Part shown: piece by piece, positions 1 through 64,000 of the stretch
How positions within the stretch are numbered: position 1 is the stretch's first letter
Layout: every line of letters starts with the position of its first letter
Assembly: GCF_010015585.1 (NCBI RefSeq)
Contig: NW_022985095.1
Coordinates: forward strand, 184,241 to 248,240
Direction: 5' to 3'
Source of the DNA: Eremomyces bilateralis CBS 781.70
Taxonomy: Eukaryota; Ascomycota; Dothideomycetes; Eremomycetales; Eremomycetaceae
Length of the DNA: 64,000 bases
Notes under the pieces: generated by a model
The model's input: only the letters and a program-made list of their open reading frames with translations
The model's database searches: none
What the model was told of the DNA's origin: nothing
Program-made: the position numbers and the translations under genes

Positions 1-2050
1 AGGTGCAGTGCCATGGAATTCCGGGCCCAGTACATCTCAATCCATTCCTGTGTCTATTCTCGGTCCAGAACACGCCCATGACCAAATGGAGCGCGACGCA
101 GAACATCCCTTTGTCCACCCAGAACCAGTGAGATCAGCCCAGGATTCAAGCGCAGCATATCCTCTTCTAAGGACCGAGAATCCACCGAGTACTACTCGAG
201 ATGTTTCTGGTCATATATCCGAAAAGGCGCGCTACGCATGGGATATCATGGACAGCCCCGCTATCCCTTTGTCTGTCCGGATGTTTGTCGCTATTTATCA
301 TGCATTGTCAAGTTTGCTTACTGATGCGGCCGTTTTGGAAGTCTTGTATGATGTTGTGAACAAGCATGGGCTGATGCATCCCTTAAAGCTGGCTGGACCT
401 CTTTCCTGCCGAAGCTGCGTGACTGTCGGGGACCGTTCTGGTCGGCCCGCAAGTGGCCCTCATGCCGAACGTCAATTTTCCACCTTTTCTGCTCTGTTGT
501 CGCACTTTAGGGACGAACATACCCGCCCCGGATCATATGCGAACTTCCCGGCGTGGCTGATTGATATGATTGCATTGCCGGAAGCCGCCGTGCTGGTCTA
601 TATTCACGACCATCCAAGCATGACGGTGAGGGCTCGCAAACTCCTCCGCGAGGCTTTCCCGACGGTCTTCAAGCAACATGCTCCGGAGACACGATCACCT
701 AGCACTACCAGTGGACTCTCCACCCTGGAACGTAAGGCACCGGTTCCTGGGCAGCGTGATAGGACCCTGCAGCATCTTCGGGCGGAGAGTCCTCATTCGG
801 ACTCCATGCCGAAGATTAAGAGCGAAGGCTCGGCCAGTTATGCTGCGACACCATATGACACTCCGGCATCGATCCCCGCTCGAGTTCTTCCTAGAAGGAG
901 ATCGCCCATGGACATTGAACATGGATTGCACCACGGAACGACACCTAGATCGTACCAAATTCTTCCTGAGGGACAGGGCGAATGGATCCAGGACGATGGG
1001 CGCCCAGCAGACCGTTACGAGGAACCGTTATCTTCCACAGTCGATCATTATCGTGCGCGACCGGATGCATATGAAAGGGTGCATTATGAACAAGCAGGAG
1101 CAAGGGTATTTTACCGTGATGGCGTAAGGTATGAACGAGTTCCACGGTACGAAGGAGCCAGAGTGGAAGACGACTACGACATCTTCCTTGATGATTACCC
1201 TTCCGGTCGTCCTATTGGCGCGAGATCATCCTATCGTGACAGTTATCCAGCCTCTGCCCAAGAAGGATATTTTGAACCAGGGCTGCGCGAGGTTAATGCA
1301 CCAGGACACTCGGAACCAGTCTACATTACCGATCCATATGGACCAGAATTTCGTCCCAGACAACGACTCAGCACCGGCGTGGAACCAGTGGAACCAGTGG
1401 ACGACCCTTATGATCGAGATACCAGATATGCTCGTTACCGCTCTAGCCGCGAGGCCGGACGAGCGCGCCATGCCTATCATACAGGCCAAGGACGGCGCCC
1501 ACCACACATCACCGGTGGCCGACCGATACCTGCGAGACAGAAATACGTGCGATACGCTGCGCAGAGGGAGCTTTTGACCAAGGAGCCATCTCTTCCCCCT
1601 CCTGGATACCGAGCCGAGCCCCCGAGGCCGGGGGATTACCGAGAGTCGAGTACCGGCCCACCGCGACATGCACCGGGACCTAGATATCTGCCCCACGAAG
1701 ACCGACGGTCGATCGAGCCCGACCACGAGCAAGATGCGCACCCCGCCCGGCAACACATGTATCGAGACGAGCTTCATCCCGACGAAGTGGATGCCGAGTT
1801 CGTCCGATATCGAGAACTACCCCGAGGGCCGGATACGGAGTATTACGATGACCCGCCGAGCGCTAACCGTGCGGGAGAACGCGCCCTACCGCGATATTAC
1901 GATGTCGTGGAAGCGCCATACGAAGGCCCTCGGCGGAGTTCGCAGCTGGGCTCGGAACGGGAAGCCCGGCAGCAGGACGCCGTGGCGGGGCCTCAGGAGG
2001 AGCTTTTGCCGCCAGCAAGAGCTCCGGGATACGTTGAGCCGCCGAGTTGA
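1..2050 (+). CDS. C2H2-finger protein with long Arg/Tyr-rich tail, 3' part only
   Basis: The reading frame is open from the left edge to a TGA at 2048-2050 and has no in-frame ATG at its visible start, so the N-terminus lies outside the window or in an upstream exon. The visible part is about 680 residues. Around residues 133-171 a CRSC pair is followed some 33 residues later by LLSHFRDEH, which fits a C2H2-like zinc finger. The segment before it (residues 70-130) looks folded and helical. After about residue 230 the protein is low-complexity and very rich in Arg, Tyr, Asp, Glu and Pro, with many RY and YE/YD dipeptides, and is probably disordered. I do not recognise a characterised family; a nuclear or nucleic-acid role is only inferred from the finger. 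The gene converges on the serine hydrolase gene, with 161 bp between their stop codons. Confidence 0.7.
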   Translation, partial: GAVPWNSGPSTSQSIPVSILGPEHAHDQMERDAEHPFVHPEPVRSAQDSSAAYPLLRTENPPSTTRDVSGHISEKARYAWDIMDSPAIPLSVRMFVAIYHALSSLLTDAAVLEVLYDVVNKHGLMHPLKLAGPLSCRSCVTVGDRSGRPASGPHAERQFSTFSALLSHFRDEHTRPGSYANFPAWLIDMIALPEAAVLVYIHDHPSMTVRARKLLREAFPTVFKQHAPETRSPSTTSGLSTLERKAPVPGQRDRTLQHLRAESPHSDSMPKIKSEGSASYAATPYDTPASIPARVLPRRRSPMDIEHGLHHGTTPRSYQILPEGQGEWIQDDGRPADRYEEPLSSTVDHYRARPDAYERVHYEQAGARVFYRDGVRYERVPRYEGARVEDDYDIFLDDYPSGRPIGARSSYRDSYPASAQEGYFEPGLREVNAPGHSEPVYITDPYGPEFRPRQRLSTGVEPVEPVDDPYDRDTRYARYRSSREAGRARHAYHTGQGRRPPHITGGRPIPARQKYVRYAAQRELLTKEPSLPPPGYRAEPPRPGDYRESSTGPPRHAPGPRYLPHEDRRSIEPDHEQDAHPARQHMYRDELHPDEVDAEFVRYRELPRGPDTEYYDDPPSANRAGERALPRYYDVVEAPYEGPRRSSQLGSEREARQQDAVAGPQEELLPPARAPGYVEPPS

Positions 2051-2211
2051 AGCTGTGGAGATCACTGGTAGTGGAGGATGTGGAATAGACTCTATTGTAT
2101 CTCCTAGATCAGACGCTGGTGATATCTAAGCTCTGTTGAACGCTATATAAAATGCCAGTTCTTCCATAACAGTCGAAAGTATGATGCTGATGATAGCCCT
2201 GTCGCTCTCCC

Positions 2212-3051
2212 TCACTCGATAACCCCTTCTTTACGCGCAACGTCGAAAATGGCCCTGGTCACCACCTCCACGTCCAGAGTCTTGATCGGGATTCTGTGAT
2301 CGCCGTTCCACTCAATCAACGTCGTCGTCCCCGGTGCGCAGTACTTCTGCAGCAGTCTCCTATGGAGCGCGATCCCCGCGTCAGCCACCCCATGCACATG
2401 GATCGTCGGCATCTTCAACACATGCGCATCACCCTTGAGCTCCACGTCCTTCCCATCGTCGTGCTTCCCGGCCGATTGCAGTCCCTCGATCCCCCTCGTG
2501 GCCTTCGTGAGCCGCACGATCGGCCCCCGCCCTGCCATGATCACGGCGAACTTCCAATCTCCGCCGTACGGGTCTGGGATCCCCTTCGCCTTGCCCACCT
2601 GCCGGTCGAACAGCAGGCTCGCCGCGATCTTCGCGCCTTGGCTGAATCCGAGGATGCCCACCCACGGCCCCGTGCCGCCGAGGCGGTCATCCTCCTCAAT
2701 CGCCGTCTTGAGGGTGTACTCTATTTCATCCTCGGCGCTCTCGTCGTCGACGGTGGGGTGCGAGTCGAGCCAGCCGAGCCACCGGCGGAATTGGGGGCCG
2801 AAGGAGGTGTACACGGGGTGGATCCCCGGGCCCGCGCCGCAGATGAAGGGTCCGTCTGCGAAGACGAGTCGGAAATGCTGGTTGAGCGGAGGGATTAAGC
2901 AGCGGCATTGGGCGCGGAATATCTCGGCCGTGGTGCCGCCGCCGTGCAAGCAGAGAATCCGGGGGAACGACTTGGTGGATTCTGGGTTGACCCGCGGGTC
3001 TATATACGTGGTTCCGTTTTGCGCCATGGCCAGGGGAAGTGAAGAGTACAC
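2212..3051 (-). CDS. FSH1-type alpha/beta serine hydrolase
   Basis: A single-exon frame of 279 codons on the minus strand. The N-terminal ILCLHGGG is the oxyanion-hole strand-turn of the alpha/beta hydrolase fold. GFSQGA is the nucleophile elbow (GxSxG) with the catalytic Ser. The HGVADAGI segment carries the likely acid and GDHRIP the catalytic His near the C-terminus. This order and length match the fungal FSH1 (family of serine hydrolases) group, which also includes the thioesterase-like hydrolases found in polyketide clusters. No polyketide or NRPS gene is nearby, so a general esterase role is more likely; the substrate is unknown. The first ATG is at 3051. A second in-frame ATG at 3027 (MAQNGT) has a better Kozak-like context and may be the real start. 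No signal peptide is evident, so it is probably cytosolic. Confidence 0.85.
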   Translation of the reverse strand: MYSSLPLAMAQNGTTYIDPRVNPESTKSFPRILCLHGGGTTAEIFRAQCRCLIPPLNQHFRLVFADGPFICGAGPGIHPVYTSFGPQFRRWLGWLDSHPTVDDESAEDEIEYTLKTAIEEDDRLGGTGPWVGILGFSQGAKIAASLLFDRQVGKAKGIPDPYGGDWKFAVIMAGRGPIVRLTKATRGIEGLQSAGKHDDGKDVELKGDAHVLKMPTIHVHGVADAGIALHRRLLQKYCAPGTTTLIEWNGDHRIPIKTLDVEVVTRAIFDVARKEGVIE

Positions 3052-3763
3052 TTGTAGATTTGAAAAATCTAATCGGAAACTTTTCTTGAGATCGAAAAAC
3101 TGATTCTATGAAGCTCAGCTTTGGTGTCCTTGAACAGCAGTCAGCGGTGCTGAAGGCTAAAAATAGTGGTGATGGTCTATCCCGATATTCTGATAGAGTC
3201 CGAGAAGTGATAGACTCAGCTTACCGACTGATGAACACAGAGACTAGGTCGCAAGAATTCTAGACACAAGGAGATGGGTTTTAAAGTGAGGAATGAGTAT
3301 AAGATGGGGTGATTTCCTAGGCCAAAGATTGGAGATATTGATAAATCCGAGCCCGTCCTTCAAAGGTTGAGTGATTGAGTGGTGCAGCGGTAGTAAGCTT
3401 TCGGACTGCGACTCTTATTCTCAAAGCCCCATCCCTGAGGCTGCTAGCGACAATATATTTCTCAGGCAAGTAATGGTTGGAAACTTAGGTACTTACATTT
3501 CTCAAATATGTTAAGGCAAAACGGAATATATGGGTTCATATCTGATTGCATTCACGAGCACCATCTAATAACACCACAAATGAAGCCTTCGCTATGGAGC
3601 ACTGCACACTTCCGCCGGTCCCATCATTGCTCACCAGAAGGGAGGCTTGCCGGTATCTTTCGTCAAATTTCGGCAGGCAACTCAACGTCAACCAGATTAC
3701 TTCACATTACATAGTTCATGATCTGCCGGGTCCAGAAAGCCAGGGGGTCAAAGAATCACAGCA
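3052..3763. other. Intergenic, no gene seen
   Basis: About 0.7 kb between the serine hydrolase start and the 3' end of the FAR-17a-like gene. Only short overlapping frames occur. A box-A-like tRNA promoter match lies near 3381 but no box B or cloverleaf supports a tRNA. Confidence 0.5.
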
Positions 3764-4656
3764 TCATACGGCGCTGTGATGACTCTCGCTCATCTCCACC
3801 TGGTCCTTGACTTCTCCGACCTCCGCTCCACCCGGATGGACCACTCCACGCCTCGTCGCCATCTTCCCAGCCATCCCCCACTTTTCCTCCGTGACCACCA
3901 GTCGCACCCAGATCACCAACCACACCAGCCCATATACCACGACCGTCCCGACCAAGATCCCCACACAATACCCTGCCACGCCCCCGCGACCGACCTCCCC
4001 GTCATCCAAAAAGCTATAGACGTAAAACCCTTCGGTGGCGTACGTGATGTACGCGAGCCCGAGATACAGCGCGAGGAGGACGACTAGCGCGGCTACGTAG
4101 ACTACCGGGGGCCGCTCGGTGCGGGGGATGAGGATTTCGAGGACGGCGAAGAGGAGGTTCAGCGCGTGCTGGGTGACGTTGGACCAGGTGTCGAACGGGG
4201 TGGAGAAGGTATCGAATAGGACGGCCCAGAAGACGACTGCGATGGGCGTCAGAGGCTTGACGGGGGGAGGACACAGGGACACGTACTCGTTACGACGAAT
4301 GGGAAGGTCGTGATAGTTGTATAGAATATGGCATGAAGATACTGTAGAGCCGTTGGCCAGCGGGCGAGCAACGGCTTTCCGGCAAACCAGAAGCTCCCCG
4401 TATGGAAGGCCGCGAACGCGTAGTAGAACGCGATGCCCCAGAACGTTAGGCTCGTGAAGTAGCTAAAGGACCGACGCGCCGCCTCGTCCATGCCGTGGGT
4501 GCTGCGCCATCCTAGTAGAAAGAATATGGTAACGAAGCAATACAGCGCAATCAGAGCTCGTAGAAGGAAGAAGTGGAGGGGTGAGAGGAGCCAGGAGGTG
4601 TGGAAGCGGTGGGTAGGGTCAAAAGGTGGCTCGGGGAGCCATGGCCAGCGACGCAT
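3764..4656 (-). CDS. FAR-17a/AIG1-like multi-pass membrane protein
   Basis: Two exons on the minus strand: 4656-4287 and 4236-3764. They are separated by a 50-nt intron (donor GTACGT, branch CTGAC, acceptor GCAG) that keeps the frame and gives a 280-residue protein. The N-terminus contains FDPTHRFHTSWLLSP and is followed by about six hydrophobic segments (LIALYCFVTIFFLLGW, TFWGIAFYYAFAAF, the segment spanning the splice, VVYVAALVVLLALYLGLAY, CVGILVGTVVVYGLVW). This pattern matches the fungal branch of the FAR-17a/AIG1 family, whose animal members hydrolyse fatty-acid esters of hydroxy fatty acids in membranes. Fungal function is not established. The C-terminal 40 residues are charged and probably cytosolic. 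The gene stands alone, with its promoter in 4657-5273. Confidence 0.75.
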
Positions 4657-5273
4657 GGTTGCCCATCGTCTGAGGGAGAACGAGGAGTGGGGAAAAGAAA
4701 GAAATCAAGACTCTTGAGTGATAAATCGCAAGAAAGGAACGCTTCAGACTTAAAGCTGTATGCAAGAGAGGGAGCTCAGCTGCCCAAGCCATGGCCGGGC
4801 TGAAGCGCAGGAGATGGCGTCGAACAATATGATATTGAATGGGTCAGGGAGACGCCACGATTCTTCCGGCAGATCTCCAATTGCATTCCATTAGCTTTCA
4901 TAGAAGCAAGCTGGAGACATCGTCGCTCCATGATGAGAGATGCCTAATTTCCCCTGGGGCTATCGCTTCGACACATCAGTAATCATTACATTTATGAATA
5001 GTGGAGGAGAGAAGGTTTGGGGAGCGGGAGTTATGGTATCTAAATACCTGCGGTACGGTCTCTTAGACTGGAAGGGGTATCCATATAGTGGGTCAGGTAT
5101 CCGACATGCAATATATCATGAACACACTCTTAAATCTTAATGTTGCCGATGCTGATCTTGTCTCTACTGGGAACAATGTTAACCAAAGAAGTGTATCGAA
5201 CATTGACCATATCACCATTAAGCCTATCATGGCAATCATATCGTAAATCAGGTACACATACAGCTACAAACCC
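4657..5273. other. Intergenic promoter region
   Basis: About 0.6 kb between the start of the FAR-17a-like gene and the 3' end of sec20 (both on the minus strand). No coding signal beyond short chance frames was seen. Confidence 0.5.
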
Positions 5274-6600
5274 CTATAGCTCATCCTTCTTCCGAGCCTG
5301 TCCCGCCTGTCCCGCCTGCTCCTGGCCCTCCTGCTGCCCCTGCTTCTCCGCCTGCCCCTCTGGCGGCTCCTCCATCACCCTCTTCTTCGGATTCCGCGGC
5401 TCGTCCGAGTCCTGCAACACCGTCCCGTCCGCCCTCCGAACGGGTTCCGCCTGCACTTGCGCTCCCGCCTGCCCCCCTTGCTGCTGACGAGATTTCTCCG
5501 CCATCTGCCCAACTCGCTGCGACATGGACCCGCGGACGCTCGGATCTTCTGGATCCTTTGCTCCGTATCCGCCGGCGCCGGCACGCATGAACGGCTGGGG
5601 GTCTTGATCCCGACGAAGGTGGGGTAAGCCTTCGGTGGCGCTGGGTTTGACGATGAGGGACGAGGAAGGGGAGGAGACCGCGATTGAGCTGCTCTGAGCG
5701 GAGCCGAGGATTCCGGATGCGGAGAGGAGGTAGGATGAGAGGCGGAGGAGGAGGAAGAGGGGTTGGAGACACAGCCAGTAGATGGGGCTCCAGAGGAGAC
5801 GGCGGAAGACGAGCCAGAGGACCGTTCCGAGGAGGAGGTAGAACGTCGTCTGTAGATACCAGCTATCCGTCTTCGAGGTCCGTAACAGCGACTTGAGCAG
5901 CGTCGACGACGACGACAGCAGGCTGTCCAGGTCCGTATAGTTCTCCGCTAGCCCCCGCAGGTCCCGGCTCGACTGTTCAAACACTTCCTGTGATGCGCGA
6001 GATCTCTCCACCTCCGATTGCATCAACTCCAGCGTCCGTTGCAGGGCGTCGGTGACTTCGCTTTGGGCGGTCACGCGCGCGTCTTCGTGCGGTTGGCGCT
6101 CGTGTCCGCGTCGTGGTCGGTTTGACGTAGGGACGTCCGGTGTGATGGCGAACCGTTGCTCCCGCTCCTTCTTGCGGGCGATCTCGTCGTTCCGGAGCGC
6201 TTGTAGTTGCGCGCGTCGGAACTGGCTGCGCGTGCTGGGAGGGGTTTAGTCCGCTATATGAGAAGAAGATGGGGTGGTGCGGAGCGTACCTCTTCAGATC
6301 TTCCCGTGACCGGGCGACCAATGACTCTAATCGCGCCTTCTCCCTACTGACGGGCGTCTCCCGACTATGCGGTCCTTCTCTTACTGCACCGGGCAAGTCT
6401 TCGACGTCTTGGCCGACTAAGTCGAGGTGTTCCTCGTTGCGCTTCAGACGATCGACGATGTCAGGACGTAGGGCGGTGCGGGGCTGCGGACCTAGTTTGT
6501 TCAGGCGATGGACGAGGTGGAGGGTCTCTTTGTTGCTGTCGATCAAGGTCTGGAGGCGGGCGTCGAGGTTGGTGCAGATGGCTTGCCAGGTGGAGAGCAT
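5274..6600 (-). CDS. sec20: Sec20-type ER SNARE with C-terminal KDEL
   Basis: Two exons, 6600-6290 and 6234-5274, joined across a 55-nt intron (donor GTACGC, branch-like ACTAAAC) to give 423 residues. The start is the ATG at 6600 (MLSTWQ); an in-frame upstream extension to 6714 looks like leader sequence. Residues 1-105 are helical. The second exon begins with a charged coiled-coil stretch (LRNDEIARKKERE), then the SNARE-like helix (VTDALQRTLELMQSEVERS to LLRTSKTD), then a transmembrane segment (TTFYLLLGTVLWLVF) with a second hydrophobic stretch close behind. After the membrane comes a lumenal tail of about 165 residues, rich in Gly, Gln and Glu, ending KKDEL. This architecture is that of Sec20, the ER t-SNARE subunit for Golgi-to-ER retrograde transport, where yeast Sec20 ends in HDEL. 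A second acceptor 9 nt downstream would remove three residues (TRS). Confidence 0.88.
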
Positions 6601-7168
6601 GGTGGGTGGAGTGGACGGAGTGGCTTGATATAAAGAGTGATGACGATGACGAGCTCTTAATCCCTGGCCTCCGGACGGGATTCCAGCCGATTGAGAGGAA
6701 GCTTCGGTCTGCAAAAGGGAATGGAGATCAGATCATTCTTGAATATTTCAACAGTCGATCAGCTTCTACTCAAAAAAAAACCAAAACTGTGTGAGGACAC
6801 CTTTGCGACTTTCGTCAGAGCAGCAGAATAACCTGTAATTAGACAATTGTCCTGTTCGTAGCCAGAGCTTCATCGGTGGAACTTCGGAAGTGAAGAATTA
6901 GAGAATCACCACAGGACCATTTCTATGTCAAGAGTCTCTCCATATACATTCGTAACCACAGTTCCCACCGTTCAATTCATTTCTAATATTTGCCTAAGAC
7001 GAGAGACGGTACAATTGGTGCATCGGTATGGGAAGATAGTGCAGTTCGACACCTCAACCATCACCTAGTCCGCATCTCTACAGACTATAGCGAACAAGCA
7101 ACCACTAACCACGCAACAGATACCGACATCCTCACATCCTCCGCTCCCCCCACCCCCAACCCTCCATC
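6601..7168. promoter_or_regulatory. Divergent promoter between sec20 and mL53 gene
   Basis: The start codons of sec20 (minus) and the mL53 gene (plus) are 568 bp apart, so this interval must carry both promoters. A pyrimidine-rich tract at about 7137-7168 lies immediately before the mL53 ATG, as is common at fungal transcription starts. No specific factor site is claimed. Confidence 0.5.
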
Positions 7169-7519
7169 ATGATCACCAGATTCCTCACCGACGTCTCCGC
7201 GTCCTTCAACCCCTTCTCCCCCCGCGCCAAGACCGTCCGCAGCTTCCTCGCCCTCCTCCCGGCGAACGCGCGCCAGACTATGAAGGTGAATGTGAAGGTG
7301 CTGCCGCGGACCAGCGCCGAGGACGGGTCGTTGTCGTTACAATTTAGTGCGTGGATTCCTTACGATGACCTCAATAGACATGGCTGACTGACGATGTGTG
7401 CAGAGGATGGGAAGCAGCTAGAGGTGGACCTGCAGCGGTTGAAGATCAAGGAGGTCATGGAGGAGGTGGATCGACATTCACGGAAACTGGGACGGCAGGC
7501 GGAATTATCGGATGGGTAG
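7169..7519 (+). CDS. mrpl44: Mitochondrial large-subunit ribosomal protein mL53 (Mrpl44)
   Basis: Two exons, 7169-7346 and 7404-7519, with a 57-nt intron (donor GTGCGT, branch CTGAC, acceptor GCAG) that splits a Lys codon; the product is 97 residues. The N-terminus MITRFLTDVSASFNPFSP and the following RSFLALLP with a basic strand (MKVNVKVLPR) are typical of fungal mL53/Mrpl44, a small thioredoxin-fold protein of the mitochondrial large ribosomal subunit. The C-terminal exon (DGKQLEVDLQRLKIKEVMEE) completes the fold. The size agrees with the family (about 95-100 residues). It shares a divergent promoter with sec20. Confidence 0.88.
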
Positions 7520-7727
7520 ACGGAGGAGGCGGGTGGTATGATATATGTATTTGGGGAGGGTTCTAGCGTCCCAGCGCACCACGGTGGTACAAACTGTAAT
7601 CTATACTTTTGGTCATTCGGTCCAGACCGTTATATATCCCCTCATCCCTCCAAAATTCAATATCCACGGTTCATCCTACCTTATGCGATGAGGCATATGG
7701 GGCTGGTTTCGACGCCGTAGCCCATCT

Positions 7728-8844
7728 CTAACCAGACGGGGCGCCGGAGATGAAGAACCACTTGTCGATCGATCCATCGATCGGTGCCGGCTGCAGGCTC
7801 TGGGACTGCGTAAGGCCGAGAGTGTTGGGATCGATGCGCTCGGCGGATCCGGGGACGGTAACCGTACCACTGGAGGGGGTTAGCAGAGTCAATGGATGGA
7901 TGGATGCGAAAATCTTACATGCTGATGCCATGGCGGTCGGCCTTGCCGTGCACCAGGCGCTCCCAAGCCTCGTTGCATTCGCGGACGATGTCGGTGGCGT
8001 ACCTGCTCCTTGTTAGCCGCGATCTTCGCCATAATCGAACACAATCCCTACTTCTGATTCTTGCACTCGCCCGAGAAAGCGAACTGGTTCTCCGGTTTTC
8101 CATCCGGGATTTTATAGATGCGGAACCACTCGTTGGTGGCGCGCAGCAGGCCGGGGAGGTGGCGCTCGACGTCCTCGATGTCGTGCAGCTTGGAGGCCAG
8201 CGGGTCGTTGACGTCAATGACGATGACCTTCCAGTCGGTCTCCTCCTCGTCTAGCAGCGCCATGACGCCGAGCACCTTGACCTGCTTGATGTCGCCGGGC
8301 TTGGCGACGAGTTCGCCGATCTCGCACACGTCGAGGGGGTCGTTGTCGCCCTTGGCTTTGGTCTCGGGGTGGACAACGTTGGGGTCCTCCCAGGTCTACA
8401 ATGGTCGTTAGACTTTAGTTGTGTCTAGCTGTGGAGGATGGGAGTGCGGGGAATCGCCAGCTCGCGGGGCAGGCACACACCTGAGGGAAAGCACCGTAGT
8501 TCCAGAGATACCCCTTGTGAGGGAAGCAGTTCCGCACGAAGCGAAGCTTCCCCTTCTTGATATCCTGCTTGATGGGATTGAGGGGATCCTCTTTGGAGAT
8601 CTGGAAATTTGACGTTAGTGGGGGTCGCCATCCACTCCATCGGTAATCTACGTACCTCCATCTTCGCATTGGTCCAGCGCGGGATCTCGACGATCATGTT
8701 GAGGACGGTCCCTTGCTCGTTGGCATACAATGGGATGTCGTGGAAGGGCGAGACGGGCACGCCATCCTTCTCGACGTACACGCGGTGCTCGAGGGTGTTG
8801 GGCGCGCCGACTTTGCGGGCGGTATAGGTGGATTTGGAAGCCAT
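7728..8844 (-). CDS. ipp1: Soluble inorganic pyrophosphatase (family I)
   Basis: Five exons on the minus strand: 8844-8656, 8600-8481, 8395-8052, 8002-7919 and 7869-7728, giving 292 residues. All four introns (55, 85, 49 and 49 nt) are GT-AG and phase-consistent. The enzyme hydrolyses pyrophosphate to phosphate in cytosol and nucleus, pulling biosynthetic reactions forward. The family signature DNDPLDV is present in exon 3, together with [27 protein letters not shown], and the C-terminal [10 protein letters not shown] typical of fungal enzymes. Yeast Ipp1 is 287 residues, so this model is full length. The start MASKSTYT fits the cytosolic form. The same frame is open upstream for another 186 codons to an ATG at 9402 and looks like a mitochondrial leader; see the separate entry. 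Confidence 0.92.
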
Positions 8845-9402
8845 GGTCGATGAGCGTCGTGATCCACTGGGTGCAGTGGAATGAGGAGGGGACGAGAAGT
8901 GGGAGTGATGGTAGTGGTGAGGGGGAGAAAGATGGGCGGCGAGCTGGGAGGTGCGCAGGTGAATTTTGTCGGCGGAAGCTCGTGAGCGGTGTGTGAAAAA
9001 TGGAGAGGAGCTGTTGTTGGTGGTGCTTGTAGTGTTGGTGGTGGTGTAGCTGCTCAGGCTGTTGGGGGGGTTGGTTGGTGGGGGGGGACGGTCGGAAGAC
9101 GACATGTATCGCCGCTGTGAATGAGTAGCGCCAACTCTGCACGACGCCGCCGGCTGCAAATGAGGCAAATGAGGCAAATGCTGCAAATGATGCAATGTCG
9201 CAAATCGTCGAATCGAGCCGGTATTCTTGATGGGAGCGCGACGATGGAGCAGCAACAGCCGGGCGTAGCTGGAGAGGATGGATTGATGCCGTTCTGAGCG
9301 CATTCCGTACGTGATCATGGTCCTCCGTTCCAATCGCTTAGGAATTCGCAATACCTCGGGATAATGGAGGACCAAAGGAGGGCAGTCAGGGCAGGTCTCC
9401 AA
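8845..9402 (-). other. In-frame open N-terminal extension of pyrophosphatase
   Basis: Upstream of the cytosolic start the pyrophosphatase frame has no stop codon for 186 codons and contains ATGs at 9402, 9318 and 9303. The proximal part is Arg-, Ser- and Leu-rich with almost no acid residues ([24 protein letters not shown]), as expected of a mitochondrial targeting sequence. The distal part is Ser/Thr/Pro/His-rich. A short 9-bp repeat (unit GCAAATGAG, about 9155-9200) encodes the [11 protein letters not shown] stretch. It may be translated from a longer transcript to give a mitochondrial isoform, or it may be an untranslated leader that is open by chance. Confidence 0.4.
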
Positions 9403-9846
9403 TCTCCATGCGCTGGCCGCTGTAGTCTCGATCCGCCTCCACCCCGATGCCGGTTGATAAAATTATTCGGATGTGACGACCGAAGCTGGTGTTTCCCGCG
9501 TCCTCTCTCCCAAGTAATTTAAGTCCCCGTGGTCTCCCGGCACGACGCCTCGCTTCGTGTTCCCTCCTTAGTCCTTACTGTTCAGCAACGGTTCTAGGCA
9601 CCGCGGGGGTCCAATTCAACCCTCCAGACCTTCGATTGATCAGATGCTGAGGGTGGGGGTGCTGCTCAGCCAAATCACCATTTTCAAAATTAATCCTCCG
9701 TTTATTGAATTCATTCTAGTTCCTCAACAATCAATTGAAGGCTATATCCTAGATCAGGCACTCATGGCGGGTAGCCCTCTTAAGTCGGCTCAATCATACC
9801 ATTGATTATACATGTTGCATCAACGTTATATCCATTGATGATCCTT

Positions 9847-11876
9847 TCAGTACAGCCGATTCGGTCTCCAAAACCCAGCAAGGTCGGATTCCTCCATGAT
9901 TCCATCACCTTGGAATTCTGGGTCTGGGACTAGAGCGTCGTCCAATTGCACGAAATCCGAACCTGACGCCCCGTGATCAAAGTCAGGATACCAACTTCCA
10001 TGCGGCTCCCCTTCTGTCTGTAGTAGATTGTCTTCGTCGTCGATATCCAGCGGTTCCGCCTCAGCCCTGTCATGCATCGGATCCTCACGCAAGCCTTGCG
10101 GTGCGTCATAGAGGTCGATCGGATTGCTCCATATATAGCCTCCCGCGTGCGAGGCGACTGAGCGGGTCCGAACGAAGTCCGGGAAGGCCTGCGGAATGGG
10201 TTGCGCTCGGTCATCAGCAACATGTGTATTCTCCAGTTGAAATCCTTCAGTAAACTGCTCTAGGCCAATGCCCTCCTCGGGCAAATGCTGATCGATGACC
10301 GTTGCCTCCCTCTCGTGGAGATTCCGAGAAACGGCAGCATCGCAATGTGCGAGGATGTAATTCAGAGATCCAGCAGACCCTAGCCCAAGTCCATCTCCGG
10401 CATATCTTAGGTTGTTCAGTCCTAGATGGTCAAACTGATTGGTTGGACTTGAAGTCGACTCCGGGACAAATACCCGATAATTGGCAGGAGACTGGTGAGC
10501 CGGCACCGGGCTGAAAGGGGGGTTTTCCAGAATATGACTGGGGTGAGTAGATGCACAGGTCTTCAGAGCTCGAATCCTATGAGGATGATGTTGAGGAGCT
10601 ATTTCGTAGGCCGTAGACTCAGCTCTTGAGGGAGCTCCTTCGTCGACTCCTTGAGGGGTTACTCGAGTAACTCGATCGCGTACGCAAGTTTGCGTTGGCC
10701 TCTGGAGGTCTTCTGCATGAGGATATAAAGTTGATCCTGATTGACAACGCTGCGCAGTGGAATCTCCATGCACTGGACTAGGCGAGAATTCCCTCGCATC
10801 GTGACCTGTAGCTTCGAAGCGTTGCAATGGCGAGCTTGGCCACGTGTACGCCTTTGCAGTCGGAGTTCTCTCATCCCCCGCCGTCTGAATGTATACCAAC
10901 GGAGAATGCTCGACCAATGGAGTCCCCGAGCCGATACCTGACGTCGAAGGGCCACTTCTATGAGTCTTTCCCTTCAATCCGCCATTCCTATTCCTTTCGG
11001 GGGTTCGTTGAGAGTTGGCGTCAATCTCCCCAGGTGGTTTCCGACGAGTATCGAAATAAGCTGATATCGTCTGCTCATGTTTGTTGTGCTTCGTCTTCAA
11101 AGACTTTTTAGCTGACTTATGCGCTGGTTCACTGCCGCTCTTGGATCGGAGGAAAGACATATCCGCAAAGGCAAGGTCAGGGACTGCATGTCGGTCAGAT
11201 GTGCAAGATGAAGAAATGTGGTGGATTCGTACGTGCTTGCCCTCGCCCACCACTTGCTGCCTGGCCTTTGTTGAGGATGCCTAGGCTTTCATGTGGCTTC
11301 AGCTTGGAGGTATTAGCAGATGCCGGCAGGAAAAGTATATAAGAATATGATACAATTGTCCCTTACGGTCAAACGCTCCGAAGCAACATTCTCGGCTTGG
11401 AATGCGCGTAAATTTGCCAGATCCCTGTTGCGCTTTGCCTTTGACTTGTCGTTCGGTCCGCTCCTCCTTTCCTTCCTGTGGTCCTTCTTCCTCTTTTTCC
11501 GGGTACCGCACTGTGGCGAGTAGAGATCGGCGCGAGGTTTATGTCTTGGTCTACGCTCATACTGTACTTCAGGAGACACGACTTCGGCTTTCGTGTAACG
11601 GCCGTCAACTCCACCGGAAGCCGTCCCATGAACTGAAGAATGGTTCGGACCGGGCCGGTTGCCGCGGGTGTGTTTACGCGGAGGATAGTTAGAGTCCAAT
11701 ATGGAGCTGTCAGATCGGATGCCTTTGCGTTGGACCAATTTTGCATGCTCTACAGGCACTGGTGGGGACTCGGACAGACAGGACGAGTTATTGAGCGCGG
11801 GAGCAGAGCCGGGAGAAGGCCTGGGGACACGGATAGAAGCCGATGCATCTTGTAGCCATTCCTTGATGTCCATCAT
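9847..11876 (-). CDS. Low-complexity protein of unknown function
   Basis: Modelled as three exons on the minus strand: 11876-11367, 11302-11233 and 11183-9847, giving about 638 residues. The second intron (49 nt: GTACGA donor, CTGAC branch, GCAG acceptor) is strong. The first (64 nt, GTAAGG donor, CTAAT branch) uses a less usual AAG acceptor. An alternative is one 84-nt intron ending at 11283 (CCTAG) with read-through of the second, which also keeps the frame. The N-terminus MDIKEWLQDA may be a short conserved helix; a second Met at 11873 could be the start. A basic stretch (TRKKRKKDHRKERR) looks like a nuclear localisation signal. Most of the rest is Ser/Pro/Gly/His-rich and probably disordered, with an acidic C-terminus. 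I do not recognise the family. Confidence 0.6.
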
Positions 11877-14707
11877 GGGACCGGACAGGTGGTCACAAAC
11901 AATTATGTCGAAGCGCCCCTAGCGACTGGGACGCCAGTTGGAAACCCTGATGCTCTGGCTGAAGACAAATGCCGTGTTACCGCAAACGCGGACTGTGGCT
12001 TGACGTCGGCAGTTCAACGACGCAATGGCCAGACTTCAAGCCAACTTATGGAACATGGCAAGCAAAGAAGGACGCCGCCACTATGTGAGAATGGCGCGGT
12101 TAGATGATGGTTCGGTGATCCACGCGCAGGTTGTATCACGGCGGCCGTTCCTTGTATGCGGCGACTCCAGTAATCGGACCGAAGCATCCAATTGACGAGT
12201 GAAACACAGTAGAGCAACGTGTAGGAGATGAGAGAAAAGAGCTGAATGCTAGCATGCAGACTCAAGGGTTTGATACAGTGGGGGAGATGCGGATGGCGGC
12301 AGTGAGTAAGGAGGACTGGATCCGTGCGACGATGACGAGATAGCCGAAAAGAGTAATTACAGGTATTTGTAGTAAGCAGAGCACAGCAGGCCATAGTACA
12401 ACAGGCAGTCGCACAGTCAGGCAGTCACAATGTCAGATGGGAAAGAACGACCAGGACGATGATTGCTCCCGGCCTCATTTGTCGACCACCTACGAAGTGT
12501 TGACATCCCGATCCCGATCTGTGTGGGGGATTCGCATTACCATGGATGACAGGATGACCTAGACACCTTGTTGAGACGTCGACCTCTCCATCCAAGCCAG
12601 AGGACAGCCAGAGCATCCTAGTCCTGTAATAACCGCATGAAATTAATCGCGACTTCGGTCGTTGAATGTGGAATATATGATGAGAAACGATGGCATTGCG
12701 CCCACGCCTGCTGGTCGCTGACGAACGGTGAGGGAAAAGAACCGCAGCGGTCTGGTGGGATTGATATGCACGTGAGCGAGACCAGCTTTTCATCTTTCGC
12801 GGTTCCCGTCAATGCCCTAGATACGTGAGCTCGGTGGTCGAGGAATTTTGGATGGGGAGCTTCATGCAGGCGGGTCTTGACTAATGCACTGCATCCTGTG
12901 CTTCGCTGGTGGTTGACTTCGCTTGCAGCTCGACGGGAGTCTCCATGCCACCTAGCATAGGGTATAGGTAGCTGTATACTTGATGCAATCTCCATTTGCA
13001 TCCAATTCAGGGTAAATGGGGGCCCACCTGCTCCGAATGTCAGCGGTTTTTCCATCGATTTGACCAAAGGGTCGATGGAGTGAACTCCAGAAATGGCCAG
13101 ATTGGCCAGTCAGTGGATACGTCCCAGTACGAGTGATGTTATTCAATCCGGTCCATCTGACGGATCTGACCTCACAGCCTACCACTGCCCGGAGATGCCC
13201 CTCCATTTCCGCTACCAAGTCTTTGGGCATCATCTTCGACTGGGATATGGACGGCTTTATGTTGGTGCATTGGGCTCACGGCCTGCAGGCCGCAGGTCAA
13301 GGTCAAGGTCCAGGTCAACAAGACAACAGGTCAGTGGTCAAGGTGCCAAACCGACCAGGTCAAGGCTGCGGAGAGAGTCGGAGCCTCTCCGCGCACCGTC
13401 CACAGTGCAGAACATTCCAAGTCCATTCAGGTGCCACACTGCCACTTACTATGTACTGCTGCAGCGTGCATCAGCATGGAGGGGCAAATCGCAAACTGTC
13501 AAGACACATCGCATACTGCAGGCATAGTTTTCAGGAGCGTTTCCCTGGCCTGGACCAAAATACCGTAGCGATGCCAGTCCCCACCCCTAATTGGCGCTGT
13601 ATAAGGCGGACACCGTGAAGGGTGCTATTGCTTGCACCCCGTCCGCATGATCTACGAGACACGGGAACAGGAGGGCAATCGCCTCTTTAGGACGGACGAC
13701 GCTCGACTGAAAGTCCAGTCCGACTGCGCAAAAGGGAGCTCACCAATCGTGGGCCGACGCGTTCAGAAATGGCCGTAGCCAGATAGAATAAAGAAGGCCT
13801 CTGACTGGGCCATGCTGCCCATCCTGCAGCACCGCGCAGTGCAATATCCTCATGCCGGACCAACCGTATCCCAGAGATATCACACAAAACCGTCCGTCAT
13901 GAAGCGCTAGAGCGAACCCTCCGACGAGCACTTTGGGGCGTTGAAATGTCACTGATCTGTTCATCCTGCTGCCGTCGCTCCATGTCGATTTTCCTACCTG
14001 CAAGTGACCAGACGGCCCGTGTTCCAGTGTTCAGCGTTCCAGCGTTCCAGCGCTCATGGCTGATGCCCACGACTCCATAAACCCCCAGCTTATCCCATTC
14101 CATTTCCATCCCACTACTACCGCCTGTTCTCCCATTAACGACCATCTCCCGCAGTTTGGAATCCCGATTCTGGCCTAGTCCATCCGCTTGCAAGCGTCTT
14201 GGATCTTTGGAGGGGTTTGACTGGTGCGGTTCTTTGCTCAGTTCGCTGCTCCGTTCGCATTTCTGCCCCGCGCTGATGAGATCGGGTGGTTGCACATCCA
14301 CACGCGCTCTCTCCAATCTTGACTCTTGAGGTTCTTGATTTTTCCCGACCGACTAAGTGCGGATCGAACTGCTTTTCGGCTTCTGTTTGGTAGCGTTTCA
14401 GTGCTGGGACGGATCTGGACACGGGTGCTATCCTTGCAAGGCGATATCCGGTTGGCGATTGATACCGCTTAACACAAGCTTGTGTTGTTGCATGATTCTC
14501 GCTCGCGAGGCTTGCCATCGTTCACTCGAGCGCCGCTGAAAGCTGTGCTGAAAGCTTTCGGATTCACTTCTCCCCAACAGTCCATTTTCCTGGCACTTCC
14601 ACACACGACTTCTTTCGAAAAACTTCATCACTTTTCGCACCAAGTGACTTCATCGTGGGGTTTCTGCAATTGCGCATCATCCGACCGGCGTGGACTCTTC
14701 CGTAAGA
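11877..14707. other. 2.8 kb interval without a supported gene
   Basis: Only short, mutually overlapping frames on both strands. It contains a cluster of GGTCAA-like hexamers at about 13297-13375 and a small GCGTTCCAG repeat near 14036-14056. The right part probably holds the promoter and leader of the RRM gene that starts at 14708. Confidence 0.45.
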
Positions 14708-15741
14708 ATGTCCAAGTTATTTATTGGGTGAGATAATGAACCACTTCGTGGCCTGGAAATCAGGATGAGATCTGACGCGAGCGACTGCAGTGGCCTTGCG
14801 TGGCACACCGACGACACCACCCTGCGAGCCAAGTTCGAGGAGTTTGGCCATGTTGAAGAAGCCGTGAGTGCGATCCCGATGCAAAGTATTCCGTTGACCC
14901 GCATCGTCTGACTTGCGCGCTGGACAGATCGTCGTGAAAGATCGCGACACGGGACGAAGCCGTGGGTTTGGGTTCGTCCGTTTCGCCGCCGAACCGGAGG
15001 CGGAGGCGGCGATCCAAGCGATGAACAATGTCGAGTGAGTTGTCCAGTGCGATTCAGACTCTCCCGAACATCCGTACTCGATAGATAGGTTTGCGATCAT
15101 CTCCGGTTGGCGCCCATCGCGCTTCTCCGTGTGTTTTCTTTGGTTTTCGCTTCATGGTCTTCCCGTGTGCCTGCAAACTGGCGGTTGAGTTAATGGAACG
15201 ATTTAGATTCGATGGACGGATGATTCGAGTCGACAAGGCGTCCGACAAGTCTTCGAACCGGTCGGGAGGCGGTGGATATGGAGGTCGCGGTGGGTATCAG
15301 GCCGGTGGAATGGGAGATGGCAACTACGGCATGAATCAGGCTTATGGAGGTGCGTTCGACCTTTCTGCGATTTTCCGCGACATTTTCTTTGATCTTTCAT
15401 TGCTCTTCGTCACTCTCACTAACTCCCACCCTCCCAGGCGGCATGGGAATGGGGTATATGGGCCAGAATCCCGGTTAGTCACGCGTAGCGAGTTCCTCTT
15501 CTGTGTATATCTGGAATCGCACTTACCCTTTGGTACAGGATACGGTCGTGGTGGAGGTCAGTGGGTCCAAGCTCCACATGGCCAACCACCGGCGCCTGCC
15601 ATGAATCCCTACAACGCGGCTCCCTACTCGCAACCTCAAGCGCCGCAACAACAGCCATATCCTCCGCAACAGCACCCCTCGCAATCGGCCCAGCAGTATG
15701 ATCCGAACCAGGGCACCGGGAATCCGCAGCCCCAGTGGTAG
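14708..15741 (+). CDS. Glycine-rich RNA-binding protein with one RRM
   Basis: Six exons: 14708-14727, 14791-14863, 14928-15034, 15207-15349, 15438-15473 and 15539-15741, giving 193 residues. Every junction is GT-AG and phase-consistent. A single RRM fills residues 1-80: LFIGGL is RNP2 (split by the first intron, whose 5' exon is only 20 nt) and RGFGFVRF is RNP1. It is followed by a Gly/Tyr-rich segment ([15 protein letters not shown]) and a Gln/Pro/Tyr-rich tail ending PQPQW. This is the layout of fungal glycine-rich RNA-binding proteins, which are usually stress- or cold-responsive RNA chaperones or splicing regulators. Dense introns interrupting the RRM at identical motifs are typical of this family. 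The third intron is long for this locus (172 nt). The target RNAs are unknown. Confidence 0.9.
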
Positions 15742-17675
15742 ATGGCTTGACGGCTTGATGTCTTGATAGCTTGGTTGGGCTTCGAGGATTTCAGTTGGCA
15801 GAGCGCCAGACGATGCGGCACTCCGCTTGCACCAGACGGACATCTCTCCTTCGGCGGTCATTCATCAGGCATGTCTGAACCGACTTCGACTTCACTATCG
15901 CATTCACGCGAGAAACGGCCGCATTTCTTATATTCGCTTCAACGGAACCTGTTCCCCTTATTTTCACTTCCCCCAGCATTTTTTAATCCCCCGCTTTCCC
16001 TCCAATCCCCCCGATCGGATTTTGTTGCCCGTTCTTCGTCATGCCTGCTCGGCTCGCACTCCTCATCAGGGATAGATACCATCAGGACTCGGCGTCGGAT
16101 TCAGTCTGCAAGCCTCACTGTGATGTAGCGTATTCGATGGGACAAAACCATGGGCATTTGCTTTTTTCATCAGTGTCGCAACAATGAAGTTTCAGTTCCC
16201 CTCCACTCTCAACCGTGCTATGAAAGTTTTGTATTTCACCTTTGCATGGCCGGCTCTACTTTAGTCAACCAGCTGATCCCATTATATCGCTTCCATGCAC
16301 CAACCGCTCTTCTCGAATGGCGAATCAAACGGGACGCTGACGTGGCTTGCTGTGACGTGTACCTGCAAGTCGACGGCACTTGATGTCAGTCAATGGATGT
16401 CGCTCTGGACACTGAAATCCCGCCCATCCCACACTACATAGTAGGTATTGGATATGATGGCGGACTACTACGTGGTTGGCTATTGTTGGCGAACCGTGCC
16501 ACCGAGGAACGCCCATGTCTGTGCACCAGAGCATCGAGCCAGATATCAAGTTTTTAATACTCTATTGATTCAGTGATAGACATGGTGCCTATCTGCGAAT
16601 CTCGAATTGACAAACGCCGGAGATATCTTTTGAAGGGTTTCTTAACGTGCATGCCTTTGGTATTCCCCCTGTCGGCTCGCACAACCTCTGGATTAAGCTG
16701 CGGTTGCCAATATATGATGTGGATTTGATTGCCCGGATATCTTTATCCTCCACTCCAGTGTCGAAGCCATGACTCGTTCCCTACGTCTTAAGACATCATA
16801 AGATATTGCTATTTGTTTTGTATACCTACCTAGCACTACCAATTTCAGTACTTGTCCCCAGATGAGGCCAGTGGACGTACCACCCAATTCGACGGTCACT
16901 ACTTGACTTCATTTACGAAACATTACCCGGATTTCATTGTTGACAGTTGAAATATCGTATGCCTGGCCCATGATGGTGGAAGGTTTATGGGAATGATTTG
17001 AAATTGTATGATACCAAGACGTATATTCGTATCCAGCACCAGCCTTTTATTTGAAGGACCATTCACACACCGAGACCCACTGAATATGTTTGTTAGAATT
17101 GATAATAACTACCTATAGGACGCCGAGCCACTAGCAGTGTGGGCCGCGTCTTAAATCAATTACGAGTAACGTTCTCTATAATCTGAACAAAGGGGACGAT
17201 TTCATTTGTAATAGCAGGTGGGAAGACTCGCAAGTGCGGTAAACACTGAGATATGAGGAGTGGCCGAGCCTGTAACTCGAAGCGTGGACTCGCGCTTTAG
17301 ATGGATAACAGCGACATCATAAAAACTGGATGGGAGATGGAGAAGAAGATCCATAGTGATATAGGATTGTATCTGCTTAAGCAGTGCCAAAAACCCCATT
17401 CTCACCTACAGTACTATATACACATTGCAACAGAAACCGATGAAAGTCATGGATGGGTATCACAAACAGAACAACATGCAGCCCCTCAAAGGTCCCTCTC
17501 CCTGAAAACCGAAACTGCACGCTAGTGATGACCAAAGGGAATCAAGTCAACGCGATGACCTAAACCGTCACAATGGAATCACATGGTGAACGATATCCAT
17601 GAATCCTCCATACTAAAACAGGGACGCTGCTAATTTCATTCTTGTTCCTCCACGAAAAGTCTCCGAGTCGGAGCG
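15742..17675. other. 1.9 kb interval between convergent genes, no gene seen
   Basis: The RRM gene (plus) and the WD40 gene (minus) converge here, so both 3' UTRs must lie in it. No frame longer than about 120 codons and no splice-linked coding signal was recognised. Confidence 0.45.
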
Positions 17676-20260
17676 TCACAGGCAGATCCCCGCCAACTCC
17701 CTCATTCGAATGACGTCCTTTGACCTTTCGGAATCCCACGTGGGGATGAGGTGAAGGATAGTGTCGTCGACGCAACGGCTCGTGCACCCAGTCCTCTCGT
17801 ACTCGAAGACGCCGCCATACCGTCGATCGGCGTTCGCGAGATATATTTTATCTCCGCCCTCGGAGAAATCGAACCCGGCGATCGCCCCGAACATGTCCTG
17901 CACGTGCACGTGTTCGGAATCGTAGGTCGACGCGTCCACGAGCTGGAGGACGTCATCTTGCTCCGCGATCGCGAGGATGCGGGAACCGCCGCCTAGGGGT
18001 GAAAAGCGCAGGGAGCGCGGGTAGGTGAGTTTGGAGTCCACCACACCCACCGTCTGCGTCCACATTCGGACATCGCGGATGACGACGCGGAGGTCGTCGC
18101 CTCCGGTTGCTACGTGGAGGCCATCAGGTGACCAAGCACATGCGAAGGCAAATGCATTGGAGTGGACGCCAGTGACTCGGGTGATCGGTGCTCCAGAGAC
18201 TGCTTCTGTAAACACTATCTCGTTAAAATCGCCTACAACTGCTCGCATGCGGCCATCAGGGGACGTGGCAGAGCAGTTGACCGGCCCATTATACGTGCTC
18301 TTGTGCGTGAATATATTTCGTTCGCAATCGAGGATTCGGATATACTGATCGTTCGACGAGAAAACGGCAATTGGGTTTCCGGAAATTCGGTCCTTGCTAA
18401 CCTCGACGTGGTTTATACTACCGGATTCTCGGGGCGATGTAACTGTCCCCCTAATTGGATTACTGCCGAGCGATGAATGAAGATACTTCATGGCGTAACC
18501 GCCCTGCAATTCGCCGGCAACCACAAGGCCTTGGTTCGCAGCCAGGGAGACTATACTGTGCTGATGTCTGGTGGACGGCTCGCTGTGTGTGTTGAGGACC
18601 GTTCGAACGGATCCATCCGAAGGATTAAAGCGTTGAACAAGATGGTCACTGGCGAAATAAACGTTGCCCAAGGAAGTGGTCGCTAATAAATTCCGTAATT
18701 GGAAATGCAATACTTTTGGTCGCGTGGATTCTTCCGATATTGGCTGAAATGATCGGAATCCAAAAGGGGCGTGATCTTGCTTGAAGTGATCGCGGTTCTG
18801 CTGGGCGGTTAGCTCTGTTTAATTGGCGATCAGTATTGATGCCCAGGCTGACATACTGTTGATACACAACCCATTGGAGTTATGTGACGGTAAAAAATGG
18901 AGCGGGCACCTCTCGCAGCGTCCCTGGTTGTCATTGCGTCCTGCCAAGTGATCCCTTGCTGGTCCGATATGACTGAGGATTTAACTGAGTTGTACACCCT
19001 TTTCGAGCCAACTGAGGTATTAATTGGTGAGCCATCGTGCGGGAGGCTAACGTATGGCCATCCTCTTGCTCCGCGTCCTGATTCGCCTTGCCAGACGCCG
19101 AGGAAATCGTGGAAGTCCCCGATCGCATCGGGATCGGCGACGGTGATGTCTGACGCGGTAGGAGCAAGGAAGCTGTCCGCCATGGGATGATGAATCAGAG
19201 GGACCACCATTGAGGAAGTGGTTTGTTGTGGTTCAGAATGATTGGAAGGCGGTCGTCCAGCATCGGGGGACGATAGTGTAGGAGAATTCGGTGATGTCAG
19301 TGATTCCACTGACGAAGGATGTGCCTGGTGAAAACTAGGTGTGGGATTGTACGGAGAAGGAGGGGGAGAGTGTAGGATTGAATGAGGATGGGAATTAGGA
19401 AAATTCGTAGGCGGAATAGCAGAAGAAGGACAGTATGAGGTATCTTGATGGTGATGAATCTTGATGTGTCCGTGGTGTTCAAGGGCGGTACTCCTCCGAC
19501 GGATCCTTTTCCGAGATGCAGACAGCTGAGCGGGAGGAAGTGAGCGGGAGGAATTGGAGGAATAGGAGAACCGAGAGGATGGAGAACGCTCAGAAGATCG
19601 AGAAGGTTCAGAGTGTGGAGAGTAATATCGTAAATCCGTGACTCCTCGTTCTTCAGTTCTGAGGCGGAGTAGATAGGAGGCGGATCGAGATCGTCGAGAC
19701 ATCTGGAATGATGACCCTTCTCCTTCATTATCCCTCGCTGTGAACAACTCCTCCTCATTTTCTGTTTGCTCTCCGGATTGCTTGCTGGCCTGCTCTTCAT
19801 TGATGTAAGAGGAGCTCATGGCGTTCTCCCAATGTTTCTCCCAAGTCCTCTCCCATGTGAGCGCCATATGCGTGGTTGCCCCGTGCCACGTTTTCGTATC
19901 AGAACAAGTTCGTCCATCGGGATCCGTACACTCCATACAACCACTCCCCATACAGGTACTGTTAACGTCCATACCTGTATCCATCCCTCCATCCTCAGTC
20001 AATTCATCCACTGGAAAAGTGCTTGCTCTTGCTGGAGACCATGAAACCTCAGAGACGGCGTCGTCCACCTCAGCTATACCATCACTGTCCGCATCTCCAT
20101 GAAACTGAAGCTCGTTCTGAGAAGAACTCAACCATGGCCTCTGGCGCATATTATGGGGGAGAGCCACGAATCCGGCCATCTCAGTCCCTAGAACCATCGC
20201 TCCACGGTACGACGGCCGACTTGACCCCACGTCCGGAAAATGGTCGGTATAGTTACTCAT
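17676..20260 (-). CDS. WD40-repeat protein with long disordered N-terminus
   Basis: Two exons on the minus strand, 20260-18857 and 18800-17676, joined by a 56-nt intron (donor GTATGT, acceptor CCCAG), giving 842 residues. The first ~450 residues are Ser/Pro/His-rich and low complexity. Just before the splice lies a short conserved-looking motif (DQQGITWQDAMTTRDAAR). The second exon begins QQNRDHFKQDHAPFGFR and leads into beta-propeller repeats: HFQLRNLLATTS, VAVFSSNDQYIRILD-like strands, ACAWSPDGLHVATGGDDLRV, LRFSPLGGGSRILAIAEQDD. The C-terminus (LIPTWDSERSKD) resembles that of fungal WD40 proteins carrying a DUF2415-type ending. Function is unknown; a scaffold role is only inferred. A 44-nt version of the intron, using an acceptor 12 nt earlier, would also keep the frame. 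Confidence 0.75.
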
Positions 20261-22610
20261 GCCTGGAAGTTCGTCGAGGATGCCTCTCCGCTCGAGGGTA
20301 AGTCAACGGCACGCCTAGCAGCGTGGAACGGTCGACGGACATTGAGCGAAAAAGAGGTAAGGCGATGACAAAGACCAAACAATTTCAGTCCGACGAACGG
20401 GCGGACGTGTTGAAATAAGAAGAGAGCACAGGAAACCGAAACGGTACGGCCGATGCTGGACCCCGACCTTCCGCTGGCCCAGGATGCGATGCGGAATTGC
20501 AAGGTCGGGTACCAGCGCGTTGGAATGCCTCCCGAGCAGGATCCCAAATGTTCTCTTGTTGCGGGTTCTTCTGGATCCAGGGCCCTTCCCTCACCTTGGG
20601 ATTACGGACGAGCACAACGACCAAGGAAAAAGCAAGCGGAAACAGAGGCAGGGGAAATGGGAGGACGAACGAGAACAGAGGCGGCGAACAACCGTCGATT
20701 AACGACGGAACCGTGCTCCCTTGTGTGACAATTCCTCACGGAAACGTGGAAGCCGGTCCAAGCGGAGGGGAATTGTGTAGCAGCGGCACGATGCCGCAAC
20801 GGCATCGCCAGAGGAAGTAAAATAGGCGATGGAAACCCAGCGCAAGCGACGACAACCCACCCACTTCAACCGTTCAACGCCAGCACGCACGACGAAAACG
20901 GACACACTCCCCGGACTCTCAAGGAGATTTCAACCGAGTTGCAAGGGGGGAAGGCGCAAAATAGGGCCACGACCAGTGAGTGATGGAAAGAATTGGTTCA
21001 GTGGCCAACGCCGGACGAGGGGTCGATGCAGGATGCAGTGTCAAACCGCATGACAGGCAGGGAATTCGCTCCCCCAAGTATCGAAGGCACAAACTTTAGA
21101 ACTCGGCGCACTTCCCTCGACGACACGCCGCTGCGAGTGCCCTAAGATATGCCAGGTTTCTGAGGATACAATGCCGCAGGGAGAATATGCCAGCGGCATT
21201 CCATGGTGGAGAGCGAGGACGAAGAAAAATGAGCGGACGGACGAAGGGAGCGAGCATCTTCACGGGAGGTCCTTGATTTGGACAAGCGCCATTCCAGGTA
21301 GAGATTGGATATAAATGCGACAATCGATTGGCGGCCGGGCCTTGTCAATATTCAATGTGGACAAATGAGCGGCGATATTAACTATACGATCCTCTTCACA
21401 AGGTGAGAAAGCGGTCCGAGGAATCCACGACGTTGACGTCCGAAAGATTCGAGCCTCGCCGAGACTTTGAAATCATTAAAAGTCCGAATCCGTCGCATGT
21501 TCTATATCATCGTATTGCCATAATCGTTATTGTTATTATCTTCACAATTGTCACGGCAACAAACAACTTCGTCCCTGATTGACTCACCAAGGTGTTTTGA
21601 GACCTGAGACATACATGCCGTGCACATTCACTGCACACAGTCAACGCAGCGACTGGGGACACGAGAGACCATGGCAGACAGGGACTCCAGTCGCTCACCC
21701 GCAGCATCTCCAACTGACCTTGAAATGCCACCAGGACCTTGTGTGATACCGTCGTGTGTTTTGTGAGGATGGTTATCGACTTGTGAACGTTCTCTCAACA
21801 GAAGCCGTGGGCGTCAAGGACGAAGAGCCACAAATGGGATGTATGTATGAGCGGGCCTGTCATGGCGAAGCTGAGAGGGACGAGGATGTTGGACCGTCGT
21901 CCCCCACCAACGCCGAGAATTCCCCCTCTCAGCCCGTCACCACAAACAACAAACCGAGATGCATCGCTCTCAATCCTACCTGCTACCTAACAGCCGGTTC
22001 TCGTTTGGCATGATAATGGCATGACCCCTCGCGGTGTCGTGTAACGACGACAACTCACACAATTCGCCACGGACTGCCTGCGCGGCGCGGCGCAGGCGGT
22101 GGTGCATGCAACTTGTCTCCTTCGGGCGACGAGATACGACCGAAGCTGGTGACGATATCGCACGACCGATGCACGATGTGGACTGCGACGACGGATCAAG
22201 ACGGGAATGGCAGGTAACGGATGCCGGTTTTAAACACTACGTAGGTACATGGAGGCGAGGTATCTATTTACGGGGACCCCGGCGTCGGGGGCCCGTCGAG
22301 GATTGGTGGCTGTACTACAGATGAAGAAAAGGTGGTGCAAAAAACCCACGTGGTTGGAAAACAGCGCGCCGGCCCCCTCCAAATCGAGACGAAAAAGCAG
22401 GCGGAATGGAACGAAAGGGAAGATGAGGAAAATCCGCGCTGAACGCCACTCATGCAACACAAACAGGAAGTACCGGTGGTAGCACAACAATGAACGCGAA
22501 TGAAGCAGCCCCGCTTTCTCCTATTATTCTCTTTTCCCCAATCGAGGGCCGTCCCCTGGTGAAGCGAAAAGAGGCCACGCGAGACGGGGGCTCCAACCAA
22601 CCATGCAACC
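20261..22610. other. 2.3 kb interval without a supported gene
   Basis: Lies between the start of the WD40 gene and the 3' end of the chitin synthase gene. Several overlapping frames at 20.4-20.9 kb shadow one another and show no domain. A short GC-rich inverted repeat is at 22076-22097. Confidence 0.45.
22076..22097. repeat. GC-rich inverted repeat
   Basis: Arms GCCTGCGC and GCGCAGGC are separated by 6 nt, so the transcript could form an 8-bp hairpin. No neighbouring T-run makes it a terminator; its significance is unknown. Confidence 0.5.
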
Positions 22611-25600
22611 TTAATCGTAATATTCATATGCGCCTTGATGTTGCTGCTGATGGTGCTGTTGCTGCATCGGCCACGTTCCAGCGCCGGTGGTCGTGGCGGA
22701 TTGCTGCGACCACGCCGACGCCTGGCCTTTGAGCCGGCGTTCCTGCTCAAAGTCGCCCCATCGCTTCATTGTGATCTTGCTGCTGTCGAACTCGCCCTCG
22801 TATTCGATGCCGGCCTTCTTGGTCTTCTCGCCGGCCGTCTTCCGCGTCTCGCCCCAGCTGAAGTCGTCGAATTTCCAGTAGGCGTACGTTGGGAGCACGA
22901 AGTTCCAGATAGGGAGGGAGATCAGGTAAGCAAGCATGTAGAGGACGTACGAAACGCGGCTCGCGGTCAACACGATCAAAAAGCCCGGAAGACCCAGGAT
23001 GAGCGCGAGTAGGATGAGGGGGATTAAGGGGGCTTCGGTGTGGGTAATGCCGGCCTTGATCGTGATTGCAACTAGTCGCTTCGTCAGCAGCGTTCGGTCA
23101 AACATCATTGGATTACCGAACAGGGGACTTACTTAGATAGATGGTGAAGGAGATGGCGGCGGGTAGCACCAAGGTCCCGACCAATTCGATGAACACGACG
23201 AACTGCATGCTGAAACAGAAGGTTCCACAAAGATCCCGCACCAAAACCAGCTCCATCAAGTTGTGCACCGTGCTGTTGATCCATCGTCGACGTTGCGAGA
23301 GCAGCACCTTGAACTGCTCGGGGACCGTGGTCTTGCAGACCGCCTGAGGGATGAATACCTGCTTTCGCTTGGGGAACGTCTTCAGCATCAGGGTCGAGAG
23401 GTATCGGTCCTCGCCGAGCAGCAACAGATTCTTCTTGTGGAGGGTGTCGACGACGTTTTCGGAGTAGTGCTCGACGACGTCCGGGTTGGCTAGGATGGGC
23501 ACCCAGTAGTTCTGACCGCCTTTCGGGGCTTTGATTCGATACATGCAGAAGCAGCCGGGAAGACAGGTGACGCCGCCGAACACGGACTCGAACGACTTGG
23601 ACAAGTGATGGGAGATGAAGTACCTAGATCACCGATTAGCGCGAAGGCATCATGCGTGGATAATTGGAACTTACTCGAAGACCTGGATGATGGTCACCCA
23701 TGTATCTCGCTTGTTGGCAATCTTCGTCTCGCCGCAAAGGCCCATAATATGAGGATCCTTCACCATGGCGGAGATCATGTGCGTCAGACTGTCCGGGAAC
23801 ACGGTGGTATCGGCGTCGACCATGAGCACCACTTCATAGAAGTCCGGGGAAATGCCCGTGATCTTCCAGATGCCGTTAAAGATCTCGAACTCCAGCTCCG
23901 TCATCCGCTCGTCGAACATGACCTTCTGCAGGAAGCTCATCAGGATGATCTGGCTGTCGCGCTTGCCTCGGTTGCCCGGTTTGGAATTCGTGGCCTCGTC
24001 TTCGGTGCCGGTTTTTACGACCACCAGCATGGGAACGCGTTGTTGCTTCTCCGTCGGGACGCGAGAGTCTTGGCCGTAGTTATAGAAGCCGGAGTAGATT
24101 TTGGCCATGCTGTGGCGCTTGGTGCCGCTAGCAACAGCCACATACGAATAGGGGAGCACTTCTTCCCGGGGAATGGTGTTATCCTTCATCATGTCCAGGA
24201 TGATGTCAGGGGTGGTCTGGGACTCTCCATGACCCTTGATCAGACCGTCGCAGACCACGAAGATCAATTTGTGACTATTCGGATAGTCCGTGGTGGCGAC
24301 GGAGTCGAGAGTCGTCCGAATGCTATCAGCTCCCTCGGAGTAGGCAGTGACCAGGCAGATCGCGTGAGCAAGAGGATATCCGAACGGTTGCCATTCCGCG
24401 GGGGGTTGAGGAACTACGGCTTCGTGAATAAAACCGGCCGGGCCAGGGCCTTCGGACTCGCCAATGATGCTGTTGTATTTGCCGTCGCCCGTGCCCGACC
24501 AAAGAAGGCTCGCCCGGCTCTCCTGGGACATAGGCTTGGACTGAGAGTCGTAATACGCCGTCGGCAGCGTCCCTTGACTTTGGTTGCCCTGTCTGTACAT
24601 GCTCCCTCTTGCGCCGGAGCCTTGTGTTTGACTGGTCATAGTGGTTGGAGGGGCTTTGGTTTTGGCAAGGGAACGCTCGATGGCATAGGGGCTCGTGAAA
24701 CGCGACGTCGTGGGGAATAAGGTGCTGCCGCGCTTGCTGGTTCGGTCGAGAGCCGCCTCAGGGCGGGGGGGAGCACGATATATATCCTCGCTCCAGTCCT
24801 CGATCTGCTGCTTACGCTTCTTGGAATCCGACCCCAGAGACGTCTTCTTTGCGCTATACTTGTGGCATATGAACCATTGGAAGGCCATCGCAAGCACGAA
24901 CTTCGCACCCACGATAGAAAGGATGAAGACAAGCAAAACATAGAGCACGACTTTGGAAGCAATGCACCCGACGGTCTCCGAAGCGACTGTCCCTACCTTG
25001 ACGATTTGCGTCAAGCATCGAGCGACGTGCTTGTCGCGCTTGGTCATGAACGCTCGAGTGACATCGACGCCACGAACGCTGGGGTTCGTTCGAAGCGCAT
25101 CGAACTCTGGGGGGATATTGACCGCGGTTCGGTTGAACCAGTTAATAAGGTTCAAGTCCAAGACATCTCCGCTCCACACCATCAGATTCCGGCTGCTGTT
25201 CTTGATATCGGACCACTCGAAGTAGACGTCTCCAAAGGCATTCAGGGAGTAGAAGGCATCCCGTGCCGCATTTGAAGTATGGCACGAGTAGCCGTTGTAG
25301 TATGGAACGGTGATGTTCGGCTCGCTCGAACCATCTTGATTGAAGGTCCGACAAGGGAAATACCAGCCCATATTTTGTCCGTCTGTAGGGACTCCGGAGT
25401 TTGGTTTCGGGGTGATGAGACCCTTGCATGCGCCATTGACGTTCTGAAAGAGAAAACTGCCGTCCTTCCCGCCGTGCTTCTCGGGGAGATCGAAGAGAAC
25501 GTTGGCATTATCCGGGACACCTCTAGCTAGCTGATGGTGAGACCGGGATAGGTCGTACGCTTGACCATGTAGGATCATGAAGCCCGCGTCGACTTTGTTG

Positions 25601-26421
25601 ATTTTCATCCGATTACTGGCAGTTGGCGGGCACACCGTCTGTGTGAAGCCGAAGGTGAGGAAACCCACTGCAGCGCAGATGCTAAGGATGATGCTGATCA
25701 GTCCGATCTTCTCGCGCCACGCTCTCTGCTGGGCCCGCGCCGGCATCCCGAAACATTTCAGCACCGCATCTGGAGCCCAGAATGTGATGATCCCGCAGTA
25801 GATGTTCCACAAACTCGGAGGACGAAGGATCTCCTTCTGGCGATCTTTCTCCGCGCGCGACTCTTTCTTCGTCATCTTTCGCTTGAGTCGCTTCGAGCCC
25901 TGTTGTCGTCCGTCGAGGGGAACACTATCGTACTTCTCGTTCATGTCATTCTCGCCATAGCCCGGGCGTCCCGTGGTCCCAGGTTCCGGTCGGTTGAGGC
26001 TTTTCATATCGGTACTGTCGGAGCTGACCGTTCCCGCCTCCACGTGATCTTCGAAGATCGGATCATTGCCCGTCGTCGAAGGATAAATGGCCATATTCTG
26101 GGCATGTTTACGGTAATGGTAGTTGGGATGGTCACGGTCGATGCGGTTCCGTTCGGGTCGGATCAGGCTCCGTTTCCGCGAGAAGTCTTGCCCGCGATTC
26201 TGGGCCGTCATCATGGGATCTTGATCGCCTAATGGCGTCCCCGGCGATGGGTAAGGTTGCGAGTATTGAGGATAGTTAGCGCCGCGGGTGGGTGAAGTGG
26301 GTGTGTCTGCGTTGGCGGGATTGCGCGATTCCAAATCCGAAGGTCGGCGACGGCGTGATGGAGACTCTCGATAGGTGTTTTCCCGGCCAGCAGAGGCCGC
26401 GTGGTGATGAGGAGTCGCCAT
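22611..26421 (-). CDS. Class IV (Chs3-type) chitin synthase
   Basis: Three exons on the minus strand: 26421-23675, 23623-23133 and 23071-22611, joined by 51- and 61-nt GT-AG introns, giving 1,232 residues, the usual class IV length. The enzyme polymerises UDP-GlcNAc into chitin at the plasma membrane. The cytosolic N-terminus carries the conserved [20 protein letters not shown] block, followed by two membrane segments (about residues 205-265), a large extracytosolic region, and another membrane segment near 520-550. The GT2 catalytic domain shows [13 protein letters not shown] (about 866), GEDRYLST (about 980) and QRRRW (about 1018), then four to five C-terminal membrane helices. The start ATG at 26421 ([10 protein letters not shown]) follows a leader with no conserved residues. 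Yeast Chs3 needs the Sel1 protein Skt5/Chs4, and a Sel1 activator gene lies 4.6 kb away in divergent orientation. Confidence 0.93.
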
Positions 26422-29400
26422 TGTGAACTGCGCGGGTGGAAATGTTGGGTTAGTTACATGCCAGATCTCATGATAAATTTGCATAAATCCACCGCGGTCG
26501 CACTTACTGGACACCACTTTCAAAGAAAGCTATATGTCTGCGCTCAACGAGGATGTCGTATTCACCGCGACATGGAAGCGTCCAATGCCAGGATGAATGT
26601 CCGGTTGTCGACTTTGGTAGTTATGAGGTTCCAGTACCAAAGGGAGAGTTCCAGCGCCGAGGACACTGCCGCAATCACTCCCGCCCCAAAGGTGCAATGA
26701 ACCAGGCCTCTGGGAAGATGGTAGGATGGAAGATGAGATCAAACGATAGTGTTTCACACTTGATGGAGATTCCACGCGCGACACCGTATGCACCAGGGGT
26801 AGTCGGACAGTATGATTGTTGATGACGAGCGGACACCTGCAGGAAGTTGAGTGGTGGAAAGGGGCCAACGAATGAATCGAGCCGTGAAACAATAGGGCAG
26901 CGAGTGGATGAAGAGGTGAATGGGCAAACGATGAAAACACCAGAGTTCGAGCGAGAGTGGGATCGTTGCCAAGGGAGCCGTGAGGACGTTACAAGTAGGA
27001 AGTTGGGGTTGGAGATGGATGGTGGATGGTTGCTGGCAACCAGCAGAGGACGACAATTTACACGAGGAGAGGAGGTCGTGGACTCAGTTGACTTGAGGAC
27101 CACAAACAAAGCGGGAGAAAATAGAAAGCCACAGAGCGCACGCCGACTACAGAGAGGGACTCAGGGACAGGGAGGTGGTTCGTCAAAACTCTGGGTGGGC
27201 GATCCGTGCAGAACTGCTGCGAGTGCAGAGAGCACACTTGGGGTTTTACTCCATCGTCCATCGTCCACGGTCCAAGTTAGCAACTATCGGGGGGGCGATC
27301 TCCCAAAATATCTCCAAAAAAGACTTTATCCCTAATCCAGGGGTGAATTAACACGCCATTGTTCATTATTACGGCATAGGTTGCCTGGGGGAGAATTAAG
27401 TAACCGAGTACTATACAGGCCAGGAATGGACATTACCATACCGGTGTGTAGGTAAATACCCGAAGCTCCTGGAGGGATAGTCCCAAAGGCCACCGTCCGG
27501 ATTTAGTACAGAGAATACGGGGCAATGCCTCTGCTAAATCCAGGTACTGGGAATATTAATCAATAAATACGAAAAAGACCTGGCCACCCTTGCTGTAGTC
27601 TCCCTGCCGATGTCTAGATCACTGTAGCGCTTGTTCCCGCTGCGTTGCCGAAGGAACCACCCGATCCCAACTTTTTTCTCAGCGGACTCTTCGCCAATGT
27701 TCCAGCAGAGCCGCAAATGCGAGAACCTACCCAGCCAGGAACAAGACAGAAGTGGTAATTAGATATTAATACCAGTGTGGAGCCTGGACCTTTGCCACAG
27801 GCCGCGAGTCCGATGGAGATCATCAAATACTGCACGGCATCCTTTCGCTGGCATCGCGACCGTCGAACATGCCATATTGCTGTGCCTTGTTCCACCGTTC
27901 ACGAAATCCCCGGCGTGTGTGGGCACCCAAAGTTAATGGTACACGCTCGTCGCTCTCTAGACTATTAACCAATCTGTCCTTCCCACTCGAACCTTTGGTT
28001 GAGGACAGTGGATAGCTGACAGACGAACCGTCAGATGCCGACACCACCGTCGAAACCACGAATTCTGCGCTGACTGCGCCTCCTCGGACTGCATTTGCGG
28101 CCCAATCGCGCACAACCAGGAGGATCAGAGGATGGGCATACGTAAACCGGTACACAGCAGTACGGATTACGGCACATAGAATTCCAGAAAGTATACATGG
28201 AGTGGCAATAAGTCCGGGAGACGGGAACTGATCCTGGCGCCAAATATATCCCCAATGGCTCTCCTCTTCCGGTCAATCCTCAGACCCCAGTACAGGTATG
28301 GTAAGCCTCGTTGGCATTTGTAGACGGTTCTTCTGGAATTTTTCCGAATCCGTTCATCAGTTGGGCAGTCGGAATGCCTAAGTAAGCGTTATCCATTATT
28401 TTCGTCATCGGATTTGTGCACCGTGCCCGCAGCTTGATCATAGGTAAGACAGGATGACAGGACTCCATATCTGATATCGGAGTCAATAGTTACACCTCCC
28501 CGACTGAGGAGCGAAGTGAATCCGCAGTCAGCAAGTCTTTGGTTCGGTTGAGTACAGCGCCTTGTGCGTCGGCGCCACCTTCACTGCTCTCTTAATCCTT
28601 GTCAGCTCCTCCGCCGAGTGTACGTATTCCGTTCATAGTTCATACATTCCTCAGCTCTGCTTATCCTAATACGCAAATTGCGAGGCCACCCAGAAAATCC
28701 CAGGGCCATTTGTCGTGGAACTCGAGACTCGAGGTTTGATGCCGATCTGCCTTGTTCGTAAAGTAGTAAATGATGGTAGGCTGCATATGCATTTCCAATT
28801 TATATTCCTGTATCCAGCTAAATATGGCGATCGAAACTTGGCTTGACTAGCCGACTTCGAGGGAGGCCCGATATTTCAGACTGCTCTCCTGCTGGCTTCG
28901 ACATAATTGATAATGCCGGCATAGACCTGACGTAATACCACCGGACGATCAAACCACGGGTCGACGGTAAAATACCCGATTCATCACAAAGGTAACGTCC
29001 CGATCGGTTTCAAGACTCGTTTGCTCCACCACTTGTGGGCGATCGCAAGCCCAAAGTTACCACTTCTGGTACCCCGATGCTTGGCGAGCCCCTGAGATTT
29101 CAGACAGCGATTCGATTCAATAACTCGGTGGTCACTGGCCAGGGCTCGGCGGCTCCATCCAGATTCGAAACGTCGGACGAGGCGACAGTTCAGGGCCCAG
29201 GGGGAGGAAGAATTACGATTATTATTAAATATATTACGGAAGGGATCCCTCTGTATGAAGGTAGTTCTGCGCTTCTGGAGTTCTGGAGATCTACTCAACC
29301 GCTCCGCCAAAGCGACCCATAGCCCCATTGAATATTCCGTCGTGAATCGAGTGATGGTCTCGGAATGCCCAGCTTCGCTGGGAGATTTGCATCGACAGCA

Positions 29401-31002
29401 TGATGTGATGTGATCAACTGATCAGCGACAGCCGACAATGCCTTGGAATGCGGAGTTGCGAGACCATGTCGTGCTCAGTTAGGACTCAGTTATCCAAAGA
29501 ATCGGAGTATTAAAGGTACCCAGGATTCAGGAGGCATTATTAATAAATGTTGAGCATTTACCCCTTTTCAGGACTTCGGCGGGAATTCAACAAAGGCGAG
29601 TCTTTCGCCTTCGAGGTGTACCTGACTTGAATCTGTCCGTATGCTGAATGGGTTCGCGGTCCGATAGATGGCCGGGAAGTGAGCGCCACATGCACACACC
29701 CTTTTAAGGAACTCCTGTTAGTACTAATTACTACCAAGAGGTGAAGATGAATACAGAAGGAAAATTGAACCAAGTCTCGAATCTGTCAATGGCTTCCGGT
29801 CGTCCAGCTACCAGGGTGCTTCGCATGAACTCGCTATTAGCCGGCTTCACAAGAACAATACTAACCTGCCGATACCATGCACTACATGCAGCAGTTCCGG
29901 TGAGCCCTTTTAATAATCCCACTCTCTAATGTTCCTTCAGAGTATAATGATGTGATGACCTACCAGTATTGTCGCATTGACGTGCTCTCTTAACCAGTAC
30001 GGCTGTATGGTGCGAGAGGAGGGGGGCAAAAACCGGGGAGGGGTAGCCTCTAGTGCACCGAGGAGCAAGCGAGGGCCTACTGTAGCTAGGGACTTAGGGA
30101 GTAGGGCTGGTCCGGGGTGCCCCGTATAGGCGGTCTACGACGGCCTGGACGACCTGCGCCCTGCCTGAGCAGCGAGCACCCCCAAGGCCCCAACTGAACC
30201 AATCCAGCAAATTCTCTCCACCTTGTCCCGCTCCGCTACGTTTTATTACTCCGCGGCTTGCGCTCACAATAACGGAATGATACAGGTTACAAATTAGCAG
30301 ACCTTCCAGTTCCACCATCGTGAACAATACCTCCCGGTCATTAATAATACCTGTGCCTCCCGTACCAACCACGGAATCACGCGCAAAATACCCACCACTG
30401 TAAGGCGCCTTCCTCTCCTTGGACACCACTGCAGTTCCTCTGAATCTCTCTGCCTCCCCCCTCCACTTCACTCCAGCACTTCACTCCAGCACTTCACTCC
30501 AGCACTTCCAATATCTCTGCCTATCCTATATCGATACATTATCTCATAACCTGCTGAATCTATACGGTATGTAAGGATGCTCCCGTGCCCATTATCAATG
30601 TTGTTGCCTGGTCTACTCATCCAACTGCTTCGTACTGTGCTTAATATCAATGATCTGCATGTCCGGCTGACTTTACCGCGACAAAGATCCTTGACCTTGC
30701 ATTGAAACTGCAAACTGTGCCTTGGATGTTCCATCCCTTTACAACTTTACACAGATTCGAGAGCGGAGAGGAACGGCCGCCGCAATTGTTCGAATTCGAG
30801 TCCAGCCCTGCTGTCGGATCGATCCCGTTGGTTTTGACGGCCCACCACGAAGGACTGCCTCACCGTTCCATCCACTATCAAAGCGCGCCCCTTTGCCTCT
30901 AATATACTCGTTCGCTAGCCGGATGTTGGTGTAACCCAGCGCGAAACCCCTTCACGGACACGCACAGACGGCGGGTCATACCGTCGACGCAATTCTGCCA
31001 TC
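26422..31002. other. 4.6 kb divergent interval between chitin synthase and its activator-like gene
   Basis: No convincing gene was found. Frames are short and none shows a recognisable domain; a 125-codon minus-strand frame at 30094-30471 is the longest. The interval must contain the promoters of both flanking genes. A 13-bp tandem repeat sits at 30464-30508. Its size is unusual beside the 0.2-0.6 kb spacers elsewhere and suggests decayed sequence or a lineage-specific insertion. Confidence 0.45.
30464..30508. repeat. 13-bp direct tandem repeat
   Basis: The unit CACTTCACTCCAG occurs three times without change, followed by a partial fourth copy. It lies about 500 bp upstream of the Sel1 activator gene. 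Confidence 0.9.
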
Positions 31003-33236
31003 ATGGACGGCGTGCAAACCATGGCACCCGCCACGGATAAACCCTCGTCACCGAACGGGCGGCCGCAATCATGGCGATCGGATGGCTCAAGGGGGTCGTC
31101 AAGCGAACATGCCGCTGGACTCCTCCCTAGGCGCGTCCCTTCGAGGAAACCGGTCCCTCCTCCAAAAGACCCCGAGTTTCCCTCTCCGACGTCGAATTCG
31201 GTCGAACGTCCCCCTCGATATGCGAGCCTCCCCCAGTATAACGATCCCGTCGCTTCCTCGGTCGAGCGGCCGCCAATTCCCACGGCGGCCGCTCCGGTAA
31301 TACCGACGCTGGACCCTCCACATGAGGAGCAAACCTTTGTACACTCGAGAGGCGATTCTACGTTAGAAGCAGCTTCGGGAGGGGAATCGGGGCGCACAAC
31401 CCCCGTGACGCAGAACTTGGCGATTGGAAAAGGCGTGGTCCGACACGTTCCAAATAACGTGGTTGCTGCTCAACAGGCCGTGCTCTCAGTAGAAGTCCGT
31501 CCGAACTCGTTCGCGGAGCCTGCGTTCGGGGAACCTTCGTTCGCGGAGCCTTCGTTCCCTGAACCTTCGTTCGCCTTGAACGGCGATATTCGCGATGTTC
31601 ACGAGGGACAACTTGAGGATGACATGGAACGCCTACGGCTCGAACAACGGTCCGAATCGTATCCGCAGCTACAATACCATCACCATGCTCTTGACGGTCC
31701 GCCAAACCGAGCCGATCCGTATACCATGCAATCCACACGGTCTGCATCGCCTGCCTCCACCTCAAACAGCGGCGGTCGGTCCTCTTTCACGGAGTTACAA
31801 GTTCCGCGAACAACCCTCGCTCGCCCTAACTCCGCCCATACACTTGGTGCGGATCTCGATCCTCGAGGTCGCAAACACTCTTCTCATCTGTCCGTTGGCG
31901 GGTCTCCATCGCCACGAGGTTTCGCTCGAAACGCCTCGGCCACACGCCTCTCAACCGATGCTCGACCGGTTTCGTATATCGATCAGCTCAGCTACATGCC
32001 ACCGGCTCCGAATCTAGACAACTCGTTCCTAAGAGCGGCTGTCGGATCCAATGCGTCGCTCCTCGACTCCAAACGGACCCTCGAGATGTACCGCGCGAAT
32101 GTCAAGAAGACCAACGATCCGAAGGTCCAGCATGAATTCGCCAAGATGCTGGTGCAGATGGCAAAAGACCAGCTTCGACATATCCCGCCGACGGATGCCG
32201 AACGTCGTGCTAGACAAGACCTGTTGAAGGAAGCCAAGGAGATCCTGACTCGGGCTGCCAGTCGAGGACACGATGAATCGCAATACTACCTCGGGGATGG
32301 ATTTTTTACTGGTCTCTTCAACAAGGACAAAGAGGATTGGACCAAGGCGTACGAGCTCTTCCAGTCGGCTACAAAACAGGGCCACAAGGAAGCCGCCTTT
32401 CGCGCGGCGCTTTGCACTGAGTTCGGATGGGGCACGTCGATCGACTATGCCAAGGCTCGCGAGTTCTTCCGGGCATCTGCCTCATGGGGCCATCCTGGCG
32501 CCGCCACCCGCTTCGGCAAGGCCTGCATTACGGGCGATCTCGGTCTGATCGGGCGGCAGTTCCAGCGCGAAGGGATTCGGTGGCTCGGTATCGCCGCGCG
32601 GAAGGCAGACGAGCAGTACAACGCCGGACCGTATGAGCTCGGCCTGCTCCACGAGGTCGGGTACGGAGACGCGTTCTACGACGAGGAGTACGCCGCACAA
32701 CTCTACACGGAGTCGGCGAAGTTCGGGCACCCGGAGGCGAACCTTCGCATGGGGAGGGCGTATGAGCTGGGCCAACTCAATTGCCCGAAGGACGCGGCGT
32801 TGAGTATCCATTACTACAACGGCGCGGCGCAAGCCGGCAACGCGGAGGGTATGATGGGGCTGGTTGCTTGGTATCTGGTTGGCGCTCCGCCGACGCTAGA
32901 GGCGAACGACATGGAGGCGTACGAGTGGGCCAAGAGGGCTGCGGAGCGAGGTGAGTGCTGGGTTCCGACCCCATCGGTCGGAGATCCCGGGTTGTTGACA
33001 TGCGCGTAGGATTCGCCAAAGCGCAGTACCTCGTCGGCTACTTCCTTGAACGCGGCATCGGGTGCCGCAGCGACCCCCTCGAAGCCAACGTGTGGTACGT
33101 CAAGGCGGCAGACCAGGGTCAGGAGCAGGCCATTGAGCGGCTGAAGTTGATTCGCGAGGCGGCGGCCGGCGGCGCCCACGGGCTGCCGGAGACGGAGAAA
33201 AAGAAGGGTTTGTTGAGGAAATTGGGGATCAATTGA
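31003..33236 (+). CDS. Sel1-repeat chitin synthase activator (Skt5/Chs4-like)
   Basis: Two exons, 31003-32950 and 33010-33236, with a 59-nt intron (donor GTGAGT, acceptor GTAG) inside a Gly codon; 724 residues. The N-terminal ~330 residues are Pro/Ser-rich and disordered, and include a 15-nt coding minisatellite. From about residue 345 the protein is a run of Sel1-like helical repeats (AASRGHDESQYYLGDG, SATKQGHKEAAFRAAL, ASASWGHPGAATRFG, AARKADEQYNAGPYELG, ESAKFGHPEANLRMGRAYELG, GAAQAGNAEGMMGL, AERGFAKAQYLVGY, AADQGQEQAIERL). This is the layout of Skt5/Chs4-type proteins, which bind and activate Chs3-type chitin synthase at the plasma membrane. The C-terminus (KKKGLLRKLGIN) lacks the CAAX prenylation box of yeast Skt5, so this may be a non-prenylated paralogue. 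Confidence 0.85.
31507..31575 (+). repeat. 15-nt coding minisatellite (SFxEP repeat)
   Basis: Four 15-nt units plus a partial fifth encode SFAEP, AFGEP, SFAEP, SFPEP, SFA inside the disordered N-terminus of the Sel1 protein. Because the unit is a multiple of three, copy number can change without breaking the frame. Confidence 0.85.
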
Positions 33237-33940
33237 GCCGAAAGAGAGGGAATCTTTGTGATGTGATGTATCATGCTAACGGTTGGATGCGAGATAGGTT
33301 TGGGAGAGTACCTGCGTTCCTTCAGTGCCGAGGACGCAGACAAAAGGGGCGCGGCGAGCGGCGGCGATTGGAGCGATGCAATTTTCCTTGGATCGCATGA
33401 CGGGTGCTAATGGTTGTTTGAAATAGCTGGAGAGTTGAAGGTTTTTATGATCTGCGTCGCATTAGGGTTGGAGTACAACGGGCATATCGAGACGAGGTCG
33501 TGTCTCTCACCGGCCAGCGTTTTGCGGTTTGAGCACTTCGGCTGCTACAGGGGCGGTTGCTACGCTTTGGTTCTTTCTCTTTCTAGCACATCCGTTGGCA
33601 ATATAATGAGTTTTAGAGTTGCGAGGGTGCGAGAGTTGGGAATCTCACGTCGCCATCAAAATCGAGTCCTTGTTGAAGCCCCTGCTGCGTTGTCGTCTGT
33701 TCTCCGTTTATTCGTCAACGTTGCTCAGCAAATGGTACATCGCAACTTCGGCCAACACGGCATGTTCATGCATACTTATAAGGAGAGTCTGTTCCTGGTC
33801 TTCGCGTGATTTCATTGCTAGGCGGTCAAGGCACCATGGACTTCCACATCCCCACAGCTCCGTCCCCGTTTCCATCCCGTAACCGTACACTGATTTGTCC
33901 ACCTTGCCGTCCACCTGTTGCATCTTCATTTTGCTCCCAA
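33237..33940. other. Intergenic, no intact gene seen
   Basis: 3' UTR of the Sel1 gene and further sequence up to the end of the DJ-1-like pseudogene. Only short frames are present. Confidence 0.45.
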
Positions 33941-34690
33941 TCACCTTCGGGATTTTTCCAGTCCACCATCACGCTTTGCAGACCCCTTCGGGTACTCCAA
34001 ATCCCTTTTCCCCGCATCAGCCGTGGCACAAACGGCATCGACTAACCGGCCCGGCCTCGTCTTTTTGATGAACGCGGCCACCATGTGCAGGCCATTCGTG
34101 ATTCTGCCCACCCCTTCGATGTTAGTAATCAGACATTCTTCGCGCAGTCAGGGAGAGCATAGAATGTATAGGTATTCTCACCACTTGTCCAGATATCTTC
34201 GTCCTCCGCCCAGCGAGTCTCAACCCAGTTTGCGTCCGGGTGCACTCCTCAACTCTAGCAGCATGCCCCCTTGGTCGCGTCACAGCCCCACCGGCCACGA
34301 TACCATTATGCGCCGCAACAAGACGCCAGGGCATACAGTCGTGCCTTGAGCCTTCGTACGGCCCTGCACGAACTTCTTGACGGCATCAGTCGGCACGTCT
34401 CTGGGTCCGGCCCAGGAACCGGGGGGATATCCAGCTTTCCCGGTCCGCATTCTTCTGAGGTGAGGCGAGGCGTGACGCCAAGTGCTGCACCGGCGGCCAA
34501 TTCGCTCGGCCCGTAGGACTCGAAGATGTACAGGAACTGCACGGTAGGCCTACGATCGATGATCAGCTGGGGAGGCTGACGATGATGAGATAACGAAGCA
34601 AGCCGAAGAGCTATAGGGGAAAGCGTCGAGGGATTGAGCGGTCCCGGAGCGCAGGACGCCGACGCGAAGCGAGCTTCCCGTTTTTGCCAT
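33941..34690 (-). pseudogene. Degraded DJ-1/PfpI-family gene with several frameshifts
   Basis: Read on the minus strand, a DJ-1/PfpI-like protein is recoverable only by switching frames. In order: MAKTGSSLRVGVL at the ATG 34690; LRLASL to VQFLYIFE (about 34612-34535) in another frame; KLDIPPVPGPDPE (about 34435); DAVKKFVQGRTKAQGTTVC (about 34387-34330); VAAHNGIVAGGAVT (about 34316); DANWVETRWAEDEDIWTSG (about 34233-34180); then, after a plausible intron, MVAAFIKKTRPGRLVDAV and EYPKG, ending at a TGA at 33943-33941. At least four frame changes (near 34630, 34400, 34318 and 34237) have no splice signals to explain them. The pocket normally reads VCTG around the nucleophilic Cys; here it is VCPG. 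Family members are glutamine-amidotransferase-fold proteins, often deglycase or stress-related. I interpret this as a decayed gene. Confidence 0.7.
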
Positions 34691-34985
34691 TATCAACGCT
34701 CTTGGTTGAATTGAATTGAATTGATAATGGTGGCTTGATTTACGATTTCTGCTATTCGATAGCCAATGTTCGTCATTCAATATGTCCCTTTTATAGGCAA
34801 GAGAAATTATCAGAGGTCCCAATTCTTCGGCCTGCGAATCCATCAGCATCTCTATTATTAATAATTTGGGTTGAAGCTTAGCATTCTCCGTTGCGGTATT
34901 ATATTCATCACAATCTACCGGTATGCATATTCCGGTCTATTTCATTCTATTGGAAGACGATATAATGTGCTCGTCATTCAGCTCA

Positions 34986-36063
34986 CTACGAATTGAGTTT
35001 TCCAGCACGCTTTTCTACGGCCTCCCGTAAGACATTAATTACCCCTGCCATGTCATCCGTTCCGAAGATCGCACTTCCAGCGACGATGACATTGGCACCC
35101 GCGTCGGCCGCTTGATCGATCGTCGTCGGACCCAGTCCGCCATCGACTTCAATCCACAGATCCGGATACTTTTCTCGCAGCGCCGTCACCTTGGGCAATT
35201 GCTCCGCCATAAACTTCTGTCCGCCGAAACCGGGTTCTACGGTCATGACGAGGACCATCTTGTGCGATATTAGCATTTCGACATGAAGAAGGGGGCTGTA
35301 ATGCACTAGTTAGGACGAGATGACACTCACGTCTGGTCTGTCGCTCGGATCTTCGGCCTGGAGAATTTCCCAAAGGACGTCAACGCTTGTCCCGGGCTTT
35401 ATAGCAATTCCAGCCAGCATTCCTTCACCGTGAATTGTGCGGATCATGTCCAGCGGGTTTGTCTTCTCATTGCTGTCCCCGTGTGGGGTGGTTGCAGCCG
35501 TGCTGCCAACTGCGGCTTCGTAGTGGAAGCAATATAGATCACAGCCGGACTGGCGAAAGGTTGATATCCAGCGTTTAGGCTAATATGGTGTTAACCATGC
35601 ATCGAACAAAACACGTGGGACGAGAACTGGACTGAGGAATAACTATGTGACTTTGACCGTTATGGGCTGAAAGGAACGAGCGACTCTGAAACGACTTTCC
35701 ACTGGGGTGTGGTATCCACCAATTTGAGAGGCCGTGATGTGAACACGCCTATCCCCATGGCTTGTATGCTGACGTAGAATGGATTCGAAGTCCAGGCGAA
35801 CTCACCTCAGCGATCATCATATGGCAATCAAAGACGCCACGCCCCTTCCGATCACTCGTCTTCGGCTTCTCCTCGCACTCCACGCTCTTACGGATCGCGG
35901 CGACGACCGGTGGCCCAAATGTGATATTGGGGACGAAGTGGCCATCCATGATATCAACGTGCAGCCAGTCAGCGCCGGCGGCTATGACACGCTGGCAATC
36001 ATGGCCGAGTTTGGAGAAGTCGGCGGAGAGGATGGACGGTGCGATGATGGCGGGCGGCGCCAT
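34986..36063 (-). CDS. rpe1: Ribulose-phosphate 3-epimerase
   Basis: Three exons on the minus strand: 36063-35806, 35579-35331 and 35258-34986, joined by GT-AG introns of 226 and 72 nt, all phase 0; 259 residues. The enzyme interconverts ribulose-5-phosphate and xylulose-5-phosphate in the pentose phosphate pathway in the cytosol. The TIM-barrel landmarks are present: [39 protein letters not shown] spanning the first splice, [42 protein letters not shown] and VAGSAIFG. The catalytic Asp pair (DIMDGHFV and EVDGG) and metal-binding His residues are intact. The first exon carries a charged insert (about residues 62-78) that varies between fungi. Length is close to yeast Rpe1 (238) plus this insert. 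Confidence 0.92.
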
Positions 36064-38356
36064 GGTCAGGAGATGGCTTGGGGTGAGAATATCTCCAGGG
36101 TATTAACAATGCCTCATATACCTTGTGTAAGGCTGTAAGCACGAGAGAAGACGAGACCTGCGAAGGCGTTCTTGGTGCACCTCACAACCCAGGACTCGTT
36201 GCGGTGATGGAGGTTGAGAGTGGTTCGACGCTTGTCCGAATTCGGTGCTGGTGATCCCAATTAACAAAGTACAAGGCAATTGAGCGCTAATATCTGGCCG
36301 ATTATCGTTTTCTGGACGTATTACGGTACCTGTAGATACTAGATATGAGGTGTGATAGTCCAACACGTCCTGCACATCTCACGGACCGCGGACATTGTGG
36401 AAGTTCGTCCAAGTGGCCACAATATCGACCGGCTAATGGAGCTACGTCATTGGCGAGTCGTACCACAGTACCACTGCCCTGCTCATGCACCAGCCACACT
36501 TAGTCAACACCGTGCCACAGTTGGAGCGCTCCCTCTCGAACCGGAAAGGAAGGCAGCAGCAGAGCCCTCACAAGTCACACAAGTCACAACTCACAATGGA
36601 ACACGCTCCTCCCAACTCTCACTCACTTGTTATTACAATTTATAGTGCCTTCTTAGACTCTCTTAGACTCGCACACTTCTCGCAATTCTCGTCTCTACTA
36701 GCGCTCCTTACAGAACGTAGTGTTCTACCCGGGGGCAAAGAAAACCCGATTTCTAGCCGCCAAAGAAGACGAGAAGAAGACACTGCTGTACACCATGGGG
36801 TACTTGTCTCAGATACAATGAGCGCTGTTGTAGGCGCATACAGGGCAAGATCACCTTTATTGACGTTACCGGCATCCGCAGGGAAGGTGGCACAGGTTGT
36901 ACGCGCCCAATATCAATTCGGACTCAATCCGGTCCCACCAGCTAGGCATTTCCCATCCGGTAGACCCACAATCAGTCCGAGTCCATGTTGATTGTATTGC
37001 GATTCGGATTGGCGATCTCCTGTCAGAAACGTCATCGTCGGTCAAAGTCGACCTCGCATCGCCAGTCTTGAGCGTCCTGTCGGGCCCATGTGGGAGGGCG
37101 CTGGAACAATGGAACATACGTCAAACAGGGAACCAGGCTATTATAAGCCCTATGCGAACTCGCAAACGATCGAGAAACATTCATCACGTCACCTCATTGC
37201 TCCTTGAAGAGGAATTGGTGGTTTTTATGGTCGCATTCGAGGCTCAAACACGAGCAGTTGGACGATGCGCGTCGACGTAGTGGAAGGGGTCCTCTAGATG
37301 GTTCAAACCGAAGATCCAGATTCCAATAGTGAGCCTCAACCTTCAACTTCGAGGACGCATGAATACCCGGGAATAATACTGGGATTCTCGTGCAGCCAAC
37401 ATCTTGGAGTTGCGCATTCGAGTAATGAGGTTGGTAAGGAAAAGTTTGTTGTTGGTTTATTGGCTGGTCTCCAACAGCGTTAAGCGCTTGGGTCAGCGGC
37501 TACTTGCTGGAGCTGCTGGGCTCGATCCAATCGCTTTCAACCTCCCTCCTCCGTTTCCCGCATTTCCAACCTCCTTGAGTCCTTGCTATCCAATCCTTTC
37601 TTGTTCTCTTACATTTCCTTTCCAAACTTCTAATATGGCGCAATGTGTGCCCTGCCGTTGGAGTATGTTGCTCCCACATAGCCAATCGTATCGCTGTCCC
37701 ATGAGAACCCCACACTTCCATTCCTCGTGATGGATGCTGTGCACCCAGATCAACCACAGAGGTCCATTATGGTCTTTCGCCCTGTACACAGGTCCCCAGT
37801 TCGGGCCAACTCGACTTGCTCCTTCTGCAAACCTATTCGTTGGCCCTCTTCGCGACCAGCGTCTACTCGATGCAGTTGAGGATCTCTGCCTGAGTCGGGG
37901 CCGACGCGCTGTGCCCTGCTAGTCAACTCAGCCTGGTTCGATTCGATATGCTCCCGGTGGCGCATTGAGGCGATGGTGAATCTTCGTGGGCGCCTATAGT
38001 TGCTTCTCGCCAGATTGTGGCCATGGCCGGCAGTTTGGCCGGTTATATGCTGCCTGTGCCCCAATCCGCAAGGCGAGAGTTGTAGGTTTTCCATTTCTGG
38101 TCCGTTACTGGGAGGCGTATTCGTCCCTTACTATTTCCTGCCCTTTCGTTTTGCTCAGGCTTCGTTGATCGAAAGTCCGTTCTACATTCACTTAGACCAA
38201 AAAGTCTTACAATCCGTTGATCGGTATTTGCACACATATTGTAATCATTGTTTATTGAAACCACGCATTGACTGCGAACATTCCCATTATTTATACGCCC
38301 TCAGGAGGGTATGTTTTATATACCCTGAAAGAGTGACGCTTTGGATATCCATCGGT
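36064..38356. other. 2.3 kb divergent interval, no gene seen
   Basis: Contains the promoters of the epimerase (minus) and the methyltransferase-like gene (plus). Short frames only. The frame of the plus-strand gene is open from 38000, so part of the right end could be its leader or additional N-terminus. Confidence 0.45.
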
Positions 38357-41300
38357 ATGGCGCAAGCATTAGGACGACATTTCCACGATCCGACCTCTCC
38401 GCGGGCTCGGAGAGAGACACGTAATACCATAATAGAAGACGAACCTCAGATAATGGAGGGCATGGCTGGACTGAGGTCACCGACACGAACAACAACTCTC
38501 ACCACGAACATTAATCACTTCTCCGACGACCAAATAACACCACGGGCGAATGCCCACACCATTTCCTCCAGCGGTACTCCGAATCAGATGATGCAGACAT
38601 CCTACTGCGGCGTACCGGGCTTTTCGGTCAAGTATCGGTCGCATGGACTGACCCTATCACCGCTCGCCGAAGGACCACAACCAACTCCTCCACCAAAGAA
38701 CGCTCTGCGTCCGGCCGGTTTTACACGGAAGAATAGTCGAGGGCAAGAGTACGATGCACTGTACGATTCTAGTGACTCCGAATTCGAAGATGTTCCGCTG
38801 GCTTGCTCAAGGAGTGTAAAAGCATCTCGCCAAGGGCACCAGGCGAACGGGTCTACAAGCACAACGTCGACGGACGCCTCGGGACGCAAAGTGCGTAACT
38901 ATCCTTCTTTGGTCATCCCGTCACCATCAATGTGGCCGACTATCGAAAAGCTCCGCTCCGCCACCTCACCAAACTCGAAGTCTCGAATCGTCCCACCCAG
39001 TCCCAGTCATATTCTGTCTCCGACCGCCCGAGCCTTGAACATGATCGCTGCAAAGAACGCCCTTGTACCCAATGGTTCCGCTGCTCCATCGTTAGACGGA
39101 TCGCTCACATCAGAAGAACTTTCGGGTATCAGCTGTCCATCCACTCCGGATGTCGGGAACGATGCCAAACCCGACGATGCCGAATGGGCAGGGACCGTGC
39201 AACTCGGGCCGGAAGCAATGGAGACGCTTCAAAGGTTCCGACTCGGCAGTTTCAACGAGCACAGTGAGGACGACGAAGACCAAGTGATCGAGATTCGTGG
39301 AGAGATGCGAGAGTCTCATTTGGAAAATGGCGGCATGGCGACTTCGATCAACCTCATCGTGACTCCTGTGGATAGCGAACCCGAAGATTTTTTCCCCACC
39401 TTGAGCAACCCCGGCTCCGACCTCGATCCGCTTTCCGCTCTCAGTGTGCCGTCTCCTGGAGGCTTCTTTGGCTCGCTGAACGGGAACGCTCGAAATACAT
39501 GGGGTCAGGGTGCAGGCGACGCAGTGCCGAACACCAGCACCGCCATCTCCTTCTACGGGGTGCCGTGGAAGAAGTCTCGAGAAAACTCGCCGGAGCGGAC
39601 AGTGGAGCGAGTGATTGAGGTTGATATCGATGGGTCGAGCGATAACGACACAACCGGTCCACCAACTGCGAGAAGACTTCCAGGGACAGACGGCATGACC
39701 TTGGGTGGTGAAGCCGAAACAGGAAACCGTGCGCATCAAGAGCCTGTGATTGAGATATCGACATGGACGTCCTCAAATAATGCGGCTCCAAATGAACATG
39801 GAGAAGGGGATAGTGTCGGCCATCACCATGACTTCAGGTTCAATCTGGATGTCGATGATACCACGCCGGATATGTGGGAGGACGACTCTCCGCGACTGCG
39901 CATGCTGGGAACGCCAGAACTCCGTCTCATCACTGATTTCTCTGGCGAATTCGAATACAATCCAGCCTATGCCGCCGAACAGCACAAGGAGAACAGCAGT
40001 CACATTGACCGAACCAATCTGTGGTTGTACAGCCAAGAGCACTATTTGGCCGGCTTGCGCGGAGACATACCCACGATGACCAACGGTGATGACTCGCCAA
40101 TCGTCGGGCACCTGGCGACGGGCACCGATGAGCCTCGAAAAAGCAGTCTCGGCAATGCTTCCACAACGCTGAGCCCGAGTAAATCGGTTCGCTTTGCGGA
40201 TGATCCCGAAATCACGGCTGGCATCGACGGTGCTCTGGCACGATTGAACGGGGAATCGCCGCCACGAGTCAGGAGACCGATACCCTCGGTCAAGCTCCGA
40301 AACATTGATGGAGTCACCCCAGTGGGCTCCCGGTCAATGTCAACTCGATCTTCGAGCATGCCAGAGGCGAGCTCCACCCTAAATGGCACATCGCTTGGCA
40401 CCGTGCTATCACCCCCGGGATCGACGATTGTCCCACCCCCGCTTCCCCCAATCCCAGAGACGGTGGAGCCGGTATCTGCTTCAGAGGACAAGGATCCTGT
40501 CTTCTTGGAAGGTTTTAAGCACATCTATGCGCTCCAAAACAGAGGATCTCCTCGGTCCTCAAGAACTACCAAATCCGGTCCGCGACCATTGTCACCCAAG
40601 TCACCGCCAGCAGCAGCGTTTTCTCATCGAAAGGCTCGCAACGAAGCTTTGAGACTTGGCCGTACCTGTCTGCCACAGAAGCATCGCGACATAGTAGCCG
40701 GTGTATTCAGCCTCGAAGAACGCGAACACATTGACCCCAAACGACCGATCAGTGCCTGGCATGGCGCTAACTCCGGTGGCAAATTGGGAGAAGAAGAGGA
40801 TAATCCGGAAGACAAAGATGCGCAAGCCAGGAAAGCCGTCGCTAAGGAGCTCAAGGAGCGCCACGCTCTCGATCAAATCAAGCCGATCAGCTGGAACCTC
40901 GAGGCCACTAAAATGCTGAACGGTGGAAGCTTGCTTACCAGCCCGGCTGCACGCGAGTTTACCTCCTTGAGTGCCTCGGTGGGCAGTATTTCCCCGGCCA
41001 GTCCCAATGACCAGGTCAAGCGCAGCAAAAGGATCGATCCGTTCGGTCGCACCCTTTCAGAAGACAAGCATGCGAGGAAAGTGCTCGACCTCGGCGGAAA
41101 GGCTACGGCGGACTGGGCTTGGCAAGTTGCCATCGAGTATCCTCGCGTTGGCGTGTGGACTGCATGTGTCAACGAGTCTCCGTTGAATAAGAAGGTGTTT
41201 GGACCGCTTCCACCTCTTCCAAGCACACAGTCAAAACCTAAGTCGGACTCCATGGCACATAATGGCAAAGACAAAAAGGATGCTGCCTCCACGAAGGATG

Positions 41301-42448
41301 AGACCAAGCAGAACGACGCGTCATTGCTGAAGGGCCCACCCAACCATCATGAGATCAAAATCCCCAATCTCTGGACTCTGCCATTCCCCGACAACTCTTT
41401 CGACGTGGTCTCGGCTCGGTCGCTGTACTCGATCCTCAAGACGACAATTCCTCCCCAAGGATCGAAACTGCAGGATTCATCCTCGACCACGGCACCTAAC
41501 GATTCCTCCACGACTATGACCGCCAATGGCCAGGGCATGAAGCGTACACCCGGTACGCCTCCCGCGAGGCCATTGGATGAGTATGATCGCGCATTGCTCG
41601 AAGTGCACCGCGTCTTGAAGCCCGGCGGGTATGTCGAGTTCGCACTCCTGGATGCCGACATCATCGGCGGTGGCCCCATCACCCAGAAACTCAGCGTCGA
41701 ATTCGCTTTTAACCTTCGCACGCGTGGATACGATCCCGCGGCCACGCAAGGCTTCCTCTCCCGCGTCCGCCGGTCCGGCTTCAAAAGGCTGCGACGCGCC
41801 TGGATCATCCTGCCCATGAGCGGCGTCGGCGCACCGGAGTGCGGGCCGTGGGTTGATCGCGGGTTGGCGTGGGAGCAAGAAGGGAAGCGCGGTCTTGGGA
41901 TCGAGACCGAGGCGCGGAGCACGGCCGAGAAGCTACGCCAGATGGAGCGCGAGAAAGAAAGAGAGCATGTGGTCGTGCCAAACCGGCTGCGAAAGTACAG
42001 CGATGCTGCAAGCTCGGTGCGCACGAACACCTCGACGCGCTATAGCTATATATCTCCCATCTATCAGACTGGCGGAACACGCATGACTCGCTCGTCGACT
42101 GCACAGTCGAGCAACTCGTCCATGACGGCTGTGTCGTCCGCCATGTCACCCACGCAACGATCTGCACACACATCCGCCACCTCGTTGACGCTCCACTCAC
42201 AGGGCGTTGTCGACGCGAAAACGGCGGCCAAGGACGCGAAGGAAGACATCGGCACCACGGTCGACGCATCGTACATCACTGGCCTGGTGGGTGCGTGGGC
42301 ATGGGAGCAGTGGATGTTGAAGCTACATACGGAAATGGGCCGCGAGGGGGAGCAGTTGCTTGAGGGGGTCGCGGCAGCGTTGGAGGAGGGGGCGAGGATG
42401 GGTGGCTCGTGGAGGTATCTGAGCGGGTGGGCGAGGAAGGATTTGTGA
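38357..42448 (+). CDS. Large methyltransferase-domain protein
   Basis: A single long exon ending at TGA 42446-42448. The frame is open from 38000, but the first ~119 codons look non-coding, so I prefer the ATG at 38357 (MAQALGRHF), giving 1,363 residues; 38455 is another candidate. The N-terminal ~850 residues are Ser/Thr/Pro-rich and mostly disordered. A C-terminal region resembles a class I SAM-dependent methyltransferase: a motif-I-like strand (KVLDLGGKATADWAWQVA) near residue 910, then IPNLWTLPFPDNSFDVVSAR, then LLEVHRVLKPGGYVEFALLD. Between them lie unusually long low-complexity insertions. The glycine-rich loop is DLGGKATADWA rather than the usual DxGxGxG, so SAM binding is uncertain. 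The substrate is unknown. The gene converges on the ferric reductase gene. Confidence 0.75.
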   Translation: MAQALGRHFHDPTSPRARRETRNTIIEDEPQIMEGMAGLRSPTRTTTLTTNINHFSDDQITPRANAHTISSSGTPNQMMQTSYCGVPGFSVKYRSHGLTLSPLAEGPQPTPPPKNALRPAGFTRKNSRGQEYDALYDSSDSEFEDVPLACSRSVKASRQGHQANGSTSTTSTDASGRKVRNYPSLVIPSPSMWPTIEKLRSATSPNSKSRIVPPSPSHILSPTARALNMIAAKNALVPNGSAAPSLDGSLTSEELSGISCPSTPDVGNDAKPDDAEWAGTVQLGPEAMETLQRFRLGSFNEHSEDDEDQVIEIRGEMRESHLENGGMATSINLIVTPVDSEPEDFFPTLSNPGSDLDPLSALSVPSPGGFFGSLNGNARNTWGQGAGDAVPNTSTAISFYGVPWKKSRENSPERTVERVIEVDIDGSSDNDTTGPPTARRLPGTDGMTLGGEAETGNRAHQEPVIEISTWTSSNNAAPNEHGEGDSVGHHHDFRFNLDVDDTTPDMWEDDSPRLRMLGTPELRLITDFSGEFEYNPAYAAEQHKENSSHIDRTNLWLYSQEHYLAGLRGDIPTMTNGDDSPIVGHLATGTDEPRKSSLGNASTTLSPSKSVRFADDPEITAGIDGALARLNGESPPRVRRPIPSVKLRNIDGVTPVGSRSMSTRSSSMPEASSTLNGTSLGTVLSPPGSTIVPPPLPPIPETVEPVSASEDKDPVFLEGFKHIYALQNRGSPRSSRTTKSGPRPLSPKSPPAAAFSHRKARNEALRLGRTCLPQKHRDIVAGVFSLEEREHIDPKRPISAWHGANSGGKLGEEEDNPEDKDAQARKAVAKELKERHALDQIKPISWNLEATKMLNGGSLLTSPAAREFTSLSASVGSISPASPNDQVKRSKRIDPFGRTLSEDKHARKVLDLGGKATADWAWQVAIEYPRVGVWTACVNESPLNKKVFGPLPPLPSTQSKPKSDSMAHNGKDKKDAASTKDETKQNDASLLKGPPNHHEIKIPNLWTLPFPDNSFDVVSARSLYSILKTTIPPQGSKLQDSSSTTAPNDSSTTMTANGQGMKRTPGTPPARPLDEYDRALLEVHRVLKPGGYVEFALLDADIIGGGPITQKLSVEFAFNLRTRGYDPAATQGFLSRVRRSGFKRLRRAWIILPMSGVGAPECGPWVDRGLAWEQEGKRGLGIETEARSTAEKLRQMEREKEREHVVVPNRLRKYSDAASSVRTNTSTRYSYISPIYQTGGTRMTRSSTAQSSNSSMTAVSSAMSPTQRSAHTSATSLTLHSQGVVDAKTAAKDAKEDIGTTVDASYITGLVGAWAWEQWMLKLHTEMGREGEQLLEGVAAALEEGARMGGSWRYLSGWARKDL

Positions 42449-42943
42449 GGTGATATGACTAGATGCGATGAAATCGATAGGGGCATGACACGGGATGATG
42501 CATTGCGGTTTAGGAGTTGGTTATTAGGTAGACATGGGTCATTCTCTTCACATTTCTTCACATTTCTTTATTATCTGTGTACAGGGGAATCGGGATGGCA
42601 TATCCCTGATGTTGATCTGGATCTGATCATGTGGAGGCGAACAATGGTTATGGTGGGGACATCGGTTCGCCCTGTCATAGGCTCTATAGCAGCAATTCAA
42701 CGTCTCCTGAAATATGTGTAAGAGCCCATTTGGTCCAGCGTCTCTAAAACTTTCAATACCGTAAATATGTACCGTGTTTTACCTTCTCTTCCTATCTAAG
42801 GGGTACAGAAACGCCGTTTTGATCCTTTCCCTAGGCTGGAGGGGTCTATCGAGAGTGCAACGCCATCAATGTTAGCCCTGGATTGACCTTAAATCTTGGT
42901 ATTTCTCATAAAAATTCATATCTAGCAGCGAAGAATGCAGTGC
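42449..42943. other. Convergent spacer of 0.5 kb
   Basis: Holds the 3' ends of the methyltransferase-like gene and the reductase gene; no coding signal was seen. Confidence 0.5.
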
Positions 42944-45148
42944 CTAGAGTGTGAGCCGCTCGTCCCACACAAACTCGACATCCCCAGACTCGTCCCCTTT
43001 CCACACTCGCACCGGATTGTTTCTTGCTGCAACCGCGTCTTTCATATCCCTCCCGAGCCCCACCGGCCCCGACGCCACGACCATGGTTCGTCCTGTCGCT
43101 ACTCGATTGAGGAACCCATTGACCAGCTCCTGGGACAGGGGATGACGATGGTCCAATGCTCCCGCCTCGAACCCTTCCGTATTACGGAACATGGCCAGCG
43201 TCTTATCCGCGGCAAACTCCTCCACGGCCTTGGTCACTTCGCTATCACTGCTGCTGCTCGCCCTCTCGATCTCCTTTTCCACGATATTATTTTCCACGGC
43301 CGTTATAGTCACCTCGTCCTTAAGTACTTCACTCGTCGTTTTCTCCCGCGTTGCAATTACCCTCACCCGTAAGCTCACTCCACTCGCAGCCGCAGCCCTC
43401 TCGGCGAGTTCACGCAGCTCCGGCGCCACCCACGCGATATCTTCTTTGCGGCGGACCATCCAGACGAGCTCGACCATGGCGCATTTCTGATGGGCGACAG
43501 CATCGAGGACGATGGGTAGGCAGAAAGAGATACCAGTGCCGCCCGCCACGGCCAGGAGGTTGGTCGGACGATCAGAAGAAGGAGGGGATGCAAGGGAAGG
43601 GCCGAGCGGAGCGTGGCCGTAGGGCCCGCAGAGGAGGACGGGGGTCATTACGGTAGGGGTTTCGGTTGTGGCATCGATCTTGATATCGGAGGGACCATGG
43701 TCCATGTCAACGGACAAGACGAGAGGGCTGGCGAGGGCTGCAAGGCGGGCGGTTTCCCCTTTGCAGGCGCGAATGATGTAGGTGTGTTTGATACCCCGTC
43801 CATCTCCAAGAACCGGGAGGGAAGACGTGGTCAATGGATGGGCTTGCCAGATAGAGAGCGCCGGAAAGGTTAAATAGAAATGTTCTCCCGGACTCCAGGG
43901 CTGCTGCGGCTGATGGAAATCGAGTCTCACGACCGCATCGGTCGGGTCATATGCGCTGGCAAATAACCGTACCGAGGCCTGCGCGGGTTTGAATGAAAGT
44001 TTGGCGAGTGGGTCCCTTCCTCCACGATGGATCAATGCTACTCTGATGAGGCGGATAGCGCGATCCAGGGCCATGAGAGCAAGAGATGGCACCATCCAAC
44101 AGTAAAGCTGTGCCCAGTGGCCCCAGCACATCCCAATGTACAGAGCCGCGACAATGTAGTGGGTTTTCCGGAAGAACTCATACCCAGTCAAGCGGATCGC
44201 CCAGCTGCAACTGAATATAAAGAGGAAGGTAATGAGTAGCATGGCGAAACAGCCGAATATCATGTACGGCTGCTTGATCCATTCCTGGAAAACTGTCGGT
44301 TGCGGCCTATACAGTTTCCCCTCGATCTGCGGGATCAAAACTCAGTACATAAAGCCGTGTTCGTTCTTGGGGTTTAACTTACGACGGTCCAGATGAGGGT
44401 ATGCACGAAAGACTGAATAAAGATAACCCTTCCGGTCCACCGATGTAGGAAGGTGAAACTCTGATACGGAACGCCAGTCAAGAGTGATAAAACACTCTCC
44501 CGAGTACTCAAAATTACCACTAAGGGTGTGAGTCCGTACGCAATAACTCCAATCCTATCCGAGAATGCTCCCATTGTCACACGTGTGTTCTTCTCGGTCG
44601 AGTTCTTGATTGGGGTGACCCAGGTCTTGTAGACCAGGCCAGCGAACCTGGTTGAATACAGTTAGCTGAATACCCCGGGGATGCGACTCCACGCTTGCTT
44701 ACGAGAAGATTAGGAGGTAGGTAAGGATCACGCCGAGGATCACTAGTTGCAGTCGTGATACGTGCCCAAAGAAGCTCACGAAGCTCTCCGGTAGGAGCCA
44801 CTTTCTCCCAAATGCGCCAATCGTTCTTTTCGCTCGATATAACCCGCTTTGAGCCAGTCGACCAGAGTTAGCCTCGCTGTTTTCGGAACCCTTCTTTCGA
44901 TGTGGCTGGAGGATTCTGAGAACGACCCAAATGAGAGCGATGGCTCCAATGACCCCCCACATGATGAAGGAGTAGAGCATAGAGAGATCATGGGCATGGT
45001 AGATCGCATCGAGGTATTCACAAGATCCAGGATCGTTGGTACATGGAACGACTCGGTCGGCATACCCCCAATGCTTCTCCAAGTTACTCTCGTCGACGCC
45101 CATCATATCCTGAATATGACGGGCTTGAAGCCCAAGGGAAGGAGACAT
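42944..45148 (-). CDS. Ferric-chelate reductase / NOX-family flavocytochrome
   Basis: Three exons on the minus strand: 45148-44703, 44647-44383 and 44326-42944, with 55- and 56-nt introns, giving 697 residues. It is a plasma-membrane reductase of the FRE type that passes electrons from NADPH through FAD and two haems to ferric iron or copper. The N-terminus has the fungal motif ADRVVPCTNDPGSCEYLDAIYHAHDLS, followed by several membrane helices. Haem ligands are likely in FLHRWTGRVIFIQSFVHTL and RKTHYIVAALYIGMCWGHW. FAD binding is indicated by HPLTTSS (HPFTxxS-like) and NADPH binding by LLCGPYGHAP and AVAGGTGISF. The C-terminus VVASGPVGLGRDMKDAV completes the NAD-binding domain. A Ser/Glu-rich insertion (near residues 570-610) enlarges the C-terminal domain. 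No neighbouring iron-uptake gene was found. Confidence 0.9.
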
Positions 45149-45671
45149 GATGATATGTCAATAGGATTGACTTGTCGGTAGTGGCAATAACTACTGAAGA
45201 GTAGATTCGAAACAGTGTGCGAAGTGATAAAGTGGTGCTGGATGTTGAGCGTGCAGAAGTACCGCCTCCCGGTAGGTACAAGCAGGGGGGAGACTTGAAA
45301 GAAACAGCGCGGTCGACTCAGGATAATATAGCAAGAATAAAATAACGACATCAGAATCCTACCAGTCAAACTGACTAACATTTAGTTTATTGGGAAACCC
45401 CATAGGGTGATATTCCCTTCATTTGCTTCAAGTGTGCAACGCAGGGATAAATTGCTCAATCGTGCTCAGAATCCCGGATGCGATTACCCACCGATACAGA
45501 ACATCCTGTAAAGTGTAAAGTACATGTCGGGTATGTTTAGTTTCGTGTCGTATCTGCTGATTTGATGAGACTCCCCAGGCCGATTATAATAGTTCTGTCT
45601 CTTTCCAATGCATTTAAACCCCGGTGACATTAACTCCAATCCATCACGAGGCCAGAAATCACTCCAGTCAC
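45149..45671. other. Promoter region of the reductase gene
   Basis: About 0.5 kb upstream of the reductase ATG and downstream of the small membrane protein gene. Iron-responsive GATA-type sites would be expected here in a regulated FRE gene, but none is claimed. Confidence 0.4.
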
Positions 45672-46007
45672 TTACTCGTCGTGCTTCGGCCGCCCGTCTT
45701 GATTCCACCATCCCCACGCCCACTTGGCATAAAAGATCGTCTCCATCGTTCCGAGAATGGAAAGGACCGCGACGATAGACCATTTCGCCCATCCCGTGAT
45801 GCCCAGGGCCTCGAAAGTGAACCTTTGACCCCCCGAAAGCGACGGGACGCCGTTTGCGTCCTCCTCGGATTTATCCGCCTGCGATCTCCGCAACCTGTTG
45901 GATAGGTGGATGGAACGCTGAGGACGAATTCGAGGTAAATAGCCGCTGCTGAGGATCGCATGGGATCGAGGGAAAGTCGAACCAAGAAGGCGCAAAGACG
46001 ATGACAT
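45672..46007 (-). CDS. Small mitochondrial-type single-pass membrane protein
   Basis: A single-exon frame of 111 residues. The first ~45 residues are rich in Arg and Ser and lack acidic residues (SSSLRLLGSTFPRSHAIL, PRIRPQRSIHLSNRLRR), which reads as a mitochondrial presequence. Then comes a short acidic linker and the segment RFTFEALGITGWAKW, leading into one membrane helix (SIVAVLSILGTMETIFYAKWAW) and a polar C-terminus ending KHDE. I do not recognise a named family. The pattern of presequence plus one helix suggests an inner-membrane assembly factor or subunit, but this is inference. It is divergent from the UBE3D-like gene across about 0.5 kb. Confidence 0.6.
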   Translation of the reverse strand: MSSSLRLLGSTFPRSHAILSSGYLPRIRPQRSIHLSNRLRRSQADKSEEDANGVPSLSGGQRFTFEALGITGWAKWSIVAVLSILGTMETIFYAKWAWGWWNQDGRPKHDE

Positions 46008-46506
46008 GTTTCAATCTTATGCCAGTCTATGGCAGACCAGAACCGTGGGTATTCCGTAGGTAGCCTGTAGTGTCCCGTATACAATGAAGGGATGGAAGTG
46101 GAAATGGAAATGGAAATGCACACTGTGCTCATGTGAGTTGTTGATTTTCCTATATCTGATACGATGGTACAATGTATTCGATATTGCCCTCCCCTTAGTC
46201 TGTTTTGTAGAGTCGCAGAGTTGCAGCAGAGGAGTGATGTTCATCGATATAACCATATTGGGTTTAGCGCTAGTTGCTCTCTTCAGCACCACAATAATCT
46301 CGCAACTCCAGTCGACATCAGAAGAAATTACCTTACTCTTCACACATGCTGACAATTTGCTTGGCTAGACCCCTCATCTACGGTACGGTATACAGTACCT
46401 ACTACCGGAATAGTACTGATTGTATCAAGTGCTCTAGAAATTAGAATGCCAACATGAAGCAACTGCTTTGGGGTTCCAGCTCGAGACACCGACCTTCTCC
46501 GTCGAC
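46008..46506. promoter_or_regulatory. Divergent promoter interval
   Basis: Separates the starts of the small membrane protein (minus) and the UBE3D-like gene (plus), so both promoters lie here. A GGAAAT-type short repeat is at 46098-46117. No specific factor site is claimed. Confidence 0.45.
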
Positions 46507-48048
46507 ATGACCAGTATCGCACTGTTCGCCGAATACTTGCTTCGCATCCGCACCCTGAGCCTCTACATTTCCCTCGCGACGTCGCACACGGAGGAGACGA
46601 AGGCAACATTGTCCGCCGACCGAGAGCATGTCACCGTCACGCACGAAGGCGAGAGCGCCACCATCCGACTACCCACCAGGATCCGCGGGGGTGGTGAAGC
46701 TGCTCTAACCCTACCCGATGTGAGGGAGCAGGGACTCGGGAGCAAAGAACTAACCCTAAGGCTTGCACTGGAAGAGAGAGAAGGCGAGGAAGGACAGCTT
46801 ATACCTCGAGGGGATGGGGACGCAGAGAACGTGGTGCCGTGGGATGCACAGTCCCTGGCAAATGTGAAGGCGATCGCGTGCAAGGGCTGCGGGAACCCCT
46901 TGCTTCAAGGAACTTCCATAACGTCCCCGTCTTCAAAAGATGGCCTGAATGACTGGAACGATCTGCCGAGTGAAAACTGGGCGGAGATGATGGACTTCTG
47001 GCACTGTCACAAACCCGACCCCGATCATGGAGTCGGCAATGCCGGATCGACGAAAGGCTACGCTGCTGCGAACAAGGTCAGAGCCCAGAAAAGCGTAGGT
47101 CTGGTAGGCCTTGGACATTTGCTATTTCATGGACCGGATTGTCGAGGGGTAAGGGTAGGTCTTTCTCTTCCTTTCTTTCTTCTTCTCTCTCTTTTCTCTT
47201 CGGCTTTCTTCGAACGTTCGATCGCATATCGATGTTTAATTCGGGTGGCAAAGAAGGAGGCTGTGTCCTTCTCAGTGACTTGATCTTCGATACAACCACC
47301 CAAGATCGATAGTAGCACCGTCATTCCTTGTTAACCCTTGCGGTTGCCTCGGACCAACGACTACGTCTCCTACTCAGACGGCGTTTTCAAGAGAGTCATT
47401 GGGACGTCCGCGTACACTGCGAGATACATTTAGGCTTACGGACACTGTAGATAGATGAACAAGGAAACAATCAACACTTGCTCTGCGAATCGTGTAGGAG
47501 CCCCCTTGGAGTCGTTGATGAAATGGCCGAAGGCTTCAAGATATTCAAATGGGCAGTCTCAGTTTCGTCCCCAAATTTAACCGCACCGTTCTTTAAGACT
47601 CAGAAATGGGCGGCAGCCACACTGCTTCATGAGGTTGAAACAACGGGCGTGCGAAAGTACATAGTCAAGGAAGAGGATTCCAGTGCCGGGCAAGAAAGAC
47701 TTCTGGTGAGCCCAGCAATGCCGATGCAATGCTATGTGGAAGCTAATCCCGCTTTAGGTTTGGATATTCACCCCCGACCTCTACTTCTCCAGCAGCGTTT
47801 CCAGCACGCACCGGTCTGACCCAACTCGCGCCATGAAGGTTTTGTGGCAACCACTTCGCAGGGACGCATACCATGCCCCGGAATATAAATCCACCGAGGA
47901 AATGGAGTTACCGACGTCCCTGTACACGACGCTGGAGAGGACTTTGAAGGGGAGCGTCCAGTTGCTTCCGCGGTCCGCACGCGACTCCGCACCAGCTGGA
48001 TGGAGCCTGGGGATGGTGGAACGGTTCAAACATAGCGACATATCGTGA
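46507..48048 (+). CDS. HECT-like E2-binding protein (UBE3D-like)
   Basis: Modelled as three exons: 46507-47148, 47451-47705 and 47758-48048, all phase 0, giving 395 residues. The N-terminus MTSIALFAEYLLRIRTLS and the block DLPSENWAEMMDFWHCHKPD are characteristic of the ubiquitin-conjugating-enzyme E2-binding (HECT_2/UBE3D) family. Zinc-binding Cys pairs are seen at ACKGCG and LCESCRS. The C-terminal exons carry WIFTPDLYFSSS and the conserved-looking MKVLWQPL. The 47706-47757 intron is strong (CTAAT branch). The first intron (302 nt, GTAAGG to TGTAG) is much longer than its neighbours; reading it as intron is the only simple way to join the two halves, but a small extra exon inside it cannot be excluded. 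The protein probably binds cyclin-type ubiquitin substrates and E2 enzymes. Confidence 0.75.
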
Positions 48049-49345
48049 ACGGCATGCTGTCCGCTCGCCATTCGAAGAAGGTACTCGGGACAGGAACATT
48101 CACAATTCGTGCGGGAGCTAGATCATATATCCACAGGCACTACTCCCGCCAATATAGCATGGAACCATCCGAATGAACTTCGCACCGCAAATGGGAGCTC
48201 GGGAGTGAGATAGGTGTGCGAAGAAGCGAAAGTCAGCAACATGAAGCAGTCGGCGGTCACGCTGGCTGGCGATATCGATCCGGGTTCGGCTACATGACCC
48301 AACGGAGACAGAAAAGGGTCCCGCATTGTTTTTCATCGGATGTAAGATTCCTGTCAGCAGGCCAGCCCATCATCGAAGCGGAATTGCCCTCCATCCGGGC
48401 CATATTTAAGCATTTAAAAATTGAAATTGAACATGAATACCTCCACATTTCACACCGTAGTCACTAGAAGTATTCAAAGTTTCCAACCAACCCGAAGGAT
48501 CCAATCCGAGTCACCCTCGGTCTTGGCACCAATGCTTCGGTTTCTTCTTGATCAAACTCTCTCGAAGTGATGACGCGGCCCGGCTCAGAGCCTAGGGTTA
48601 CTGTAGAGATAGTGGATCCGGGGCCAACGGATTGCCTGTTGTGGCGCATGTGAGGGCCGAGTAGACATACCACAGTAGTACGCAGCACTGGACCTGTAGG
48701 AATAATATGGAGTTCGGATTTGCGGAATACCTGCCAATTTTACCTGACATGTAGATCTGCCATGGACGGAGTTTCATTATAGACATTCGCAAGGCTGTGG
48801 CTGAGCCACTTTGAAGTCCGAACCACTCCAATCGCCCATCTAAGATCGTCACAGATGTCACACACTGACACACATCTGATGAAGAAGCGCTTCTAAGCCA
48901 TCTCTGCCAGCTCATGTTGTTCGTGCTGAACTCTTGTAGTAATCGTGTGTGCTACTGTGAATGATGAGTGTGGTGCTGACCCCACTTCTATTCTTAATAC
49001 GTCCATTTTGGCGCCAGTAGCTCCCAAGTCCCAGTTCGTCCAAGTCCACTATGAACGTCTTCATCTCCATAACCCCATGATCCATTGCTTCCGCGACCCG
49101 TTATTAACTTCGCCGCTCGCCTTTCCTCTCCTCTCCTCTCCTTCCCTTTCTTTTCCTTCCTTCACTACCATTGAATTCCTTTGAATCGGTACTCTGACGT
49201 ACCAAATCTCGATCGGACCTCATACGCATCTCAAGCAGCCTCCGCCACGATAACTGATCAATTCCCACATACCAATCCGGAGGCAGGGATCACATCTATC
49301 AACCTCAGAAAGCTCTCCATACGGTAGCTTAGCCTACATCACAAT
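48049..49345. other. 1.3 kb interval, no gene seen
   Basis: Contains the 3' UTR of the UBE3D-like gene and the promoter of the CYSTM gene. A strong CT-rich tract at about 49110-49165 is typical of fungal core promoters. Confidence 0.5.
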
Positions 49346-49824
49346 ATGTCTTCACAAAATTACTATGGCGGCCAACAACCGCAGTATCCTCAACAGAGGT
49401 CCGTTTTCACCACCCGGCGTTCCTGGGAGACAAGGAGAAAGCTAATCAAATCCCCACAGTTACGGCCCACCACCCCAAGGATATGGTCCTCCTCAAGGTC
49501 CCTATCAACAAGCTCCTCCTGTGAGTAGATGATAAGCCGATTTGCTTAGGCGCCTGGAGTTGGAGTCTCGACGAAAGGAAAGCGACTGACGCCTTTTTAT
49601 AGATGCAATATCAACAAGGACCCCCTCCGCCACAGGAGAGAGGGAAGAAAGATCGTGGATGCTTAGGCAACCTGTAAGCGCCGCCTTGGATTTCCCCTGT
49701 CCCTAGCTTTTGCACGATGTCGCGTTTTCCGGGTCCCCTTCCTAACACACTGCGCAGACTTGCCTGTCTCTGTTGTCTTTGGATCTGCGAAGAGTGCTGC
49801 GATTGCTGTTGTTGCTGCTGCTGA
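49346..49824 (+). CDS. CYSTM-type cysteine-rich membrane micro-protein
   Basis: Four small exons reconstructed from splice signals: 49346-49398, 49460-49520, 49603-49673 and 49758-49824, giving 83 residues. Introns are 61, 82 and 84 nt, with CTAAT and CTGAC branch sites in the first two. The protein begins MSSQNYYGGQQPQYPQQ, continues with a Gly/Pro/Tyr/Gln-rich stretch, then ERGKKDRGCLGNL, and ends with a Cys-packed helix (ACLCCLWICEECCDCCCC). This is the cysteine-rich transmembrane (CYSTM) module, found in tail-anchored plasma-membrane stress proteins of fungi and plants. Family knowledge links it to metal and oxidative stress tolerance. No single frame is longer than about 60 codons, so ORF-based annotation would miss it. 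Confidence 0.82.
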
Positions 49825-50915
49825 TCGACCTCGAACATTGGGCGCTTGATGTTTCTCTGGGACATGCCGCACGTTCGACTATCCATACATCATGACAAGT
49901 GTGCCCAGAAGGACGGATTCCGTTCTGCCCAACCTTGGATTTCGGACGTGTTCCTCATTGCGATCCGGTCCAATACCCTTCGACGGTCGACGGCTGATCT
50001 TGGGTTCCATATTCTTTTCGGGACGTGTTTGTTTCGAAGGCGACATCTGAATCTTTAGCACGTTGCACCGTGTAAGGCGCAGGGAGCAATCAATCGTTAA
50101 ATCTAGCTGTGGTATCTTGCCAATCAATGAATCAATACTCTGGGATTTCTATTTAAGCGTACCAGCATCAGCCCACCTGGGAACGGGTTCACCAGCAATC
50201 TGATGCGGGACGAACCGAGCCTATTTCTAGCTTTAACCCCCCGTCCGGAATTTGAGGAATCAGCTGTTGGGCGGTTGAGCAAACCCGCAAAGGCCGTCAC
50301 AACTCACAAGTCACAAATGGTGCATTATTGCAGTTGATACAGAGAATTCCCTACAATGATGATGGTGATCGAGTCAGGGCAATTGGGTTTTCCTAGGCGA
50401 AGTAAATACTAATATTTCTATAATTACATATTATTGGGCCTGGTGTTTGCAAAGCGGCGTACTTTCGTAACTCGGTAAGAAATACGGGTCTGAAACAGAC
50501 GAGGCTAATACAGGTAAACTTCAGGGAGGCACGCAACAATTATGACCCTAACCATTTAACCATTAAGGGAAACCGCTATTCACCAAACAAACGGCAGACC
50601 ATTCGGAGTTGATGGTGGTAAACGCGACAGTGCTGTTCATATGAGCTCTTCAGCGTCGTTTGTTGCGTTTTGTTGCGTTTTGTTGCGTTTTGTTGCGTTT
50701 TGCTGCGGATTCTCATTGGTAAGTGTGTCCTTCGACGTGAACGGGGAAAACTGCTGCGGAACTTAGCCACCAGCTGACGATTGCGATGCTTCACAGCCTG
50801 ACCAACGACAAACCCCAGGAAGGCCTCTTCTTTCAGCTTCTCGGGTGCGTATAATATTCTAGCAACATCCACACTTGACCGGTTCGGCGACCAGCACATC
50901 CATATTCTCGTGAAG
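49825..50915. other. 1.1 kb interval, promoter of phospholipase C gene
   Basis: No gene is supported. A 10-bp tandem repeat is at 50661-50700. A 107-codon minus-strand frame at 50576-50899 is largely created by that repeat and is not called. Confidence 0.5.
50661..50700. repeat. 10-bp tandem repeat, four copies
   Basis: The unit TGTTGCGTTT occurs four times exactly, with a degenerate fifth copy after it, about 220 bp upstream of the phospholipase C start codon. Confidence 0.95.
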
Positions 50916-53272
50916 ATGGAGCAGCAATCACTCCCTCACCGACCGAAAGAGCAATCGGCTCCGATCCAGAGCCAAGTTCCAGACACAAATCAAGGAGGTG
51001 GAGGCATTCTGGAGGCAGCCAAGGATCGTGTCGAACGATTCAATCCCATATTGCTGGGATACCTGAAGAAAGCATACGAGGAGCTGGGAGAGAGGAAGCT
51101 ATGGGAAGTTCAACATGAGTCTGCTGTCCCGGCCGCTGGGTTCGACAAAGCTCTGGAGTATTTCTCCTCCCCCAAAGCCGATGCTATCAGGGCCCCGAAG
51201 AGTGTTGACCTGGGCTACTCCATGGCGAACTACTTCATATCGTCAAGCCATAATACATACTTGACTGGGGACCAACTTTTCAGCGACTCGAGCACCGACG
51301 GGTACAAGAACGTAAGGACCTTGTCTGGTGCCTGTGTTGCTGTGTTTCATTCGCTCATCCTCCCTCTAGGTCCTTCTGCGCGGTTGCCGCTGCGTAGAGA
51401 TTGATGTGTGGGATGGTGAGGAGGACAGCTCATCCGATTCAAGCTCAGACAACGAGCCGCCTCTAAAGCCAGTCGCTCATGTGAAGACAGGCCTTCGTGA
51501 GAGGCTCAAGTCCAAAATCAAAGAGACAGCCGAAAAGAAATCCCCGGCGAAACCCCCGTCGAAATCTCCACCAGGTGAGACGGCCTCGAGCGCAGGGCAG
51601 ACGCCCTCCCGTTGCCGCTCGAATTCCTCTCGCGTGGAGCCACGGGTGTTGCACGGCTATACCGCCACCAAGGAAATCCCATTCCGTGCAGCGTGCGAAG
51701 CGATTCGAGACTATTCGTTCGTGGCCAGCGACCTTCCTGTGATCATTTCCTTGGAAGTGCACACCTCGCATGAACAACAGGAGATCATGGTCGAGATCAT
51801 GGAAAGCACGTGGAAGGGCATGCTCGTCGACCTGCCCGACGATGTCGGGGATAACACCTCTCTTCCCGTCCCGAACGACCTGCGGAACAAGATCCTAATC
51901 AAGGTGAAGTATACCCCCACGGAAGCTCAGAAGCCAGGCGCGGGCAGTGGAAAAGCGGGAGAGGCGCAGCACGAAGGATCACCCGAGGGCACTGAGGAGC
52001 CTGCAAAGAAAAGCAAGATCATTGCAGCGCTCTCTAAGCTCGGTGTCTACACAAGAAGTTATCACTTCAAAGATTTCCTGCAGCCAGGTATGCCTCGTCT
52101 ATCGCACCTTACCGTGGGCAGACGTCGCTAACTGCCGAAATAGAGGCTGCTATTCCAACCCACATCTTCTCACTTTCTGAGGGTGCTCTGATGGAAGTGC
52201 ATGAGAAAGATCCTAAGGGGTTGTTCGGTCACAACCGCCAGTTCATGATGAGGGCCTACCCAAAGGGTACTCGTGTGTCATCTTCTAACTTGGATCCGAT
52301 TCTCTTCTGGAGACGAGGGGTCCAAGTCGGTGAGTAGATGTCATACCCCGAATTATTATCACGCTGATCTCGCCAGTTGCCCTGAACTGGCAACGATGGG
52401 ACAAGGGCACCATGTTGAACGAGGCCATGTTTGCAGGGTATGGCGGCTGGGTGCTGAAACCAGCGCCCTTCAGGAGTCATATATCCAGCGATAAAGGGGC
52501 AGCGCTTCAGAAGACTCCTTCCGTTCCAACGACCGCCTTCTCGGCCATCGACTTATCGATTACCTTCTACGCGGGACAGGACATTCCCTTACCCAAGGAC
52601 GAAAAGGAGAAGAGCTTCGATCCATACGTGAAATGTGAATTGCATGTCGAGTCGGAGCCTTTGCCGGGCGGTGAAGGAACAAAGGCCAAGGACGGCGAGC
52701 TCAAGAAGAAGACCAAGACGGCGAGCGCGGGCACAAATCCCGATTTCAAGGGCGAAACCCTTGCCTGGAGCAATATTTCTGGGGTCCTGCCAGAAATGGC
52801 TTTCGTCAGGTATGTGGGATTTCCCATCATCAACAAAGCTTGGGTTTTCCAGTCTTTCATCCTGGCAGTCTACTCTGCGAGAACCATCAATACGCTTTTT
52901 CCATCTCTTCCCTACCCTGTAGCTTTGTGTCCAAGAGTAGAAGCACGCAGCGAGAGTCTCAAGGATATGACTTCATCTATTGCATCCTGTCCGGGTCCAC
53001 GTGTGACTGTGTAACCTTGCACTAAATTATCGTTTATTGCTTCAAGATGTACTTCCGAACTCTGCCTAGGGTCAAGAACCGCTAACAGAATTTGCAGGTT
53101 CAAAGTCATGGACAACGATAAGATTGGACGGGATGACTTCGCAGCCTGGGCATGCGTGCGACTGGATCGTCTGCAACCCGGTTTCCGGATCGTTCACCTC
53201 TTTGGTCCCAATGGTGCCAAGACGAAGGGGATCCTCCTGATCAAAGTCGACAAAAGGTTCAGAGTCAGTTGA
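50916..53272 (+). CDS. Phosphoinositide-specific phospholipase C
   Basis: Five exons: 50916-51311, 51370-52087, 52144-52329, 52377-52809 and 53098-53272, giving 635 residues. Introns are 58, 56, 47 and 288 nt. The enzyme cleaves PIP2 to diacylglycerol and IP3 at membranes. The X domain shows YFISSSHNTYLTGDQL with the first catalytic His, VLLRGCRCVEIDVWDG with metal ligands, and PRVLHGYTAT with the second His. A Lys/Ser/Pro-rich linker sits between these motifs (about residues 150-195). The Y domain carries TRSYHFKDF, NRQFMMRAYPKGTRVSSSNLDP and VALNWQRWDKG. A C-terminal C2 domain follows (LSITFYAGQDIP, FKVMDNDKIGRDDF). The region before the X domain is only about 95 residues, so no PH or complete EF-hand domain is present. 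The 5' ATG at 50916 (MEQQSL) is preferred. Confidence 0.92.
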
Positions 53273-56216
53273 AAAGCCACTTGTGTCCCACACTCTGTGA
53301 AGTATATCTGCAGTGTTCGGAGTGTTGCAGACACGTTCATTTGAACGAGATAAGTTCTGCTCTTATTAATGTGACCATGAAACATGTGCGTTCCACCTCT
53401 GGCAGGCACCTGGAAATGGGAAATGTCAGTGGTATCACGAGTATTAAACCCAAGGGCATTTGGCTGGCCTGAAGCTTGTCTAGATGACTCTCGTTGCACG
53501 AAGGTTGTCAGCCCAAAGATCTGGCGCCGTGGAACGCTCGCAGAGAGATCGTTCTGTCATATCGCACCGAGAGAACGTAATCACATAGAATTACACGGGC
53601 AATATAATCCAATATCCGTGCGATATGACACTAAGCTGTCACACGCCAACTCCATCCAATTCAGGCGAGGTCACTCAAAGGCGCTGTGCTTCGACAAGTG
53701 TAGCTCATGATGTGAGCACCTTTCTACTACATCATCCAGATTCCCATCTGGGGCATGATCAGCTCTGGCCACGTTGATCTTGAACGTGCTGCAGCAATCC
53801 GCTCCTACAGCGTTCGTCCCACTCTATCTCACCGGTCCGGATAACAAAAGCTGTCCTGCTTTTCTTGAATCTTTCAACTCCCTGGATCGGCACAGGGAAG
53901 GTCACCTACCTCATACCTGAGTTGCTTTCAGCGCGCTAACCGGTCTGGAAGACGATGAACGGGCTGACCATTGCTCTCTAACTTTAGAGGCCACTGGATT
54001 GAAGATTTCGTCCGAAGAGCTACGAAACACGAGGCCACCGGCTTGCTATTGAGTAAACAGGGATGTCTGATGAGTTTCAGGTACATCCCAAATGGTCCTA
54101 TTAAACTGGAGTGAATCCACTGGTATGTAAGGCTGGATGGATTATGCGTGCTGATCGGAACGACATGCCATATTCTCAGCGGCAAGCTCGCCTGGAAGTG
54201 CATGAGGTGCTTCAGAAAATACCGATCCGAGCCGCAATCATGATTATTCCCCGTCCGATGGGGTGATGGGCTAGTAGTACATATTGTACCACCCCATCCT
54301 TATGGGACTATAATCATATTCGACCAACAGCAAGATGCGTACCAGATCGATAGGGATAAGCGAAATTTTGAGACACGCCAGTCCTAGACTGCAGGTAGTT
54401 GACTAAGGCTGACTTTGACAGGCCAAACGTCCGCTAACACATGGGCATCGCGTTACATCGTAAGTGGTGTTGATCTGGACCTAGTGCTGCAGCTAACCCG
54501 ACGAATAGGAGTATACAAAGTCCTTCTCGAAGGGCACTACCACAATCCATCCAAGTCCCCGGGGGAAAGACGGTGAAACTGATTGATGTGTCCTATATTC
54601 GGCGCCAGGAGAATCCAATCGAATAGCACCACCAGTCTTCTTGATATTGCATACCCAGGATTCGGCTTAGCGAGCGGGGACTAGCAACCGGTCTGGAGAT
54701 ATCGTGATACCTTCGGACCCATCAATGTCGACTGCCAACGCGATCAGTGAATGTCGCCCCTTACATTGTAAGCTCAGATCAATCGCATAGGCAGCATACC
54801 GTAGTCTGTTCCATAGTAGGCCTCGTGGTGCAAGGGTCGTCGAAATATGTCTGCTTCGATCGTCCATGATACCAGACGAATCCTCCATGACTCACCGCGG
54901 CAGAAAGTTCTAAAAAGACATATATTTCCACCAATCTATGTCAATTCATAGCCTTCAATCAAGGTCAAGGACTCACTCTAGGGACTCAGGTTATTCTCGT
55001 ACATTTGGCTATTGTGGATACATCCCACAGCGGTTCCGTTTGACCGTTTCGTGTATCGTTACCTCTAGGTCAGTGCATCTCGTGGCATTTTGCAATTAGG
55101 GTCTATCACCAGGAAGCCGCTCGCTACTCTCAGCCATTCAAAGACGCGTATTTGAGGCGGGTTGATAGAAGCTAAAAACTTCGAGAAAGGTGCGATTACA
55201 CACTACGGTAGTCTGTACCCCGCTAATACGCTCTCTCAGTGTGCGATCAGAGAGTTCGGACTGGAGTGGGATGCGAATGTTCTCACCCTTGTAGGGCAGA
55301 AATGTGATAGATCATATTGCGATGCATCATGCCGATGGATCCAGCTACCTGGGCAGCTGGGATACCTACTAACGAACCACTTCCATCCTGCATTGCCGAC
55401 AGATCGGCTGACCAGGGTATGGTGCATATCATGCCCCTGACCCTGAGACTCGTTTACGTCCTGGAGGCTGGAAGGGAGATACCTTGAGAGCCGCAATATC
55501 GGAGTAATATCAATGTGAATGATCGAATTCGAAAGACTGAGGATTTACATCAGCTTCTCCTCACTATAAATAAATGGCGTTGGCGCAGATGGATTAGCAG
55601 TTTGGTAAGGAGTTGCCAGTAAGCCAAACATATCATACACAAGACTGCTCGAGTATCAGGACGCATATCTCGACCAACCTAATGGATGTGATAGTGAAAC
55701 CCCTGTCAAGTTACGGTCACTGTGTGGACTACTTACATGTCCGCCATGTATGAACCTTGCCTGCTTGTGTCTCCATCTTTGGAAATGCTGTCCAGGTGGT
55801 CGGGACAATCTGGTGGATCAGTACACATCCAACGCTAGGTAATATGACACAACGTTTTTTACAACGATTACACATATTAGTCGAGCCTGCCGCGCTATCC
55901 ACTACCGTTCGCATTCCGCCAGAATGCGTGAGGTATCACAACTAGACGATCGAAGCAAACGCAGCATGAAGCGAAGTCGAACCGGTGTAGAAAATATTTT
56001 GCGCCTTTCATGATATAGCAACATGCGAGCTATAAATGTAGCTTGACTTCCCAAGTCCAACAGATGTCTCGACAACCACCAATTCAACCTTTGTCTTTGA
56101 GTCTTGTCTTTGTGCTAATAACCCATTCATGCGATCGGCCTTTCAATTGCAAAAGCAATAATCCAATCCCTTCCCCCTTCCGCAGTACCCCTGAGTTTCC
56201 TTCAGCTTAATTCGCA
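53273..56216. other. 2.9 kb gene-poor interval
   Basis: No supported gene. A possible exon pair is visible on the plus strand near 54.42-54.58 kb: a short coding-like stretch (SANTWASRYI), a good intron (GTAAGT donor, CTAACC branch, AATAG acceptor) and a second stretch ending KGTTTIHPSPRGKDGETD. No domain or start could be attached, so it may be a remnant. Confidence 0.4.
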
Positions 56217-56508
56217 ATGGCCCAGAATTTGCGTCACCTTCAGATGCTCGAACAGCTGGGCATCCAGCAATTGCTGGAGTTGACCGTCGGTGGTGGGGTC
56301 GAGGGCGACGATTCAAGCGAAGGGGCTGAAGACGGCGTCGTTCAGGTCATGACGGTATATATCTTGCCCCGAGTATGATAGAACACTGAGAAACTGATCA
56401 TGTCCGCAGATACCCGGCCGAAAATGCCCGACGTGTGGAGCTAAGGGCACAACCGTTTGGGTCATCCCGGGAAAAGCCTGCCCGGCTTGCGGAACAGTTG
56501 TGACCTGA
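56217..56508 (+). CDS. Small double-CxxC zinc-ribbon-like protein
   Basis: Two exons, 56217-56354 and 56410-56508, joined by a 55-nt intron (donor GTATAT, acceptor CGCAG, phase 0), giving 78 residues. The first exon encodes MAQNLRHLQMLEQLGIQQLLEL, an amphipathic helix, followed by an acidic linker. The second exon encodes two knuckles, KCPTCGAKG and ACPACGTVV, spaced by TTVWVIPG, which together look like a four-Cys zinc ribbon. Neither exon alone makes an ORF above 60 codons. The family is not recognised; a protein- or nucleic-acid-binding role is inferred. Its compact structure and intact splice signals in an otherwise gene-poor stretch argue that it is real. Confidence 0.65.
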
Positions 56509-57092
56509 TAAGTCCAGGTAGGACAGTCGAGCCTTTAGTTTCAGGGGAAAGCTAACAAGTATGAAAGCGGAAAACTCCAAGTTGAGAACTCCTCGAGAAT
56601 AGGCGAGGGATTGACCAAGGCCACGGACGTGAATGGAGAGGAACTTTTGCATCAGTCTGGTCCTATATGGCCATACGATATTTTCTGTATGATGCATCAT
56701 TAGGATTGTAATTCAATTTCAGAAGCTACACTTACCTGGCCTTGTTTCATGTCGCTTCACATTGAATCTCGTCACTGGTGTGCTCGTAGTGCAAAAATCC
56801 CCCCGAATATGCCCTCCAGAAGTCGAATCCTATCCAAACCCAGCCGAAAGATGGTCTGAGAAAGTCCAAGGAATGGAGTTTCCGTAGATGTGCATGTCCG
56901 TCTGCGTGGGACGCCTATGATCTTTCTCTTGCTCGGCGTGATGAAACCAGGACATGTCATTATCGTAAGTGTAGGTTTGGTTTTCGATCCGACCAATCAA
57001 TTGTAGGGACGCGTCTAAACTCAATAGGTTCAGACGCTGCGCATGAGCCTAAAGAATCCTCATCAGGGTCTAGCCAGCTTTGAGGGTAGATA
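56509..57092. other. Intergenic, no gene seen
   Basis: Short frames only, with no recognisable domain or splice-linked coding signal. Confidence 0.45.
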
Positions 57093-57644
57093 TTATTGGT
57101 ATTGTGAACAAACATGGAATGATTCGGGGGCTATAGCCCCCACCAAATGGTCACCGCCGGTACCTAATCCTGGAATAGATCCACGATGAGCTTCTAGGCA
57201 TATTGGTAACGGGATAACATCTTCGAGATCCGGATTCAGGGCCGGGTCCAGGTCACTCCTGGGGTGCTGCTCTGGAGCTGCGAATGTCGGAAAGTCATGG
57301 ATATCCGCGTCGCCCTGAACTCCTGAAGGATAGGAGACCTGCTTTTGAGATTTTTCGGTTCGATTATCATGTTGAAATGTTTCGCTATTCATGTTGAGAT
57401 GAGACGCGATTTCCACAGTGGGAGAATCTTGTCGTTCAACTTGCCGTCCCGGGCGGGATTCATGCAGCTTCTCAGATATACTATGTTGGTCTCGGTTCTG
57501 GGGTATAGATTGGTCCACGGAAGCGGTCCTTACTCGTCTTCTTGACCCTCTGGGATGGATATCCCAGGCTGTAGTCAACTGATCCGGGGTATCCTTCCTG
57601 TTGATGTATTCTCTTGTCTCAAGGGTATTGGGATGAGACGACAT
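57093..57644 (-). CDS. Hypothetical protein, low support
   Basis: A minus-strand frame; from the internal ATG at 57644 (MSSHPNTLE) it encodes 183 residues. It is hydrophilic, rich in Ser, Asp, His, Pro and Arg, and without hydrophobic segments or motifs. The upstream in-frame part (to 57803) has a different, hydrophobic character and may be unrelated leader. No family is recognised, there is no splice evidence, and the surrounding DNA is gene-poor, so this may be chance or part of a larger broken gene. Confidence 0.3.
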   Translation of the reverse strand: MSSHPNTLETREYINRKDTPDQLTTAWDIHPRGSRRRVRTASVDQSIPQNRDQHSISEKLHESRPGRQVERQDSPTVEIASHLNMNSETFQHDNRTEKSQKQVSYPSGVQGDADIHDFPTFAAPEQHPRSDLDPALNPDLEDVIPLPICLEAHRGSIPGLGTGGDHLVGAIAPESFHVCSQYQ

Positions 57645-59580
57645 GTCGAATGAACTGATACAATTTGGAAAGACGTGTGGATTTGCTATAGTTCGCATAG
57701 AGATGCATAAAATGAAGCGATGATTGATGGCGATTACTCCAGTCGACATCGAGGTGCATGGTATATATGCGCAGACTCCAATCAGTATTGAGACAGACGG
57801 CACTGAGCTCTAGAAACATAAAAAAGTGAGGCGATAGTGAACAGCACAAGGGTTAATTAAATTTTGGGGGGACTTTGAGAACGTCGGAACAGATCATCCT
57901 CTTTCACAATACATACCACAACACGCTTGGACTCTTGCCTGTGGGATGCCTGTCGTTCGATTCAAGTCTACTCTCACGCCGAGAAGAGCTGGTAGACCAT
58001 TGACACAATCGGTGGATCTGGAACTCACCTACATTGACTTTGTTGTCCATCAAAACGATTGGCAACATTGCTATTGTCAAATGGATCGGTGGTGTTAGGG
58101 TAGCACCTCCAATCTGACTGCTGCAGTGGCATCTTAGGAAGGCTAGGGCATTGCTATTCACAGCTGAGATCGAACGAGTTGGTTATGAAAGTGAGGCAAG
58201 AGATGGCAAGCTCTCGGCCTCTCGCAGGATATTGCAACGTACAGAGATTGCGCCTTGGCAACGTCTACATCCATCAGACAAAGGTTAACCTGGGAAGGAG
58301 ACCACCTTGCACTAGTATCGAGGCGCGAATTCTGACACTGATGGCGGAAAGGAAAAGACTTTGATAGATATACGAATGGCATACAGATAAACTATTAGTT
58401 CCATTTAGACGGGTGAATACTGAATAGATTCGGGGTTCTCAGTGGTCCCGTAGTCCTCGATATCGTGGTCTCGAGGGAGTGTCGAAAGGCCACCGAGTCC
58501 GAGTTTCTGGGTTGGAGATTTGCCGATCAAGGAAAGTACATGCGAAATTGAAATGACTACGGGGAGATTTGCAAGGAAAACACCGACTCTGATTGTGAAG
58601 AGCATATGAATGTGGTCGAAGCTATTCCTTCATTGGCTTGAGGAACTAAAACAGCGGTGTCAACCTTGGAAAGTGAGGCGGGAGGGCTTCAACAAGACCA
58701 GGGGAAAATCGTCGAAACATGAGAGGATCGGATTTAATGAACGGGGATGGAAGTGAATTCGTCTATCTAATCAGCCAGCCACAAACCTCGATCTCGTCGG
58801 TACCAAATGTTCCTCGATCGTTGTTGTACACCTATTGAACGGAATGATTTGAGTTGAATGTTGGACAAGAATTACGATCAGGAATTCATATCCATATCAC
58901 GTGGGACGTGTCTCGTCATCATTATTAATCATGTTGACTCCAAGCCTCCAACTCTCCAAGCAAGCCTCTTAAAGTCGAATCAGACCACTTCAAAACGTCT
59001 CATAGAAACATTATTAGGGTTCGTTTGGCTTACACTAACATTAACAGAAAGGGAATCTGATCTAATTCCGCGGCAAGAATTCTCGGACCAAAATGCACCG
59101 CTGAAAATATGCCTTCGGCCGAGATCTGCTCTCTATGTCCGTAGGGGCCATTTAGTTCGATGACCGTTTTTGATGGCGTCCTTGAGGCTTATCTCAGCTT
59201 GGGCTCAGACACTACCCAAGCCATGACCCCTAGCTAAGCTAAACCGTAACCAGATTAACCCCATGTTTAGCGTAGAATCTAGTCACGTGAGTACAACTGT
59301 CTTGTGTAACGTCTGAGAAATTACCTCAGCAAGCTCAGGCTATTTGTGGTCGTGCCAAGGCACCGGAGCGGACTATACCTAATCGGTAAGTCACATGTGC
59401 TCCTCGAACAAATAGCCTGAGGATTCTGTCCACCTATTTCGGCGTGTGCCGTGAACTTTCATGCCAAATAGAAGACCATCTTTAACTCCATTTTTATCCA
59501 CAACCACATGGTGCATCATCAATTGAATACATCCATTCGATTCCTCTGGGCTTTTTCCATAATTGATTGAATTTTGGGCC
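57645..59580. other. 1.9 kb interval left of the DUF6589 gene
   Basis: No supported gene. A 66-codon minus-strand frame at 58405-58605 has one hydrophobic segment (VGVFLANLPVVISISHVL) and a plausible polar C-terminus, and might be the last exon of a membrane protein. Phrases resembling DNA-transposon termini (TAGGGTTCGTTTGGCT near 59016 and TAGGGGCCATTTAGTTC near 59143) occur here, and an inverted repeat lies at 59197-59221. If the DUF6589/helicase pair is mobile, its left end may be here. Confidence 0.35.
59197..59221. repeat. Short inverted repeat
   Basis: Arms GCTTGGG and CCCAAGC with an 11-nt loop, about 360 bp before the DUF6589 gene start. Confidence 0.6.
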
Positions 59581-62308
59581 ATGTCGGCCCAAAACCAGCG
59601 TCGTCAGAGTGCGCGGTTGAACCCGCCCATCTTGCCTCCCGCTCCAAGTCCTCGGCATATTGCTGCTTCAAACACATCTAATGCACCTCGTCAGAAAGTA
59701 AGAAGGTCTCAAAGACGCAGTAAAGCGCAGAGAGTAAACGAGATATGCCAATTCATGCGGAAAAAAAAAATTACATTACGAGAATTTATCCATGTCTACG
59801 CGACGACTCAAGGGTCTGGTGGTTATGGAGAGCGCCCTGCCACGCGTGCCAAACGGCTCGCCGAGGCCGTCTACGGTCAACCAGAGGTCTTAGACGCGCT
59901 GCAAGAACACCCCGCGTCTGGTGCGACAGGAATTGTCACTATAAAGGGTCTGAGGAAGGAAATGAAGGCACTGGAAGAAGCCGGAGGTATGTTTAGTGCC
60001 TACCAAGTCGACCGTGTCCAAGAGAGAACTTCACCTGCCGGCATGGGAAGGGAGAAAGAGCCAGAGGGACAGAAAGTCGAGGACTACGAGCGTATACTGG
60101 GCGATATGCAGTTTGGGCAGATGTACGAGCAAGTTAACACTCATGCTCCTCTTCTATGTGGATTGCTTAATGGCATCATGGCGCCCAAGAGAGAGAGAAA
60201 AGATCGATCACTACGGGACCCTGTCAAATTCAACCACAGGATTGCGATAATCACGTCGATTCTCTGCTATTCTCGGGCGTCGGAAGGGAGCAACAAGTTT
60301 CCCCGCGTATTTGGTGCCTTTCTGCACTCAAATGGCGTGAAACGGCGTATCCTCGATCTTCTTCACCAGTTTGGGGTTTGTGAAGGCTACAAGGGAGTCC
60401 ACAGACATCTCGAAACCGTGGCAGAACAAGCAAAGGCATCTTCACCGCCTCTCAGCATAGACGTCGACTGATTGCAACTAGGGAACGGTCCGTCGATATG
60501 GTCAGCAACTAGATGCCTGTGTTGTGTATGACAATTTCGACTATCGAGAAGGTATTAAGCACCAGCTCATTTCAAATCACGCAGAAATGCGCTCTGTGAC
60601 AACGGGAAAGGTTTTCAGAGGCGCCGATATCCCCTCTGGTGGTTTAAAGCAGTCAATGCTGCACCGCGAGGTTCCACTTACAATAGAGGATCTTCTATAC
60701 TCTCCTGGTGCAGCAGTATATGACGAGACCGCCGCCAAGATTGATACCTACTTTATAGCGGAGGCAATTCGATCGGTATATCCACTCGCGATCAAATCTA
60801 TCTTCTCTACGTCCGGTATACCTTACCCCGCTATGCCAACAGTCGAGTTACTCGAGCTTCGAAAGACAGACAGCAAGACGCTCGGTCCGATTCTCTTCAA
60901 CGAAGGTACTCTAGATGGCTCCTACGAGGTTATAGAGAGCATCTACAAGCACCAATTCCAACTAGATAATAAAGAATTCGACAACCGTCTGTTCTTGGCG
61001 TTTGGCGATCAAAAAACCTCTTCACTTATCCGATCTATGCAGGCTGAGCAAGTCGACGCGTCTATGGCGTATGATAGAAAAGACTGGCTGATAGGAGTCG
61101 CTGCTCTCTTTCACCTGCGTATGAATTTTCTATGGCTCATGCAAAAGACACATTACGGAAACATGGAGCAACAGGACGCTTCAACTCTCTATCACAACAT
61201 CAACTTCTGGGGACGAAAGAATATTCCAGCGGACCGTGCAGCTTTTCAGGTTCTAGAAGAGCTAGTGCTTCACAGTTTCGACGCTCGAGTTGTTGGACTA
61301 CTTTATACTCGCCTCGAGCAGTACGGCATCGATATCTCCGATCAAGAGGGGGTTGACAAGGCAATTCGGAACATGGATACTAGAGGGTTCATGGAACTGG
61401 TGGAGGATGTTCGCAGATCCGCATTTGAGCCGGAAGCCTGGCGACCATCGAAGGAGAAGCATACCAACAATACAGTCGATGAGGAGTTCCTTAGTCATGC
61501 TCGATACCTTCAACAAATGGTTGTGTACAAGACCTTGAAGTACGGCATCAAAAACGGAGATATAGGACTCATCGACCGAGTCATTGGTGTCTGTTGCTTT
61601 TACTTCGAGGGGACTGGACAATCAAACTACGCATTCGAAATGCTCTATCTAAAGCGGCTCACTAGCACCAAAGCTTGTGACAAGGAGCTTCGGCGCGCAA
61701 TACTCTCGAATAGCCTCGTTAACCCGCATGGCTGTCGGGACACCTGGCAAGAAGTCGATCGTAGCCTTGAATATCTGAACCTGGAGCTGAAAAGAGAGCT
61801 TTGGGCCCGTCGAACGTCGACTTTCGGATTGGATGCTCTGTTCAAGACTACCTCATTAACGGCAGAATATACTGTTTGTCTACGCAGGGCAGTAGAGGAC
61901 GCATTCGCCCGGAAGGGCAACTCCACACATTCTGTGCCCTCCGCGATGGATGATATTCATACATTAGCCTTTGAGCTGGCATGCGACTCGATTAAATTTT
62001 ATGACGGCGGCAGGGAGGCAAGACATCAAGCACCAGACATACATACGATCGGGCTCGGAAGAGTAGCAACTCAAAAATTGGAGGTGTTTAATGCAAAGGT
62101 CATAAGAGATGAAGATCGAATAGTCGTACCACCTTATGAGAGGAGAGGAGCCACGGCTGATTTAGATCCTAATAGCGACACGATGGCGATATTGGTATGC
62201 GCATGCTCATGGAGTTTCTAGTCTCGTGCTAACAGACGTCGCCAGCCCTTGGCAGACAGAGATGTAGCCCATGAATGGGGTTTACCTTCGGACGTCGAGT
62301 CAGAGTAA
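59581..62308 (+). CDS. DUF6589-type protein (possible mobile-element protein)
   Basis: Modelled as three exons, 59581-60417, 60482-62194 and 62246-62308, about 870 residues. The last intron (51 nt: GTATGC donor, CTAAC branch, CCAG acceptor) is strong and adds LADRDVAHEWGL. The first junction is weaker: a stop in the downstream frame ends exactly at a good acceptor (CTGAT branch, CTAG at 60481), but the donor at 60418 (GTGGCA) is poor, so a frameshift is possible. The N-terminal third is basic and helical. The rest carries the landmarks I associate with DUF6589: VVYDNFDYREG, PSGGLKQSML, FIAEAIRSVYP, ILFNEGTLDGSYEV, LAFGDQKTSSLIRSMQAEQ, WLIGVAALFHLRMNFLW and NINFWGRK. The spaced Asp residues in YDNFD and GDQ recall an RNase H-like fold, but that is inference. 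It is tail-to-tail with a RecQ-like helicase, 65 bp apart. Confidence 0.72.
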
Positions 62309-62373
62309 CCTATCTATAATGTCCACTCGCTGTGGTTGTAGCGGCTATTATTCCCTTTCTTGTTGCGAGGGCT

Positions 62374-64000
62374 TCACCTTGCGTTAGAGTCTAGAACGCC
62401 GAGGACGACCCGTTTCGTTTCTACTTCCCCCCCCCGGGTTAATATGGGACGTTTCAAGGCCCGATTACCATCAATTACACCTGATACCTCATTCTCGCCG
62501 TCTTCGAGAACACCTGACCTAGCAGAAGAATAATCTACGTTTGTAGATGTCATCAACCTACCCATAGATGTAAATGACGAGTTCGCTGATACTATGGTCA
62601 TTGGTAGGGTAGGTAGATGGGAAGAGCACGAGGCTGACACCTCCCTTGCCTGAGCAATGATCCGCTCTAGCGAGGAAACGTACTCTTCTCGCTCACGCGC
62701 GAGTAATACTCTTCGTTCCTGATCAGGAGTTATCAGAGTCTCTGCTTCTATAGACAATCTTCTCTTCCGACCTCTGTGTTGAGATACTTGCTGTTCGACT
62801 GTGGGATGAGCGTGTTCGAATGGCGCCCTTCGTATTAGAACTTGAGCTGCCGCTGCGGTTCCTGGTGTATAGCGTCCGGGCCAGTTCCTCACTACATAGG
62901 ACTTGATTTTATTGAACTCTTCGAACAGCTCATGGGAATGGTCTTTCATCCAAGCCGATTTCGTAAACTTCTCCAACTCAGCAGCCGAGCGGATGTTCGT
63001 ATACTCTCTCGATATTGATATCCACTCTTCCTTCGGCGCGAATAACCGTGCTGAGAGTTCTGGCTTCATCATCCGATGTGCCGAATTCACAACGTTATCT
63101 CCCCAGAGGGTCAGGCGGTCATAAAATGCGCCGGATGCCGTTCCAGTCTGGGGCTTACGAAGACCAGTTGTGGTATCCCATGGGAAAGGTACCGCCCGCG
63201 CCAGATCTGGGTTACAGACATTACAGCACTCCTGCGGTTCAGGAGCCGGTAACCTAGATGCTGGATCCGATAGACTCTCTTGTAGCCAATCCATTAGGAT
63301 TCGGCGTAGGCATGCGGATCGATTAACAAGATTGAATAGCGCCGGACAGTCATCGTGTAGGTCTGTTCGGCGTTCTCTCTCCGTTTTGCGTCGGTGCTGC
63401 TCTCCTGGTATATCATATTTAATGGCGTCTACGGCAATATCCGATTCATCATCTAGGATGTCACCGCCCACTCCTGGATCAGCAGAGTACGACTGAGCTA
63501 ACCGGCTCGTGTTGGAAGGCCGTCTTAAACACGACGGCGTCTGAGTTCTGGATAGAAGCGCCGGTCTTGTCGATAAGATCCTGTCACCTATCGCCCAACT
63601 TTCCACCAAGAAGATGGCCTCTCCTTTAATGCCAGCCATCCTAGCTGCACGGCCAAATCGTTGGATAAGGACGCATAAGAGTCGTTCCAGAGGGAAGCCG
63701 TATTGGACAACTCGTGTGACATCCGAGAGATCTACCCCCGTTCCTAATGATTCTGTGGCCACCATAATTCGGATCTTAGAGTCCGCTTTGGAAAACTGGT
63801 CGTATATAGCATTCTTGTCGTTTGGAGTAGTGTGTGAATGGTAGACCTGGATAATCTGCTTGCAGTCGTGGGCCCCGACGGCCCCAGCTGAGAGTTTCTG
63901 TAGCCAGCCTCGCAGACATTCCGCACATTTTTGGATATCACGTCGGGAGTCTATAAAGATTATAGTCTTCGGAATTCGTTCCGGCGTTGGCGAGCCGTTT
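62374..64000 (-). CDS. RecQ-like helicase, C-terminal part (truncated by window)
   Basis: The minus-strand frame is open from the right edge to a TAG at 62374-62376, giving about 541 visible residues; the N-terminal helicase domain lies outside. The second RecA-like domain shows KTIIFIDSRRDIQKC (motif IV), QVYHSHTTPNDKN, IRIMVATESLGTGVDLSDV (motif V) and LIQRFGRAARMAG (motif VI). A RecQ-type zinc subdomain follows: ACLRRILMDWLQE, then about 25 residues later ECCNVCNP. The remaining ~320 residues are basic and family-specific (PWDTTTGLRKPQTG, LTLWGDN). Enzymes of this fungal group differ from cellular Sgs1/BLM and often occur in multiple copies, some near telomeres. Motif integrity suggests a functional gene. 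A run of ten Cs lies just inside its 3' end at about 62428-62437. Confidence 0.85.
   Translation of the reverse strand, partial: NGSPTPERIPKTIIFIDSRRDIQKCAECLRGWLQKLSAGAVGAHDCKQIIQVYHSHTTPNDKNAIYDQFSKADSKIRIMVATESLGTGVDLSDVTRVVQYGFPLERLLCVLIQRFGRAARMAGIKGEAIFLVESWAIGDRILSTRPALLSRTQTPSCLRRPSNTSRLAQSYSADPGVGGDILDDESDIAVDAIKYDIPGEQHRRKTERERRTDLHDDCPALFNLVNRSACLRRILMDWLQESLSDPASRLPAPEPQECCNVCNPDLARAVPFPWDTTTGLRKPQTGTASGAFYDRLTLWGDNVVNSAHRMMKPELSARLFAPKEEWISISREYTNIRSAAELEKFTKSAWMKDHSHELFEEFNKIKSYVVRNWPGRYTPGTAAAAQVLIRRAPFEHAHPTVEQQVSQHRGRKRRLSIEAETLITPDQERRVLLAREREEYVSSLERIIAQAREVSASCSSHLPTLPMTIVSANSSFTSMGRLMTSTNVDYSSARSGVLEDGENEVSGVIDGNRALKRPILTRGGEVETKRVVLGVLDSNAR

Follow-up and report, generated by a model that had tools for sequence, protein, structure and literature searches.

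The closest described systems are the AcademH DNA transposons (Kojima 2020), which combine a transposase with a RecQ/SF2 helicase in fungi and which we liken to the present element by description. A RecQ helicase has been described in Academ transposons (PMC3627910), and AcademH was reported from Basidiomycota, Ascomycota and Mucoromycota (PMC10799480). A DDD/E transposase is also combined with a RecQ helicase in KolobokH and Kolobok-1_CCri, and the helicase of the latter lies on the complementary strand (PMC9587614), as in the element described below.

We analysed 64,000 nucleotides of Eremomyces bilateralis CBS 781.70 (the window). As originally noted, a DUF6589 gene and a RecQ-like helicase gene faced each other at its end, beyond a gene-poor tract (52132-59562) without any ORF of at least 250 aa. 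The two genes are the contents of one mobile element, a transposon, whose features are listed in Table 1. The AcademH feature of a helicase beside the probable transposase was present, in RecQ-type form. The distance between the two stop codons is 152 bp instead of the 65 bp first given, with the DUF6589 stop reaching to 62221 and that of the helicase starting at 62374; it is 75 bp in the complete copy on contig C26. The ORF preceding the DUF6589 ORF has its ATG at 59581 and ends at 60471, and its inferred exon had no match in the Pfam scan. The probable intron occupied the same position in the window, in the copy on C17 and in the second family. The helicase ORF is cut where the window and its contig both end (C29:248240), with its N-terminal part beyond that point.

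Table 1. Coordinates of the element and its surroundings in the window
Feature	Position	Strand	Basis
End (132 bp, TTATCTCAGC...) of a related second element family, into which the window element inserted	59189..59320	+	copy comparison
Target-site duplication CTGAGAAA	59313..59320	+	same 8 bp on C37 beside the helicase-side end (L065)
Transposon copy as visible in the window	59321..64000		copy boundaries, end search, duplications
Left (DUF6589-side) terminal inverted repeat, starting TTACCTCAGCAAGCTCAGGC	59321..59432	+	copy boundaries, end search
DUF6589 gene, first exon (inferred), 285 aa	59581..60435	+	ORF; exon end inferred from the second family
Probable GC-AG intron, 46 nt	60436..60481	+	inferred from comparison of the window, C17 and the second family
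Second exon, DUF6589 protein, 579 aa	60482..62221	+	ORF; Pfam scan, PF20231 (E 2.3e-65)
RecQ-type helicase, C-terminal 541 aa	62374..63999	-	ORF; Pfam scan, Helicase_C PF00271 (E 2.4e-14); complete C26 relative

Ends, duplications and empty sites

The window copy starts at 59321 and runs past the contig end; assuming the length of the C26 copy, about 1.3 kb of it is missing. Its helicase-side end was found on another contig (C37:178915-179205). The complete sister copy (C26:193172-199187) measures 6,016 bp, has inverted ends beginning TTACCTCAGC and an 8-bp target-site duplication, and holds only the DUF6589 gene and the helicase gene. An inverted copy inside the left terminal inverted repeat (CTCAGGCTATTTGT ... 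ACAAATAGCCTGAG) would allow one strand to form a hairpin, and DNA folding gave a z of -4.88 for this repeat; the hairpin was weak or absent in the ends of family 2. Inverted repeats were also found in family 3.

Perfect 8-bp duplications flanked 23 of the 30 end pairs tested genome-wide, 18 in family 1, that of the window element, and 5 in family 2. When lengths of 5 to 12 bp were compared, all 23 agreed at 8 bp alone; this list is made up only of pairs that already matched, with one near match (7/8, C1 copy b) and six failures standing outside it. The failures were L042, L074, L075, L077, the C8 pair and C1 copy a; L074, L075 and L077 belong to family 2 and had their second end picked by a loose pattern, and the flanks of the C8 pair are inverted, not direct, copies. 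In 7 of the 18 family-1 pairs the two ends lie on different contigs and were matched in part through the 8 bp they have in common, which makes these pairs weaker evidence than the 11 single-contig pairs. Among the 15 family-2 ends, C26 was paired separately, 7 had a candidate second end in the locus, with a perfect duplication in 4 of these but not in 3, and the remaining 7 offered none to test; 8 further single family-1 ends without a partner lie outside the 18 pairs. The 8-bp targets differed among the 23 duplications and followed no fixed sequence. The element thus has the terminal inverted repeats and the constant-length duplication of a class II DNA transposon.

The length of the duplication bears on whether this is a plain AcademH member, that is, the described DDE transposase and helicase transposon with a transposase that merely matches Pfam DUF6589. 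The same two functions are found in the window element, and the reported host range and RecQ helicase also suit this reading. However, 9- or 10-bp duplications are given for AcademH (PMC10045372), whereas none of the 23 pairs here agreed at 9 or 10 bp, and we regard membership as possible but rather doubtful.

Insertion into a known site was seen by comparing filled with empty sites, as the original prediction had proposed. The joined flanks of the window insertion matched four intact family-2 ends (82-92%), with the alignments running through the junction, and those of one nested copy matched an intact family-1 end (98.7%); these empty sites are paralogous, within one genome. The comparison confirmed precise insertion, with the ends and 8-bp duplications in place. 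The same genome also showed repeated convergent pairing, with a convergent RecQ neighbour at 14 of 18 DUF6589 matches, and the predicted mobile two-gene module with a helicase partner was borne out on all these grounds. The pairs fell into three lineages, about 30% identical, and the helicase was found in all three; one long DUF6589 copy (C12) had none.

About 4.0 kb of internal sequence is missing from four copies of 2.02 kb and from a fifth copy on C50, which a nested copy interrupts. These gene-less copies carry their own target-site duplications, which indicates that they moved in trans. The derivatives on C27 and C3 were identical (100% over 2,021 bp), and the window copy differed from the C37 copy at 1 position in 3,124; such identity indicates that the spread was partly recent. 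Copies nested in family-1 ends (C17, C20/C50, C21, C28, C1) may be separate insertions or one moved composite.

CACGTG near the insertion sites

The E-box CACGTG lay within 60 bp, a limit chosen after the distances were seen, of 13 of the 18 family-1 insertion sites, against 0.34 expected and a mean of 0.67 (maximum 3) in 500 shuffles. The distances were mostly 17-34 bp and gathered at 19 bp (5 times), 24-25 bp (4 times) and 30-34 bp (5 times). An unbiased count of hexamers around the sites, ranked before the positions of three ends were corrected, also placed CACGTG first, and it occurred in 15 of 45 flanks compared with 0-3 of 45 for seven other palindromic hexamers. CACGTG lay no more than 60 bp from 3 of the 8 unpaired family-1 ends and 72 bp from one other. 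No family-2 site had it (0/5). The window insertion itself is 31 bp from a CACGTG inside the 132-bp family-2 end. These counts indicate a strong preference of the family of the window element for sites near CACGTG. We consider this a new finding; no description of the element or of such a target preference was present among the matches listed, and print may still hold one.

E-boxes lie in promoters, and open chromatin is favoured by many transposons, as is generally known. The association might thus reflect a general preference for open promoters and not tethering by a bHLH protein, and the CAYRTG variants at 17 of the 18 family-1 sites would fit this. We consider it rather unlikely, because CACGTG topped the unbiased count and stood well apart from the other palindromes, the distances were clustered, family 2 lacked the association, and the E-box close to the window insertion belongs to another transposon.

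The DUF6589 protein and its helicase partner

Candidate catalytic residues of the DUF6589 protein are D17 (60530), D176 (61007) and E386 (61637), with H211 (61112), in second exon numbering. The two aspartates belong to the YDNFD and GDQ motifs, which were located as predicted (first Asp codon 60530-60532, GDQ Asp codon 61007-61009). D17, D176, E386 and H211 were invariant in the 6, 7, 7 and 7 alignment rows covering them; 15 further D, E, H, K or R columns were likewise invariant, so that the triad is not singled out. The conserved D, D and E are what supports the proposed RNase H-like nuclease core; the fold was not obtained, both AlphaFold models being poor (mean pLDDT 44.8 and 53.9). A PDB fold search with the better of these poor models gave no match at E <0.38, and a PDB sequence search with the DUF6589 profile gave only 4 chance matches to capsid proteins (E 0.74-0.97). 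Pfam scans up to E 10 of four DUF6589 proteins or pieces reported PF20231 in all, one sub-threshold LexA (E 0.071), and no hAT or P domain. The C/DxxH signature described for hAT between the second D and the E (PMC9587614) was not present; H211 is invariant, but A or G, not C/D, stands three residues before it. We found no DUF6589 relatives in viral and prokaryote collections and no publication naming the family in the literature searched. The invariant acids and the context suggest a DDE transposase, and the DUF6589 protein is probably the transposase of the element.

The helicase matched 37 PDB sequences, of which 34 were named as RecQ-family members (Q1, Q4, Q5, WRN, BLM, RecQ) and 3 only as 'ATP-dependent DNA helicase'. 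DEAD and Helicase_C were the only domains above cut-off in the three complete helicases scanned, with no Rep nuclease among them. That the helicase mobilises the element in the manner of Helitrons, with DUF6589 as a passenger, is very improbable. It is present in all three lineages, and no published function for DUF6589 was found in the literature searched, but Helitrons are described without duplications or inverted ends (PMC4522978), and the candidate catalytic acids sit in DUF6589. The 8-bp duplications and exact inverted ends indicate staggered double-strand integration, and together with the lack of a Rep nuclease in the scan they led us to reject Helitron-like mobilisation. A Starship-like carrier was also rejected, as the complete element consists of two genes in which no recombinase domain was reported.

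A subtelomeric helicase module of the telomere-linked or Y-prime kind, which the many copies at contig ends and the known subtelomeric RecQ family of fungi (PMC4522978) might suggest, is extremely unlikely and was refuted at the sites examined, because six pairs of contig ends inside copies could be joined through matching 8-bp duplications on both sides and are thus chromosome-internal assembly breaks, copies on C26 and C1 are far from the contig ends, and TTAGGG x3 is absent from the assembly.

Proposed mechanism and comparison with known systems

The best explanation, including its inferred steps, is a DNA transposon of the cut-and-paste type, about 6.0 kb long and bounded by inverted ends, that encodes a DUF6589 transposase and its own convergent RecQ-type helicase (probability about 0.86). 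The DUF6589 protein would act as a DDE-type transposase in which D17, D176 and E386 coordinate the metal; it would bind the hairpin-prone ends, and excise and join the element with an 8-bp stagger. The helicase would be accessory, and may either open the self-complementary ends or favour template copying when the donor gap is repaired. The latter would be analogous to host BLM, which pushes repair of the gap after P-element excision towards template copying; such repair would restore the element, and aborted copying would produce the internal deletions. A host bHLH-type protein at CACGTG may tether the transposition complex, which would account for the preferred distances.

More tentatively, and against our own leaning, DUF6589 might form its own DDE transposase superfamily, with an 8-bp stagger, a RecQ partner and, in the window lineage, hairpin ends, widespread wherever DUF6589 genes occur; for the window lineage, a host bHLH factor bound to CACGTG would then mark where to land, even where the motif belongs to another transposon or, in the form CACATGTG, to the lineage's own ends. 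The proposed mechanism would give a concrete function to a family listed by Pfam only as unknown. With the ends of copies mapped, and one copy complete within a single contig, it becomes possible to test for transposase activity and to ask what purpose RecQ helicases serve in the transposons that carry them. The preference for CACGTG at particular spacings, if true, would mean that a transcription factor motif sets the landing sites of a eukaryotic DNA transposon, of which we know few cases, with consequences for promoter evolution. Some of the scattered multi-copy RecQ genes in fungal genomes may be transposon genes, not telomere genes.

Fungal telomere-linked RecQ helicases and Y-prime elements are also multi-copy RecQ genes, but the RecQ gene here is inside a transposon at chromosome-internal sites. 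Kolobok inserts at TTAA, whereas none of the 23 duplications here is a TTAA target, being 8 bp long and of differing sequence. The hAT and P superfamilies generate 8-bp duplications and have internally deleted and miniature derivatives, as observed here, and the DDE chemistry of the present element would be a further likeness; however, the usual hAT and P members have, to our knowledge, no helicase partner, whereas this element carries a RecQ helicase.

Structure and movement of the element

The DUF6589 gene and the helicase gene of the window element, a transposon copy running from 59321 past the contig end, lie on the + and the - strand and converge as originally noted; the measured spacing between their stop codons was 152 bp rather than the 65 bp first given. 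The source genome comprises 26.6 Mb in 62 contigs (C1-C50 among them), with the window at the right end of C29 (184241-248240). The DUF6589 gene was split identically in the C26 and C17 copies, and a family sharing no more than 30-32% identity had the split at the equivalent point; the interruption at 60436-60481 was read as a putative short phase-0 GC-AG intron. The tract preceding the element (52132-59562) contained no ORF of at least 250 aa.

Coordinates and features of the elements
Feature	Location	Strand	Details
First ORF of DUF6589 gene	window, from ATG 59581	+	296 codons; no Pfam match
Second ORF of DUF6589 gene	window 60482-62221	+	579 codons; Pfam DUF6589, E 2.3e-65, 221 bits, cut-off 27
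Helicase ORF	window 62374-63999	-	541 aa; Pfam Helicase_C; cut by contig end
Host family-2 element of window copy	end at window 59189-59320		helicase remnant on C37
Complete family-1 copy	C26:193172-199187		6,016 bp; TTACCTCAGCAAGCTCAGGC at 193172, inverse ending 199187
Family-2 element	C26:172418-179075		6,658 bp; ends TTATCTCAGCTTGGGCTCAGAC
Family-3 elements	C1 (two copies)		about 6.05 kb; ends TAGTCTCAGATACCTCAG
Paired DUF6589 matches	C35, C26 (two), C17, C20, C44, C28, C7 (two), C29 (two), C37, C1 (two)		
2.02-kb elements	C27, C3, C15, C4, C50		C50 element split by nested copy

Mobility was evident from the element ends. The window-end sequence gave 50 matches in the genome; in family 1, the window element and its close copies, the match ended 0-19 bp from 59321, and the aligned copies displayed differing flanks followed by TTACCTCAGC. 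The C26 copy carried CTGTGAAG on either side. Among the 30 end pairs tried, 23 had perfect duplications, one a near duplication and six none. The final list, which holds only pairs already matched, contained perfect duplications at 18/18 family-1 pairs (11 within single contigs) and at 5/5 pairs of family 2, a related family with diverged proteins, and all 23 matched at exactly 8 bp, with none at 5-7 or 9-12. The duplication in family 3, likewise diverged, comprised 7 of 8 bases at one C1 copy; none was found at the other, at the element ends or copies L042, L074, L075 and L077, or at a pair on C8. At L060, L061 and L062 (C8:974267-976494, C5:1113972), inverted copies of one sequence, GGATATCAACCATCCTCTAG, flanked the copies, perhaps because the palindromic ends of the element are extended or because it landed in a palindrome.

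Genome-wide, 18 DUF6589 matches were found, together with 22 helicase stretches matching the window part and 43 matching the full C26 helicase. A helicase match convergent with the DUF6589 match and within 4 kb accompanied 14 of the 18. The others were a decayed copy at C12:219600-226500 (L049, L087), where no helicase neighbour was found, a C3 fragment beside a run of N, and one short fragment each on C24 and C5. With defined ends, 8-bp duplications in 23/30 end pairs and pairing in 14/18 matches, the proposal of a mobile two-gene module with its own helicase held within this genome. The pairs formed three lineages; identity to the window DUF6589 protein was 89-94% in family 1 and 27-33% in the other families, and that of helicase stretches was 54-100% in family 1 and 27-38% for the longer stretches of the others, so the convergent pair has been retained over deep divergence. 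Relative to the window, the C17 copy (L003, L018) was 89-92% identical in the DUF6589 protein and only 65% in the helicase, a pattern suggestive of mosaicism or unequal rates of change; its relatives on C35 and C50 had a longer helicase frame than C26 (946 versus 834 aa).

Relative to the C26 copy, the 2.02-kb elements retained roughly the first 1181 positions together with 5181-6016, and had thus lost the DUF6589 domain along with most of the helicase. The C27 and C3 copies were identical over 2,021 bp (C15, 99.85%; C4, 99.1%), and the longest stop-free stretch in C27 was 117 aa. Since each carries its own duplication, these derivatives were mobilised in trans. Smaller elements of 0.67-0.78 kb were also among the matches to the window end and the helicase-side end. 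The miniature copies L037, L038 and L039 (C22, C14, C3:1252k) had a doubled end, one end being repeated outward from the inner arm, and each moved with its own 8-bp duplication, showing that such a composite end functions. The C37 copy differed from the window at 1 of 3,124 positions, the C28 copy at 2 and a C7 copy at 7; family 1 has been active recently. In C7:1296898-1301577, C to T accounted for 7/9 and 6/7 differences from the window in two overlapping comparisons, which hints at repeat-induced point mutation or a similar process, and the helicase contained two TAG codons.

Insertion sites and hairpin ends

The left flank of the window element terminated in CTGAGAAA, and at the right end of C37 the helicase-side end was adjoined by TTTCTCAG, the reverse complement of CTGAGAAA. 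Joined with a single 8-bp copy, the two flanks aligned across the junction to four intact family-2 ends (238-241 columns, 82-92% identity), indicating that the window element was inserted in a family-2 element; the suggested comparison of filled and empty sites was thereby obtained against four paralogous sites. Copies likewise joined C35-C44, C50-C20, C7-C11, C37-C35 and C38-C3. Where a contig stops inside a copy, the assembly thus broke at a near-identical repeat; telomeres were ruled out for these copies by the joins, and the suggested subtelomeric location was not upheld.

CACGTG started within 60 bp of an element end at 13/18 family-1 sites, against 0.34 expected (4,130 occurrences in the genome, 0.019 per site; binomial tail 3e-19); when the flanks were dinucleotide-shuffled 500 times, the mean was 0.67 and the maximum 3. 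It was the top hexamer in an unbiased count, made with three ends mislocated, and control sequence from nearby, 7,106 bp in all, contained it twice. Distances were 17 bp, 19 bp (five), 24-25 bp (four), 30-34 bp (five) and 43-59 bp (four). The 60-bp limit was fixed after the distances were known, and the excess is too large to hinge on it. Permitting CAYRTG raised the count to 17/18. Apart from the C15/C27 pair, the flanks had no detectable similarity to each other. CACGTG lay within 60 bp at 3/8 further partnerless family-1 ends and at 0/5 family-2 sites. The window insertion was 31 bp from a CACGTG within the family-2 end. At C20/C50, where a family-1 end harbours a nested copy, the distance to CACATGTG was 17-19 bp, so the CACGTG rule may also explain nesting. 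Nesting of a family-1 copy in another family-1 end, near position 87-96, recurred at C17, C20/C50, C21:41767-41969, C28:31228-31431 and C1:1824675-1824921; these may be separate insertions or one travelling composite.

In each family-1 end the outer part recurred farther in as an inverted copy, which would let a single strand fold into a long hairpin. Folding z was -4.88 for the window end and -4.70 and -4.73 for the C26 and C35 helicase-side ends. In family 2 it was weaker (-2.54) on one side and absent (+0.31) on the other, making the hairpin a family-1 trait that is only partly shared.

Roles of the two proteins

At the level of sequence, precise ends, 8-bp duplications, trans mobilisation and E-box-linked targets were established, and we infer that DUF6589 is the transposase. 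Across the three lineages, D17, D176 and E386 were invariant in all rows covering them (6, 7 and 7, respectively), and H211 likewise. Since invariance extended to fifteen further columns of D, E, H, K or R, this conservation is suggestive rather than proof. AlphaFold models from nine shallow rows (mean pLDDT 44.8 and 53.9) placed a strand, at low confidence like the other strands, ahead of D17 and a helix carrying E386; Foldseek with the better of these two low-confidence models gave no match below E 0.38.

The complete C26 helicase matched 37 PDB sequences, 34 named RecQ-family and 3 only ATP-dependent DNA helicase, and is RecQ-like by sequence similarity. BLM steers donor-gap repair in synthesis-dependent repair. 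The element helicase might unwind the hairpin ends or, by analogy with BLM, guide repair of the donor gap; loss of the interior, as in the 2.02-kb elements, would be consistent with aborted gap repair. Distant helicase matches (26-29% identity) at C14:270233-270841, C15:595683-596270 and C49:24819-25661, in frames of 1217, 592 and 1626 aa, may be the host's own helicase genes.

Comparison with known helicase-bearing transposons

All comparisons concern one genome of one isolate, known from sequence alone. Kolobok, which targets TTAA, shares the helicase concept with the window element but differs from it in this target. No paper naming DUF6589 was found in the literature searched. A RecQ helicase is described in Academ transposons (PMC3627910); the RecQ-bearing KolobokH is reported to be restricted to fungi, and a rhodophyte Kolobok to carry RecQ on the complementary strand (PMC9587614). 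AcademH also shares the helicase concept but is described with 9-10-bp duplications (PMC10045372), whereas those of the window element are 8 bp. A transposon with a helicase is a known concept, and the window element differs from AcademH in duplication length and from Kolobok in target.
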